Part shown: positions 1 through 47,352 of the stretch, piece after piece
How positions within the stretch are numbered: the first letter of the stretch is position 1
Layout of the letters: each line of letters starts with the position of its first letter
NCBI GenBank assembly: GCA_017559385.1
Contig: JAFYSK010000042.1
Location: 1 to 47,352 of the forward strand
DNA: 47,352 nucleotides
Source: Paludibacteraceae bacterium
Lineage (GTDB): Bacteria; Bacteroidota; Bacteroidia; Bacteroidales; Paludibacteraceae
Direction of reading: 5' to 3'
Notes under the pieces: model-generated
The model's database searches: none
Told to the model about the DNA's origin: nothing
The model's input: the letters and a program-made list of their open reading frames with translations, nothing else
Program-made: the position numbers and the translations under genes

Positions 1-823
1 ACTTCGTTACAGGTAGTTGGACAATAGTTAACCACAAATCTGGATTTTCTTGATTCCAAATACCATCAACGTACACAGCGCGGGGACTTTCGAGAATGGT
101 ATAACCTTCTTTTTCTGCATAAGCAAACACCTCTGCGTAAGCGTCAGTGAGTCGCTCGTAAGGTCCATAGTGCTTGTAGCAGATGGCGGTTTCTACCGAT
201 GGAAGTTCGTAGAAATGAATGAGTTCGGAGTCAACTTTGGCTTCTTTTACCCGCTCGCAATATTCTATATCAATGCTTTCGGGTTTATACTCATTTCCTA
301 ATTCCCGAGTAAAACAAAATCCAGGTTCGGGACATTCGCAGCCGAGGCGAGCCATTTCTGGACCGATAACTTCACAGCATAGACTTCCTAATTCGCTATA
401 GTTACGAATACTACCTTTGTAACTGGCCACCGTGCAAGACGGTAAAGCTTGAATTGTAAATTTTTCCATTTCTTCATGTTTTTTACGAGCGTTCAATATC
501 GCCAAAAGTTGCGTATGTCGGGTTTGCAGTTGAGCTAACTGTTGTTCGGTGCTTGCGATCTTTGTTACTAACATCGCTGGATCTGGATAATGTGTATCTT
601 GTTTGTATAGGTCAACAATCTCCACAAGACTAAACCCCAATGATTTCAGTTCGCGTATAGCTCCCATCTTTTGCATTTGTCCAACCGAATAATATCGGTA
701 ACCCGAATAGCGATCTATGTATTCTGGAATCAAAAGACCCAATTTTTCATAGTGTCGCAGTGTCTTTATGGTCACTCCACAAAGACGAGAGAACTCTCCA
801 ATTTGTAATTTAAGTTGCTTCAT
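1..823 (-). CDS. MerR-family regulator with GyrI-like effector domain, partial
   Basis: The minus-strand frame opens at 823 and is still open at the left window edge, so the C-terminus is missing. About 274 codons are visible. The N-terminus is a MerR winged helix (about residues 1-70), with the typical IGEFSRLCGVTIKTLRHYEK start and a GYRYY motif. A helical linker with a coiled-coil character follows (about 75-120). The rest looks like a GyrI/BmrR-type effector-binding domain, including the segments CYKHYGPYERL and DGIWNQENPDLW. Family knowledge: such proteins bind a small hydrophobic ligand and activate a neighbouring gene from an over-long promoter spacer. A promoter -7 box lies 26 bases upstream. 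The target gene is not visible here. Confidence 0.9.
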   Translation of the reverse strand, partial: MKQLKLQIGEFSRLCGVTIKTLRHYEKLGLLIPEYIDRYSGYRYYSVGQMQKMGAIRELKSLGFSLVEIVDLYKQDTHYPDPAMLVTKIASTEQQLAQLQTRHTQLLAILNARKKHEEMEKFTIQALPSCTVASYKGSIRNYSELGSLCCEVIGPEMARLGCECPEPGFCFTRELGNEYKPESIDIEYCERVKEAKVDSELIHFYELPSVETAICYKHYGPYERLTDAYAEVFAYAEKEGYTILESPRAVYVDGIWNQENPDLWLTIVQLPVTK

Positions 824-848
824 AAATGCTTTGTTTTCGAAAACGGTG

Positions 849-856
849 CAAAAGTA
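849..856 (-). promoter_or_regulatory. Bacteroidetes-type -7 box for the MerR gene
   Basis: Reads TACTTTTG on the minus strand, matching TAnnTTTG, 26 bases before the ATG at 823. No clean TTG -33 box stands 20 bases upstream, so the promoter may be weak or activator dependent. Confidence 0.55.
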
Positions 857-992
857 CTGCTTTTTGGTAAGATGTGCAAGACTCCCTAAGGGACGAGTTT
901 GCATTTTTTTGAAAAAATTGCACAAAGCTCCACACTCCGTGACAGGTAATCCCAAATCGGTCATTAGATTTAAGTGAAAAAGTGCTTTTTAT

Positions 993-1045
993 TAAGATTG
1001 CTATCTCTTTTACCTCTCTTATACCTTGTCTGGTTTTACCGTGAA
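993..1045. repeat. Upstream copy of a degenerate direct repeat (second copy near 1278-1316)
   Basis: The string TTAAGATT, then a pyrimidine-rich stretch, then CTCTTATACCTTG and ACCG occurs here and again at 1278-1316. A third TTAAGATT is at 1392-1399. The stretch 824-1622 holds no credible full gene; it looks like decayed repeated DNA. Confidence 0.45.
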
Positions 1046-1226
1046 GGAGTGCGACGGAACGCACTCCGAGTATTGCGCCCGAGAAGTCTCCACTTTGAGG
1101 ATTAAGCGCAATACATAGAATGGCGTGACCCTACGGGGTCCCCGACCAATTTCGTGAATTGGTGGGGTGTTGAATTGCGGTCACGCAGCCGTATGGCTAT
1201 AGGGTAGTGCCGTACAGGGTAGGCAC
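1046..1226. other. Cluster of stacked inverted repeats, possible structured RNA
   Basis: Several perfect stems follow each other: GGAGTGCG (1046-1053) with CGCACTCC (1060-1067); TATTGCGC (1071-1078) with GCGCAATA (1106-1113); GCGTGACC (1123-1130) with GGTCACGC (1179-1186), which encloses CCCC plus ACCAATT (1140-1151) paired with AATTGGT plus GGGG (1157-1167); AGCC (1187-1190) with GGCT (1195-1198); GTGCC (1207-1211) with GGCAC (1222-1226). GACCC (1127-1131) can instead pair with GGGTC (1136-1140), which competes with the outer stem. No U-tract follows, so these are not ordinary terminators. No known RNA family was recognised. It could be a noncoding RNA or the decayed end of a mobile element. 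Confidence 0.45.
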
Positions 1227-1280
1227 GACCGCCTAATGTGTGATGTTTGGTGTGCTTACCTGTAAAATACTCTTTCTTAA

Positions 1281-1494
1281 GATTTCCCCCCTCTTATACC
1301 TTGCCTTATTCCACCGAGAGAACTCCGAGAGACGACCGAGAGAAGAGCGAAGCGTTATCGTGCCCTTGCGGCTAAGAACTCCGAACTTTTCTTAAGATTG
1401 AGTCCTAAAAAGGTTGACTTGATTCCCGAAAAAGTTGTCTTCATTCCTAAAACAGTTGACTCATTTCCTGAAACCGTTGACTTATCTGTTTAAA
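1281..1494 (+). pseudogene. Start-less small reading frame ending in a heptapeptide repeat
   Basis: An open frame runs from the stop at 1278 to TAA at 1492-1494 but holds no ATG; TTG at 1398 is the only plausible late start. Its middle is basic (TTERRAKRYRALAAKNSELF), and its end is four heptads of the pattern P-[KE]-[KT]-V-[DV]-x-[IFS], each from a 21-base tandem repeat. A terminator-like hairpin follows the stop by 3 bases, as expected for the 3' end of a real gene. I read it as the remnant of a gene that lost its 5' part, or as an unusual small protein. The function is unknown. Confidence 0.35.
1404..1487 (+). repeat. Four imperfect 21-bp tandem repeats
   Basis: Units start at 1404, 1425, 1446 and 1467, each exactly 21 bases with the pattern CCnrAAAvnGTTGwCTyrwyT. 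The length is a multiple of three and all units stay open in one frame, giving heptads such as PKKVDLI, PEKVVFI, PKTVDSF and PETVDLS. Confidence 0.8.
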
Positions 1495-1497
1495 TAA

Positions 1498-1519
1498 AAA
1501 TCACCTCAAAAGGCGATTT
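1498..1519 (+). terminator. Terminator-like hairpin
   Basis: The stem AAATCACCT (1498-1506) pairs with AGGCGATTT (1511-1519) with one A/C mismatch and a four-base loop. It directly follows the stop at 1494. The downstream sequence is only moderately T-rich. Confidence 0.45.
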
Positions 1520-1522
1520 CTC

Positions 1523-1553
1523 TTGCTCAATCCAAAATATTTCACTACCTTTG
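1523..1553 (+). promoter_or_regulatory. Promoter of the alpha/beta hydrolase gene
   Basis: TTG at 1523-1525, a 20-base spacer, then TACCTTTG at 1546-1553. This is the standard Bacteroidetes promoter layout. The ATG is at 1623, leaving a leader of about 60 bases. Confidence 0.75.
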
Positions 1554-1622
1554 CAACCGACTACTAAGCAGTAGCAAGCGCCACGAGCGTTCACTAAACA
1601 CTAAACATCACATACCAACACC

Positions 1623-2984
1623 ATGAAACGGCTACTATCTTTGTGCATGATTAGCTTGTTTGCACTAACATGCGTTGCCCAACAAGTTCAAACATGGTCG
1701 GGAGAACTCTCCCTAGGGGCCAACAAACTCAACATCAGTTTCAACATCAAGACTCTGGCCGATAACCAGCAAGTTTGCACTATGGATATTCCAGAGCAAG
1801 GTGCCAAAGATTTCCCTGTGGAATTGGTAAAGAACGACGTAGATAGCCTGATCATAGCCATGCCTGCACTGCAAGCTAACTACAAGGGGCATAAAGTGTC
1901 CTCCGAGAGTATTAAGGGCTATTTCACCCAAATAGGATATACTTTTTCACTGGACCTGACACCTAGAAAAATCACGCTCAATCGTCCACAAACACCTACT
2001 CCACCTTTTGCCTACAAGACCCAAGAAGTGACTTTCTTGAGTCCGAAGAACAATGCCACACTAGCTGGCACACTGACTTACCCAGTCCATTACAACGAGC
2101 AGAATGCCCACTCCACTCCAGTGGTATTGATGGTGACAGGTAGTGGTGCACAGAACCGCGACGAAGAGGTGTTCGACCACAAGCTATTCCTAGTGATAGC
2201 CGACCATCTAGCCAAGAATGGCATCGCCTCGCTGCGCTATGACGATAGAGGGTTTGCTGCATCCACGGGCAATATAAACGGTACCACCGATGATAACCTG
2301 GCTGATGCCGAAGCAGGCATCCAATATCTGCGCGACCTGAAGCAGTTTGGCAAGGTGGGTGTGATAGGTCATAGCGAAGGTGGAACCATCGGTTTTATGC
2401 TAGGAGCGAAACAAAATGTGGATTTCATAGTATCGCTAGCCGGAGCCGCAGCCAGAGGCGTTGATCTTCTGGTAGGTCAGAACAAGGCAATCTTGCCTCT
2501 GAAAGGCATACCACAAGAGATGGCCAATGACTATGCTAGTGTTCTGAAAGTGATTTTTGAGGATCGGATCAAAGGTACACCTGTAACTGACTCCGCGCAA
2601 TATGTAGCTGGTTTGTGCCAAAGTATGCAAATCAACTTACCCGCAGTATTGATGGCTAACCTAGAACAATGTATCTCCTCTGGAGGTCAATGGATGGACT
2701 ATTTTCTGGCCTATGATCCTAGCGTGGCTATCCGCCAAATCACTTGCCCAGTTATGGCAGTGAATGGTACATTGGATGTACAGGTGCTCAGCCAAGATAA
2801 TCTACCAGTACTCCAGCAGCACTTGCCTGCGAGCAAGAAACACCTGATTAAGGAATACGAAGCACTCAACCATTTCTTACAACACTGCACCCCTGCCACA
2901 ACTCTCAACTACGGACAGATAGAAGAAACCATCTCGCCTGAAGTACTCAGCGATATGGTCACATGGATACAAACCATTAAATAA
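1623..2984 (+). CDS. Secreted alpha/beta hydrolase (serine hydrolase)
   Basis: The protein has 453 residues with a signal peptide (about 1-19, ending CVAQQ). Residues 20-120 form an N-terminal beta-rich domain seen in Bacteroidetes hydrolases. From about 145 to the end is an alpha/beta-hydrolase fold of the S33/serine-aminopeptidase type. The nucleophile elbow IGHSEGG puts the catalytic serine at 251. By position the acid is likely D385 (NGTLDVQV) and the histidine H417 (ALNHFLQ). RYDDRGF and VTGSGAQNRD are typical oxyanion-side segments. The likely location is the periplasm; the substrate is an ester or peptide not defined by sequence. It has its own promoter, and a PH-like membrane protein follows after 7 bases, so they are probably cotranscribed. 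Confidence 0.9.
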   Translation: MKRLLSLCMISLFALTCVAQQVQTWSGELSLGANKLNISFNIKTLADNQQVCTMDIPEQGAKDFPVELVKNDVDSLIIAMPALQANYKGHKVSSESIKGYFTQIGYTFSLDLTPRKITLNRPQTPTPPFAYKTQEVTFLSPKNNATLAGTLTYPVHYNEQNAHSTPVVLMVTGSGAQNRDEEVFDHKLFLVIADHLAKNGIASLRYDDRGFAASTGNINGTTDDNLADAEAGIQYLRDLKQFGKVGVIGHSEGGTIGFMLGAKQNVDFIVSLAGAAARGVDLLVGQNKAILPLKGIPQEMANDYASVLKVIFEDRIKGTPVTDSAQYVAGLCQSMQINLPAVLMANLEQCISSGGQWMDYFLAYDPSVAIRQITCPVMAVNGTLDVQVLSQDNLPVLQQHLPASKKHLIKEYEALNHFLQHCTPATTLNYGQIEETISPEVLSDMVTWIQTIK

Positions 2985-2991
2985 ATCTACT

Positions 2992-3489
2992 ATGCAAACA
3001 ACCGACTTCCTTCCATTGAGTCCAGCTATCAAGTCTGTGACTATTATTGCCAGCATCATTATCCTCGCCACGATGGGCTATATGGCTTATCAATGGTACA
3101 CAACCAAGCAAGTGGTGCTATTGGTCACATTCGTGATCGTTGCCATTGCCCTACTCAGTTGTATGGTGCTCATCCCACGCAAATTAACAGTAACAACAGA
3201 GGAGATCAACATCCACCTTCTCGCATGGAAAATCAATATTCCTGCCGATGAAATCGAGAAAATTGAGCACTATTCACATGGTATCCAGTCCACTCGTATT
3301 GCAGGAGCAGGGGGCTTCTTTGGCAACCTTGGTCTGTTTACTTGCGATGAATGTGGCAAACATTTGTCTTTAATTACCGACCCTAAAGATGTCTTCATCA
3401 TCACCCGCAAAAGCAAAATACCTATTGTAGTGAGTGTAGAAGACAACAGCGTTTTCAACGCTATTGCCGAAGTGCAAGAGCAAAATTAG
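2992..3489 (+). CDS. Membrane protein with PH-like domain
   Basis: 165 residues. Two membrane helices (about 14-33 and 40-60) are followed by a soluble cytoplasmic part of about 100 residues. The pattern (RKLTVTTEEINIHLL, IPADEIEKIEHY, then a DPKDVFIITRKSKIPIVVS strand pair) resembles the bacterial PH domain seen in YdbS/YdbT-like proteins. A glycine-rich turn with a CDEC motif lies near residues 105-123. No catalytic residues are apparent and the role is unknown. It follows the hydrolase by 7 bases and is closed by a strong terminator, so the two genes form a transcription unit. Confidence 0.7.
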   Translation: MQTTDFLPLSPAIKSVTIIASIIILATMGYMAYQWYTTKQVVLLVTFVIVAIALLSCMVLIPRKLTVTTEEINIHLLAWKINIPADEIEKIEHYSHGIQSTRIAGAGGFFGNLGLFTCDECGKHLSLITDPKDVFIITRKSKIPIVVSVEDNSVFNAIAEVQEQN

Positions 3490-3514
3490 CAATAAACGCA
3501 CTATATAAAATCAG

Positions 3515-3551
3515 CAACCCTTGCGCTACCTTTGCGCAAGGGTTGTTTGTT
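3515..3551. terminator. Strong bidirectional terminator
   Basis: A 12-bp perfect stem (3515-3526 with 3534-3545), loop of 7, followed by TTTGTT on the plus strand. It lies between converging genes and probably serves both the PH-like gene and the FISUMP gene on the minus strand. Confidence 0.85.
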
Positions 3552-3592
3552 ATACGATGGTTAAGGGATAGTTAAGCGTCTCTCATTTCCCA

Positions 3593-4774
3593 TCACTTCG
3601 CTACATCTCGTACAAGTCGAACGCTATGCGCATGTTTGCGCTCGCGTGTACGAGGTTCGGCTTGTCCAGATGAGAAGAAGGTATAATATGCAGTATTCGC
3701 TTCGTTAGGAGTTGAAGACCAATAAAAACCATCGTACTGCACATTACCAACATCCCAACCCACACGATAACCTGCTGCTGGCAAGAACACCGCACCTGAA
3801 TGCTCTAGTGCCTTCCACTCGATTTCATCAATAAACTGGTGAGCGCCATAGCCTGCTTTAGCTTCGCTTTCATTCTTGATTTGCTCTTCGTAGAAACCAG
3901 GTTCAAAAGTCACACCCTCTGGAGCTTGCCAATCATCTGGCAATAAAATTAGGCCATTAACACCCATCACCTGTGCGCAACCCATAAGTGCATTGCAGTT
4001 CTTGCGGCCTTCAAGTAAATAGCGCCACTCCTCATAAGCCAAAGTTCGCCATGTATTAGGGGCATCCTTGCCAATCTGCTTTGTGCCCCAATCTTTGAAT
4101 TGACCACTATAATAATTGTCTGCTGTGTCAGTACTTACACCAAAATAAGAATATCCCTCATGGGTACTCCAACCAAAGAGATCAATCCAATCATCATAGG
4201 TCAAGGCTGTATTTTTGTTGGCAGACCCGATGTAGTTATATTGCTCATCGGCAAAGCGCCAAATAGTAGCATTGGGTTGATACTGCAAGTTGCCAGGAGA
4301 AAAATATACCTGACGTTGCGCACCAACTGAAAATGGTTTAGCTACATAATTGGTATTAGGATGCTCTTCACCCTCTGGTTCACCTGTGCCATCTAAAGTA
4401 GTAAAGGATTGAGTTTTACCAAAATACTTATTGGATATCTGATTCAAGGCTACCCATGTACAGTAGTAGTATTCTGTATTGGGCGATAGCCCATAAACAT
4501 TCACCACAAATTCTTTACCCTGCAATGACATCGACTCATAGTATTTGCCCTTGCGCTCTTTGATTTCATCCTTGGTCTTAGCTATGATTATACCACAATA
4601 AATCTGTCCATAGCCGTTAGGATCAACATTTATTGAGCCATGTAGTTTGGCAGAGTAGTCTGTGATATCCGTGGCTTCTTGCGTCGCCACTTTGCCTAAT
4701 GTAGGAACATTGGGCTCGCAACTCATCAGCACTACACCCATGCAAAATAAAATTAAACCAATTAATTTCTTCAT
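3593..4774 (-). CDS. FISUMP-type lipoprotein with N-terminal Fn3-like domain
   Basis: 393 residues. The signal peptide has a lipobox ending at C19 (VLMSC). Residues about 27-128 form a fibronectin-III-like sheet domain (ITDYSAKLHGSINVD ... YGLSPNTEYYYCTWV). From about 145 to the end is the Fibrobacter succinogenes major paralogous (FISUMP) type domain: RQVYFSPGNLQYQP, WIDLFGWST, NTWRTLAYEEWRYLL, FYWSSTPN and a C-terminal SVRLVRD. Family knowledge places this domain in secreted or surface-anchored proteins of Bacteroidales and Fibrobacter; the function is unknown. It is the last gene after the radical SAM gene (63-base gap, no promoter seen). A paralogue lies at 9624-10898. Confidence 0.85.
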   Translation of the reverse strand: MKKLIGLILFCMGVVLMSCEPNVPTLGKVATQEATDITDYSAKLHGSINVDPNGYGQIYCGIIIAKTKDEIKERKGKYYESMSLQGKEFVVNVYGLSPNTEYYYCTWVALNQISNKYFGKTQSFTTLDGTGEPEGEEHPNTNYVAKPFSVGAQRQVYFSPGNLQYQPNATIWRFADEQYNYIGSANKNTALTYDDWIDLFGWSTHEGYSYFGVSTDTADNYYSGQFKDWGTKQIGKDAPNTWRTLAYEEWRYLLEGRKNCNALMGCAQVMGVNGLILLPDDWQAPEGVTFEPGFYEEQIKNESEAKAGYGAHQFIDEIEWKALEHSGAVFLPAAGYRVGWDVGNVQYDGFYWSSTPNEANTAYYTFFSSGQAEPRTRERKHAHSVRLVRDVAK

Positions 4775-4805
4775 ATCGTATATTTTTGTTTTATTAATTC
4801 CAGTA

Positions 4806-4842
4806 CCCGATAACCGTTAACCGATAACCAATATCCGCTATC
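4806..4842. repeat. Low-complexity dispersed repeat (CCGATAACC type)
   Basis: Imperfect copies of CCGATAACCG, CCGATAACC and CCGCTATCC fill the gap and form the last codons and stop of the radical SAM gene. Similar CCGATAGCCC-type words occur in the insertion inside the HPr-kinase-like gene at 39.1 kb. Confidence 0.5.
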
Positions 4843-5965
4843 CATGACCCATCAACTTATTATGATGGCAGAGCATCAATGCGCCATCTTCACGGCGGAG
4901 GTGCATTCCCCCACCATCGCAATAGCGGAAGAGTTTGCAATTGTTGCATGGTTCTAACTTCTTCATCCACTTACGATTGCGATATGGCTCAAAGCCATTC
5001 TCCCATACCTCCCAGAAGTCATCTTTATAAATATTGCCTTGGTAGTACTTGCCACGCACACTCGTACAAGCCGAAATACTACCATCTACCAAGATCGAAG
5101 CTATACTTATTCCCGCCGCACAATGAAACAAGTGGTCGCGCACTTCCATCTCATAATCAGGCATAAAGCCCTCGCAGGAGTAGGAGATATGCAAACCTTG
5201 TTTGCGTTTCTCACGGATATAGTCTAACACTTGGCGATGTTGCTCGGGAGTCAGAATAAGTTCGGGATTCTCTGCCGCACGCCCCATAGGGTCAATGGTG
5301 ATAAGTCGCCAGTTGCGCACTCCTATTGACCAGAGGTATTGCTGCATCTCGTCTAATTGATTGATAGTGCGTTGGTTAACACAAGTAACGACGTCCCAGA
5401 CTAGAGCGCTATGCTGCAGATCGGCTTCGCCTGAAGATCGCCCTCCGGGCTGTAGATCGCTCCGCTGTAGTGATGCAGCTAATTTGATAGCTCGTGTTGC
5501 ACCTTCAAAGGCAAGTGGGTGTTGGCGGAGCCAGTTATGGTCGAGTTCTAAGCCATCAAAGCTAATGGCAATAGAGCGCAAACCCGCAGCCATGAGTTCT
5601 TTAAAACGTTTTTCGGTAAGTGCCAATCCATTGGTGACCATGCCCCAAGGATAGCCGCGTTGCTTGAGCGCTACACCCACCTCGGCGAGGTCCTTGCGCA
5701 TCAGCGGCTCGCCACCAGATATGATAATCAGCACCTTATGTGGATCGACATGAGGGGTAACGGATTGATCAATCACACGAAGGAAATCCTCAGCGGGCAT
5801 GTCGGGTGTGATCTCGGAGCTAGAGCAGTCACTACCACAGTGCAGGCAATGCACATTGCAGCGGAGGGTGGACTCCCAAAAGAGTTGTTGCAGCGGGTGC
5901 AACTGCTGGAGGTTCTTGCGGCGAAGCCGCTCAAGCTCGAATATAATGCGTTTGCGAAGGTTCAT
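4838..5965 (-). CDS. Radical SAM/SPASM enzyme of the rSAM/lipoprotein type
   Basis: 375 residues. The radical SAM cluster motif CNVHCLHC gives ligands C36, C40 and C43. GGEP at 84-87 and an ISFDG strand near 134 fit the partial TIM barrel. A C-terminal SPASM region has cysteines at 282, 300, 340, 343, 349 and 366 for auxiliary clusters. From memory it matches the TIGR04133-type enzymes that sit beside small lipoproteins (rSAM/lipoprotein system), and three such lipoproteins lie just upstream. The expected role is post-translational modification of those lipoproteins; the chemistry is unknown. ATG is 7 bases after the TonB-like gene, so it is cotranscribed. Oddity: residues about 163-186 (including LQRSDLQ) are encoded by a dispersed palindromic repeat inserted in frame in the barrel. 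Confidence 0.88.
   Translation of the reverse strand: MNLRKRIIFELERLRRKNLQQLHPLQQLFWESTLRCNVHCLHCGSDCSSSEITPDMPAEDFLRVIDQSVTPHVDPHKVLIIISGGEPLMRKDLAEVGVALKQRGYPWGMVTNGLALTEKRFKELMAAGLRSIAISFDGLELDHNWLRQHPLAFEGATRAIKLAASLQRSDLQPGGRSSGEADLQHSALVWDVVTCVNQRTINQLDEMQQYLWSIGVRNWRLITIDPMGRAAENPELILTPEQHRQVLDYIREKRKQGLHISYSCEGFMPDYEMEVRDHLFHCAAGISIASILVDGSISACTSVRGKYYQGNIYKDDFWEVWENGFEPYRNRKWMKKLEPCNNCKLFRYCDGGGMHLRREDGALMLCHHNKLMGHG
5414..5478. repeat. GATCTACAG-family palindromic element inside the radical SAM gene
   Basis: About 65 bases made of three hairpin cores (GGCTTCGCC, GCCCTCCGGGC, CGCTCCGCTG) separated by GATC-containing flanks. It is the same family as the intergenic arrays near 24.9, 41.2 and 42.4 kb. 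It keeps the reading frame open and adds about 22 residues. Confidence 0.8.
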
Positions 5966-5972
5966 GTGCGTA

Positions 5973-6413
5973 TTATTTTTCTGTATTGGGTATTCTAAAA
6001 TTTACGGGAATAACATAATGTGTACGAACTATTTTCCCTTGCAAACGTCCTGGTGTCCATTTTGGCATTGTCTTTATCACACGAATAGCCGCTCTATCTA
6101 ATGACTTATTCCCAGAAGACCGTACTACTTGTATATGACTTATACTACCATCTTTCTCTACAATAAACTGACAGATGGAGCGCCCTTGTATTTGCTGCTT
6201 GAGTGCCAATTTCGGATATATTAGATTTTCTTGAATATACTTAAACATCTCCTTTTGGCCCCCAGGAAATTCAGGCAATGTTTCATAATTAACACATATA
6301 TAACCATCATCACCAACAACCGTATCATTGGATGTAGTGTTTACACCATCACTCTGTGCAAACATGACTGCGCAGAAACAGATTGATAAGAGCAATAGAA
6401 AAAACTTCTTCAT
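5973..6413 (-). CDS. Periplasmic protein with TonB C-terminal domain
   Basis: 146 residues. An N-terminal signal peptide (about 1-19, CAVMFAQ) is followed by a short linker and a TonB C-terminal fold (about 50-140: PEFPGGQKEMFKYIQENLIYP, GRSICQFIVEKDGSI, WTPGRLQGKIVRTHYVIPVNF). True TonB has an uncleaved anchor and a long Pro-rich spacer; both are missing, so this is probably a free periplasmic relative rather than the energy transducer. It lies between an unknown lipoprotein and the radical SAM gene in the same apparent operon. Whether it takes part in lipoprotein handling is speculation. Confidence 0.82.
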   Translation of the reverse strand: MKKFFLLLLSICFCAVMFAQSDGVNTTSNDTVVGDDGYICVNYETLPEFPGGQKEMFKYIQENLIYPKLALKQQIQGRSICQFIVEKDGSISHIQVVRSSGNKSLDRAAIRVIKTMPKWTPGRLQGKIVRTHYVIPVNFRIPNTEK

Positions 6414-6466
6414 AATATCGCAAAGCGTGTTATTTCTTTTTGAGTTTAAATTATGGGACTAGTGCA

Positions 6467-7129
6467 CTAAAACATTATTCCGCAGTTATATTTGTATAGT
6501 ACATCTTGTTTGATTTCTTGAACCTGAACTATACCATTTTCAAAAGTCACAGCATAGTACTCACGAACGAGTCCCTCAAACTCAGACCAATAACATGCAC
6601 TTATGAGATACTTATCCCCTTCTTGGGTTATCTTAGGAGCTAATGTATGCCAACTTGCTACAAAATTTTTGCGAAAATTTCCATATCCCTTAGACGATTG
6701 TGAATAAAGATAGTCACGATACGAATAATTCGCATGCCATTGAAGAGGCAAATAATGCCACATCTGAGACAAAAGATATGCTTGCCATGCTCCCATCTGA
6801 GACTCCTCTACCTGTAAATACGTCCAAAAGTCCTCTTGAAAGTTAGTTGATAGCCATTCTCCTTGTTGATTGTAAATCACAATTGGGCTGGTGTCACCGT
6901 GATAATCAATTGTATTTTTATCGTAGTAAGGTACAATTTTGATTAAATTGTCATCCTTCACAATGATACGATCTAATAGACTCAATGCGTCTTCGAAACT
7001 CTCATCCTCCACTAACTGAGCGAGTTGGATTGCTAATTTGGCTTCTTCCTTACATATTTTGGTAGGAGTGTCAGACGAACATCCCATCATTCCTAAACAT
7101 AGAAGTAAATAAAAAAAGTATCTTTTCAT
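6467..7129 (-). CDS. Lipoprotein of unknown function
   Basis: 220 residues, with a signal peptide and lipobox ending at C17 (LGMMGC). The mature part starts with a charged helix (about 25-50), then mixed strands rich in Trp and Tyr (WYLPLQWHANYSYRDYLY type region near 125-145). I recognise no domain. The C-terminus has a YYAVTFENGIVQVQEI strand pair that could be a small beta domain. It lies 13 bases after the lipoprotein gene at 7143-7583 and 53 bases before the TonB-like gene, inside the radical SAM operon. Confidence 0.72.
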   Translation of the reverse strand: MKRYFFYLLLCLGMMGCSSDTPTKICKEEAKLAIQLAQLVEDESFEDALSLLDRIIVKDDNLIKIVPYYDKNTIDYHGDTSPIVIYNQQGEWLSTNFQEDFWTYLQVEESQMGAWQAYLLSQMWHYLPLQWHANYSYRDYLYSQSSKGYGNFRKNFVASWHTLAPKITQEGDKYLISACYWSEFEGLVREYYAVTFENGIVQVQEIKQDVLYKYNCGIMF

Positions 7130-7142
7130 GTGCTTTGGTAGT

Positions 7143-7583
7143 TTATTTTTTCTTTAGTTGGAGTTTGACATCTACGGAATATTCTGTGGCGTACTCCGAT
7201 TCGTTCACTTTGGTCATCTCAGAGAACGGAATCTTTACCTTTTCAGAAGCATATACATCCGAAGTGTCATTTACCTCAATAAACAGGGTATCATTGCTGC
7301 CATCTTTCGTAAAAGCATAATCCCGCTCAAACTCACCTGAAGTGTTGGTATAGAGCGTATCTACGAGCCGTCGCATATAAGAACGATTGACGCGCACTTG
7401 CATAGACTCTAGTGGTTGACCATCCTCGTTGGTCACTTCGCCATTTAAGTCCACATAATTCCTATCTAATGCGACACCATACAAAACAGGAACTGAATTG
7501 TCACATGAAACACCTAAAAAGCCTAATAATGTAGTCAAGAGACTAGTTACCAATAAATGGTATTTGTTTTTAATCTTTTTCAT
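7143..7583 (-). CDS. Radical SAM-associated lipoprotein (copy 1)
   Basis: 146 residues. Basic start (MKKIKNKYH), hydrophobic segment and lipobox ending at C27 (GFLGVSC). The mature domain is a small beta sandwich of the carboxypeptidase-regulatory type: YVDLNGEVTNEDGQPLESMQV, then VDTLYTNTSGEF, then a strand repeat ending in KLQLKKK. The order of elements (LLGF..SC, YG, V.G.V.ded.G.P, DT.YT...G.F, Lys-rich tail) matches what I remember of the TIGR04134 rSAM-associated lipoproteins. It is the likely substrate or partner of the enzyme at 4838-5965. It starts 2 bases after the previous lipoprotein gene. Confidence 0.82.
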   Translation of the reverse strand: MKKIKNKYHLLVTSLLTTLLGFLGVSCDNSVPVLYGVALDRNYVDLNGEVTNEDGQPLESMQVRVNRSYMRRLVDTLYTNTSGEFERDYAFTKDGSNDTLFIEVNDTSDVYASEKVKIPFSEMTKVNESEYATEYSVDVKLQLKKK

Positions 7584-7585
7584 AA

Positions 7586-8440
7586 CTATTTCTTCTTGAG
7601 TTGTTTTTCTAGATATGCATAGTAATGTATCGACCAGAGATCATATTCCACATCCATATCTGCAAAAGCGATTTTGGTAGTGTCATAATAATTATAGAAT
7701 GGCTCTAGCACAATAACACTCAGGGTATCATTAATAGAGACTTTGTCAATTGTAATAAAGTTATTATGAAAATACCCATCTCTATTCGTATATAAGGTAT
7801 CTAATACAGTACTTGATTGGTCTTGTAGAACTACTTGCGCCTCCCGCAAATTACGACCATAACTATCCAATAGTAAACCTGATACCGTCAAATATACTGT
7901 AGGTTCTTCTGGCACATCAGTATAAATCATAATGAGTGTATCAAGTCCTTCGTACAAATGCAATGGGAAAGTCAACTCGTATTCAGGGAGGAAGATACTA
8001 GTATAGTTCAAATGGGATGTGTTTACACTAGTTGTAATCGTTGTTCCACATATACAAGGAGGAATAATTCCCGCTGGTTTTCTTGTTTTTTCCGATAGTT
8101 CTATCACATTATCACGCAACACCACGCATCCTTTTACGCTATAAGCACAAGGCACTAGAAAATGATGCATTAACTGAATACTATCTGCTGAAGGTACAGT
8201 GATACGCAAAAAGTCTGAGTATTGATATGCATCATAATACGGAGTTGGAGCAGGATCTTGCGGAGGAGGCATTTTTCTAGCTCCTCCTTGTACAATATCT
8301 GGCATAGGAATAAACTGCTCTAACCAATCAAGTGGAGGATCACATTCAACTGATTGGAAGGTTTGCTCGCCGCCATTTCTGTTTTCGCAACTAGTGAGCA
8401 AAAGCAGTCCAAGAATTGCTATAAATGATAATCGTTTCAT
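7586..8440 (-). CDS. Radical SAM-associated lipoprotein, long form (copy 2)
   Basis: 284 residues from the ATG at 8440; an in-frame ATG at 8464 exists but would overlap the previous gene and push back the signal peptide, so 8440 is preferred. Lipobox ends at C18 (LLLLTSC). Residues about 20-175 are an extra N-terminal region with proline-rich start and beta strands (CAYSVKGCVVLRDNVIEL). The last about 100 residues repeat the domain of the neighbours: LTVSGLLLDSYGRNLREAQV, LDTLYTNRDGYF, and a tail ending KQLKKK. The shared domain and tail group it with the two short lipoproteins. It may be a fused or extended substrate. Confidence 0.75.
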   Translation of the reverse strand: MKRLSFIAILGLLLLTSCENRNGGEQTFQSVECDPPLDWLEQFIPMPDIVQGGARKMPPPQDPAPTPYYDAYQYSDFLRITVPSADSIQLMHHFLVPCAYSVKGCVVLRDNVIELSEKTRKPAGIIPPCICGTTITTSVNTSHLNYTSIFLPEYELTFPLHLYEGLDTLIMIYTDVPEEPTVYLTVSGLLLDSYGRNLREAQVVLQDQSSTVLDTLYTNRDGYFHNNFITIDKVSINDTLSVIVLEPFYNYYDTTKIAFADMDVEYDLWSIHYYAYLEKQLKKK

Positions 8441-8453
8441 ATCTGTAACTTTT

Positions 8454-8999
8454 TTAGAAAGCACATACTAATCCTATGCCGTTATTATTGGCTTGTAGGC
8501 GCAATTCGGGTTGGAAACTTGCCTGAGGCAATGAGATATTGTATGCATCAAGACTATTCCTCATCTTGTTTTGACCCACACATACCAATGGAATACCCGT
8601 AATGGTAAAGGCTAGTCCACCCGCAGCGACAGGGATACCTACTAACATAACAGCCAACATAGGGCCCATAGTTGGTGCTTCTGGATCTGGCTCATATGGC
8701 ACACAAAGACCAAGAGTGAATCCTATTGCAAAGGCGTCTAATGCCAAACCAGTACCCAGCAAACCCCAACCAGTATTATACATCTGGCGACCACTGCGGA
8801 ATTGTTTGTAGATATCTTGGTCGGCATTAAACTTGAGATAAGCTTGCACATCTCTTTGTGATATCTTCTCGCCATCACAATAAAACTTATTGCCTTCGCG
8901 CGATAATATATGCGAACCTACTGTAGGATATATCACATCCTGTGCAAATACATTGCTCGCTAGCAATACCAACAGAACTATTCCGAATAACTTTTTCAT
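8454..8999 (-). CDS. Membrane protein of unknown function (paralogue 1 of 2)
   Basis: 181 residues with a signal peptide (VFAQ end, about 1-19). Then a soluble stretch with the signature FYCDGEKISQRDVQAYLKFN and IYKQFRSGRQMYNTGWGLLG, two hydrophobic segments (about 72-95 and 112-138) and a tail containing NKMRNSLDAYNISLP and NNGIGLV. The protein at 13403-13960 has the same order of motifs (GERISKRDCQAFLRLN, YRQYRSGLRMYNAGWGLMG, DAYNISLP, NNGIGLA), so the two are clear paralogues. I do not recognise a named family. Here it sits between two rSAM-associated lipoprotein genes. Confidence 0.78.
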   Translation of the reverse strand: MKKLFGIVLLVLLASNVFAQDVIYPTVGSHILSREGNKFYCDGEKISQRDVQAYLKFNADQDIYKQFRSGRQMYNTGWGLLGTGLALDAFAIGFTLGLCVPYEPDPEAPTMGPMLAVMLVGIPVAAGGLAFTITGIPLVCVGQNKMRNSLDAYNISLPQASFQPELRLQANNNGIGLVCAF

Positions 9000-9083
9000 A
9001 ATTATTGTTGATATTATTGTATCTATATTACTCTTATCTTTTGTGTCGCCTTATTTCTTATCTCGGCTTATGCCTTCGAACGA

Positions 9084-9515
9084 TTACTTCTTATTAAGCT
9101 TGAAATCTGCACGCATAGAGTAACGCACATTCCAAGAGTCTTTGTCTTCCACCGTCATCTTACCCGAAGAGATATGTCTAGAATCAGATTCATAGACCCC
9201 AGCGGTATCATTAACTATAACCTCCATACAATCACCACCTTGCGATGTTATACCGTACACCGTACGATAATGACCTTCTGCATTGGTATATACGGTATCA
9301 GGGTAATCCCAGTTACGATCATATGTGCTAACGATAACTTGCATATTTTCTAGAGGGTTACCATTTTCGTCATAAACACGTCCTTCGACATCATACTCTG
9401 CGTATGGACAGCCATAGCAAGCAGTTAGGACAAAAGCTATGCTTGATAGCGAGAAAAGACGGATAAAACGCTGCAAGAGACCATTGTATTTTTGGCGAAT
9501 ATCTTTGAGTTTCAT
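9084..9515 (-). CDS. Radical SAM-associated lipoprotein (copy 3, first gene of the operon)
   Basis: 143 residues. Long basic N-terminus (MKLKDIRQKYNGLLQRF), hydrophobic segment, lipobox ending at C33 (VLTAC). It continues YGCPYAEYDVEGRVYDENG, then DTVYTNAEGHY, and ends FKLNKK. This is the closest of the three to the rSAM-associated lipoprotein pattern (C.YG.PYA.Y.V.G.V). C36 right after the lipidated cysteine is an extra cysteine that the other two copies lack at this place. It follows its own promoter (9539-9569) and leads the run of genes ending at the radical SAM enzyme. Confidence 0.85.
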   Translation of the reverse strand: MKLKDIRQKYNGLLQRFIRLFSLSSIAFVLTACYGCPYAEYDVEGRVYDENGNPLENMQVIVSTYDRNWDYPDTVYTNAEGHYRTVYGITSQGGDCMEVIVNDTAGVYESDSRHISSGKMTVEDKDSWNVRYSMRADFKLNKK

Positions 9516-9538
9516 ATGAGTAATGTTTTAAGGGTTTG

Positions 9539-9569
9539 CAAAGTTACGATAATTATTTGAATTGCACAA
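9539..9569 (-). promoter_or_regulatory. Promoter of the rSAM/lipoprotein operon (copy A)
   Basis: On the minus strand: TTG (9569-9567), 20-base spacer, TAACTTTG (9546-9539). The spacer CAATTCAAATAATTAT core is nearly identical to promoters at 13317-13347 and 13984-14014. No other TAnnTTTG box was seen down to 3593, so this may drive eight genes. Confidence 0.8.
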
Positions 9570-9623
9570 TAGTTGGCAAAAAATATGAATAGAAGTTTTT
9601 AAGGGTTCTCTTAGTTTAAAGGT

Positions 9624-10898
9624 CTAGTCGCAATTCTTTACTAAGCGAACGCTACGCGCATCTTTATGCATTTCATTGATGATACCAGTTGCTACACTAA
9701 TTCCTCCAAACTCGTAGGAACATGCAGTAAGATTACTCCCCCTAGTGGAAGACCAATAACATCCCGCCCCATGCAGATTATAAACATTCTTGCCTACGCG
9801 TATGCCAGCATTGGGTAAAAAGATTGCTCCTGCGTTTTCCATTTTTCGCCATTGTTCTAGTGTAAATGTCTGATGCATAGCAAAATAACTCTCGTCTGGA
9901 TAATTATAATGTTCCTCATAAAGACCCGGCTTGAAATCTATTCCATCAGGACATTCCCAACCGTCAGGGAGTAATATAGTGCCATTTACTCCATTTACTT
10001 GAGCTATACCCATAAGTTCGGAATGGTGCGGACGTTGTTCTATGAGATAGTACCACTCATTTATACTCATTGTTCGCCAAGTATTGGGTGCGTCATTACC
10101 AATCGTATTGATACCCCAATCTACGAAATCACCTGTGTAATCATTCCAATCGGAGGAGGTACTCACTCCCCATTTCGTCGCTTCGTGTCCATCCGTGCTC
10201 CAGCCAAAGAGATCAATCCATCCGTCGTAAGTGGTTGATATATTTTCATTTGCACCACCAATAATATTCCACTGGCTTTCTGCAAAACGCCACTCATTGT
10301 TCTTTGGGTGGTATTGTAAGTTACCCATAGAGAAAACAACCTGCTCTGTACTACTTACAGAAAAAGCCTTTTTGTTGAGTTTTGGCGAAGATCGATCAAC
10401 TTGTATGGTTATTTGTTGTATATCCTTTTTAGGAATATCGAACACAGCATATGGAAATACATATCCGATCATGCAGTCAATGGATATCATATCGATCGTC
10501 GTCTGAAAAGTAGCCTTTCCGTCGGCTTGCATGTACAATTCTGCCTTTGAAAAAGTATTACCAGATGAGCTTGTTCTAACAACACCATATACGATACAAT
10601 GTTTCTTGAAGTCGATGCTCTTAAGGTCTCCGATAAACACTCCGGGTCCTACCAAATCATATAACTCAGCCCTAGAACCAATTACATTAACTGTATTTTC
10701 TCCATTTAGAGTTGATGCATAATTATGCAAGTAATGATTCCTCTCTGTAAATATCGCATCTAGTTCAGACTGCTCTATATCGGTCAAAGGAACTTTTTCG
10801 ACAAAGCCTACGTTGGGATTTGTACCTGAGTTTGGGTTCTCACATCCCATCATCATGGTGCATAATATCATGATGATAAAAATAGATTTCGTTCTCAT
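9624..10898 (-). CDS. FISUMP-type lipoprotein
   Basis: 424 residues, lipobox ending at C19 (MMMGC). Residues about 30-165 form a unique N-terminal domain containing YDLVGPGVFIGDLKSIDF and a YAVFDIPKKD strand, which may bind or pack against a partner. Residues about 170-424 are the FISUMP-type domain: EQVVFSMGNLQYHP, WRFAESQWNIIGG, WIDLFGWST, NTWRTMSINEWYYLI, GAIFLPNAGIRVG, CYWSSTRG, ARSVRLV. The latter half aligns motif by motif with 3593-4774 but the N-terminal domains differ, so the module has been combined with different fronts. It lies 43 bases after the VWA gene with no visible promoter, which suggests cotranscription with it. Confidence 0.85.
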   Translation of the reverse strand: MRTKSIFIIMILCTMMMGCENPNSGTNPNVGFVEKVPLTDIEQSELDAIFTERNHYLHNYASTLNGENTVNVIGSRAELYDLVGPGVFIGDLKSIDFKKHCIVYGVVRTSSSGNTFSKAELYMQADGKATFQTTIDMISIDCMIGYVFPYAVFDIPKKDIQQITIQVDRSSPKLNKKAFSVSSTEQVVFSMGNLQYHPKNNEWRFAESQWNIIGGANENISTTYDGWIDLFGWSTDGHEATKWGVSTSSDWNDYTGDFVDWGINTIGNDAPNTWRTMSINEWYYLIEQRPHHSELMGIAQVNGVNGTILLPDGWECPDGIDFKPGLYEEHYNYPDESYFAMHQTFTLEQWRKMENAGAIFLPNAGIRVGKNVYNLHGAGCYWSSTRGSNLTACSYEFGGISVATGIINEMHKDARSVRLVKNCD

Positions 10899-10941
10899 AA
10901 TCGTATATACTTAATCGGTTAATATTACAAATATTGAAACA

Positions 10942-12441
10942 TTATTTCGCAGCACGGTTGTTGAGTTCGCTGATTTGATCGCTACTGAGATGGTTGAGCA
11001 AGTCCAATAATCCTTGGCGGTAACCCTTAGGATCATAGTTCAACGAACTACCAATCAGCTGTTTAACCATTTCAAGGTTGGCTGTACCTTTGTACTCAGA
11101 GTCACGAAGCAACATACCATAGGCCGCTACGCCCGCTGCAAAAGTGAGGTTTTCTGACTTGCTATTCTCGTAATAGACATCTAAAGAGAGTTGTTTGCTG
11201 CTGAGCCCGAGTTGCTCTTTGTAGCGACAGTCGAACTTCGCCCAAGGTTTATAATCTCCCCACTGCGCTTCTGTTGGAACGATTTCGTAAAGAGCTGTTA
11301 TGGTTTGCCCTGCGCCAATCTCGCCAGCGTCCTTGGTATCGTCGTCAAAATCCTCATTGCTCATTACGCGGTTCTCATAACCGATAAGGCGATATTGGGC
11401 TACACGGGTAGAATCGAACGTAATTTGGCACTTGGTATCATTAGCAACTGCCTGAAGATGAGAGCGGTTGTGCACAAAGACCTTCATAAACTCGTCCTCG
11501 CAGTCGATATAATAATAGTTGCCATTGCCACGATTGGAGAGCTTCTCCATCATGGCATCGTTCCAGTTGCCTGTACCAAATCCGCACATGGTCAGATAGA
11601 TACCTTGGTCGGCATAGCGAGAGACCATATTCAAAAGGCTATCGGTGTTGGTAACACCTACATTGAAGTCGCCATCTGTGCCCATGATAATGCGGTTGTT
11701 GCCACCAATGATATAGTTGGCTAAAGCCTCTTCGTAAGCCATTTTGATAGCCGCACCACCTGCGGTGCTACCGCCAGCACCCAGACTGCGAATAGCTGAT
11801 TTTATTTTACCCGCGTGCATTACTTGGGTGGATTCTAAGACGCGCTCCACACTACCTGAATAGGTGATAAGTGACACACGGTCAGAAGGTTGCAATTCAT
11901 CTACGAGAGTCAGAAGGGATGATTTGAGGAGTGGCAGTTTGTCATCTGAATCCATGGAGCCAGATACATCCACAAGGAAAACATAATTGGCAGGAAGCAA
12001 ATTTTCTTCGGCAACGCTCCTGCCTTTAAGTCCGAGACGAAGAAGGTAATGCTCTGGATTCCAAGGACATGCTCCAATCTCAGCATTGATACCCACTGCG
12101 TTCTCTGGTTCGGGGTAATCGAAGGTAAAGTAGTTGAGGAACTCCTCAATACGAACAGAGGACTTGTCAGGAAAATATCCTTTTGACATGTACGAGCGCA
12201 TGTATGCGTAGCTTGCTCCGTCGGCATCTACGGAGAAGGTGGAAGTAGGTTCTTCGGATGTAGAGATAAATGGATTATCGGTAAACTCCTCGAACTGATC
12301 GCCAGAAGGCATACCCGCTATAGGTTCACCCCCTATAGCGTCGTCAAAATATCCACCACCTGGGGCATTAGGTGCAAATGAACAACTAGAGAATGCGAAT
12401 GCGATAGCGGCTGCAAAAGCCATAAAAGTAATCTTTTTCAT
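10942..12441 (-). CDS. von Willebrand factor A lipoprotein (YfbK-like)
   Basis: 499 residues. Lipobox ends at C20 (FAFSSC). A YfbK-type N-terminal segment (about 65-125: TFSVDADGASYAYMRSYM, SSVRIEEFLNYFTFDY) precedes the VWA domain (about 150-330). The metal site is intact: D158, S160, S162 (DVSGSM), T226 and D256 (GTDGDFN). The C-terminal part (about 340-495) fits the DUF3520-type domain. Family knowledge: these are envelope-anchored metal-dependent adhesion or assembly modules; the partner is unknown. Many Bacteroidetes members carry a TonB-plug-like or carboxypeptidase-regulatory domain in front, which is missing here. It has its own -7 box and is followed by a FISUMP lipoprotein. Confidence 0.9.
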   Translation of the reverse strand: MKKITFMAFAAAIAFAFSSCSFAPNAPGGGYFDDAIGGEPIAGMPSGDQFEEFTDNPFISTSEEPTSTFSVDADGASYAYMRSYMSKGYFPDKSSVRIEEFLNYFTFDYPEPENAVGINAEIGACPWNPEHYLLRLGLKGRSVAEENLLPANYVFLVDVSGSMDSDDKLPLLKSSLLTLVDELQPSDRVSLITYSGSVERVLESTQVMHAGKIKSAIRSLGAGGSTAGGAAIKMAYEEALANYIIGGNNRIIMGTDGDFNVGVTNTDSLLNMVSRYADQGIYLTMCGFGTGNWNDAMMEKLSNRGNGNYYYIDCEDEFMKVFVHNRSHLQAVANDTKCQITFDSTRVAQYRLIGYENRVMSNEDFDDDTKDAGEIGAGQTITALYEIVPTEAQWGDYKPWAKFDCRYKEQLGLSSKQLSLDVYYENSKSENLTFAAGVAAYGMLLRDSEYKGTANLEMVKQLIGSSLNYDPKGYRQGLLDLLNHLSSDQISELNNRAAK

Positions 12442-12464
12442 ATGTATGAGGTTCTAAGGGTTTG

Positions 12465-12472
12465 CAAAGTTA
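12465..12472 (-). promoter_or_regulatory. -7 box for the VWA gene
   Basis: TAACTTTG on the minus strand, 23 bases before the ATG. A TTG at the expected -33 distance is not present; the region upstream (12473-12697) also holds small hairpins (CCCC GTT GGGG near 12530; CTCGC TTT GCGAG near 12620) and no gene. Confidence 0.6.
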
Positions 12473-12697
12473 GTATGTTTTTTAATTAAGGAACTATATA
12501 CGAGTTGACACTTAATTATCTCCTAGCCCCGTTGGGGCAGAAATCTTATTAATCTTTTCTATCTGCGCTTAAACCTACGCTTTTTTCTACGTGCTCCGCA
12601 ATAAATTACCACCGCTAGCACTCGCTTTGCGAGTCCGCTGAATCTTATGGAATGTAACGGCACGCAATAAATAGTGTCAACATGTATATAGTCTCCT

Positions 12698-13282
12698 TTA
12701 ATTATGTAAGACTAGTCCTCCCATAAAATTTGGCTCCGAAACTGCAAATTTACCAGACTCATAAAAACGATTTGCTATATCCAACGCATTGGACGAAGAC
12801 GGCAAATTACATACCAATACATACCATAGAGGAAAAGCTCCCTCTTTAGCGATTTTCACATTGTATTGCTCTGCCATATTTTGCAAGATAGGCAGGTCAT
12901 CACTGTCCTTGAGTTTGACAAGGAAAGAGTGTGTGACAAAGAAGTTGGTTCCTTCACTAGTATAGGAAGGCATTCTATATAGCACATGTTCCAAATCTTC
13001 AATAACTGTATTAGGCTTGGTGATTCCCCATTTTAGATTAGGCTCTTCAAGATATGAATCACTTTCGCTCATCTCGAGTTTTTGTTTATCTATCTCGGAA
13101 AGTAATGCATCATCATATATAATGTATTCTTGATTACCTCTTTCTAGATAGATTTTGTTACCTTTATACCAGTAATAATCATCCGCAGATACTACAGGGT
13201 ATTGGTCTCCATTAGGATTGATTGGTTCACAAGCTATGAGCAATGTAGAACACAACACAAAAAATAGCATAAATCGTTTCAT
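12698..13282 (-). CDS. Lipoprotein resembling a free-standing subtilase propeptide
   Basis: 194 residues, lipobox ending at C18 (TLLIAC). Residues about 30-110 are an unassigned N-terminal part. Residues about 115-190 (FLVKLKDSDDLPILQNMAEQYNV, then FPLWYVLVCNLPSSSNALDI, then ANRFYESGKFAVSEPNFMGG) closely resemble the prodomain that precedes the catalytic domain in Bacteroides S8 (subtilisin-like) proteases. The catalytic domain is absent: the frame stops right after the prodomain and the next 256 bases hold no remnant. It could be a truncated protease, or a stand-alone inhibitor or chaperone. It has a full promoter (copy B), which argues that it is expressed. Confidence 0.72.
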   Translation of the reverse strand: MKRFMLFFVLCSTLLIACEPINPNGDQYPVVSADDYYWYKGNKIYLERGNQEYIIYDDALLSEIDKQKLEMSESDSYLEEPNLKWGITKPNTVIEDLEHVLYRMPSYTSEGTNFFVTHSFLVKLKDSDDLPILQNMAEQYNVKIAKEGAFPLWYVLVCNLPSSSNALDIANRFYESGKFAVSEPNFMGGLVLHN

Positions 13283-13316
13283 ACCATTAAATATTTAAAA
13301 GGTTAGAAATCAGTTG

Positions 13317-13347
13317 CAAAGTTAGAATAATTATTTGAATTGTGCAA
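13317..13347 (-). promoter_or_regulatory. Promoter of the prodomain-like lipoprotein (copy B)
   Basis: TTG (13347-13345), 20-base spacer, TAACTTTG (13324-13317). The similarity with copy A at 9.5 kb extends upstream for about 30 more bases (13348-13380 against 9570-9600). Confidence 0.8.
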
Positions 13348-13402
13348 GTCTTGGTAAAAATATATGAGTAGAAGTTTTATATAGTTTTAAGGATTTTAAA
13401 GG

Positions 13403-13960
13403 CTAAAAATGATACGCTAGGCCTATGCCATTATTAGTGGGTTGTATAGTCCAATAGTTTTTGGCTGTTTGTGGTTCTGGCAGCGAAATATTATAGGCAT
13501 CAATGCTTTGTTGCATGCGTTTTTTACCGACACAAAGTAGCGGAATGGCGGGAGCTTCAAAAAGCAAAAATGCTCCTCCAATAATCATTCCTGTAAATAG
13601 AAATCCTAATCCTGGACCCATATCAGGACATTCTGGATTGTAGTCTTTTGCCCAATCATATAATCCCCACCCCATATATGCAATAGTGGCAGCATCTATA
13701 GCCAATCCAATACCCATTAAGCCCCAACCCGCGTTGTACATACGCAAACCACTGCGATATTGGCGGTAGATGTCCTCTTGGGCATTTAGACGGAGGAATG
13801 CTTGGCAGTCTCTTTTGCTGATACGCTCGCCTTCGTAATAGATTTTATTCTTTTCGTAAGATAAAGCGGTAGTAGAAGGATAAGGCAATTGTATCTCTTG
13901 TGCCAGCGTGCTAGTAGCCGCAAAGATTAGCAATAAACTAAATAATATGATTCGTTTCAT
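13403..13960 (-). CDS. Membrane protein of unknown function (paralogue 2 of 2)
   Basis: 185 residues. Signal peptide about 1-20 (TSTLAQ), then the same motif order as 8454-8999: IYYEGERISKRDCQAFLRLNAQ, IYRQYRSGLRMYNAGWGLMG, two hydrophobic segments, KRMQQSIDAYNISLPEP and NNGIGLAYHF at the C-terminus. The terminal phenylalanine and the amphipathic last strand could hint at outer-membrane interaction, but the middle hydrophobic segments look like inner-membrane helices. No named family recognised. It is transcribed from its own promoter (copy C). Confidence 0.78.
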   Translation of the reverse strand: MKRIILFSLLLIFAATSTLAQEIQLPYPSTTALSYEKNKIYYEGERISKRDCQAFLRLNAQEDIYRQYRSGLRMYNAGWGLMGIGLAIDAATIAYMGWGLYDWAKDYNPECPDMGPGLGFLFTGMIIGGAFLLFEAPAIPLLCVGKKRMQQSIDAYNISLPEPQTAKNYWTIQPTNNGIGLAYHF

Positions 13961-13983
13961 GGCTGTACTATTTTATGGGTTTG

Positions 13984-14014
13984 CAAAGTTAGAATAATTA
14001 TTTGAATTGTGCAA
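13984..14014 (-). promoter_or_regulatory. Promoter of the membrane-protein paralogue (copy C)
   Basis: TTG (14014-14012), 20-base spacer, TAACTTTG (13991-13984). The core spacer is identical to copy B. Confidence 0.8.
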
Positions 14015-14089
14015 GAGTCACTTTGTTTTGTACTGTTTATTTATACAAATGTACAGTTTATTTGCTGTGTAACTTCCGTACTTAGATGG

Positions 14090-14743
14090 TTAAAAACGGT
14101 AGCCGACTGCAAAGTTGAAACATCTATCAGGAAAACTGCGTCCTGTAAATAATGCTCCGGCTTCGAAGCTGCCAAACCAATGGTTCTTTCCGACAGAAAT
14201 GCCCAACAAGGTGGCTTGCGCAGCAAAAGTATGCCAGATATTGCGAGTTGTACCTTTGGTTTCTAATTGCATTGCATAACCAACACCGATTCCAGAATAT
14301 AGATTCACCCAATTTTTATGAAAATAAGTGAAAGTGGCAGAAGGTATCACATGAATCCATCCTTCGGTAAAATCTTCCAACAGGACATCTTTCGCTCCCG
14401 GATTATAATGAGAATTTGTTCCCTTATCCCAGATCGTATTGACTTGCACACCTGCTGCAAACCAACTATTTACACGATATTGATAATCAATAAAGATATT
14501 AGGTAAAATCAAACTTAGGTGTCTGCCATCTAGTGGGAGCTGCGCGTACTGAACTACAGCTGATGGCACAGGTGGTGGTGGCACAGGAGTCGTATATCTT
14601 TGTGCATAATAGATCGAGCAATCACCCACACCAATGCGCAACTCATGAGGGTTCTCGGCACGAGTTTCCTTGGTCTCTGCCAAGGTAGTATTCCATGCTA
14701 CACAAGCGATGAGAATAGTCAATGTAAAGATGATTCGTTTCAT
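14090..14743 (-). CDS. Small outer-membrane beta-barrel protein
   Basis: 217 residues. Signal peptide about 1-22 (NTTLAE). The mature part has alternating amphipathic strands: HELRIGVGDCSIYY, NIFIDYQYRVNSWFAAGVQVN, VIPSATFTYFHKNWVNLYSG, IGVGYAMQLE, LLGISVGKNHWFGSFEAGAL, and ends FNFAVGYRF with the terminal aromatic typical of barrel insertion. A Pro-rich loop (VPPPPVPS) lies near residue 55. It is a paralogue of the protein at 15341-16099 (same VGYRF end, LYSGIGVGY / LYSGLGLGY, VGKNHWF / VGNEHWF). The function is unknown. Only a degenerate -7 box (TAACTTTC, 14783-14776) precedes it. Confidence 0.8.
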   Translation of the reverse strand: MKRIIFTLTILIACVAWNTTLAETKETRAENPHELRIGVGDCSIYYAQRYTTPVPPPPVPSAVVQYAQLPLDGRHLSLILPNIFIDYQYRVNSWFAAGVQVNTIWDKGTNSHYNPGAKDVLLEDFTEGWIHVIPSATFTYFHKNWVNLYSGIGVGYAMQLETKGTTRNIWHTFAAQATLLGISVGKNHWFGSFEAGALFTGRSFPDRCFNFAVGYRF

Positions 14744-14817
14744 AAGAGTAACATTTTTAAGGGTTTTTAGAGTTTGAAAGTTAGGGGAAGTATAATTTTT
14801 CCCTCGGTTCTCCTATA

Positions 14818-14860
14818 GGTATCTATCGTGTATCTATCGTATATCTACCGTATACGTACC
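14818..14860. repeat. Four imperfect 11-bp tandem repeats
   Basis: Units GGTATCTATC, GTGTATCTATC, GTATATCTACC and GTATACGTACC follow one another, with another GTAG starting a fifth. They lie about 75 bases upstream of the barrel gene start. A second 11-bp tandem array of different sequence is at 45443-45508, also about 75 bases upstream of a minus-strand gene. Confidence 0.7.
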
Positions 14861-14908
14861 GTAGTTAATAAAGGAAAGAGAGCGAAAGTGATATAAAAGA
14901 CAATGATT

Positions 14909-15301
14909 TTATTCGGAGAATCCTCGTCTAATCCATTTTGTTCTAACTGTTGATTTTATAGAATCAGTAACCCAATCTTGTTGAGGGGTTAATGCATCAA
15001 AGCCATCAATCACCAACAGATTATTATTTTCAAAATGATACGAGCAATGATATTCTCTTGCATAACAAGGAGTGTTAGCTTTTATCCATAAAGAATCCAA
15101 TGTAGCTGAATAGAGATAAGGAATTCCAGTATCATACTTTGTAGAAGACACATACATCACACCATCATCTCTAAAATCAGCAGTCCAATGGTCACCAACC
15201 ATTTTCCAATGACCGATAAGCGATTGAGGGGCTTCAGGTTGCTCGCAAGCGGTAAACAGGCAAGCAGTTGCAAGTAGCAAAAAGATCATTAACTTTTTCA
15301 T
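14909..15301 (-). CDS. Small lipoprotein, lipocalin-like beta domain
   Basis: 130 residues with lipobox ending at C19 (CLFTAC). The mature part starts LIGHWKMVGDHWTADFRDDG, a pattern common to lipocalin-like Bacteroidetes lipoproteins (GxW at the first strand), and continues with short strands and a C-terminal basic end. A related GEWQYVG opening occurs in the C-terminal half of the surface protein at 45794-46798. Ligand and role are unknown. It follows the barrel gene at 15341 after 39 bases and probably belongs to the transcript that starts at 16.69 kb. Confidence 0.75.
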   Translation of the reverse strand: MKKLMIFLLLATACLFTACEQPEAPQSLIGHWKMVGDHWTADFRDDGVMYVSSTKYDTGIPYLYSATLDSLWIKANTPCYAREYHCSYHFENNNLLVIDGFDALTPQQDWVTDSIKSTVRTKWIRRGFSE

Positions 15302-15340
15302 GATTGTACTATTTTAATGATTATACATACATTTGTTGTT

Positions 15341-16099
15341 TTAGAAGCGATAGCCCACGGCTACAGAGAGGAGGCGGGAGGAGAATAGTACTCCTGGATT
15401 ACCAAACCAAGAGGTTGTAACTGTAGCCATACCTCCTAATTCCATTTCAGCAAACCAATGTTCGTTACCGACATTGACACCCAACAAGGTAGGAGAGAAG
15501 GTGAAACCGTGAGAAACATATGGATCAGCATACAAGGTATAGCCAAGCCCTAAACCCGAGTATAATTCGACCAAAGGATGATGATAGTAAGTAAATCGCA
15601 CAGTAGGCATTATTGTGAGTTGATGCAATTGAGAGTCATATTTGTCCACCAAAGCACCATATCCATTGCGATGCTCCTGACTGGACCAAAGATAGAACCA
15701 GTCGGCTTCTACTCCTGCGCTAAACCATGTATTCACATCGTAGCGATAGCCAAGAAACAAGTGCCCAAACTGGTTGGGGCCATTCTTAGTAATAACACGA
15801 CAATCCATCAGATACTTATGCGCCTGATCAGCCGTCATGCCCTGAATCTGTTGCCAAATATAGTAATATGGATCTTCTGGAAGAGCTGATTTATGAATAC
15901 CCTGCATATTGCTAGGAGGCATGATAAAATTCAAGTCTTGATAATCGTGAAACAACTGGCGAGTACCCAATCCCCAACCAAGACGTAAGGAATGTCTGCC
16001 GTGGGTGAAATCAGTAGATGGCGTAGTATTCTCAGCCATCAAAGGGAAGACGGATATCCAGCTGAAGAGCAGTAAGAATATGCATGTATATTTCTTCAT
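15341..16099 (-). CDS. Small outer-membrane beta-barrel protein
   Basis: 252 residues from the ATG at 16099; an in-frame ATG at 16126 would overlap the previous gene and give a poor signal peptide. Signal peptide about 1-22 (FPLMAE). Strands such as HSLRLGWGLGTRQLF, FLGYRYDVNTWFSAGVEADW, LTIMPTVRFTYYHHPLVELY and LLSVAVGYRF at the end support a barrel of roughly 8-10 strands. It shares the closing strands with 14090-14743, so these are paralogues with different loops. A helical insert (IWQQIQGMTADQAHKYLMDC) is unusual for such a barrel. The gene starts 10 bases after 16110-16661. Confidence 0.8.
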   Translation of the reverse strand: MKKYTCIFLLLFSWISVFPLMAENTTPSTDFTHGRHSLRLGWGLGTRQLFHDYQDLNFIMPPSNMQGIHKSALPEDPYYYIWQQIQGMTADQAHKYLMDCRVITKNGPNQFGHLFLGYRYDVNTWFSAGVEADWFYLWSSQEHRNGYGALVDKYDSQLHQLTIMPTVRFTYYHHPLVELYSGLGLGYTLYADPYVSHGFTFSPTLLGVNVGNEHWFAEMELGGMATVTTSWFGNPGVLFSSRLLSVAVGYRF

Positions 16100-16109
16100 C
16101 TTTGCTATA

Positions 16110-16661
16110 TTATTTAGGTTGCACATAACGCATCGTCACACCAAGCGCCACACCACCAGATATAGCTTTAGGCTCTCCCGTCACATAAATCGTATCCCCT
16201 ACTACGCATGATTCTAACATAGGGTGATCGAAGCGAGTTAATACTTCAGAAGAGTAATTTAATAAATACATAATAGAATACTCGTACCCATCAATCAATA
16301 TAGGAGTATGTAACCTTATTCCACAAAAATATTGACTTCTCAAGTCTTCAATGCCACTAATTTGAAACATCTGCAAGGTACCCACAAAAGTAGGATATTG
16401 ACTCAAGTCATCTGGCGCCATCGGATTAGAAGGTGGTGTGATAGTATCAGCCAAGATGTACGGCAGCTTGTCAGAAGGTATATCTGCCACGGCAAACTCG
16501 CGATAAGAAGTTCCACCACCATTTGATATATGATTATCAAAATTTGGAGAATCAGGATAAGGAGGATTAGGAGAGCAAGCCATAAACATGAGCATAAGAC
16601 TCACTAACCAAAAAAGGAAGAATACCATCCGGATGAGTAGATTTTGTGTTACTGTTTTCAT
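16110..16661 (-). CDS. Lipoprotein of unknown function
   Basis: 183 residues from the ATG at 16661. The frame is open further upstream, but the promoter -7 box at 16696-16689 lies inside that extension, which decides the start. Lipobox ends at C29 (LMFMAC), after a basic N-terminus. The mature part is beta-rich: FVGTLQMFQISGIEDLRSQYF, IDGYEYSIMYLL, CVVGDTIYVTGEPKAISGGVALGVTMRY. The last segment resembles an OB-like or DUF-type secreted domain but I cannot name it. First gene of a probable three-gene unit with the barrel and the small lipoprotein. Confidence 0.72.
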   Translation of the reverse strand: MKTVTQNLLIRMVFFLFWLVSLMLMFMACSPNPPYPDSPNFDNHISNGGGTSYREFAVADIPSDKLPYILADTITPPSNPMAPDDLSQYPTFVGTLQMFQISGIEDLRSQYFCGIRLHTPILIDGYEYSIMYLLNYSSEVLTRFDHPMLESCVVGDTIYVTGEPKAISGGVALGVTMRYVQPK

Positions 16662-16688
16662 ACGCAATTTATGTTTTGAAATTCGCTG

Positions 16689-16719
16689 CAAAGGTACTGC
16701 TTTTTTTTGACATACGCAA
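16689..16719 (-). promoter_or_regulatory. Promoter of the 16.6-14.9 kb unit
   Basis: TTG (16719-16717), 20-base spacer with an A-tract, TACCTTTG (16696-16689). The words GCGTATGTCA and GCAGTACCTTTGCA recur in other promoters of this window (secG, rpmH in part). Confidence 0.8.
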
Positions 16720-16825
16720 AAAACAAACTGATGCAGCACAGTATGCAGGCAATTTGTATATGATTGATTTTGTGCGTATTATAATTTTATAAAAATAAAA
16801 AACTGATGCAGGCACAAAAAATGGC

Positions 16826-16856
16826 TTGCAGGAGTGGAAAAAATGTTGTAATTTTG
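16826..16856 (+). promoter_or_regulatory. Promoter of the TPR/HTH regulator
   Basis: TTG at 16826-16828, 20-base spacer, TAATTTTG at 16849-16856. The transcript leader includes a half copy of the CAAGGAACC repeat. Confidence 0.7.
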
Positions 16857-16870
16857 TGGCGAAATAGCGA

Positions 16871-16905
16871 ATAAGGATCCAAGAACCAAGAATCAAGACA
16901 AATTT
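16871..16905. repeat. Half copy of the CAAGGAACC dispersed repeat
   Basis: Words ATAAGGATCCAAG, AACCAAGAATCAAGACAAAT match the left arm of the elements at 25589-25687 and 42250-42345. It fills the leader just before the ATG at 16909. Confidence 0.55.
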
Positions 16906-16908
16906 GTT

Positions 16909-18522
16909 ATGAAGACAAAAGTTATAATCATAATAACATTGGTAATATGTTGCTCCTGCTCGAAAAAGACCACTATTGAGTGTGATGAGTTGCAGGAGGC
17001 GATATCACAAGTATGGCTGGATGCGGATGTGGCGCATGAGGTATTGGGGCAAATAGACATCAACTCCATCAATTACTACGAGCAGCAGCGCTACCGCCTG
17101 GCAGAAGCCCATCTAATGCTCAAGCGCGAACTAAGATTGCCTAGCGGAAGCGATATGGATGCGTTGGCGAAATACTTTGAGAGTTGCGAGGATGAAGCCA
17201 GTGTGGCAGAAGCCTATTATATACAAGGTGCATATTTAAACTGGCTAGGCAAGAACACCCAAGCCATGCAATACCTGAAGAAAGCAGAGAGCAATTCGGC
17301 GACTGCCATCATCAGAGGCATGACTTACTACAAGATGGGACGAATCAGCGAGAGCGAACAACTATATGACATTGCCCTAGAGAACTACCAGAAAGCACTA
17401 CCCTATTTAGAAGAAGCGGGATTACCTTTGTACTTGGCTTCAGTATATCGCGAACTAGGACGTAACACGAATAATGATAGCAGAAACCAGTATTTTGACA
17501 AAGCACTAACAGCGGCTCGGTTTATGGGAGATAGTATCTTGCAGATGGACATTCGATATGCACAACTATCTGCTAGTGAGCCTAATTCGCCAGAAATAGC
17601 AAGCATATGCCAATACATGTGCCATCAAGTAGGGCAAAAGCGATATGCGTATGACTTGGTGAAATATTATATTCGTACACACAAAGCCGATTCAGCAAAG
17701 ATATATCTTGATATTTTGGCCACAGATACCACCGCACAGATATGGAGTGCGCAGCAGCATTCCCTTTGGAAAAGCCAATACTTACACCTGAAAGGTCAAG
17801 ACAAAGAAGCGTATGAATCGCTGTATGATTTGTACAACGCATACTACAAGGAAGTGGAAGAGCAAGGAAGCGCTAGTGCGTTTGTAGCAGCGCAACACTA
17901 TGATAATGAGGTAGAAAAAGCGAAGAACTTGCAACTAGAATTGGACAAGCAGCGCCTATATATTGCCTTGGCTTTGGTACTAGTTGGGGTGTTGTGTGTC
18001 GTAATCATGGCGATCTTATTGATCACTCGTCAGCGGGCCAAGCATATGGTGGAGCAGGTGCGCTCGCAACAGGAGATTGTTCACCTGAAAGAGGAATTGA
18101 ATATTCGTCGCAACTCGCTCAAACGCATTATGAATCAGCGCATTGAGCTAAACAAGAACCTCCAAGAAGCCATATTGAGCCGCAAGAAAGAGGAGAGCAT
18201 CCCGCAATGGGCAAAAGCGTTTGTAGAACAGAATATTTTCTCCACGGAAGAGCAATGGCAAGACTTCTTGAAAGAGTTTGAAGAAGCCTACGGCGATATA
18301 CTAGCCAAACTGCAAAGCACCTACCCAAGACTCACCTCCACAGACCTACAAGTGATCGCCTTATATATATTAGGAATAGACAATTCAGATATTTGCCTCT
18401 TGACGGGTGCCAGCCAACGCACGATCTGGAGCCGCAGAATGCGCATCAAGAACCGAATAGGACTGGGCGAGAAAGAGTCGCTAGATAAGTGGATTGAGAG
18501 AGAGTTGAGAGTTGAGAGTTAA
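16909..18522 (+). CDS. TPR sensor-like protein with transmembrane helix and HTH
   Basis: 537 residues. An N-terminal hydrophobic signal with cysteines (VICCSCSKK; C15 or C17 may be lipidated) is followed by TPR-like helical repeats (about 60-330). A transmembrane helix is at about 346-367 (LALVLVGVLCVVIMAILLI) and a coiled coil at about 375-430. A C-terminal LuxR/sigma-like HTH (about 470-530: LTSTDLQVIALYILGIDNSD, RTIWSRRMRIKNRIGL) ends the protein. This layout, periplasmic TPR plus cytoplasmic HTH, is common in Bacteroidetes and suggests a one-protein membrane regulator. It is next to the envelope lipoprotein region; control of that region is only an inference. Its last codons come from a TTGAGAG repeat shared with aroC. 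Confidence 0.82.
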   Translation: MKTKVIIIITLVICCSCSKKTTIECDELQEAISQVWLDADVAHEVLGQIDINSINYYEQQRYRLAEAHLMLKRELRLPSGSDMDALAKYFESCEDEASVAEAYYIQGAYLNWLGKNTQAMQYLKKAESNSATAIIRGMTYYKMGRISESEQLYDIALENYQKALPYLEEAGLPLYLASVYRELGRNTNNDSRNQYFDKALTAARFMGDSILQMDIRYAQLSASEPNSPEIASICQYMCHQVGQKRYAYDLVKYYIRTHKADSAKIYLDILATDTTAQIWSAQQHSLWKSQYLHLKGQDKEAYESLYDLYNAYYKEVEEQGSASAFVAAQHYDNEVEKAKNLQLELDKQRLYIALALVLVGVLCVVIMAILLITRQRAKHMVEQVRSQQEIVHLKEELNIRRNSLKRIMNQRIELNKNLQEAILSRKKEESIPQWAKAFVEQNIFSTEEQWQDFLKEFEEAYGDILAKLQSTYPRLTSTDLQVIALYILGIDNSDICLLTGASQRTIWSRRMRIKNRIGLGEKESLDKWIERELRVES

Positions 18523-18532
18523 GAGTTGAGAG
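18493..18532. repeat. TTGAGAG tandem repeat at the joint 3' ends of two genes
   Basis: About five imperfect TTGAGAG units encode the C-terminus of the TPR/HTH protein on one strand and of AroC on the other. The two stop codons overlap within the palindrome TTAA at 18519-18522. Confidence 0.7.
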
Positions 18533-19553
18533 CTGTGAGGAAGTCCTGAAGGACTAGTGCAGCCATTGCCTCTACCACAGCTACGGCACGGACAGCAATA
18601 CAAGCATCATGACGACCAACTTTGAGCCCTAGGGGCTGTTCCAAAGGTTTTAAAGGTTCTAATAGTTTTAAAGGTTGAGAGTTGAGAGTTGAGAGTGTTT
18701 TGCGGTTGGTAGCCGTAGGCTTGAACACACAACGGAAAACAATCGGATTGCCATCCGAAATACCACCTGCTATACCGCCTGAGATAAGTTGAGGATCATT
18801 GGATAGATACATCTCGCTCCCCTTCAAACCTACGCCTTCAAATCCCGAACCATACTCAAAACCCTTGCAAGCATTAATAGAAAGCATGGCGTACGCCAGA
18901 TGACTTTGGAGTTTGTCAAAAATAGGTTCGCCGAGCCCAACAGGAAGGCCGGTGATTATACACTCAACTATGCCACCTATACTATCGCCTTGTTGCTGAA
19001 TATCAGCGATATATTGCGCAAAGTTATCGGGATTAGTTTCATTGCCCACTTGGATAAGTTGGGCGGAAATTTGGATATTTTTCTCGGCAAGTAATTGTTG
19101 CGCAACTGCACCTGCCACCACGCGTGAAGCTGTCTCACGCGCCGAAGCACGACCACCCCCACGATGGTCACGAATACCGTACTTCTCCTGGTAGGTACGG
19201 TCGGCATGACCTGGGCGATAGTTATCCTTGAGCCAGTCGTAGTCCTCTGAACGAGCATCTGCATTGCGGATAATAAAGGCGATAGGTGTACCCAAGGTCA
19301 CTCCATCGAGCACGCCACTAAGCCACTCGACCTCGTCCGCTTCGCGCTTTGCGCGTGGAGAAACTCCTGCCCCTCGCCTTATCGTCTCATCGCCTTTAGC
19401 CTCAAACCTTCCCGCGCGTTTATCCAAAGCCTCACGGATCCTATCCAAATCAATGCGCACACCCGCAGGCACACCATCCAGCACACCGCCGACAGCTCGA
19501 CCATGCGACTCCCCAAAAGAGGTAAAAACGAAGTTTTTGCCAAGAGTATTCAT
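18519..19553 (-). CDS. aroC: Chorismate synthase
   Basis: 344 residues from the ATG at 19553 (NTLGKNFVFTSFGESHGRA, the family's standard start; the longer frame to 19637 is A/T-rich and crosses the promoter). AroC converts 5-enolpyruvylshikimate-3-phosphate to chorismate with reduced FMN. Signatures seen: GESHGRAVGG, RPGHADRTY, DHRGGGRASARETASRV, GRHDACIAVRAV. Two places are unusual. Between RAGR and SPRAKREAD (about residues 50-65) there is a Gly/Arg-rich insert from a dispersed repeat. Before GRHDAC about 20 residues (STLNSQPLKLLEPLKPLEQP) come from TTGAGAG and TTTTAAAGG repeats. Both sit at normal loop positions, so the enzyme may still work. aroA is 6 kb away, not in the same operon. Confidence 0.95.
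   Translation of the reverse strand: MNTLGKNFVFTSFGESHGRAVGGVLDGVPAGVRIDLDRIREALDKRAGRFEAKGDETIRRGAGVSPRAKREADEVEWLSGVLDGVTLGTPIAFIIRNADARSEDYDWLKDNYRPGHADRTYQEKYGIRDHRGGGRASARETASRVVAGAVAQQLLAEKNIQISAQLIQVGNETNPDNFAQYIADIQQQGDSIGGIVECIITGLPVGLGEPIFDKLQSHLAYAMLSINACKGFEYGSGFEGVGLKGSEMYLSNDPQLISGGIAGGISDGNPIVFRCVFKPTATNRKTLSTLNSQPLKLLEPLKPLEQPLGLKVGRHDACIAVRAVAVVEAMAALVLQDFLTALNS
18641..18695. repeat. TTTTAAAGG plus TTGAGAG repeats inside aroC
   Basis: 18641-18675 holds CAAAGGTTTTAAAGGTTCT and a second GTTTTAAAGG; 18675-18695 is exactly three TTGAGAG units. They stay in frame and replace the loop before GRHD. The first type recurs in aroA (25203-25243) and glgB (44305-44345). Confidence 0.7.
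19341..19408. repeat. GGCGATGAG-type repeat inside aroC
   Basis: On the coding strand the words AAGGCGATGAGACGATAAGG and CGCGCAAAGCGCGAAGCG are seen. The first closely matches GAGGCGATGAGGCGAGAGG in the HPr-kinase-like gene (39100-39120). The encoded peptides share GDE (AKGDETIRRG and ERGDEARG). Confidence 0.55.
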
Positions 19554-19574
19554 GCGAAAAATTGATTTCGGTTG

Positions 19575-19582
19575 CAAAATTA
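19575..19582 (-). promoter_or_regulatory. -7 box for aroC
   Basis: TAATTTTG on the minus strand, 21 bases before the aroC ATG. It is divergent from, and close to, the promoter at 19592-19622. No clean -33 box. Confidence 0.5.
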
Positions 19583-19591
19583 CAAAAAAAA

Positions 19592-19622
19592 TTGCATATA
19601 TGAAAAAAAAGTTGTAACTTTG
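19592..19622 (+). promoter_or_regulatory. Promoter of the SGNH-like gene
   Basis: TTG at 19592-19594, 20-base spacer, TAACTTTG at 19615-19622; ATG at 19663. Confidence 0.8.
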
Positions 19623-19662
19623 CACGTTAATTTGCATTTATAGACACATAAAATAATAAGTT

Positions 19663-20373
19663 ATGAAAAAGTTGATTCTTTTAATTTCGGTAATTTTACT
19701 TATTTCCACATCTGCTATTGCCCGTCCACGTACCTTGTGGATGGTAGGCGATGGGGTTATGGCACACTACAACGACTCATTGGGAGCATGTGGTTGGGTG
19801 CAAGAGATGGAAGGATATTGGAGCAAAAATATGACCATCGTGAATGATGCAGCAATAGGCATGAGCATCCGCACCTTTATAAGCAACGACGGCATCAAAC
19901 AAGTAGAGAAAAAGCCCAATCGCACAATCATGTTTATCCAACTAGGTACAAACGACCTCAAGGAATACAATGTGGGCAGTTACAGTTCGTTGGATGCATT
20001 TAATCGCAGTTTGATAGAGCTGATTGATTTGGCATACAAGGCTAAGGTAAATGTGGTGCTCTGCACACCATTGGCACAGCCATTCTACCACGAAGGCAAA
20101 TTGATTGATCGTCTTGGAGCATACGCTGAGGCAATCCGCCGAGTAGGACTACACAAGCATGTTGCCGTAATCGACCTGGAGAAAACCACACACGAATGGT
20201 TAGCTAGCATGACTCCAGAAGAAGCAGCTCAATACTACGTATCGCTAAATGCAGAGGGTGGCGAGTTTCAGTTGAACGCAGCAGGTGCTGCCGTAGTGGC
20301 TAATATGGCCAAGCAAGCGATACAAGAGAGCAGTAGCAAGAAACTAAGACAAGTAATTAAGAAAGAGAAATAA
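19663..20373 (+). CDS. SGNH/GDSL hydrolase-like secreted protein lacking the catalytic serine
   Basis: 236 residues with signal peptide about 1-20 (TSAIAR). The fold signatures of the rhamnogalacturonan-acetylesterase-like SGNH group are clear: block I LWMVGDGVMAHY, a GACGWVQEM segment, block III LGTNDLK (95-98 GTND) and a C-terminal LNAAGA. However, block I reads G-D-G where the nucleophilic serine (GDS) should be at residue 31, and the usual D-x-x-H before LN-x-x-GA reads E-F-Q (Q203). Two of the catalytic residues are therefore missing and the protein is probably inactive as an esterase, perhaps a carbohydrate-binding pseudoenzyme. It is followed by a glycosyltransferase 7 bases later. Confidence 0.82.
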   Translation: MKKLILLISVILLISTSAIARPRTLWMVGDGVMAHYNDSLGACGWVQEMEGYWSKNMTIVNDAAIGMSIRTFISNDGIKQVEKKPNRTIMFIQLGTNDLKEYNVGSYSSLDAFNRSLIELIDLAYKAKVNVVLCTPLAQPFYHEGKLIDRLGAYAEAIRRVGLHKHVAVIDLEKTTHEWLASMTPEEAAQYYVSLNAEGGEFQLNAAGAAVVANMAKQAIQESSSKKLRQVIKKEK

Positions 20374-20380
20374 ATCTGCA

Positions 20381-21544
20381 TTGATAACACTGGAGCAAAT
20401 ATTAAACAGTTTGAACACCTCCGTAGCTATTAGTCTGCTAGCGGTGGTGTTGGTTGCCATGGTGTATCAAGTATATTTTTATTTTCGCTACATCAAAAAG
20501 GGCGGAGCAATATCTACGCCTCAGCCCAAAACCAATCACGAAGAATTACCACCCGTAAGTGTGATAGTATGCGCTAGGAATGAGTACAACAACCTACAGG
20601 AGTATCTGCCCATTTTGCTATCACAAGACTACCCTACTTACGAGGTAATCATCGTGGATGATAGTTCAGAAGACGACACGGAGTTTCTGCTAGAGCGACT
20701 TAAACACCAATATGTACATTTGTACCACACCTTCGTACCGCGCGGTGCTCGCGTGCTGAGCAGCAAGAAGTTGGCACTAACTATTGGTCTAAAAGCAGCA
20801 CACCATGAGCATATACTACTGACCGACGCCGACTGTAGGCCTGAGTCAAAGTATTGGATTAGAGAGATGATGCAAGGTTTCGCTAATGCCGACACCGAGA
20901 TGGTACTAGGCTTTAGCCCATATTTTGAGAAGAAGGGGTTGCTGAATCATCTCATTAGCTATGATACCTTATTCACTGGTCTGCAATATACAGGCATGGC
21001 TCGCGCAGGTTTTCCATACATGGGTGTAGGACGCAACTTGGCATACAAACGCAGCACCTTCTTTGACATGGGCGGTTTCAAAGGCTTGCTCAACAATCAA
21101 GCAGGCGATGACGACTTGTTTGTCAACCGAGTAGCGACCAAGAAGAATACCTCCGTCGTATGTACGCGCGATAGCCTAATATGGTCAGCTCCAAAAACCA
21201 CTTGGCACGAATGGCTGCACCAGAAGCGTCGTCATCTGTCGGTATCGCCTCAGTATAACCTGAAGAGCAAATGCAGACTAACAATAGAACCTATCAGCCG
21301 CGCACTATTCTACGCTAGCATCATCGCTAGCTTTATATGGGGAGGATGGATCGTTGCAGCTATTGCTGCTACGCTATTGGTGCTAAGATGGATCATGCAG
21401 ATGGTGATTATCAATATCTCAGCGCATCGACTAGGCATACGCAAAGTGGGAATGGGATTATTCATATATGATATCCTGCTACCACTGATTACATTATACA
21501 TCATTGCTACCCATCGAATAACGAAAAAACCTCTTTATTGGTAA
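20381..21544 (+). CDS. Membrane glycosyltransferase, family 2
   Basis: 387 residues using a TTG start at 20381, 7 bases after the previous stop. The first in-frame ATG lies 26 codons later and would remove most of the N-terminal membrane helix (about 15-33), which is why the TTG is chosen. The GT-A domain (about 55-270) shows VSVIVCARNEYNNL, VIIVDDSSED and the DXD-like TDADCRPES; the acceptor-side region has AGDDDLFVNRV and HQKRRHLSVS. Two or more membrane helices follow at the C-terminus (about 300-380). The enzyme is expected in the inner membrane, moving a sugar from a nucleotide donor to a lipid or polysaccharide. It is cotranscribed with the SGNH-like gene. Confidence 0.87.
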   Translation: MITLEQILNSLNTSVAISLLAVVLVAMVYQVYFYFRYIKKGGAISTPQPKTNHEELPPVSVIVCARNEYNNLQEYLPILLSQDYPTYEVIIVDDSSEDDTEFLLERLKHQYVHLYHTFVPRGARVLSSKKLALTIGLKAAHHEHILLTDADCRPESKYWIREMMQGFANADTEMVLGFSPYFEKKGLLNHLISYDTLFTGLQYTGMARAGFPYMGVGRNLAYKRSTFFDMGGFKGLLNNQAGDDDLFVNRVATKKNTSVVCTRDSLIWSAPKTTWHEWLHQKRRHLSVSPQYNLKSKCRLTIEPISRALFYASIIASFIWGGWIVAAIAATLLVLRWIMQMVIINISAHRLGIRKVGMGLFIYDILLPLITLYIIATHRITKKPLYW

Positions 21545-21578
21545 GAAAAACAACAACTAAATTTAATATATTGTAACT

Positions 21579-21884
21579 ATGGAAGAACAAAAAATCAACA
21601 TCAACCTTACTCCTGAAGTGGCAGAAGGTACTTATTCTAATTTAGCCGTTATTGCACACTCTAATTCTGAGTTCGTTATAGACTTTGTTCGTATGATGCC
21701 TGGTCAAAAGAGCGCTAATGTTCAATCACGCATCATCATGACCCCTGATAATGCCAAGAAATTGCTTTTTGCATTGCAAGATAATATAGCAAAATACGAG
21801 AAGCAAAATGGCACTATCAAACTGAACGGCACACCTGCTCCAGGAAGTACTATACCCATGTCCTTCGGCGGCGGTCAAGCATAA
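21579..21884 (+). CDS. DUF3467 family protein
   Basis: 101 residues, soluble. The conserved pattern is complete: INLTPEVAEGTYSNLAVIAHS, FVIDFVRMMPG, SRIIMTPDNAKKLLFALQDN, KYEKQNG. The last 20 residues are a flexible Gly/Pro tail. Family knowledge: DUF3467 proteins are short, widespread in Bacteroidetes and elsewhere, with no agreed function. It lies 34 bases after the glycosyltransferase without a visible promoter. Confidence 0.92.
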   Translation: MEEQKININLTPEVAEGTYSNLAVIAHSNSEFVIDFVRMMPGQKSANVQSRIIMTPDNAKKLLFALQDNIAKYEKQNGTIKLNGTPAPGSTIPMSFGGGQA

Positions 21885-21892
21885 TCATTAAC

Positions 21893-22035
21893 CAGACCGC
21901 TTTTACAAGCTGAGAGATATTAGACCGTGTTACTGTTAGACCGCGCTTCGCGCTGAGAGATGTCTATACTCTAACAGCGAAGCGATCTAATAACGTAGTG
22001 GTCTAACTTCTAGCAGCTAGCATAGCGAGCGGTCA
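21893..22035. repeat. AGACCG / CTAACAGCG palindromic repeat array
   Basis: The gap between two plus-strand genes is built from words such as AGACCGCGCTTCGCGCTGAG, TCTAACAGCGAAGCGATCTA and GCTAGCATAGCGAGCGGTC. The layout (constant flank, small hairpin core) is the same as in the GATCTACAG arrays, but the flank is different (TCTAACAG / AGACCG). Confidence 0.7.
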
Positions 22036-22050
22036 TAAATCTTTTAACCT

Positions 22051-22929
22051 ATGAAGAAGACATTCCCAGCCAGCCAACTCATTATCAATGAGGACGGCAG
22101 TATATTCCACCTTCACATCAAGCCAGAACATCTGGCAGATAAAGTGATACTAGTAGGCGACCAAGGTCGTGTAAACTTAGTAGCCTCCTTCTTTGACGAA
22201 GGAAGTATAGAATGCGATATTCAAAGTCGTGAGTTCCATACTATTACCGGTAAGTATCAAGGCAAACGAGTATCTTGTATCTCAACGGGTATTGGCACCG
22301 ACAACTGCGATATTGTGCTCAACGAATTGGATGCGCTAGCCAATATTGACTTTGCTACTCGCACCGAGAAAGACGAACACCGCACCCTAGAGATTGTGCG
22401 TGTGGGCACTTGTGGCGGTATGCAAGAGGATATACCTTTAGGAGCATTCCTAGTTAGCGAAAAATCAATAGGTTGGGACGGTGTATTGGCCTTCTACAAA
22501 GGTCGTGACGAGATTGCCGACCTTGGTTTTGAAGACACATTGGTGGACTTTATCCACTACCCAGCCAAAGCGGCACGCCCATACGTAGTAGCTGCTAATC
22601 CAGAGCTGGTTAACCGCATTGCGGGCAACGACATGCTGCGCGGATGCACCATAGCTGCCAATGGTTTTTATGGCCCTCAAGGTCGTATACTCCGCTGCGA
22701 TATCGCGGTAGATGACATCAACGACCGCATCACCGACTTCAGATACGAGGGACAACGCATCACCAACTACGAGATGGAAGGTAGTGCCATTGCTGGCCTT
22801 AGTTTGCTGATGGGACACAAAGCCATGACCGTTTGCTGCGTGATCGCTCAACGCAAAGTGGAAGCGGCGAATACCGACTATAAACCTCGCGTTAAAGAAT
22901 TGATACAAAAAGTGTTAGAAAGAATATAA
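22051..22929 (+). CDS. Nucleoside phosphorylase (uridine-phosphorylase-like)
   Basis: 292 residues, PNP/UDP phosphorylase superfamily. VILVGDQGRVNLVASFF is the phosphate-binding start, GTDNCDIVLNELDAL and EIVRVGTCGGMQEDIPLG are the core signatures, and NYEMEGSAIAGLSLLMGHKA is the ribose-binding Met-Glu segment. The expected reaction is phosphorolysis of a nucleoside to base and ribose-1-phosphate in the cytoplasm (salvage); uridine is more likely than purine from the overall pattern, but I cannot decide. The upstream gap is the repeat array; no promoter box is seen, so it may be read from upstream. DPP III follows after 10 bases. Confidence 0.9.
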   Translation: MKKTFPASQLIINEDGSIFHLHIKPEHLADKVILVGDQGRVNLVASFFDEGSIECDIQSREFHTITGKYQGKRVSCISTGIGTDNCDIVLNELDALANIDFATRTEKDEHRTLEIVRVGTCGGMQEDIPLGAFLVSEKSIGWDGVLAFYKGRDEIADLGFEDTLVDFIHYPAKAARPYVVAANPELVNRIAGNDMLRGCTIAANGFYGPQGRILRCDIAVDDINDRITDFRYEGQRITNYEMEGSAIAGLSLLMGHKAMTVCCVIAQRKVEAANTDYKPRVKELIQKVLERI

Positions 22930-22939
22930 TTAATATACA

Positions 22940-24919
22940 ATGAAAAAAAGCATTATTTTTATTGGTATAGCACTCATAGCCTTGAGCGCATGCCAACCTA
23001 AAAAACAAGCATTTGATTACACCGTGGACAAATTCTATGACCTCGAGATTCTGCGCTACCAAGTGCCAGAGTTTGACTCTCTGAGTCTGCAACAAAAAAC
23101 TCTCGTTTATCACCTTACCGAAGCAGCCTTGCACGGTCGTGATATTCTCTTCGACCAAAACGGTCGCTACAACCTGCGTATCCGTCGTGCCCTCGAAGCA
23201 CTCTACACCCAATACAAGGGCGACAAGAAAAGCGAGGAGTTCGTTAACTTTGAAAAATACCTCAAGCGCGTATGGTTTGCCAACGGTATTCACCACCACT
23301 ATGCATCCGACAAGTTCCAACCTGAGTTCTCTCAGGAGTGGTTCGTCAATGCATGCGCAGAAGCAGGTGTGACCTATGATGAGGCAATCCTGCCTGTTAT
23401 CTTCGACCCAACCGTGATGCCAAAGAGCTTGAGCCTTGAGGGCGAAGATCTCCTCCTCGCATCTGCCAACAACTACTATGAGGGCGTGACCCAAGCCGAG
23501 GCAGAGGCATACTACGAGGCACACAAGGATAACTCTGCAGAGCCACTCTGGGTTGGTCTCAATAGCAAGCTCGTAAAAGAGAACGGCCAAGTCGTTGAGC
23601 GTGTATATAAAGTAGGTGGTATGTATAGTGCCGCTCTTGAGAAAGTGGTAGAGCACCTCGAGAAAGCGCTTCCATTTGCTGAGAACGAGCAACAACGCCT
23701 TGTCATCGAAAAGATGATTGAGTTCAACAAGACTGGCGACCTCCGTGCCTTCAACGAATATTGCATCGCTTGGGTGAAAGACCTGGACAGCCGTGTGGAC
23801 TACGTGAATGGCTTTACCGAAACATACGCTGATCCATTAGGTATTACAGGCACTTGGGAGTCATTGGTAAACTTCAAAGATATGCGCGCCACCCATCGTT
23901 GCCAAACCATATCGGACAACGCACAATGGTTTGAGGACAACTCTCCAACTGACAAGAAATACAAGAAAGAGGAAGTCAAGGGCGTGAGCGCAAAGGTTAT
24001 CACCGCAGCTATCCTCGCAGGTGATTGCTATCCTGCTACTCCTATTGGTATCAACTTGCCTAACGCCAACTGGATTCGCAAAGATTATGGTTCAAAGTCG
24101 GTAACCATCGACAACATCACCCATGCATACAACGAGGCTGCCAAAGGCAATGGATTCAACGAAGAGTTTATGATTAGTCCAGAGGTGATTGCTATGTACG
24201 AGAAGGCTGGTGCTTGTGGCGACCTACACACCGACCTCCACGAGTGCGTGGGTCACGGTTCGGGCAAACTCATGCCAGGTGTAACCAAAGATGCACTCAA
24301 AGAGCATGCTTCTACTATTGAGGAGGCACGTGCCGACTTGCTCGGCCTCTACTATATGGCTGATCCTAAGCTCGTAGAACTCGGTCTATTGGAGGACGAA
24401 GAGGCATACAAAGGCTTCTACTACCAACAGATGATGAACGGTCTCATGACCCAACTCGTGCGTATTGAGCCAGGCAAAGACATTGAGGAATCACACATGC
24501 GTAACCGCCAATTGATTGCTCTTTGGGTCTTCAAGAACGCCAAGAATAACGAAGTAGAGATGATCGAGCGTGACGGCAAGCACTATCTGCTAATCAATGA
24601 TTATGAGGGCATTCGTCGTTTATATGGTGAACTACTTCGCGAGATCCAACGCATCACCTCAGAAGGCGATTATCCTGCAGCCAAGGCCATGGTAGAGGAG
24701 TATGCCGTGAAGGTAGATCAAGACTTACACAAAGAGATTTTGGAGCGCTACGAAAAGCTCAACCTAGCTCCATACAAGGGTTTTGTTAACCCAGTTTACA
24801 CAGCACATTACGACGCAGAGGGTAATATCACCGACGTAACCATTGATTACAGCGAGGGATATATTGAGCAACATTTGCGCTACTCACGCGATTATTCATT
24901 CCTGCCTGATGTAAATTAA
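22940..24919 (+). CDS. Dipeptidyl peptidase III (M49 metallopeptidase), lipoprotein
   Basis: 659 residues. A lipobox ends at C18 (ALIALSAC), so the enzyme is periplasm-facing or surface-linked. The M49 zinc motif HECVGH is at 434-439 (family HEXXGH), and the third ligand motif EEARAD is at 461-466. Family knowledge: removes dipeptides from the N-terminus of short peptides; bacterial members are often of this length. The substrate-binding helices and the long N-terminal alpha domain are present; no truncation. It follows the nucleoside phosphorylase closely and is followed by a palindromic repeat array. Confidence 0.93.
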   Translation: MKKSIIFIGIALIALSACQPKKQAFDYTVDKFYDLEILRYQVPEFDSLSLQQKTLVYHLTEAALHGRDILFDQNGRYNLRIRRALEALYTQYKGDKKSEEFVNFEKYLKRVWFANGIHHHYASDKFQPEFSQEWFVNACAEAGVTYDEAILPVIFDPTVMPKSLSLEGEDLLLASANNYYEGVTQAEAEAYYEAHKDNSAEPLWVGLNSKLVKENGQVVERVYKVGGMYSAALEKVVEHLEKALPFAENEQQRLVIEKMIEFNKTGDLRAFNEYCIAWVKDLDSRVDYVNGFTETYADPLGITGTWESLVNFKDMRATHRCQTISDNAQWFEDNSPTDKKYKKEEVKGVSAKVITAAILAGDCYPATPIGINLPNANWIRKDYGSKSVTIDNITHAYNEAAKGNGFNEEFMISPEVIAMYEKAGACGDLHTDLHECVGHGSGKLMPGVTKDALKEHASTIEEARADLLGLYYMADPKLVELGLLEDEEAYKGFYYQQMMNGLMTQLVRIEPGKDIEESHMRNRQLIALWVFKNAKNNEVEMIERDGKHYLLINDYEGIRRLYGELLREIQRITSEGDYPAAKAMVEEYAVKVDQDLHKEILERYEKLNLAPYKGFVNPVYTAHYDAEGNITDVTIDYSEGYIEQHLRYSRDYSFLPDVN

Positions 24920-24925
24920 TAGATG

Positions 24926-25060
24926 GTAGATCGGCACTTTGTGCCTGTAGATCGCCCTTCGGGCTGAAGATCGGCTTCGCCTGAAGACTACAGCGTAGCG
25001 ATCCACAGCGAGCACAGCGAACGATCTACAACGCAGTGATCTACAGCGAGTATAACGAGC
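24926..25060. repeat. GATCTACAG-family palindromic array
   Basis: Between DPP III and aroA. Hairpin cores GGCACTTTGTGCC, GCCCTTCGGGC, GGCTTCGCC and CAGCGTAGCG are separated by TGTAGATCG/GAAGATCGG-type flanks, then CGATCTACAACGCAGTGATC units. No promoter is visible in the gap. Confidence 0.8.
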
Positions 25061-25069
25061 GAACTTTCA

Positions 25070-26221
25070 ATGAATATTGAACTTCCCATATCGAAGTCGA
25101 TTGCCAATCGTTTATTGATTTTGCAAGCAATACACAGAGACGGTCTTTTGGCCGTCTCTGCTGATATGCCTGATGATGTACACGTTCTTCACCGAGCTCT
25201 AGCAACCCTTAAAACTTTTAGAACTTCTAAAACCCCTTCGACGCTACATCTTAATGTAGCTAATTGCGGCACTGCCATGCGCTTCCTCACCGCTTATTGC
25301 GCGCAACTAGAGGAACAAACGAGTGTTTTGGATGGTGTGGAACGTATGCACCATCGTCCTATAGGTCAGTTGGTAGACGCTCTGCGCGAGATGGGTGCAC
25401 AGATCGAGTATTTAGGACAAGAAGGTTACCCTCCTCTACGTATTACTGGATGTAAACTAGATAAGCATAGGATAGTGACTATCAATAACCCACTATCCAC
25501 GCAGTTTGTTTCTGCCTTATTGCTTATCGGTGCTAACGTCCAAACCGATTGCACCTCCCCTTACATCACCCTCACCAGCGAGATGATAAAGAATAAGGAA
25601 CAAGGAACCAAGAATAAAGACAAATTACTAACGACAGATCAGACGCCGGTAACAAATCTTGGCTCTTTACTCCTTGCTCCTTACTCAGAAATTGAACGTG
25701 ATTGGTCGTCTGCCGCCTTTTGGTACGAGTATGTCGCTTTGCACGGCGGTGAGATTACGCTACCTGGCCTTTATCAAGACTCCCTGCAAGGCGACAAGGT
25801 CGTTGCTGACATCTTCGCCCACCTTGGAGTTCACACTACTTACACCGCCGAAGGCATCACCCTCTCGCCTACAGGCGTAGCCGATCTACAGCGTAGCGAC
25901 CTTCAGGGCATTTATGCCCGATCTATAGCGCAGCGATCTGCGGAAGAAATCTTATGCCAAGATTTCTCCGCCTGCCCCGACCTATACCCTGCCGTTGCAC
26001 TTACCTGTGAAAAAATGGGCATACGACTAGAGGCAACTGGAGTTGATCGTTTACCTCTCAAAGAGAGCAACCGACTACTCGCCGTGCGCGAACATCGCGT
26101 AGAGGCAGATCATCGAATGGCCATGGCATTGCTTGTAGCAGGCTACGCAGTAGATGATGTAGAATGCATCAAAAAATCATATCCTGAATTCTTGGAGCAA
26201 TGGAAAACAATCACAGCATAA
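25070..26221 (+). CDS. aroA: 3-phosphoshikimate 1-carboxyvinyltransferase (EPSP synthase)
   Basis: 383 residues. It makes 5-enolpyruvylshikimate-3-phosphate from shikimate-3-phosphate and PEP, the step before AroC. Signatures: PISKSIANRLLIL at the N-terminus, NCGTAMRFLTAYC, STQFVSALLLIGA, ERDWSSAAFWYEYVAL, LPLKESNRL and a DHRMAMALLVAGYAV end. Three segments come from dispersed repeats, all in frame: about residues 45-58 (TTTTAAAGG type), about 174-206 (CAAGGAACC type, KNKEQGTKNKDK...), and about 272-292 (GATCTACAG type, containing LQRSDLQ). They fall between conserved blocks, so activity may be kept. The gene overlaps the following glycosyltransferase by 22 bases. Confidence 0.94.
   Translation: MNIELPISKSIANRLLILQAIHRDGLLAVSADMPDDVHVLHRALATLKTFRTSKTPSTLHLNVANCGTAMRFLTAYCAQLEEQTSVLDGVERMHHRPIGQLVDALREMGAQIEYLGQEGYPPLRITGCKLDKHRIVTINNPLSTQFVSALLLIGANVQTDCTSPYITLTSEMIKNKEQGTKNKDKLLTTDQTPVTNLGSLLLAPYSEIERDWSSAAFWYEYVALHGGEITLPGLYQDSLQGDKVVADIFAHLGVHTTYTAEGITLSPTGVADLQRSDLQGIYARSIAQRSAEEILCQDFSACPDLYPAVALTCEKMGIRLEATGVDRLPLKESNRLLAVREHRVEADHRMAMALLVAGYAVDDVECIKKSYPEFLEQWKTITA
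25203..25243. repeat. TTTTAGAACTTC-type repeat inside aroA
   Basis: CCTTAAAACTTTTAGAACTT and CTAAAACCCC words, the reverse-strand form of the TTTTAAAGG repeat in aroC and glgB; encodes TLKTFRTSKTP. Confidence 0.55.
25589..25687. repeat. CAAGGAACC-family palindromic element inside aroA
   Basis: About 99 bases. Left arm GGAACAAGGAACCAAGA (25597-25613); right arm TCTTGGCTC...TCCTTGCTCC (25657-25680), an imperfect inverted copy. The intergenic element at 42250-42345 has the same arms and spacing. It is in frame, adding about 33 residues. Confidence 0.75.
25883..25943. repeat. GATCTACAG-family element inside aroA
   Basis: GATCTACAGCGTAGCGACC, then core GGGCATTTATGCCC, then GATCTATAGCGCAGCGATC. 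It is in frame and encodes DLQRSDLQGIYARSIAQRS; LQRSDLQ is also encoded by the copy in the radical SAM gene. Confidence 0.82.
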
Positions 26222-26970
26222 CTATCGTAATACCCCGTAAAGGCATTAATGACGAAGGCAAGGGAAAAAAACATGCCCTATATCGCCTTATATCAGCTGC
26301 GCATACAGAGTATATATGGATGCAAGATGATGACATTATTCCCCCTACTAGTGCTCCGGATCCAGATATCTTGAATGCAGATCTTATCATTTTGCCATTG
26401 AAGATGCAATCTGATACGGATCACCCATCCATGTTGGAAAAACTGCAAATTGCCGAATATGCAGCCATACAACAGCTTACAATTCAACGAGCACAAAAAG
26501 GACATGCTGTAATGTGTAGCGGTGCCAATTTGATTGTCCATAAGGATAGATGGCTAGAGTCCTATCCTGATCTACACACCGAAATACCTAGTGGAGATGA
26601 TATGTTCTTGCTGGAATCATTCAAACGCCGAGGACTGAAGATAGCAGTATTGGATGATCCTCGCATAGAGGCTATCGTTCGACCACATACCTCATGGAAG
26701 GCATTCTTTCGTCAAAGAATGCGTTGGGCGGGCAAAGCACCCAAATATACGGACAAAGATATCCTTCGTTGCGGAGCCAGCATTGTAGTTATCAACCTGC
26801 TACAATTAGTTTGTCCACCTATTATTCTTATTAAGTTTCCAATCGAATATTGCCTAATAAAAAAGAGAGACAAATCTGTCTCTCTCTTTACTGCGTTAGT
26901 ATTGGAACTGTGTTATCCTATCTATCTTTTCATCTCCCTAATCGGCGGCTTGTTTCGTCGCCAATGGTGA
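26200..26970 (+). CDS. Glycosyltransferase family 2, short form
   Basis: 256 residues, starting inside the end of aroA (22-base overlap). GT-A features are ITIVIPRKG at the start, KGKKHALYRLISAAHTEYIW, the DXD-like QDDDIIPP, SGDDMFLLESFKRRG, and FRQRMRWAGK before C-terminal membrane helices (about 185-250). Compared with 20381-21544 the segment between the first strand and the KGKKHAL helix, which normally holds the nucleotide-binding loop, is about 45 residues shorter. It may be a natural short variant or an internal deletion. A terminator for secG is embedded in its 3' coding part, and its stop abuts the secG stop with no gap. Confidence 0.8.
   Translation: MENNHSITIVIPRKGINDEGKGKKHALYRLISAAHTEYIWMQDDDIIPPTSAPDPDILNADLIILPLKMQSDTDHPSMLEKLQIAEYAAIQQLTIQRAQKGHAVMCSGANLIVHKDRWLESYPDLHTEIPSGDDMFLLESFKRRGLKIAVLDDPRIEAIVRPHTSWKAFFRQRMRWAGKAPKYTDKDILRCGASIVVINLLQLVCPPIILIKFPIEYCLIKKRDKSVSLFTALVLELCYPIYLFISLIGGLFRRQW
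26864..26885 (-). terminator. secG terminator embedded in the glycosyltransferase gene
   Basis: Stem AGAGAGACA / TGTCTCTCT with a 4-base loop; on the minus strand it is followed by TTTTTTATT. It lies 85 bases past the secG stop, within the coding part (KKRDKSVSL) of the gene on the other strand. Confidence 0.8.
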
Positions 26971-27330
26971 TTACTCTGCAGGAGTTTCAGCTGGAACCTC
27001 TACAGGAGCCTCTGCGTTCTCCTCGAATTCTGGTACAGCTTGTGCAGCTTGTTGTTGCTCAACTGTCTCTTGAGCCTTGGTTGCTACGTCGCTATCACCA
27101 GACTCTACCTCTGTCTTACTAAATCCTACTGATACGATACTCAAAGCAATGATAAGAGCCATCAATGTCCAGCTTGCTTTCTCCAAGAAGTCAGCAGTCT
27201 TAGGAGCACCCATTACTTGGTTACCACTAGAGAATCCAGCAGCCAAACCACCACCCTTGCTGTTTTGAACAAGAACCAAAAGGATAAGCAACACTGCTGC
27301 GATTACAATCAAAATAGATAATAAAGCCAT
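26971..27330 (-). CDS. secG: Preprotein translocase subunit SecG
   Basis: 119 residues. Two membrane helices (about 3-20 and 54-72) flank the conserved NSKGGGLAAGFSSGNQVMGAPKTADFLEKASW loop, here seen as NSKGGGLAAGF and QVMGAPKTADFLEK. The C-terminal 45 residues are an acidic Glu/Ala/Pro/Val tail, longer than in E. coli but common in Bacteroidetes. SecG assists SecYE during protein export in the inner membrane. It has its own full promoter and a terminator beyond the 3' end. Confidence 0.95.
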   Translation of the reverse strand: MALLSILIVIAAVLLILLVLVQNSKGGGLAAGFSSGNQVMGAPKTADFLEKASWTLMALIIALSIVSVGFSKTEVESGDSDVATKAQETVEQQQAAQAVPEFEENAEAPVEVPAETPAE

Positions 27331-27370
27331 AATATTTATGTTATTTAGTTAATTTTTATGTTAGAAAGCG

Positions 27371-27401
27371 CAAAGGTACAACATTTTTTTGACATATGCA
27401 A
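27371..27401 (-). promoter_or_regulatory. secG promoter
   Basis: TTG (27401-27399), 20-base spacer including a T/A tract, TACCTTTG (27378-27371), 41 bases before the ATG. Confidence 0.8.
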
Positions 27402-27429
27402 ATATTATGTTGTTTTCGCACATTATCTC

Positions 27430-27765
27430 TTAATGTTTGAGCAATTCATCAATACGCTCCATTTTAGAAATCGTTTCATCCAAATGGAAATGTAGCTCTG
27501 GTATTACACGCAACTGATGACGTTGCAGTGTTCCCATCTCCCCACGAATCTTAGGGGTATCCACCAGTATCTGCTCCATTGCCATATTGGCATTAGCATC
27601 TGGAAAAATACTCAAATACACATGCGCTACACTCAAGTCTGGAGATATACGCACCTCACTCACACTGATTAGTGTGCCCGAAAGCGCGCGTGTATACTTT
27701 AGGAATATACTGCTCAGATCTTTTTGGATCAGTCGTTCTATTTTTTGTTGTCTTGTTGATTCCAT
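27430..27765 (-). CDS. rbfA: 30S ribosome-binding factor RbfA
   Basis: 111 residues from the ATG at 27765 (MESTRQQKIERLIQKDLSSI); the longer frame to 27786 adds a hydrophobic MCIIIEN that is not typical. The KH-like fold signatures are present: GTLISVSEVRISPDLSVAHVYLSIFPD and LRVIPELHFHLDETISK. RbfA acts in late 30S maturation near the 5' end of 16S rRNA. It is next to rpmH, separated by a terminator and a CCTTAAGG repeat; no clear promoter of its own was found. Confidence 0.94.
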   Translation of the reverse strand: MESTRQQKIERLIQKDLSSIFLKYTRALSGTLISVSEVRISPDLSVAHVYLSIFPDANANMAMEQILVDTPKIRGEMGTLQRHQLRVIPELHFHLDETISKMERIDELLKH

Positions 27766-27788
27766 ATTCTCAATAATGATACACAAAT

Positions 27789-27816
27789 AGGGAAAGGAGT
27801 AACAACTCTTTTCCCT
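27789..27816 (-). terminator. Terminator downstream of rpmH
   Basis: A 12-bp stem with one G-T pair (27789-27800 with 27805-27816), loop 4. On the minus strand it is followed by ATTTGTGT. It lies between rpmH and rbfA. Confidence 0.65.
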
Positions 27817-27876
27817 TTAGGTCCTTAAAGTCCTTAATGTCCTTAAGGTATTTCCTTAAGGTCCTTAAGGGTTAAG
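27817..27876. repeat. GTCCTTAAGG simple repeat
   Basis: Seven imperfect copies of GTCCTTAA(GG) after the rpmH stop codon; CCTTAAGG is self-complementary, so the array can fold. Another low-complexity family of this genome. Confidence 0.65.
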
Positions 27877-27881
27877 ATGGA

Positions 27882-28040
27882 TTAACGTTTGTGGCGTCCT
27901 TCGTCAGCAACGGTTAATTTCTTGCGACCATGAGCGCGGCGAGCTGCCAATACGCGACGACCGTTAGCAGTAGCCATACGAGCACGGAAACCGTGTTTGT
28001 TACGACGACGACGTTGTGAAGGTTGGAATGTACGTTTCAT
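27882..28040 (-). CDS. rpmH: Ribosomal protein L34
   Basis: 52 residues, full length for the family: [20 protein letters not shown], then [20 protein letters not shown], then [13 protein letters not shown]. Part of the 50S subunit, bound to 23S rRNA. It is not next to rnpA or dnaA here, unlike in many bacteria. It has a strong full promoter 64 bases upstream and a hairpin plus repeat downstream. Confidence 0.97.
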
Positions 28041-28103
28041 GTCTATGTTGTTTTATGCCCCATCTCGTGGGCGTGATTAATAATTTACATGCGAAAAAGC
28101 GTG

Positions 28104-28134
28104 CAAAGGTACTGCTTTTTTTTGGATTGACCAA
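28104..28134 (-). promoter_or_regulatory. rpmH promoter
   Basis: TTG (28134-28132), 20-base spacer with an A-tract, TACCTTTG (28111-28104). Confidence 0.82.
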
Positions 28135-28227
28135 ATATTTTTGTTTTTTTTTGAAAATTTATTGAGTTTTAGTGCATTATCTGCAACCACAATCACAGGT
28201 CACAGAAACTCAAAAAAACAAGTTTTT

Positions 28228-28259
28228 TTTGGTAATATGAGAAAAAAGTTGTATCTTTG
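28228..28259 (+). promoter_or_regulatory. Promoter of the sigma-54-type activator operon
   Basis: TTTG at 28228-28231, 20-base spacer, TATCTTTG at 28252-28259; ATG at 28290. This is the only clear promoter before 35 kb on this strand. Confidence 0.82.
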
Positions 28260-28289
28260 CAGCCATTATACGACAAAATCATCTGAATC

Positions 28290-29534
28290 ATGGATTTACA
28301 AAAGGTAAAACAACAATTTAACATCATCGGTAATAGCCCATTGCTGAACAGAGGGATTGAGATTGCTACACAAGTGGCTATCACCGAACTTAGTGTACTC
28401 ATCACCGGAGAGTCAGGTGCAGGTAAAGAGCATTTCCCAAAGATCATACATCACTATTCATCTCGCAAGCATGAACCATATTTTGCTATCAACTGTGGTG
28501 CCATACCAGAAGGAACCATCGATAGCGAACTTTTTGGCCACGAAAAAGGTGCCTTTACCGATGCTCGTTCGGAGAGAAAAGGCTACTTCGAGATTGCTAA
28601 TAAAGGAACTTTATTCTTGGACGAAGTGGGTGAATTGCCACTATCCACTCAAGCCCGCCTTTTACGAGTGCTAGAAACGGGCGAATTCATACGCGTAGGA
28701 TCAAGCCAAGTACAGAAAACCAATGTTCGAGTAGTGGCTGCAACCAACCTGGATATTCCACGTGCCATCAAAGAGGGCAAATTTCGAGAGGATCTATATT
28801 ACCGTCTAAATGAGGTTGGTCTGATTGTCCCTGCACTACGCGAACGAAAAGAGGACATACCTTTGCTAATCAGAAAATTTGCTCGTGACTTTGCAGATAA
28901 ATATCAAATGCCTGCTATTAGTTTGACTGAAGAAGCATTGGAGATTGCAAAAAACTACTACTGGCGTGGCAATGTTCGTCAGTTGAAGAATGTAGTAAAT
29001 CAAATTAGCATTATTGAGCGCAGACGCGAAATCACACCTGACATCCTACTACATTATCTACCTCGCAACGAGCAATATACGGGGCTAGTAGCGGTTAACC
29101 CACAACCAAACGGCAATAATTATCAAGATACCACCAATATCGCTGTCCTACAAAAGATCGTACTGAGTCTTAACAATGATATCATGGTGCTCAAACAACA
29201 GATGGACGAGCTAAAAGCACAGATTAACATGAATGGTGCAAAGCCTATCCTATTAGACAAGGGCGAAACAATTGAAGAAGCGGACACATTGGGTACAGAC
29301 AAACGCCAAAAACCTATTATTGAGGACATCACAACCGAACCAATTATAGAGGAGGTGACACCTATCAACACCCACCCCATAGCCATCAATAAGATAGCTG
29401 ACCGCGATAGAGATCGAGAAGCCATCAAAGATGCACTAGAAGCTACAGGAGGAAATCGAAAAGCAGCGGCTGCGCTACTAGGTGTCAGTGAAAGAACGCT
29501 ATACAGAAAACTGAAAGAAGAAAGCAAGGAGTAA
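28290..29534 (+). CDS. Sigma-54-type AAA+ activator with Fis HTH, variant GAFTGA loop
   Basis: 414 residues. There is no receiver domain; the AAA+ domain starts at once. Walker A GESGAGKE is at 40-47, the loop GAFTDA at 87-92, Walker B GTLFLDEVGEL near 106-116, and sensor/arginine-finger segments follow (RVVAATNLDI, FREDLYYRLN). A linker with acidic repeats (about 265-350) precedes a Fis-type HTH (about 375-412, NRKAAAALLGVSERTLYRKL). In the family GAFTGA contacts sigma-54; the G-to-D change at position 5 could weaken or alter that contact. In Bacteroidales this gene is commonly linked with lptE, as here (2-base gap). Targets are unknown. Confidence 0.9.
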   Translation: MDLQKVKQQFNIIGNSPLLNRGIEIATQVAITELSVLITGESGAGKEHFPKIIHHYSSRKHEPYFAINCGAIPEGTIDSELFGHEKGAFTDARSERKGYFEIANKGTLFLDEVGELPLSTQARLLRVLETGEFIRVGSSQVQKTNVRVVAATNLDIPRAIKEGKFREDLYYRLNEVGLIVPALRERKEDIPLLIRKFARDFADKYQMPAISLTEEALEIAKNYYWRGNVRQLKNVVNQISIIERRREITPDILLHYLPRNEQYTGLVAVNPQPNGNNYQDTTNIAVLQKIVLSLNNDIMVLKQQMDELKAQINMNGAKPILLDKGETIEEADTLGTDKRQKPIIEDITTEPIIEEVTPINTHPIAINKIADRDRDREAIKDALEATGGNRKAAAALLGVSERTLYRKLKEESKE

Positions 29535-29536
29535 AA

Positions 29537-30043
29537 ATGACTAAGAAATTAAGCATACCAATCCTAATTGCACTCATATTTAGCGGATGCGTCATAAGTT
29601 ACAAGTTTAATGGCGCAAGTATTGATTATACCAAGACGAAGTCTATCGCTATTGCAGATTTTCCCAATGTAGCAGCTTTGGTATATGCACCGCTCAGTAG
29701 CAGTCTATCGGATGGAATACGCGACTTATTCCAGCGTCAAACTCGCCTACAAGTAACTCGTCGAGGAGGTGACCTTGAACTGGAAGGAGAGATCACTGAT
29801 TACCAACTGACCCCTATGGCGGTATCGGCCGACAGCTACTCAGCGGAAACAAAACTAACCATCCGAGTGCGCGTACGATTCACTAATAATGTCAGCCCAG
29901 AGGAGTCATTCGAGAAGACATACACCGCATACCAGACCTTTGATGCGTCACAAATGCTCACGGATGTACAAGAAGAACTCTGCAATACGATGATCACTGA
30001 AATCGCAGAACAGATTTATAACGACACTGTGGCTAAATGGTAA
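29537..30043 (+). CDS. lptE: LptE-family LPS-assembly lipoprotein
   Basis: 168 residues, lipobox ending at C18 (LIFSGC). The mature domain (GCVISYKFNGASIDYTKTKS, ADFPNVAALVYAPLSSSLSD, LEGEITDYQLTPMAVSADSY, AETKLTIRVRVRF) matches the Bacteroidetes LptE family. LptE plugs the LptD barrel that inserts LPS into the outer membrane. The gene is 2 bases after the activator and overlaps the permease gene by 7 bases, so translation is probably coupled. Confidence 0.9.
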   Translation: MTKKLSIPILIALIFSGCVISYKFNGASIDYTKTKSIAIADFPNVAALVYAPLSSSLSDGIRDLFQRQTRLQVTRRGGDLELEGEITDYQLTPMAVSADSYSAETKLTIRVRVRFTNNVSPEESFEKTYTAYQTFDASQMLTDVQEELCNTMITEIAEQIYNDTVAKW

Positions 30044-31251
30044 AATTCGCACTAAAAATAGCCTGGCGTTACTTATTTGCAAAGAAAAACTTCAACGCCA
30101 TCCATGTCATCACCACCATATCCTCTATTGCAGTAGGTGTGGTGACTGCCGCTATGATATGTATCCTAAGCGTCATGAACGGCTTTGGCGTAATGGTGGA
30201 AGACATGTTCTCACAGTTTGATCCAGATCTGCGCATCACAGCCAAAACAGGTAAAACATTCCATCTTTCGCAATCAACCAAAGATAGCCTACTGGCTCTA
30301 CCCGAAGTCAATCTACTCAGCGAATGCATCGAAGAAACAGCCTTGATACACTTCGAAGACAAACAAATGCCTGTACAACTGATGGGAGTAGATTCTATTT
30401 TTCCAGAACTAACATCCATCAATAGCCTAATCACAGACGGCGAATACCAAGTACACGACGGAGCATTTGACCGCGCCGTACTAGGACAAATACTAGCATG
30501 GAAAATAGGTATTGGCGCACACTTTATCAACGGAATACAAGTATATGTACCCAAACGATATAGCCGCGTCAACATGATGCGCCCAGATGCTAATTTCAAT
30601 ATGGAGACCTGCTTCATCGCCGGAACATTTGCGGTTAATCAGCAAAAATACGACGAGAATGTGATGATAGTTGATTTGGACTTTACACGCCGACTATTGG
30701 AATATGATTCCACCGAAATCAGCGCGTTATTGGTTAGTACACCTCATACAGAAAAGGCTAAAAAATCAATCCGACAAGTACTAGGTAATGGCTACAACAT
30801 ACACAATCGGTATGAACAACAGGAAAATTTCTTCCGCATTCTGCGCATTGAAAAATTATTAACCGCTATTCTGTTGGCATTTATCCTCCTGATTGCCACC
30901 TTTAATAGTGTAGGTGCACTATCAATGCTCATCATCGACAAAAAGAACGACATACGAACCCTTTCACATCTAGGAGCTAGCGAGAGGCTAATCCAACGCA
31001 TATTCCTACTAGAAGGATGGATTGTCAATGCTCTCGGCGCAATAGGAGGCATCATTGTAGGACTAATCATATGTCTATTACAAGAGCACCTAGGACTACT
31101 TAAATTAGGCAGTGGAAGCGAGTACATTATATCTGCCTACCCTGTGGATGTACAAGGATGGGATGTGCTACTAGTGACGGTTACAGTCCTAGCACTCAGC
31201 CTCATATCAGTTTGGATTCCAGCAAAAAAATGCAAAATAGAAAAAAAATAG
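30037..31251 (+). CDS. LolC/E-type ABC transporter permease
   Basis: 404 residues. The order is one N-terminal membrane helix (about 22-48), a large periplasmic domain (about 50-265), then three helices (about 272-300, 320-350, 370-395), the MacB/FtsX-type layout. The N-terminal FALKIAWRYLFAKKNFNAIH and the ALSMLIIDKKNDIRTLSHLG cytoplasmic loop are typical of LolC/LolE. The expected role is extraction of lipoproteins from the inner membrane for transport to the outer membrane; the ATPase (LolD) is not in the window. It fits a genome this rich in lipoproteins. Overlaps lptE by 7 bases. Confidence 0.9.
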   Translation: MVKFALKIAWRYLFAKKNFNAIHVITTISSIAVGVVTAAMICILSVMNGFGVMVEDMFSQFDPDLRITAKTGKTFHLSQSTKDSLLALPEVNLLSECIEETALIHFEDKQMPVQLMGVDSIFPELTSINSLITDGEYQVHDGAFDRAVLGQILAWKIGIGAHFINGIQVYVPKRYSRVNMMRPDANFNMETCFIAGTFAVNQQKYDENVMIVDLDFTRRLLEYDSTEISALLVSTPHTEKAKKSIRQVLGNGYNIHNRYEQQENFFRILRIEKLLTAILLAFILLIATFNSVGALSMLIIDKKNDIRTLSHLGASERLIQRIFLLEGWIVNALGAIGGIIVGLIICLLQEHLGLLKLGSGSEYIISAYPVDVQGWDVLLVTVTVLALSLISVWIPAKKCKIEKK

Positions 31252-31262
31252 ATATTCTCAAT

Positions 31263-31814
31263 ATGAAGCATATCGTATTCATACTCCTGTTGGTATTTCT
31301 AGCCAGCTGCGATTCACCTATCAATCGCCCACCAATACCCACCACCCAAACTCTGAAAATGGATAGTATTTACACAGCGGCCGATTTTCGTAGTTACGGA
31401 GACTATTACAACGCCAACCTACAGGTATTTGCCATCGACCTTTTATCCGAAGGTCTAGCATATGACTCTACATTTCACATATCTGGCAGTGGGTGTAACT
31501 TATTCTTGTCTGACATCTTCACTACTTGCGACTCCATACCTGCTGGACACTACGAGATGGATTCTACCGCCAAGAAAATGACCTTCTTACGAGGCATGAA
31601 TTTTGAAGGGAATATCACAGGTACATATCTACTACAAATCAGCGAAGACAACATACAACATATCGTACTTTTCCAGAGCGGAAGCATGGATGTCAAATAT
31701 ACAGATCAAGGCACACATTTAGACTTCAAACTTTACACTGCTGACTCAACATACTACCACGCTACTTATCAAGGGCCTAGCAAATACAGAATAAAGAGCC
31801 GAAAAGAAAAATGA
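31263..31814 (+). CDS. Lipoprotein of unknown function
   Basis: 183 residues from the ATG at 31263 (MKHIVFILLLVFLASC, lipobox at C16); a longer frame inside the permease gene is ignored because the signal peptide decides the start. The mature part is beta-rich with SIPAGHYEMDSTAKKMTF, FEGNITGTYLLQISED, YTDQGTHLDFKLYTADSTYY. This resembles small Bacteroidetes lipoproteins annotated only as DUFs (possibly DUF4847; not certain). It lies between the permease (11 bases) and xerD (4-base overlap ATGA), so it is part of the operon. Confidence 0.75.
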   Translation: MKHIVFILLLVFLASCDSPINRPPIPTTQTLKMDSIYTAADFRSYGDYYNANLQVFAIDLLSEGLAYDSTFHISGSGCNLFLSDIFTTCDSIPAGHYEMDSTAKKMTFLRGMNFEGNITGTYLLQISEDNIQHIVLFQSGSMDVKYTDQGTHLDFKLYTADSTYYHATYQGPSKYRIKSRKEK

Positions 31815-32692
31815 TTGAGAAGGAGTATCATACATACCTCAAGTTAGAACGCGGACTAAGCCCTAATTCCGTGGCAGCATACGAGCAGGATCTTCTGCGC
31901 CTCAAGTCATATATGGACGCACATGGAATAGATATAGTACGCGCCACATATGATGACCTGCAAGCATTTATCTTTGATACATTCAAATCAATTTCATCCG
32001 TCCGAACACAAGCTCGACTAATAGCAGGAATACACTCTTTCTACCGATTTCTACTCTACCATCATTACATAGAGCAAGATCCTTCTGAACTGCTAGAATC
32101 GCCTAAAAAAGAGCATCATCTACCTGAAGTATTAAGTTTGGACGAGATAGATAGTATGATTGCTCAGATAGATATGTCGAGGCCAGAAAGTCATCGCAAT
32201 CGTGCCATTATCGAAATGCTATATGGTAGTGGACTGCGCGTGAGTGAGTTAGTTAACCTCCACCTCAGTGATATATACCGAAAAGAAGGCTTCATGCGTA
32301 TCACAGGCAAAGGCAACAAACAGCGACTTGTCCCCATTTCACCAGTGGCTGACCAGTGGTTGGAATATTGGCTAGAGGATCGTAGTAAACTAGATATTAA
32401 GGCTGAATATAGTGATATAGTCTTTCTAAATCGCTATGGCCGACAGCTCACCCGAGCCATGATCTTTACCATCGTCAAAGGTCTAGCCAAACAAGCTGAT
32501 ATACATAAAACTATATCCCCCCACACACTGCGTCACTCCTTTGCTACACACCTATTACAAAACGGAGCAGACCTGCGGATCATACAAGACCTACTAGGTC
32601 ACGAAGATATTACAACCACCGAAATATATACCCATATTGAGATACAGGACCTACGCGAAGCCATACTAAAATACCACCCAGAAAATAGATGA
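31811..32692 (+). CDS. xerD: Tyrosine recombinase XerD
   Basis: 293 residues, the normal Xer size. N-terminal SAM-like domain (about 1-95) and catalytic domain (about 105-290). Catalytic residues are all visible: R143 (GSGLRVSE), K167 (TGKGNKQR), H238 and R241 (HTLRHSFATHLL), H264 (LLGHEDI) and Y273 (TTEIYTHI). It resolves chromosome dimers at dif. No genomic-island context is seen around it, so I read it as the housekeeping recombinase. The start overlaps the previous stop (ATGA) and the next gene starts 4 bases before its stop. Confidence 0.92.
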   Translation: MIEKEYHTYLKLERGLSPNSVAAYEQDLLRLKSYMDAHGIDIVRATYDDLQAFIFDTFKSISSVRTQARLIAGIHSFYRFLLYHHYIEQDPSELLESPKKEHHLPEVLSLDEIDSMIAQIDMSRPESHRNRAIIEMLYGSGLRVSELVNLHLSDIYRKEGFMRITGKGNKQRLVPISPVADQWLEYWLEDRSKLDIKAEYSDIVFLNRYGRQLTRAMIFTIVKGLAKQADIHKTISPHTLRHSFATHLLQNGADLRIIQDLLGHEDITTTEIYTHIEIQDLREAILKYHPENR

Positions 32693-35055
32693 AACGACTC
32701 GTATTCACCATATTAAGCATCTGCATTATCTCTTGTAAACTATTAGCACAGGAGACTATTGTAGTGGGAGAGGTATACGATGCCAACACAGGTGTCGGAT
32801 TGGCTAATGTGCATGTCTATCTACAGGGAACAGAAATTGGCACGACCACCAATGCAGAGGGATTGTTCCTACTACGCAGCCACCTAGAGAAAACCCGTAC
32901 GATGATAGTCAGTGCTGTGGGGTATCATACGGAGCGTTTCAAAATCGAACCACACACACAGGCAGGAATAGATGTTGCCCTGCGTGAAAAAGTGGGCAAC
33001 TTGGGTGAAGTTTTTGTAACGCCAGGTGAGAACCCTGCATTACCACTTATGGAAAAAGTGCGAGCGCGCAGACAGCAAAATGCCACCACATACACCGGCG
33101 ACATCGCATCATCAACAGCACTCTATGTGTCTGATATTCAGTCCAAACACTTGCAACGAGCACTATGGAAGAATCTTCAATCAGGCATGATTCAGCAAGA
33201 TTCCACTTATTTCTTACCACTCTATTGGCGTAAGCAATATGCAGATAGCGTTCAAGAGGCGGCAACACTGCTGACCGAAACAGATTATCAGATACTGCTA
33301 GCCCAACTACCCCATTCCTTCAACTTCTACGAAAACAACTTGTCCATTTTCAGCGCTAATATGCTCAGTCCATTAGCAGCAGCTGGAAATACGTATTACA
33401 GATACTTTCTGATCGATAGCACTCAGGTTGAAGGCGAAAAACACTACCTCATCCACTTCAAAACCAAAAACCCATTCTACTCCACTTTTAATGGAGAGAT
33501 GACAATAGACTCAACAACCTGTGCATTGAGACACATACGCGTGACTGTACCCGCTCAAAACAGTGTCAACTTCTTACGCCAACTTACCATCGAACAGCAT
33601 TTCGCGCATAGCAATGCCATCAAAGAGGAGAGCATGAACATACTCATGGACTTCGCTATCAAAGCAGACTCCACCAGACTATTCCCTACACTATTGCTCA
33701 GCCGCAACACACATATGATTCAGGCCGACGAGCAATACCAAACAAGTACAACACACCAGTTATCAGCAACAGACTCGCTCATATTACCCGCTCTAGACAG
33801 CCTAAATAACACCATGCTGTTCAAAACGGCAAAACTCGTAGCATACGCCATTCAAACGGGTTGCATACCAACCAATAAATACGTTGAAATAGGTAAGGTA
33901 CATCATGTTTTTAAAATGAGCAAACAGGAAGGTCTGCGAGTAGGTATCCCATTCAGAACAACGGAAGATCTTTGGAAGAATGTATGCCTTGAAGCCATGG
34001 TTGCATACGGATTAGGCGATAGAGCATGGAAAGGATTTGGCCAAATCAATATTGCCTTCCCTACCGAGCGCAGACATCAAATGTACTTGAAATATAGCGA
34101 CGAATATGTATATTCTGATGTGGATGACTTCCACGAATTCTTACGGGAGAACAATGTATTCAACCGTCAGATTAATATGGTCACACGAATGTTGCAAGGA
34201 GTACCTTTTAACTCAGCGTACTACTACAACACCATGGCACGCAAACAAGAAGGACGCATACATTTTGACAACGATTGGAATAACTACCTAGAAACGCAAT
34301 CATACCTTAAAATTGGCCAATTAGGCTACGGCGAAGCAACACGAGACTATAATAGCCAACCTACTATTTTCTATGCCACACTGGGTGCTACCGCTCGAAT
34401 AAGCTTCAACGAACGCAAAATAGATTGGTATTTCCAACGCAAGCATATCTACAACAACCTACCTATTATCTATGTGGGTGCAGAATTAGGAAGCTATCAA
34501 ATGGCAAATATGCCATCATATCGAATGTATGGAAACCTACAATTCCTCCTACGCCATCAAGTGGACCTAGGTATAGCTGGCGAATTAGATTATCGTCTCC
34601 AAGCTGGCCTTGTGTTTGGCAAAGTGCCATATCCACTGCTCCATCATTTTGCTGGCAACCAAACACATACATTTGACCCTGACAGATTCTCACTCATGAA
34701 CACCTACCAATATGCGGCAGATCAACATATAGCGTTACATGCACACTGGAACGGAAAAGGCGTACTATTCAACATGATTCCTGGTGTACGCTACGCACGC
34801 TTGCGCGAATTATTAGTATTGAAGGTGGCCTATGGTGGACAGCGAAACAATCACCAATCTGTACTGGCCTTCCCAACTAGTGAAATTCAGAATTATCATA
34901 TGCTGTCACCTCTAACAGTCCCATATGTAGAAGTAGGTGCCGGTATCGGCAATATCTTGCGTATAGGAGAAATATATGGTATATTTCGAGTAACACATCT
35001 CAACGATCCAACTCCATGGTGGGCCATAAGATTTAGATTAAAATTGGGTATGTAA
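32689..35055 (+). CDS. DUF5686-type outer-membrane protein with carboxypeptidase-like domain
   Basis: 788 residues. Signal peptide about 1-20 (KLLAQE). Residues about 25-110 are a CarboxypepD-regulatory-like domain (VVGEVYDANTGVGLANVHVYLQGTEIGTTTN, seen as GEVYDANTGVGLANV and GTTTNAEGLFLL), then the DUF5686 region (FVTPGENPALPLMEKVRARR, a wide set of strands) and a barrel-like C-terminus with amphipathic strands ending FRLKLGM. Family knowledge: DUF5686 proteins are Bacteroidetes outer-membrane proteins of unknown role, related in layout to TonB-linked proteins but lacking a plug. Last gene of the operon; a strong terminator follows. Confidence 0.87.
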   Translation: MKRLVFTILSICIISCKLLAQETIVVGEVYDANTGVGLANVHVYLQGTEIGTTTNAEGLFLLRSHLEKTRTMIVSAVGYHTERFKIEPHTQAGIDVALREKVGNLGEVFVTPGENPALPLMEKVRARRQQNATTYTGDIASSTALYVSDIQSKHLQRALWKNLQSGMIQQDSTYFLPLYWRKQYADSVQEAATLLTETDYQILLAQLPHSFNFYENNLSIFSANMLSPLAAAGNTYYRYFLIDSTQVEGEKHYLIHFKTKNPFYSTFNGEMTIDSTTCALRHIRVTVPAQNSVNFLRQLTIEQHFAHSNAIKEESMNILMDFAIKADSTRLFPTLLLSRNTHMIQADEQYQTSTTHQLSATDSLILPALDSLNNTMLFKTAKLVAYAIQTGCIPTNKYVEIGKVHHVFKMSKQEGLRVGIPFRTTEDLWKNVCLEAMVAYGLGDRAWKGFGQINIAFPTERRHQMYLKYSDEYVYSDVDDFHEFLRENNVFNRQINMVTRMLQGVPFNSAYYYNTMARKQEGRIHFDNDWNNYLETQSYLKIGQLGYGEATRDYNSQPTIFYATLGATARISFNERKIDWYFQRKHIYNNLPIIYVGAELGSYQMANMPSYRMYGNLQFLLRHQVDLGIAGELDYRLQAGLVFGKVPYPLLHHFAGNQTHTFDPDRFSLMNTYQYAADQHIALHAHWNGKGVLFNMIPGVRYARLRELLVLKVAYGGQRNNHQSVLAFPTSEIQNYHMLSPLTVPYVEVGAGIGNILRIGEIYGIFRVTHLNDPTPWWAIRFRLKLGM

Positions 35056-35076
35056 CAATACCCTGTGACTCAGAAT

Positions 35077-35113
35077 AAAAAAAAGATTGCCACAACCGTG
35101 ACAATCTTTTTTT
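35077..35113. terminator. Bidirectional terminator
   Basis: Stem AAAAGATTGCCAC / GTGACAATCTTTT with one C/A mismatch and a 4-base loop, flanked by A-run and T-run on both sides. Serves the DUF5686 gene and the AraC gene, which converge. Confidence 0.9.
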
Positions 35114-35115
35114 AT

Positions 35116-35955
35116 TTAGCTATTACGATAGTTCTTTGGAGTAATACCCTCATGCGTCTTAAAGAAACGATTGAAGAACGCCACATTCTCAAAGCCTAGA
35201 CTACTAGCTATCTCTTTAATAGGTAGCATAGATAGTTTCAGCTGGGCCTTAGCATCTGTCAAAATAGCATCCACAATCAAATCACCAGCCGTACGACCAC
35301 TAGCTTGCTTAATCGTAGAACACAAGTGTGGTACGGTAATGCGCAATGCATCTGCATAATCAGACACATGGTGCCACTCGTGATAATGCTTCATCACCAA
35401 ATCGCTATACTCATGATAGATCTCTGTCTTTCGATCAATCGGCTGAGTCGCAGTATGGTTATTCGCAATAAAATAATCCGTAAATACCAAATGGATTAGA
35501 TTATATACATGCACCATACGCTCTGTATTTAACATACTAGGAGTACAGTTTACTGCACTCTCTAGCAGAGTAGAGAATTGCTGAATTACTGTAGCCTGCT
35601 CCTCTGTCACATGCACGATTGGTGACGACTCTTGATGCATCGTGCGCGAACGACGCAAACTGAAGGCATTCTTCTCCATAAATGAAGATGACAACACCAA
35701 ATATTGTACACGCGCATCTTCACTAAACTCATGCACCATGAAGAAACTGCCTGGAGACAAATATACCAGATCATTTTCACGAAACTCGTACTGCGTAATA
35801 TTAATTGTCGCGCGCGCGTTACCTTTTACTATAAAAGCATACACACCACAAAGAATTTTACATGGGAAACGGCCATACTCGTTTAGCACTTTACCACTAG
35901 CCTCACCAAAGAGATAATCAATGGGGCAATCTATCAAAGGGATTTCGTTTTGCAT
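35116..35955 (-). CDS. AraC-family transcriptional regulator
   Basis: 279 residues from the ATG at 35955. The frame opens at 35979, but the -7 box (35984-35977) overlaps that ATG, so the later one is used. The N-terminal cupin-like sensing domain (about 10-150: GVYAFIVKGNARATINI, LVYLSPGSFFMVHEF) is followed by the double HTH (about 180-279: SDYADALRITVPHLCSTIKQ, IKEIASSLGFENVAFFNRFF, GITPKNYRNS). It probably binds a small ligand and regulates unknown targets. It is transcribed alone. Confidence 0.92.
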   Translation of the reverse strand: MQNEIPLIDCPIDYLFGEASGKVLNEYGRFPCKILCGVYAFIVKGNARATINITQYEFRENDLVYLSPGSFFMVHEFSEDARVQYLVLSSSFMEKNAFSLRRSRTMHQESSPIVHVTEEQATVIQQFSTLLESAVNCTPSMLNTERMVHVYNLIHLVFTDYFIANNHTATQPIDRKTEIYHEYSDLVMKHYHEWHHVSDYADALRITVPHLCSTIKQASGRTAGDLIVDAILTDAKAQLKLSMLPIKEIASSLGFENVAFFNRFFKTHEGITPKNYRNS

Positions 35956-35976
35956 ACTGATTTTAGTTTTACGCTG

Positions 35977-35984
35977 CAAAGATA
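35977..35984 (-). promoter_or_regulatory. -7 box of the AraC gene
   Basis: TATCTTTG on the minus strand, 22 bases before the ATG; the -33 region is an A/T run without TTG at the ideal distance. Confidence 0.6.
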
Positions 35985-36006
35985 ATTATTTTTTTTGAAT
36001 AAAAAA

Positions 36007-36047
36007 AAGAAAAAGCTGTTTTTAAGAACAAAAACATGCTTTTTCTT
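36007..36047 (-). terminator. Long terminator after the DUF5715 cassette
   Basis: AAGAAAAAGC plus TGTTTTT (36007-36023) pairs with AAAAACA and GCTTTTTCTT (36030-36047) with a single bulged base, a 17-bp stem. On the minus strand it is followed by a T-run. It isolates the cassette from the AraC promoter. Confidence 0.85.
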
Positions 36048-36096
36048 AAGAATTGATAAATTTCAAAAAAATCTAACCGGTATAACTTCAGTATAT

Positions 36097-36789
36097 TCAC
36101 TCGCGAACAGTAATATGAAAACAAGCTTGCTTCTTCTCATACTTTACATATATATTCCCTGCTCGCTGCTCATTCAGTAACACCTGGCCTAAGACTAGTT
36201 TTAGGTTATCTTGGTGCATATATTCACGGCTAGGCTGAGCCTTTTCAAATCTAAAATATGCCAAGTCAAATGTTGTTCCATAGCAATGACAGGAGTTGCT
36301 AGTAGCATTCGAATTGCGACGTTGCAATTTCTTCACATCATCCTGTGTCCGCAATATACTGGTAACATAGAAACGATAATGAGGCAAACCATTGCGCTTC
36401 AATATATCTGCAAAACCTTCACCTATACGCTGCAACTCAGCTGCTGCTGCAGGGACGAGGTACGGAATCGAGTGGTCCAATGAATCTACAATATAATTCT
36501 CATTGCTCTTTATCAACGTCAGATGTTTCTTCATCTTGGCCGCTGCAGCTCTATCCTTTGGAGGAGTTGACAAACCTAATCGTTGTGCAGCCACTAATTG
36601 CTTATCCTGAGCATCGCTGAATTTAGCAGAATAACTGAATGTCCTACCTGGATATGCCACCATAGTATCTTCTACAATCTCTACTATTGGCGTCTCTTTT
36701 GCAGCATTACCAGTGCAAGATACTAAGATTGAAACCATTCCTAGCAACAACAAAACCTTTGTTTTCAATCGCATAATACTCATATTCAT
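36097..36789 (-). CDS. DUF5715 lipoprotein (M15 peptidase-like)
   Basis: 230 residues from the ATG at 36789, 7 bases after the preceding stop; a longer frame to 36837 overlaps that gene. Lipobox ends at C25 (SILVSC). The DUF5715 pattern is complete: PGRTFSYSAKFSDAQDKQL, VAAQRLGLSTPPKDR, IVDSLDHSIPYLVPAAAAEL, YVTSILRTQDDVKKLQRRN, and SNSCHCYGTTFDLAYF. The last has the H-x-x-G-x-x-x-D arrangement of M15 / D-Ala-D-Ala carboxypeptidase-like zinc enzymes. A role on peptidoglycan or peptides in the periplasm is plausible. It ends the five-gene cassette. Confidence 0.83.
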   Translation of the reverse strand: MNMSIMRLKTKVLLLLGMVSILVSCTGNAAKETPIVEIVEDTMVAYPGRTFSYSAKFSDAQDKQLVAAQRLGLSTPPKDRAAAAKMKKHLTLIKSNENYIVDSLDHSIPYLVPAAAAELQRIGEGFADILKRNGLPHYRFYVTSILRTQDDVKKLQRRNSNATSNSCHCYGTTFDLAYFRFEKAQPSREYMHQDNLKLVLGQVLLNEQRAGNIYVKYEKKQACFHITVRE

Positions 36790-36796
36790 CTTTCTA

Positions 36797-37942
36797 CTAT
36801 TTTTTAGCTGCATGCAGCAATGTCGCGATGAACTCATGCCATGCTAAACATGGGAATAGCTTAGCCATTTGGCATGAATCAAAGATGATTCGACTAACTG
36901 TATACATTTTTTGTAACAAACGATTCTTAGTTGGGCGTTCATATTTAAAGCATCTTATCAAGCCTATATCACCCAATGTAAACTTGGCAGTACGACCACA
37001 ATGTCCATCGCGCAGCAACTGACGAAGCAAACGCTTAGCTCGGTTGCGATAAGCTTGAGTATACAATGGAAACTCTTGACTAGGCAACTGCAATTGTTCT
37101 ACCAACACATGCCCAAAGGTTTGCCAAACCGTTTTCATATGCAAAGCCGTCAAGATAGCATCAATCTCACTACACAAGTTCTGCCACGCTTGAGGTGAAG
37201 ACTCTTCATAGGCTTGGTGCAAACATAAGGCCCAATCTGCTAATTGACGAAAGCCTACTCCCGTACTCTCAAAATGATGCCATGCGTGCATATAGACATA
37301 TAATGCATTATAAGCCGCACTAGGAACAGCTATCTGGGCATCTCCTAAGGTCATGCTAGAAGGCTGAGCCATATACTTACGCGTAAAATCCTGATATAAT
37401 GCATCCGCCTTCTTGTCATGAAACTCCATTGTCACACGATGCAATTCCACTACACGGTCTTGATTTTCATCTAGCACCAAGATATAATGTATTCCTCCAC
37501 GAATATCAGAGTGCCAATGTGCTTGTGGATAAGCAGCAGTTATAATCTCCGCAGCACGATGATAGTTTTCTTCGCCCACATAGATATCCACATCTCCAAA
37601 ATCACGCATATCCGGATCAGGATATAGTCCAGCTATACTTGCACCTTTGATCAAAGTCGCAGGTATTTGGTTCTGCGATAAAGTGGACAAAACCTCTACA
37701 GCCAAATGATTGAGGCGGGCATGACGCCCCAACAGAACATATACCCCTGATTGCAACTGTTGATCATAGGGGGTAACAATACGATTTGCTTTAGTCCACA
37801 CACTAAAGGCGTGCAAACATTTTTGCCGAGCCGCTAGTTTCAGCAATGCCTTCCAATCAACATCAGAAGGAACATCCGCAGATGTTCCCCACGCTATCGA
37901 TCGTAGAATAGCAAAAAATATGTCCTCTTGCCCCCTAAACAC
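36797..37942 (-). CDS. Nucleotidyltransferase-family protein (PF14907-like)
   Basis: 381 residues with a probable GTG start at 37942, 11 bases after the PqqD-like stop; the GTG lies within a CTAAACAC repeat. The signature is TLIKGASIAGLYPDPDMRDFGDVDIYV (here LIKG at 97-100 and RDFGDVDI at 113-120), followed by VELHRVTMEFHDK and a helical C-terminal half. Members of this family are often found in lasso-peptide and related RiPP clusters, next to PqqD-like proteins and HPr-kinase-like proteins, exactly as here; the transferred group and acceptor are unknown. No signal peptide. Confidence 0.83.
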   Translation of the reverse strand: MFRGQEDIFFAILRSIAWGTSADVPSDVDWKALLKLAARQKCLHAFSVWTKANRIVTPYDQQLQSGVYVLLGRHARLNHLAVEVLSTLSQNQIPATLIKGASIAGLYPDPDMRDFGDVDIYVGEENYHRAAEIITAAYPQAHWHSDIRGGIHYILVLDENQDRVVELHRVTMEFHDKKADALYQDFTRKYMAQPSSMTLGDAQIAVPSAAYNALYVYMHAWHHFESTGVGFRQLADWALCLHQAYEESSPQAWQNLCSEIDAILTALHMKTVWQTFGHVLVEQLQLPSQEFPLYTQAYRNRAKRLLRQLLRDGHCGRTAKFTLGDIGLIRCFKYERPTKNRLLQKMYTVSRIIFDSCQMAKLFPCLAWHEFIATLLHAAKK

Positions 37943-37953
37943 TAAACCTTAAA

Positions 37954-38220
37954 CTATCTAATAATTCCTATCTCCTTCCAGTCGTCGATAGTGGCTTGCG
38001 CATCCTCGCGAGCTATTTCCTCCGCTACATCGTACTCTGCTAGCAGCAGTTGAGTCAGAGTCTCCACATCAAAATCCTTACCCTGAACATTCTGCCATAG
38101 ATATGCCGCAGCTTCATTAAAAGTAATGATGTTATTGAAGTTAACGAGTTCTGCACTCTCACCAATCAGTATGTAATCACCACCTAACTCACGCAAGCGG
38201 AACCCTTTTTTAGTTCTCAT
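37954..38220 (-). CDS. PqqD-like protein (RiPP recognition element)
   Basis: 88 residues. The winged-helix PqqD fold is visible: FRLRELGGDYILIGE, the conserved NFNNIITFNEAAAYLWQNV, then a helical half ending in DDWKEIGII. PqqD-like domains hold leader peptides of ribosomal peptides for modifying enzymes. Here no precursor peptide gene and no radical SAM or cyclase is adjacent. The start ATG overlaps the end of the peptidase gene by 11 bases, indicating tight coupling. Confidence 0.87.
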   Translation of the reverse strand: MRTKKGFRLRELGGDYILIGESAELVNFNNIITFNEAAAYLWQNVQGKDFDVETLTQLLLAEYDVAEEIAREDAQATIDDWKEIGIIR

Positions 38221-38650
38221 AATATTCCAATCTTTTGATATGATAACGATAAAGTTTGAGATAGAACTTCTTTACAAAGTTTGGCAAATGACGCCACACG
38301 CAAGCTTTAGTCAAGCGTTTTCTTTTGCCATTTTTGCCTTTAATTCGCACTACTCGAGCAATGATATCGCTCTCGCGACACACCTCATATCCCTCTAGGT
38401 TGCCATCTCCACGAAGAATAATTTTCCTACCTCTAATCTTGTAAACACGGTGCAATACATATTTGTCACCTATTTTTGCTAAAACGATGATACCAACTTT
38501 TACTTCTGGACATTTTGCTAGAATCACCTTGTCGCGTTTACCCTCAATGAATGGACGCATACTCACACCCTTAGGGATAAACTCCACCATGTGATCCAGA
38601 TTGATCAATCGTTCAAATTCTGGGATTAATACCTCGTTACTTTTCTCCAT
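38210..38650 (-). CDS. S24/S26-type serine peptidase-like protein
   Basis: 146 residues from the ATG at 38650 (17 bases after the HPr-kinase-like stop); the longer frame overlaps that gene. Core motifs are FIPKGVSMRPFIEG, with the nucleophile S of VSM, and YVLHRVYKI, where a His stands at the place of the general base (as in the S26B Ser-His type; S24 and S26A use Lys). A basic C-terminal tail (about 110-146) follows. There is no transmembrane anchor, unlike a normal signal peptidase, so it is probably cytoplasmic and may cut a leader peptide. It belongs to the PqqD-like cassette. Confidence 0.78.
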   Translation of the reverse strand: MEKSNEVLIPEFERLINLDHMVEFIPKGVSMRPFIEGKRDKVILAKCPEVKVGIIVLAKIGDKYVLHRVYKIRGRKIILRGDGNLEGYEVCRESDIIARVVRIKGKNGKRKRLTKACVWRHLPNFVKKFYLKLYRYHIKRLEYYEN

Positions 38651-38667
38651 TATATATCTTTGAATTA

Positions 38668-39618
38668 TTATCGTTTTACAACACCATCCCAGCACACTCG
38701 AGCTGCCTCCTGATTTGGCAGGCACGCTAGATGATAGCACGGTGTATGTGTAATGACATGCTTGATTGTTTCAAACAAATTATCCGCCATAGATTGCTCC
38801 ATCTTCAATCCCGAAGCAGACGACAACATATAGGCATACGCCTGAGGCAAAGTGATAGAACTTATCTGATTTTCAGGAGCCTGACTCAATTTGATGATAC
38901 CTCCTACCGGAGCACTATCATTTTTATAACATGGCGTTTTGCCACTCCATGGCGAGCCATACACTCGTACTTCGCCATCATCTATCACACGCAGAATAGG
39001 ATTGTCATCATTCAATAACCATGCGTCTTCAAATTTCGCCAACCATTGTCTTGCATGCGTCGATTTACCCGTCCCACTATGACCAAGGAACAAGTATCCT
39101 CTCGCCTCATCGCCTCTCTCCTCTCCTATAGCCGATAGCCCATTGCCCATAACCTCTCTCTTCACCACCACCGCAGCATGCATCTCTAATGTCATCAGCG
39201 GAGCTGTACGAAAAGCATACATCAGCATCAGGCCATTGTCAATGCAAAAGCGCACATTTTGACAGTCTCCAGCAATATACAACTGCCCATGCGTAAAGTC
39301 GCCATTGCATGCTAGTTCGCAGCAGATAGGTGATGTAGCTATTTGCGAAACGCGTATCAGCCACTCTTTTTCGGAAGAACGATACACCTCTATGCGAGGC
39401 ATATCGTCTTCAGAATTATCGGTAAAAGTGTGTTGGTAAACCAAACGTTCCTCTTCATTGAGCAATCCGTTCTGCTCTACCCTCAACGCAAATATGGGTT
39501 CTACATCTAGGTCTTGAGCCACACTAAACGGTTCATAATTCGTCATCTGAGCCAGCAACATCTCATTGCTACTCTCCACCTGAAAATTATGTCCCGCTAC
39601 GCAGTATATCCTAATCAC
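38668..39618 (-). CDS. HPr-kinase-like P-loop protein
   Basis: 316 residues. The N-terminal 140 residues are beta-rich. The P-loop GHSGTGKST is at 179-187, followed by NDDNPILRV and YGSPWSGKT, the HPr kinase/phosphorylase-like active-site segments; the C-terminus is helical. Family knowledge: such HprK-related kinases occur in RiPP clusters and can phosphorylate peptides or proteins on serine. Residues about 154-173 (REVMGNGLSAIGEERGDEAR) are encoded by a low-complexity repeat inserted directly before the conserved GYLFLGHSG strand. First gene of the cassette, 43 bases after cysS, without a visible promoter. Confidence 0.82.
   Translation of the reverse strand: MIRIYCVAGHNFQVESSNEMLLAQMTNYEPFSVAQDLDVEPIFALRVEQNGLLNEEERLVYQHTFTDNSEDDMPRIEVYRSSEKEWLIRVSQIATSPICCELACNGDFTHGQLYIAGDCQNVRFCIDNGLMLMYAFRTAPLMTLEMHAAVVVKREVMGNGLSAIGEERGDEARGYLFLGHSGTGKSTHARQWLAKFEDAWLLNDDNPILRVIDDGEVRVYGSPWSGKTPCYKNDSAPVGGIIKLSQAPENQISSITLPQAYAYMLSSASGLKMEQSMADNLFETIKHVITHTPCYHLACLPNQEAARVCWDGVVKR
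39100..39159. repeat. GGCGATGAG / CCGATAGCCC repeat inside the HPr-kinase-like gene
   Basis: 60 bases in frame. Plus-strand words CCTCTCTCCTCTCC, TATAGCCGATAGCCC and CATTGCCCATAACC; the coding strand carries GAGGCGATGAGGCGAGAGG, shared with aroC (19.37-19.40 kb). Confidence 0.6.
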
Positions 39619-39619
39619 T

Positions 39620-39658
39620 AAACACTAAACTCTAAACTCTAAACTCTAAACACTAAAC
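39620..39658. repeat. CTAAACACTAAACTCTAAAC simple repeat
   Basis: Seven imperfect 7-base units (ACTAAAC / TCTAAAC) fill the gap between cysS and the HPr-kinase-like gene. Short pieces of the same repeat occur at 37938-37950 and near 1590-1605. Confidence 0.7.
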
Positions 39659-39661
39659 CAA

Positions 39662-41125
39662 TCACAGGCTCCACTCGAAGCCGTCCTTGGTATCTTTGAT
39701 CGTAAAGCCTAGTTCGGTCAAGGCATTGCGAATCTTGTCGCTAGTACCCCAATCTTTGTTGCGCTTAGCCTCCAGACGCATATTCAGCAGCATATCTACT
39801 GCACCCTTGTACGCGTCCATACCCGCACCTGCGTCTTGTGCTCCGTCCAACTGCAAACCTAGGATATCCATCGCATAGGTTTTCCATACGGCACGCAACT
39901 CCTCCAAGTCAGCCTCAGAGATCGTACCCTTACCGTCAAAGACGGTATTAATAGCACGAGCCGAATCAAACAAGTGCGAAATCACGATTGGCGAGTTCAA
40001 ATCATCGTCCATCGCCTCTTGGCAACGCTCACGAAGATTACCAATCTCCACGCTTGAAGCAGCAGATGCCTTGATCTTCATCAGTCGTTGGTATGCCTCA
40101 GTCAAACGACCCAAACCCTTCTCCGCAGCCACCAAAGCGTCATTAGAGAAGTCCACGGTTGAGCGATAATGCGCTTGTAAGATAAAGAAACGGATAGTCA
40201 TCGGACTAAATGGTTGCTCCAACAACTCATGCTTACCCGCAAAGAACTGCTCCAGGGTGATGAAGTTATTATAACTCTTACCCATCTTCTTGCCTGCGAT
40301 GGTAATCATATTGTTGTGCATCCAGTAGTGTACACTCTCCTTACCCAAGGCCGCACAACTCTGTGCAATCTCTGCCTCGTGGTGAGGGAACATCAAGTCC
40401 ATACCGCCACCATGGATATCAAACTCCTCGCCTAGGTATTTTGTACCCATTGCAGAACACTCCATATGCCAACCAGGGAAACCTTCGCTCCATGGACTTG
40501 GCCAGTGCATGATATGCTCAGGCGCCGCTTTCTTCCAGAGTGCAAAGTCAAAGCTGTGCTTCTTCTCCTGTTGGCCGTCCAACTCGCGCGTCTCAGTCAC
40601 GATGTCCTCTAGGTTGCGACCTGACAACTTGCCATATGGATAATCCTTGGCATACTTCTCCACATCCATATACACACTGCCATTGCTCACATACGCATAG
40701 CCCTTGTCCATGATCTTTTGTACAAAAGCAATCTGCTCAATGATATGACCACTAGCATGTGGCTCAATAGATGGTGGCAACACGTTCAGCAGTTCCATAT
40801 CCCTGTGGTAGCGGTTCGTAAAATACTGCACCACCTCCATTGGTTCCAACTGCTCCAAACGTGCTTTTTTTGCTATCTTATCCTCGCCCTCGTCTGCATC
40901 ATGCTCTAGGTGACCCACGTCTGTGATATTACGCACATAGCGCACTTTGTAGCCCAAATGCATCAGATAACGATATAACAGGTCAAAGGTGATCGCAGGA
41001 CGCGCATGTCCCAAGTGTGCATCACCATACACGGTAGGACCGCAGACATACATGCCTACGTGTCCCTCGTGCAAAGGCTTGAAATATTCTTTTTGTCTAC
41101 TTAATGTATTATAAATCTGTAACAT
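39662..41125 (-). CDS. cysS: Cysteinyl-tRNA synthetase
   Basis: 487 residues, full length. Class I enzyme that charges tRNA-Cys. The zinc ligand C28 lies in [10 protein letters not shown], the HIGH motif is HLGH at 37-40, the KMSKS loop reads KKMGKS (glycine in place of serine), and [11 protein letters not shown] is the second zinc-side segment. The C-terminal anticodon-binding helices are complete ([20 protein letters not shown]). Upstream on the same strand is the repeat array and nagB; no TAnnTTTG box was seen in that gap, so readthrough from nagB/glgB is possible. Confidence 0.97.
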
Positions 41126-41129
41126 ATTC

Positions 41130-41397
41130 TAGTTCACTTCGTTTGTAGATCGCTACGCTATAGATCGCTGCGTTGTAGATCACTTCGCTGTAGATCACTT
41201 CGTTGTAGATCGCTTCGCTCGAAGACTTCTAGAAGTCTACAGGGCTCTGCCCGATCTACAGGACGTAAGTCCGATCTACCATCTACAGGGCTCTGCCCGA
41301 TCTACAGGACGCAAGTCCGATCTACCATCTACAGGGCTCCGCCCGATCTACAGGCGCGTTGCGCCGATCTACCATCTACAGCCGCAAAGCGGCGATC
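41130..41397. repeat. Large GATCTACAG-family hairpin array
   Basis: About 14 units fill the gap between nagB and cysS. Constant flank CGATCTAC(C/AG) alternates with hairpin cores whose stems differ but stay complementary: GGGCTCTGCCC, GGACGTAAGTCC, GGACGCAAGTCC, GGGCTCCGCCC, GGCGCGTTGCGCC, CCGCAAAGCGG; the first part uses GCTACGC, GCTGCG, ACTTCG and GCTTCGC cores. The last unit forms the nagB stop region. No promoter seen. Confidence 0.88.
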
Positions 41398-42207
41398 TTA
41401 AAGAAGACTTTTAGGATCGAGGTTATTTTTCTCGATATCTTTGAAGTAGTTGTATGTTCCCACTTTCAACTCAGCGCAAGCAGCCTCATCAGCTACGATG
41501 ATACCGTGTTGGTGCATTTGCAAGGCAGAGATAGTCCACATGTGAGAGATTGGCTCCTCTACAGCATGTTGCAACGCACGCGCTTTATTGTGGCCGTTTA
41601 CCATAATGAGTACCTCTTGAGCATCCATGATGGTGCCTACACCTACAGTGAGAGCGGTCTTTGGCACTTTGTTCACATCGTTGTCAAAGAAACGAGAGTT
41701 AGCGATGATAGTATCTGTGGTCAACTCTTTCATACGAGTGCGTGAGCTGAGTGAGCTACCTGGCTCGTTGAACGCGATGTGACCATCAGGGCCGATACCA
41801 CCCAAGAACAATTTGATACCGCCGTATTGTTTGATTTTCTCCTCGTAGCGAGCGCACTCTGCCACGAGATCCTCTGCGTTACCGTTCAAGATATTTACGT
41901 TCTCAGGACGGATATCGATGTGAGAGAAGAAGTTCTTCCACATAAAGGTATGGTAGCTCTCAGAGTGATCCTCTGGAATACCTACATACTCATCCATATT
42001 GAAAGTAACTACGTTACGGAAGCTTACTTTACCCTCTTTGTGAAGTTTAATCAAGTTGCGGTACATACCGAGAGGTGATGAACCGGTAGGCAAACCCAAC
42101 ACAAATGGAGTACCCTCTTTAGGACCGAATTCGTTAATGCGTTTTGCTACATAATTTGCTGCCCACTCTGATAGTAGGTCATAGTTTGGTTGAATAACTA
42201 ATCTCAT
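41398..42207 (-). CDS. nagB: Glucosamine-6-phosphate deaminase
   Basis: 269 residues, the typical length. It converts glucosamine-6-phosphate to fructose-6-phosphate and ammonia. Signatures: [49 protein letters not shown] (catalytic His and Glu), [19 protein letters not shown] and an NNLDPKSLL end. Both flanks are repeat arrays. It shares strand with glgB upstream and cysS downstream. Confidence 0.96.
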
Positions 42208-42249
42208 GGTTTTATTGTTTTATGTTGTTAATAAATTTCGTTTTTGATT

Positions 42250-42345
42250 CAGGAGCAAGGAACAAGGAGCAAAGACTTATTACTTTCGTCTATGTAGTCG
42301 CTACTGATATGTCTTGGTTCCTGGCTCTTGGTTCTTTATTCAGTC
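42250..42345. repeat. CAAGGAACC-family palindromic element, intergenic copy
   Basis: Left arm AGGAGCAAGGAACAAGGAGC (42251-42270) then AAAGAC; right arm GTCTTGGTTCCTGGCTCTTG (42311-42330) then GTTC. Same arms, length and internal spacing as the copy inside aroA. Confidence 0.75.
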
Positions 42346-42421
42346 CACAGGGCTCTGCCCGATCTACAGCGAAGCGATCTACAGGGCGCAAGCCCGATCC
42401 ACAGCCCTTTAGGGCGATCTG
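42346..42421. repeat. GATCTACAG-family array before the glgB stop
   Basis: Cores GGGCTCTGCCC, CGAAGCG, GGGCGCAAGCCC and CCCTTTAGGG separated by GATCTACAG or GATCCACAG, ending at the glgB stop codon. Confidence 0.82.
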
Positions 42422-44509
42422 TTAGTCCTTCTGGACTAACACCACTGCGCTTCTTGCAGGCAAGTACAACTGCAACCAGCCCTTGCCTTCCTTCAAGTAG
42501 CCGTCATCTGGCATCGTGAAGTGCTCCACACTATCGTCCGACAAACCGAAGCCCGCAAACTCCGTCGCATCCGTGTTCAGCACCACTTTGTACTTACCCG
42601 CCTTGACAGGAATACCATAACCGTCAAAGGACTTCACACCATTCCAGTTAAAGACAAACACCAACTTTCCGCGTTGGTATGCCACCACTTGGTCGCCCTC
42701 GTTGTCGCACAACTTCTCCACCCATGGTAGGTGCACGCCGCACTTATCTTTCACAGGTGCTAAGTTCTCCTTCAAAAGGTGTACCATTGCCTCGTCAAAC
42801 TTATTGAGGTTGCTGAAGAAATAACGCTCATTATCCACCAAGCTCCATTGACGACGCGCATACTTATGACTCCAACCATTGCCCTGACGAGGAAAATCTA
42901 TCCACTCTGGATGACCAAACTCATTACCCATAAAATTCAAGTAGCCACCATTAATCGTCGAAGCCGTGATCAGTCGTATCATCTTGTGCAACGCCAAACC
43001 ACGGTCCACCATGTAAGTCGCATGACCGTGCTCAAAATGCCAATACATATCCGCGTCGCACAATCGGAAGATAATCGTCTTATCGCCCACCAACGCTTGG
43101 TCGTGGCTCTCTGCGTAGGAGATGGTCTTCTCATCCTCGCGGCGGTTGGTCATCTCATAGAAGATATGTCCCGCTTTCCAATCCTCGTCACGCACTTCCT
43201 TGATATACTTGATCCAGAAATCTGGAATACCCATCGCCAAGCGATAGTCAAAGCCCATACCGCCATCTTTCACTGCACAAGCCAAACCAGGCATACCCGA
43301 CATATCCTCCGCAATCGTGATCGCACCTTTCTTCACTTCGTGAATCAGCTTGTTCGCCAAGGTCAAGTAGCAAATCGCATCGCCATCCTCGTTGCCGTTG
43401 TAGTAGCAAGAATAGTCCACAAAATCCTCTCCCAAACCATGACTCTTGTACATCATTGAGGTCACGCCGTCAAAGCGAAAACCGTCAAAGCCGTACACAT
43501 CCATCCAGTATTTGCAGTTCGACAGCAAGAAGTGCAACACCTCTGTCTTGCCGTAATCAAAGCACAAACTATCCCATGCTGGATGCTCTCTGCGACCACC
43601 GGCGTGGAAGTATTGATAAGGCGTTCCGTCGAAGTTACCCAGGCCCTCCAACTCATTCTTCACCGCATGCGAATGCACAATATCCATTATCACATCCATG
43701 CCGTATGCGTGTGCATCATCAATCAGACGCTTCAACTCCTCTGGTGTACCGCAGCGTGATGACACAGCAAAGAAGTTAGACACGTGATAACCAAAACTAC
43801 CGTAGTATGGATGTTCTTGAATAGCCATAATCTGCAAGCAGTTGTAGCCCAATTTCGCAATGCGAGGCAGCACATCTATGCGGAACTCCTCGTATGAGTT
43901 CACCTTCTCCTCTTCACTCGACATTCCGATATGGCACTCGTAGATAAACAACGGATCATTCGCCTTGCGACGCTTCACCTTAACTCCCTTCCCTTTAGGG
44001 AGGGGTTGGGGGTAGGCTGCCTGCTCCGTAGGCGCCCACACTTGCGCCGCAAACAGCTTCGTCACAGGATCTTGCACCACGCGGTTGGTATAACTAGGAA
44101 TACGCTCACCTTTGCCACCATACCACTCTACTAGCAGTTTGTAGAGTTGCTCGTGCTTGATCATATCCTCATCCAGCACCACTTCCCATACGCCATCACC
44201 CACAGGTTGCAAACGATACGCCTCATCTTTCTGCCAATTGTTAAAGTCGCCTATCATGTAGATAGCTGTCGCATTAGGTGCCCACTCACGCAGCACCCAT
44301 TGCCCACCTTGAAACTTTGAAACTTTGGAACTTTTAGAACCCTCTATTTTGTGTAAACCAAAATAGAGATATCCATTCGCCCATTCACTCAGTTTCTTTC
44401 CGCCTGTTAGTTCTTGTTCGCGTTTGAGTGCATAGTTGTATCGTCCTTCGATGGCTTCAGCATAAGGACGCAAGTAGGTGTCTGATTGTATTAGTTTGAG
44501 CGTTTTCAT
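42422..44509 (-). CDS. glgB: 1,4-alpha-glucan branching enzyme
   Basis: 695 residues from the ATG at 44509 (a TTG one codon earlier is not needed). GH13 enzyme that adds alpha-1,6 branches to glycogen. An N-terminal CBM48-like domain (about 30-150: WVLREWAPNATAIYMIGDFN) leads to the GH13 barrel with IYECHIGMSSEEEKV, GFDGFRFDGVTSMMY (nucleophile Asp), TIAEDMSGMPG (acid Glu) and SYAESHDQALVGDK (transition-state Asp). Two low-complexity repeats lie in frame: before GGQWVLREW (SKSSKVSKF) and within YPQPLPKGKGVKVKRR ahead of FIYECH. Both are in linkers. Full promoter upstream. Confidence 0.95.
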   Translation of the reverse strand: MKTLKLIQSDTYLRPYAEAIEGRYNYALKREQELTGGKKLSEWANGYLYFGLHKIEGSKSSKVSKFQGGQWVLREWAPNATAIYMIGDFNNWQKDEAYRLQPVGDGVWEVVLDEDMIKHEQLYKLLVEWYGGKGERIPSYTNRVVQDPVTKLFAAQVWAPTEQAAYPQPLPKGKGVKVKRRKANDPLFIYECHIGMSSEEEKVNSYEEFRIDVLPRIAKLGYNCLQIMAIQEHPYYGSFGYHVSNFFAVSSRCGTPEELKRLIDDAHAYGMDVIMDIVHSHAVKNELEGLGNFDGTPYQYFHAGGRREHPAWDSLCFDYGKTEVLHFLLSNCKYWMDVYGFDGFRFDGVTSMMYKSHGLGEDFVDYSCYYNGNEDGDAICYLTLANKLIHEVKKGAITIAEDMSGMPGLACAVKDGGMGFDYRLAMGIPDFWIKYIKEVRDEDWKAGHIFYEMTNRREDEKTISYAESHDQALVGDKTIIFRLCDADMYWHFEHGHATYMVDRGLALHKMIRLITASTINGGYLNFMGNEFGHPEWIDFPRQGNGWSHKYARRQWSLVDNERYFFSNLNKFDEAMVHLLKENLAPVKDKCGVHLPWVEKLCDNEGDQVVAYQRGKLVFVFNWNGVKSFDGYGIPVKAGKYKVVLNTDATEFAGFGLSDDSVEHFTMPDDGYLKEGKGWLQLYLPARSAVVLVQKD
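43984..44018. repeat. CCCTTTAGGGAGGGG repeat inside glgB
   Basis: The palindrome CCCTTTAGGG followed by AGGGGTTGGGGGTAGGC encodes AYPQPLPKGKG on the minus strand. This G-rich motif is common as a stray intergenic repeat in Bacteroidetes, but here it is coding. Confidence 0.6.
44305..44345. repeat. GAAACTTTGAAACTTTGG repeat inside glgB
   Basis: CTTGAAACTTTGAAACTTTG and GAACTTTTAGAACC words; the same type as in aroA (25203-25243) and aroC (18641-18675). Encodes GSKSSKVSKFQ in frame. Confidence 0.6.
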
Positions 44510-44552
44510 CAACGAAATATTTACAATATTTGCAGTTTATTAAAATCGGGTG

Positions 44553-44583
44553 CAAAGTTACTAAAAAAAATGCACATACGCAA
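44553..44583 (-). promoter_or_regulatory. glgB promoter
   Basis: TTG (44583-44581), 20-base spacer with an A-tract, TAACTTTG (44560-44553), 44 bases before the ATG. A decayed second copy (TAACTTC) lies at 44798-44833. Confidence 0.8.
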
Positions 44584-44592
44584 GTAAAGCGA

Positions 44593-44722
44593 GCATTTTT
44601 TATGAGAAAGCTATAGATTATATCTATATGTGCCGCATTTATCCCACTATGGGAGCTTGCTCATAATAGTGCGGATGAAGGTGGTACAAAAAGGCGAAGC
44701 CGATTTTCTCATAAAAAAAATG
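44593..44722. other. 130-bp inverted-repeat segment upstream of glgB
   Basis: The arms GCATTTTTTATGAGAAA (44593-44609) and TTTCTCATAAAAAAAATG (44705-44722) are inverted copies with a two-base indel. Inside is a smaller palindrome (ATAGATTATATCTAT) and CACTAT...ATAGTG. The near-direct repeat of the promoter region (44553-44591 and 44798-44833) brackets it. The whole 44510-44985 stretch contains no gene that I can support. Confidence 0.5.
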
Positions 44723-44924
44723 TGAGCATACTGGAGTATGGGCTGCATTTTTCAACTGTAATTTCGAGGAGGGACCCGCTTGCGGGAGGTGCCATTGAAG
44801 TTACATTTTTTCTGACATACGCAAGCAAAACGGCTGAAAGTTTTACTTTCAAAGCTGTTTTTAAGCACATCAACTACGTGGTATGCAAAATTGAGGTATT
44901 GCTAAGGGCTTTATAATACTTTTC

Positions 44925-44945
44925 GCCCCCTATATTATAGGGGGC
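44925..44945. other. Hairpin with an alternative partner
   Basis: GCCCCCTA (44925-44932) pairs with TAGGGGGC (44938-44945). GGGGC (44941-44945) can instead pair with GCCCC at 44956-44960. No clean T-run follows on either strand, so a terminator role is unproven. Confidence 0.4.
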
Positions 44946-44985
44946 TTGTATTATAGCCCCTGCCATATCCTCAAAAACGCGATTT

Positions 44986-45366
44986 TCACTCATCCTTTTT
45001 CAGCTGCTGATGCAGTTGCGCCACAACAAACCCACGCAAGGTTGTATAACGCTTCTCTCCCTGCTTCGCATACTTAAACTGTTGCTCAAAAAGCTCTTGC
45101 CAATACGCCGCACGCTCGGGATTACTAAGCTCTTCTTTCACAAGCAGTTGCACTTCTTGGAAAAGACTTCGATTTTTACTCGCGGCTTCCGACCATTTTC
45201 CCTCATGGCAATGATAAACATAGGTCTCCAACGGACCATAAATAGGCCTACCTTTAGCATCTTTGCCATAACATTTGCGACGAGTAACGGTCACGCGACC
45301 GTCCGAAGTAGAAGACAACTTGCCAGTCATATTTTCAACTGGCGAAATCAATGTACTTTGAGACAT
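44986..45366 (-). CDS. Small basic protein of unknown function
   Basis: 126 residues, no signal peptide. The N-terminal half is polar with TVTRRKCYGKDAKGRPIYGPLETY; the C-terminal half is helical (SLFQEVQLLVKEELSNPER, AAYWQELFEQQFKYAKQG, GFVVAQLHQQLKKDE). Short proteins of this type occur as hypotheticals in Prevotella and relatives; I know of no function. No TAnnTTTG box was found, but an array of six 11-bp repeats lies about 77 bases upstream of the start and may be part of its control region. Confidence 0.7.
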   Translation of the reverse strand: MSQSTLISPVENMTGKLSSTSDGRVTVTRRKCYGKDAKGRPIYGPLETYVYHCHEGKWSEAASKNRSLFQEVQLLVKEELSNPERAAYWQELFEQQFKYAKQGEKRYTTLRGFVVAQLHQQLKKDE

Positions 45367-45442
45367 AAATGATTAAGATCTAGTTTAGTTAATTTGTAAG
45401 GTTATTTTTCTTCTCTTTTACTTATGTTTTTCCTTGTAAATT

Positions 45443-45508
45443 ACGCACTATTCACGCACTATTCACGCACAATAGACGCACAATAAGCGCACAATAGACG
45501 CACTATTC
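45443..45508. repeat. Six 11-bp tandem repeats
   Basis: Units ACGCACTATTC (twice), ACGCACAATAG, ACGCACAATAA, GCGCACAATAG, ACGCACTATTC, exactly 66 bases. The two versions differ by CTATTC versus CAATAG, which are near mirror complements. The rest of 45367-45793 has a T-rich stretch, a run of G (45690-45697) and the promoter of the next gene. Confidence 0.85.
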
Positions 45509-45726
45509 AGCAGCTTTCACTATGGGTTTACGCCGCCAAAATCGAATGCAAATATACAAAAAAATCTGCGAATTTCCAAATTTTCAGGAGATTATTTTTG
45601 AGAAATTGTAATGAAACAAATCTACAACATTCCCAAAAGCATATCTCAAAAAATACACACTCATAACCTACTGATTACCAACAACTAACGGGGGGGGTAA
45701 ATTGTATCAAAAAAAATCACAAAAGA

Positions 45727-45758
45727 TTTGCTCAGTTCAAAAAAATTCACTACCTTTG
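45727..45758 (+). promoter_or_regulatory. Promoter of the leucine-rich-repeat surface protein
   Basis: TTTG at 45727-45730, 20-base spacer, TACCTTTG at 45751-45758; ATG at 45794. This also excludes the longer frame starting at 45728. Confidence 0.82.
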
Positions 45759-45793
45759 CAGCAAGTTTGTATAACCTTATAATATATCGCCCT

Positions 45794-46798
45794 ATGAAAA
45801 AGACATTCTCTCTACTCCTCGTTCTTTTTTGTTCGCTAACTCTTTGGGCAGAGCATTTTGTGCATCAACATATCTATTACAACACTACTAGCGATAGCAC
45901 TGCTGTTGTGCACTACCAAACCATATGGTCAACACCAAAGTATAATCACGACACTTTGGTTATTCCACAAACTGTAGTTTATCGTGGAAAAACATATCGC
46001 ATCGTCGGTATCGTGCAAAGTGCATTTGGAGAATTTACCTCTCTCATTACAGTTTCAATTCCTAACACCGTCACCAGCATAGGTATTGGAGCTTTCGCTA
46101 ATTGTACAAACCTTAGCAAGATTCTCATACCATCTTCAGTAGATACAATAGGTAGTGCGGCATTTGGTTATTGTACCTCTTTGAAAGAAGTAACTTGCTT
46201 GGCTACGATTCCGCCTACATGTGGGGATCTCGTGCTTGGTGAATATGAAATATTCTATGGTGTAAATGTTGCAAATATTCCACTTTATGTACCTGCGGAG
46301 TCTATAGAACTATACAAAAAGGCAGATCATTGGAAAGACTTTGGTCAAATTTTGCCTATTGAAGATCTCAACAAATCACTAATTGGAGAATGGCAGTATG
46401 TTGGCCGTGAAGATAAAGACTGCATCGTTTCTATTTCTGATTCGCTAATTTATAACCATCCTTTTGGTCAATCTCATAGATATACCGCCTCTGCAAGCCA
46501 ATTGTATTTAGAACGATTATGGGCCCTTGACGATGGTCCTGATCGTTGGGAAGCATGTAATTATTCGCTTAACGGAGACACCTTATGGATTGATAATTTT
46601 TGGATGGGATTTATGTGGGTAGAAGTATATCCACCTATCCTATACGATATTACATTGGTGAGAAAAAAAGATGTACCTAACGATGTAGATAGTCCTACAT
46701 CCACTTCGCCATTCTCAAAAACTCTCCACAACGGTCAACTCCTTATATTCCGTGATGACAAAACCTACAACATTATGGGAGTAGAAATAACAAAATAA
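45794..46798 (+). CDS. Secreted BspA-like leucine-rich-repeat protein
   Basis: 334 residues from the ATG at 45794. Signal peptide about 1-19 (SLTLWAE). Residues about 45-175 hold LRR_5/BspA-type repeats (FTSLITVSIPNTVTSIGIGA, FANCTNLSKILIPSSVDTIG, FGYCTSLKEVTC). Residues about 195-300 form a lipocalin-like domain opening LIGEWQYVGREDK, similar in start to the small lipoprotein at 14909-15301. The last 25 residues (KTLHNGQLLIFRDDKTYNIM...) look like a conserved C-terminal segment of secreted Bacteroidales proteins, comparable to a type IX-like sorting tail, but I cannot prove that. It has its own promoter and is followed by another secreted protein. Confidence 0.82.
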   Translation: MKKTFSLLLVLFCSLTLWAEHFVHQHIYYNTTSDSTAVVHYQTIWSTPKYNHDTLVIPQTVVYRGKTYRIVGIVQSAFGEFTSLITVSIPNTVTSIGIGAFANCTNLSKILIPSSVDTIGSAAFGYCTSLKEVTCLATIPPTCGDLVLGEYEIFYGVNVANIPLYVPAESIELYKKADHWKDFGQILPIEDLNKSLIGEWQYVGREDKDCIVSISDSLIYNHPFGQSHRYTASASQLYLERLWALDDGPDRWEACNYSLNGDTLWIDNFWMGFMWVEVYPPILYDITLVRKKDVPNDVDSPTSTSPFSKTLHNGQLLIFRDDKTYNIMGVEITK

Positions 46799-46818
46799 CC
46801 TCATAAATACTTACACCT

Positions 46819-47352
46819 ATGAAACGAGCATTACTTATTCTCCTATGTGCACTCATAAGCACACAAATGTTTTCGGAGACATTATTCGGTTTCTTGTTTC
46901 CTACGCTCGCATACTTAGAGCGTACGACTTGTTATTACCTTGATGGCGACGAGCAAAATAGAACACTCAATAGATTGATTTTTGAGGACAATATATTCAA
47001 AGTGGATGGCATCGAGTATATAGAATACAACGATTTGTGGCTACGCGAAGACACAGAGGGTAGAATCTTAGTTTACAGCGAACCTGCAAAAAAGGATTTG
47101 GTACTTTATGACTTTACACTTGAAGTAGGCGACACCCTCACAACCCTAAATATTGATATGGTTCCTATGACTGAGGGAGACCCGATATTACCAGGACTGA
47201 AACCTGTTGTAGTAGATTATCCTATCTATATTAATGGCGAGTTATCTAGCCCTATTGACACCTTAATCGTAACCGACGTATCAATGGTTATGATGTGCGA
47301 TAGCAACCAGTATAAGAAATGGACTTTCAGCAATGGTATGGAGTATATGGAG
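46819..47352 (+). CDS. Secreted protein of unknown function, partial
   Basis: The frame opens at ATG 46819, 20 bases after the previous stop, and is still open at the right edge (178 codons visible). An N-terminal hydrophobic signal (about 1-18, MKRALLILLCALISTQ) is followed by beta-rich sequence with VLYDFTLEVGDTLT, a phrase typical of Bacteroidales secreted proteins with Fn3-like or T9SS-type ends. The C-terminus cannot be seen. Probably cotranscribed with the LRR protein. Confidence 0.75.
   Translation, partial: MKRALLILLCALISTQMFSETLFGFLFPTLAYLERTTCYYLDGDEQNRTLNRLIFEDNIFKVDGIEYIEYNDLWLREDTEGRILVYSEPAKKDLVLYDFTLEVGDTLTTLNIDMVPMTEGDPILPGLKPVVVDYPIYINGELSSPIDTLIVTDVSMVMMCDSNQYKKWTFSNGMEYME

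What the first reader, a model, noticed from the sequence alone, without database searches (positions are those of the whole stretch)
25883..25943. Same repeat family inserted in frame in two unrelated enzymes, giving the same peptide
The copy in aroA encodes DLQRSDLQGIYARS and the copy in the radical SAM gene (5414-5478) encodes LQRSDLQPGGRSSGEADLQ. The shared LQRSDLQ shows insertion in the same frame and orientation relative to the gene. This parallels the Rickettsia palindromic elements that invade coding genes, but in a Bacteroidales host and with another sequence.
Basis: partly seen in the sequence, partly recalled or inferred. Interest (0 to 1): 0.85.

Follow-up and report, generated by a model that had tools for sequence, protein, structure and literature searches.

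The report
Hairpin repeats spliced into essential enzymes
In one group of gut bacteria, short strings of DNA hairpins have landed inside genes without breaking the reading frame, so that unrelated enzymes carry the same extra peptide, and the same two loops of one essential enzyme carry different repeat families in different species.

Summary
AroA (25070-26221) and a radical SAM enzyme (4838-5965, minus) each contain an in-frame array of one repeat. Its unit is an 8-base linker (GATCTACA) plus a mini-hairpin; linkers are nearly constant, stems vary but pair (204 of 263 pairs, shuffles at most 38%). Homologues lack it or carry something else at the same place. It matches 16 of 178 genomes of the genus (2 of them are another sequence) and, of 393 genomes sampled across the order, only this one. 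A sister family with linker GTCCWATA behaves alike. In-frame copies sit in MurF, LigA, NlpC/P60, RNase H, MurG-type, RecQ and other genes.

The two AroA loops changed repeat type at least 11 and 8 times.

Unexpected: in several genes the last hairpin uses host codons as one arm and an inverted copy as the other, pointing to foldback copying; Y1/RAYT transposases do not go with the repeat. Works like Rickettsia palindromic elements; not shown to be one.

The parts
25070..26221 (+). aroA, EPSP synthase, 383 aa, host gene with two inserts
   Evidence: PF00275 E=2.5e-46; K9 S10 R14 R96 Q145 D304 K331 E332 R335 D347 H348 R349 K369 invariant in 29 aligned rows
25869..25938 (+). family A mini-hairpin array inside aroA (site 2)
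   Evidence: shared with L069-L072
25940..25953 (+). 5' arm of terminal hairpin: inverted copy of host codons
25959..25971 (+). 3' arm of terminal hairpin = conserved host codons (DFSA before PDL)
25588..25690 (+). second insert in aroA (site 1), another imperfectly palindromic repeat (called family E here)
   Evidence: aligns with an intergenic copy near 42249-42350, better in reverse complement
4838..5965 (-). radical SAM/SPASM enzyme, host gene
   Evidence: PF04055, PF13186
5419..5470 (-). family A array inside the radical SAM gene
   Evidence: site empty in L196 and L198
24927..25046 (.). intergenic family A array, two orientations, between 24919 and aroA
41143..41397 (.). intergenic family A array, two orientations
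42344..42441 (+). intergenic family A array ending in a hairpin at the end of ORF 42422-44512
42249..42350 (.). intergenic copy of the family E repeat (approximate ends)

Best explanation
It is a lineage-specific family of very small repeats made of tandem DNA mini-hairpins joined by a constant 8-base linker. It multiplies in intergenic DNA and now and then lands in genes; copies are kept where they stay open in frame and fall in a loop that tolerates extra residues. Shown: repeat anatomy, in-frame presence in many genes, insertion against homologues in AroA and the radical SAM enzyme (and, against solved structures, LigA and MurF), restriction to part of one genus, reuse of the same loops by different repeats. 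Inferred: copies arise and grow by hairpin-dependent copying of single-stranded DNA (foldback or template switch), because the last hairpin of several in-gene arrays is built on host codons with an inverted copy of them, and because stems vary freely while staying paired. Inferred: the peptides are tolerated rather than useful, and the loops are exposed.
For: Pairing 204/263 (A) and 255/285 (B) in distinct spacers against shuffle maxima of 38% and 39%; the same linker patterns met in viral contigs show only 14% and 17% pairing. Empty site in close relatives of the radical SAM gene (L196, 91% identity, and L198). AroA alignment of 110 rows. Host genes with Pfam hits: AroA, radical SAM, MurF, LigA, YgiQ-like, NlpC/P60, epimerase, glycogen synthase, U32, RNase H, DUF4922, FemAB, TonB plug, ABC, MurG-type, RecQ, MBOAT, cytochrome assembly. 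Terminal hairpins: 6 of 30 in-gene 3' ends have stems of 9 or more, 0.10 expected (3 of the 6 are AroA site 2 in different lineages); in AroA the arm matches its own host codons 9-10 of 10 and those of the other repeat family's rows 5-7 of 10. No Y1 transposase match in G000; G014, with 6 A and 26 B hits at 98% completeness, is not among the 68 of 178 genomes with a Y1 match.
Against: 21 of 30 in-gene arrays show no stem of 6 or more at the 3' end. Host-arm changes in L070, L071 and L074 are not fully matched by the other arm, so pairing is not strictly kept. The constant linker is not explained by foldback copying. The MAG is 85% complete, so a transposase could be missing, and only PF01797 was searched. 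Recombination of aroA between species could account for part of the turnover. No expression or activity data.
Confidence: 0.6

Rival explanations
1. REP/MITE-like elements moved by a transposase that recognises the hairpin and a short tag, as proposed for REPs and RAYTs.
For: Reverse strand of the A unit ends in TGTAG and the B unit ends in CGTC (by eye); GTAG and CGTC are the tags of the two known REP super-families (Di Nocera 2013, PMC3733652: abstract, sections 5, 6, 15 and passages). Intergenic copies lie in both orientations.
Against: No PF01797 match in G000 or in carriers G014, G054, G119; 4 of 16 A-pattern genomes (3 of 14 without the two false ones) against 64 of 162 others have a match, so no association. 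Stems are not constant, and head-to-tail pairs are said to be absent or under-represented in known REPs.
Confidence: 0.2
2. Turnover at the AroA and radical SAM loops is mainly homologous recombination bringing in gene segments from relatives, with few original insertions.
For: L071, L078 and L079 share site-1 content and its flanks while differing at site 2; 8 of 24 inner branches of the core tree are well supported.
Against: Several unrelated repeat types occur at each site, so several insertions are needed whatever the recombination.
Confidence: 0.1
3. The inserted peptides are selected for a function (regulation, binding or solubility).
For: Copies persist across genomes in AroA, MurF, glycogen synthase and RNase H-like genes.
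Against: Unrelated peptides occupy the same site in sister genomes; the number of units varies between orthologues (L157, L158, L161); three frames are used.
Confidence: 0.06
4. Chance similarity or assembly artefact.
For: The genome is a fragmented MAG.
Against: Same AroA insert in separately assembled MAGs from water buffalo, roe deer and cattle; shuffles and reversed-pattern controls.
Confidence: 0.02

Closest known systems
Rickettsia palindromic elements (RPE)
   Same: Palindromic repeats found in frame inside unrelated conserved genes as well as between genes; orthologues can share an insert at the same locus (PMC2229807, PMC10969869, PMC3767692: passages only).
   Different: RPEs are elements of about 100-150 bp with a conserved encoded peptide; here arrays of units of about 15-23 bases with constant linker and free stems; other phylum; several repeat types at one site.
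GTAG- and CGTC-tagged REPs, including intragenic REPs and dRS3
   Same: Small hairpins, tag-like ends, copies inside ORFs in several free-living bacteria; CGTC type reported in Bacteroidetes (PMC3733652: abstract, sections 5, 6, 15, passages).
   Different: Known families are defined by stem and loop (GTAG stems mostly 6-9 bp); head-to-tail dimers absent or under-represented; GTAG type goes with RAYT genes, not associated here.
Coding palindromes of nematomorph mitochondria
   Same: Both hairpin arms lie in coding sequence; template switching and arm conversion were proposed (PMC6649704, passages).
   Different: There the inverted repeats encode conserved residues on both arms; no dispersed linker repeat is described in the passages seen.
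Small dispersed and tandem repeats of cyanobacteria (recalled, not read)
   Same: Very short hairpin repeats.
   Different: Not compared here.

Membership tests
Rickettsia palindromic elements | in-frame copies inside unrelated conserved genes | tested here: met
Rickettsia palindromic elements | single element of about 100-150 bp with conserved sequence | tested here: not met
   units of about 15-23 bases, 69 distinct spacers in family A
Rickettsia palindromic elements | found in Rickettsiales | tested here: not met
   named relatives are mostly Paludibacteraceae or Bacteroidales MAGs
Rickettsia palindromic elements | inserts in solvent-exposed regions of active proteins | not testable with these tools
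   structure prediction switched off; residues recalled as catalytic are kept
GTAG REP with RAYT | Y1 transposase gene (PF01797) in carrier genomes | tested here: not met
   weak matches in G121, G142, G025; genome incompleteness remains a caveat
GTAG REP with RAYT | GTAG at one end of the palindrome | tested here: inconclusive
   A unit reverse strand ends TGTAG, with T between stem and tag (by eye)
GTAG REP with RAYT | stem conserved within the family | tested here: not met
CGTC REP | CGTC end and CCA-like tail | tested here: inconclusive
   B units begin CCAATA or similar and end CGTC; the order in known elements is from recall
CGTC REP | 8-9 bp stem starting with AT pairs | tested here: not met
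   B stems begin with G, mostly 2-6 bp

The most novel reading that the evidence does not exclude
There is no fixed mobile element: arrays are grown by a strand-specific foldback process that turns local DNA, including host codons, into new hairpins joined by a lineage-specific linker, and so keeps feeding short in-frame peptides into tolerant loops of essential enzymes, where one repeat family is overwritten by another between sister species.
Probability: 0.3. Interest if true: 0.87.

Novelty: new variant of a known kind. Interest (0 to 1): 0.72.

Why it matters
In-frame invasion of essential genes by palindromic repeats is best known from Rickettsia. Here it is common in a gut Bacteroidales lineage, with several repeat types, recent enough that sister genomes differ at the same loop, and with junctions that may record how the DNA was made. 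That makes two open questions testable: how such repeats move without an evident transposase, and how new peptide loops enter enzymes.

Tried and rejected
Rfam: no family in the window at gathering score. tRNA: none. CRISPR-like reading (constant repeat, variable spacer) set aside by reasoning only: linker too short, spacers self-complementary; no cas search was made. In one search, L149, L163 and L164 (G116, G208) are DPVDP coding repeats; dropping them leaves 33 of 54 arrays with a spanning ORF, many orthologous, from the first places listed and not a random sample. L180:3190-4128 has no Pfam hit, so its host status rests on the ORF alone. The epimerase, NlpC/P60, YgiQ-like and most other hosts were not aligned with homologues lacking the insert.

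Rows dropped before counts: all 70 places and 42 of the 75 places listed were typed (left out: 14 of G000 already, 3 of G116 and G208, 16 repeats mostly of G136); 4 of these 112 were then dropped as not of the repeat, leaving 108. All 98 places listed were used, including two AT-only ones from G155 that are probably unrelated. For one search, 41 rows were cut to 29 by leaving out 12 orthologous rows, and one AroA row (L077) was added, 30 in all; some still share a gene (AroA four rows, the TonB-type gene several, one cytochrome gene two). The 5' ends were scanned over slightly more start places than the controls.

Ortholog scan of 43 window ORFs: 10 had at least 20 homologous loci; repeat-type inserts only in aroA and chorismate synthase; 26971-27330 and 28290-29534 had inserts of unknown type. 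Literature searches; two searches returned nothing, and among the papers listed by the others I saw none on such repeats in Bacteroidales or Paludibacteraceae beyond the mention of CGTC repeats in Bacteroidetes; the original Ogata papers were not read.

Full report
What is there. AroA (25070-26221, plus) and a radical SAM/SPASM enzyme (4838-5965, minus) each contain an in-frame stretch of the same repeat. The repeat is a tandem array: an 8-base linker GATCTACA, then a short hairpin that usually begins with G and ends with C, then the next linker. Units are mostly 15 to 23 bases. In the genome GATCYWYARN{3,18}GATCYW matches 70 times against 2 for the reversed pattern. The window holds five A clusters: two in genes, three between genes.

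The anatomy. I collected spacers (rows left out are told under Tried and rejected). Family A: 108 units, 69 distinct spacers, 204 of 263 possible pairs formed, shuffles mean 30% and at most 38%. A sister family B with linker GTCCWATA: 98 units, 63 distinct spacers, 255 of 285 pairs, shuffles at most 39%. Nine hairpins occur in both families, so linker and hairpin are separable. Among three-base loops on the linker strand GNA makes up 31 of 62 and its complement TNC 1 of 62 (counted by hand; related spacers are not independent). GNA loops make unusually stable DNA mini-hairpins (recalled; one search gave listings only), so the linker strand may be the one that folds. The linker patterns in viral contigs give unpaired spacers (14% and 17%), a negative control.

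Range. Family A matches 16 of 178 genomes of the genus; the hits of G116 and G208 are DPVDP coding repeats, leaving 14. Family B matches 16 of 178, 12 of them shared with A; the two hits of G155 are AT-only. Of 393 genomes drawn across the order, few of them from this genus, only this genome matches A. Named relatives are mostly Paludibacteraceae or Bacteroidales MAGs, many from herbivore guts.

The inserts are insertions. Of 110 aligned AroA rows 6 carry this array (query, L040, L069, L070, L072, and L071 with a changed peptide; L040 and L070 are identical in the core tree), at one site just before the conserved DFxxCPDL motif. The radical SAM site holds 19 more residues in the window than in L196 (91% identity), which is empty like L198; L194, L195 and L199-L201 carry other, repeat-like sequence at the same place (by eye). 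MurF and LigA also show extra residues against solved homologues (in LigA 36 residues, 411-446, against 12).

One loop, many repeats. AroA has two hot loops. At site 1 close relatives carry family E (window, L069), A (L070, L075), B (L073, L074, L077), a CCCC/GGGG repeat (L041, L042, L080, L081), and others; at site 2 A, B, and simple tandem types (labels by eye). On a tree of the AroA core the labels change at least 11 times (site 1) and 8 times (site 2) among 19 rows, 16 of them distinct. Only 8 of 24 inner branches of the whole tree are well supported, and recombination may inflate this. L242 (G039) has a third AroA insertion, family B, before the NCGTAMRF motif.

Other host genes. In this genome, 7 of 27 family A arrays lie in ORFs with Pfam support: AroA, radical SAM, epimerase (array beyond the matched domain), MurF, LigA, YgiQ-like, NlpC/P60; one more ORF has no Pfam hit. 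In other carriers, 36 of 57 arrays have a spanning ORF; three are false, leaving 33 of 54, many orthologous. Their hosts include glycogen synthase, U32 peptidase, RNase H, DUF4922, FemAB, TonB plug, ABC transporter, MurG-type, RecQ, MBOAT and a cytochrome assembly protein.

Frame and orientation. Same-sense A linkers in 15 genes fall in frame 0 (DLQ), 1 (RST), 2 (IY) as 19, 12, 4 (the printed legend swaps the last two names; one or two of the four may be stray matches outside an array). B linkers fall in frames 1 and 2 as 13 and 11, none in frame 0, which would read TAG. The linker strand is the coding strand in 13 of 15 A genes and in 9 of 10 B rows (8 of 9 genes). For A a stop in one antisense frame can explain part of this; for B with AATA linkers the antisense strand has no stop, so a real strand bias or a bias against the antisense peptide is likely. 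It would fit folding on the lagging-strand template, which is inference.

The junction. After the last linker of several in-gene arrays there is at once a long hairpin whose 3' arm is host coding sequence. Over all 195 array ends, stems of 8 or more occur in 32 against 4.1% of control places, but many intergenic ones look like terminators. In 30 in-gene arrays, 6 have a 3' stem of 9 or more pairs where 0.10 is expected from 6000 control places; 3 of the 6 are AroA site 2 in different repeat lineages, so independent loci are fewer (AroA, MurF, NlpC/P60, a TonB-type gene). At the 5' end 3 of 30 have 8 or more pairs, 0.32 expected. In AroA the 5' arm matches its own host codons 10 of 10 (9 of 10 in L074; A rows with one unpaired base), the codons of rows with the other family 5-7 of 10; among the B rows the cross values are 8-10. 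Since the host codons are conserved across the family, the 5' arm must be the copy. The simplest reading is foldback or template-switch synthesis at the junction. Against it: 21 of 30 show no stem of 6 or more.

Transposase. PF01797 has no match in G000. Across 178 genomes 68 match, among them 4 of the 16 A-pattern genomes (G121, G142, G025, G208, all weak; G208 is a false A carrier), so the two do not go together. Other transposase families were not searched.

Function of the host. In 29 aligned AroA rows the residues that I recall as catalytic in E. coli EPSP synthase are invariant, so the gene most likely works. Exposure of the loops could not be tested.

Comparison with the known. It works like Rickettsia palindromic elements, and intragenic REPs are known in other free-living bacteria (PMC3733652, section 15). 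It fails the conserved-element feature of RPEs and the conserved-stem and RAYT features of GTAG REPs. What differs is the build (constant linker, free stems, tandem), the turnover at fixed protein sites, and host codons used as a hairpin arm. I rate it a new variant of a known kind.

Noticed in passing
window 18519-19637 (minus), insert about 18640-18696: Chorismate synthase carries an in-frame CTCTCAACTCTCAACTC repeat (peptide TLNSQPLK...); aroA and this shikimate gene in one window both hold repeats.
   Followed up: partly
L185:3488-4894: MurF of the same genome holds two copies of a segment reading LNSQLSYTSSASDRSSKGEIRTLNS, besides the family A array.
   Followed up: partly
window 24927-25046, 41143-41397: Intergenic arrays flip orientation in the middle, so that linker strands run outward from a central palindrome.
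   Followed up: no
L183, L241, L179, L252, L245, L227, L247: Several intergenic arrays lie close beside a hairpin followed by a T run, like a rho-independent terminator.
   Followed up: no
window 37935-37955, 39618-39652, 45444-45509: Further simple tandem repeats (CTAAACACTAAAC, CGCACTATTCA) at or near gene borders.
   Followed up: no
family A units with GCGAGNNNNNCGAGC spacers: A recurrent spacer class has a stem interrupted by GA opposite GA, perhaps tandem G-A pairs.
   Followed up: no
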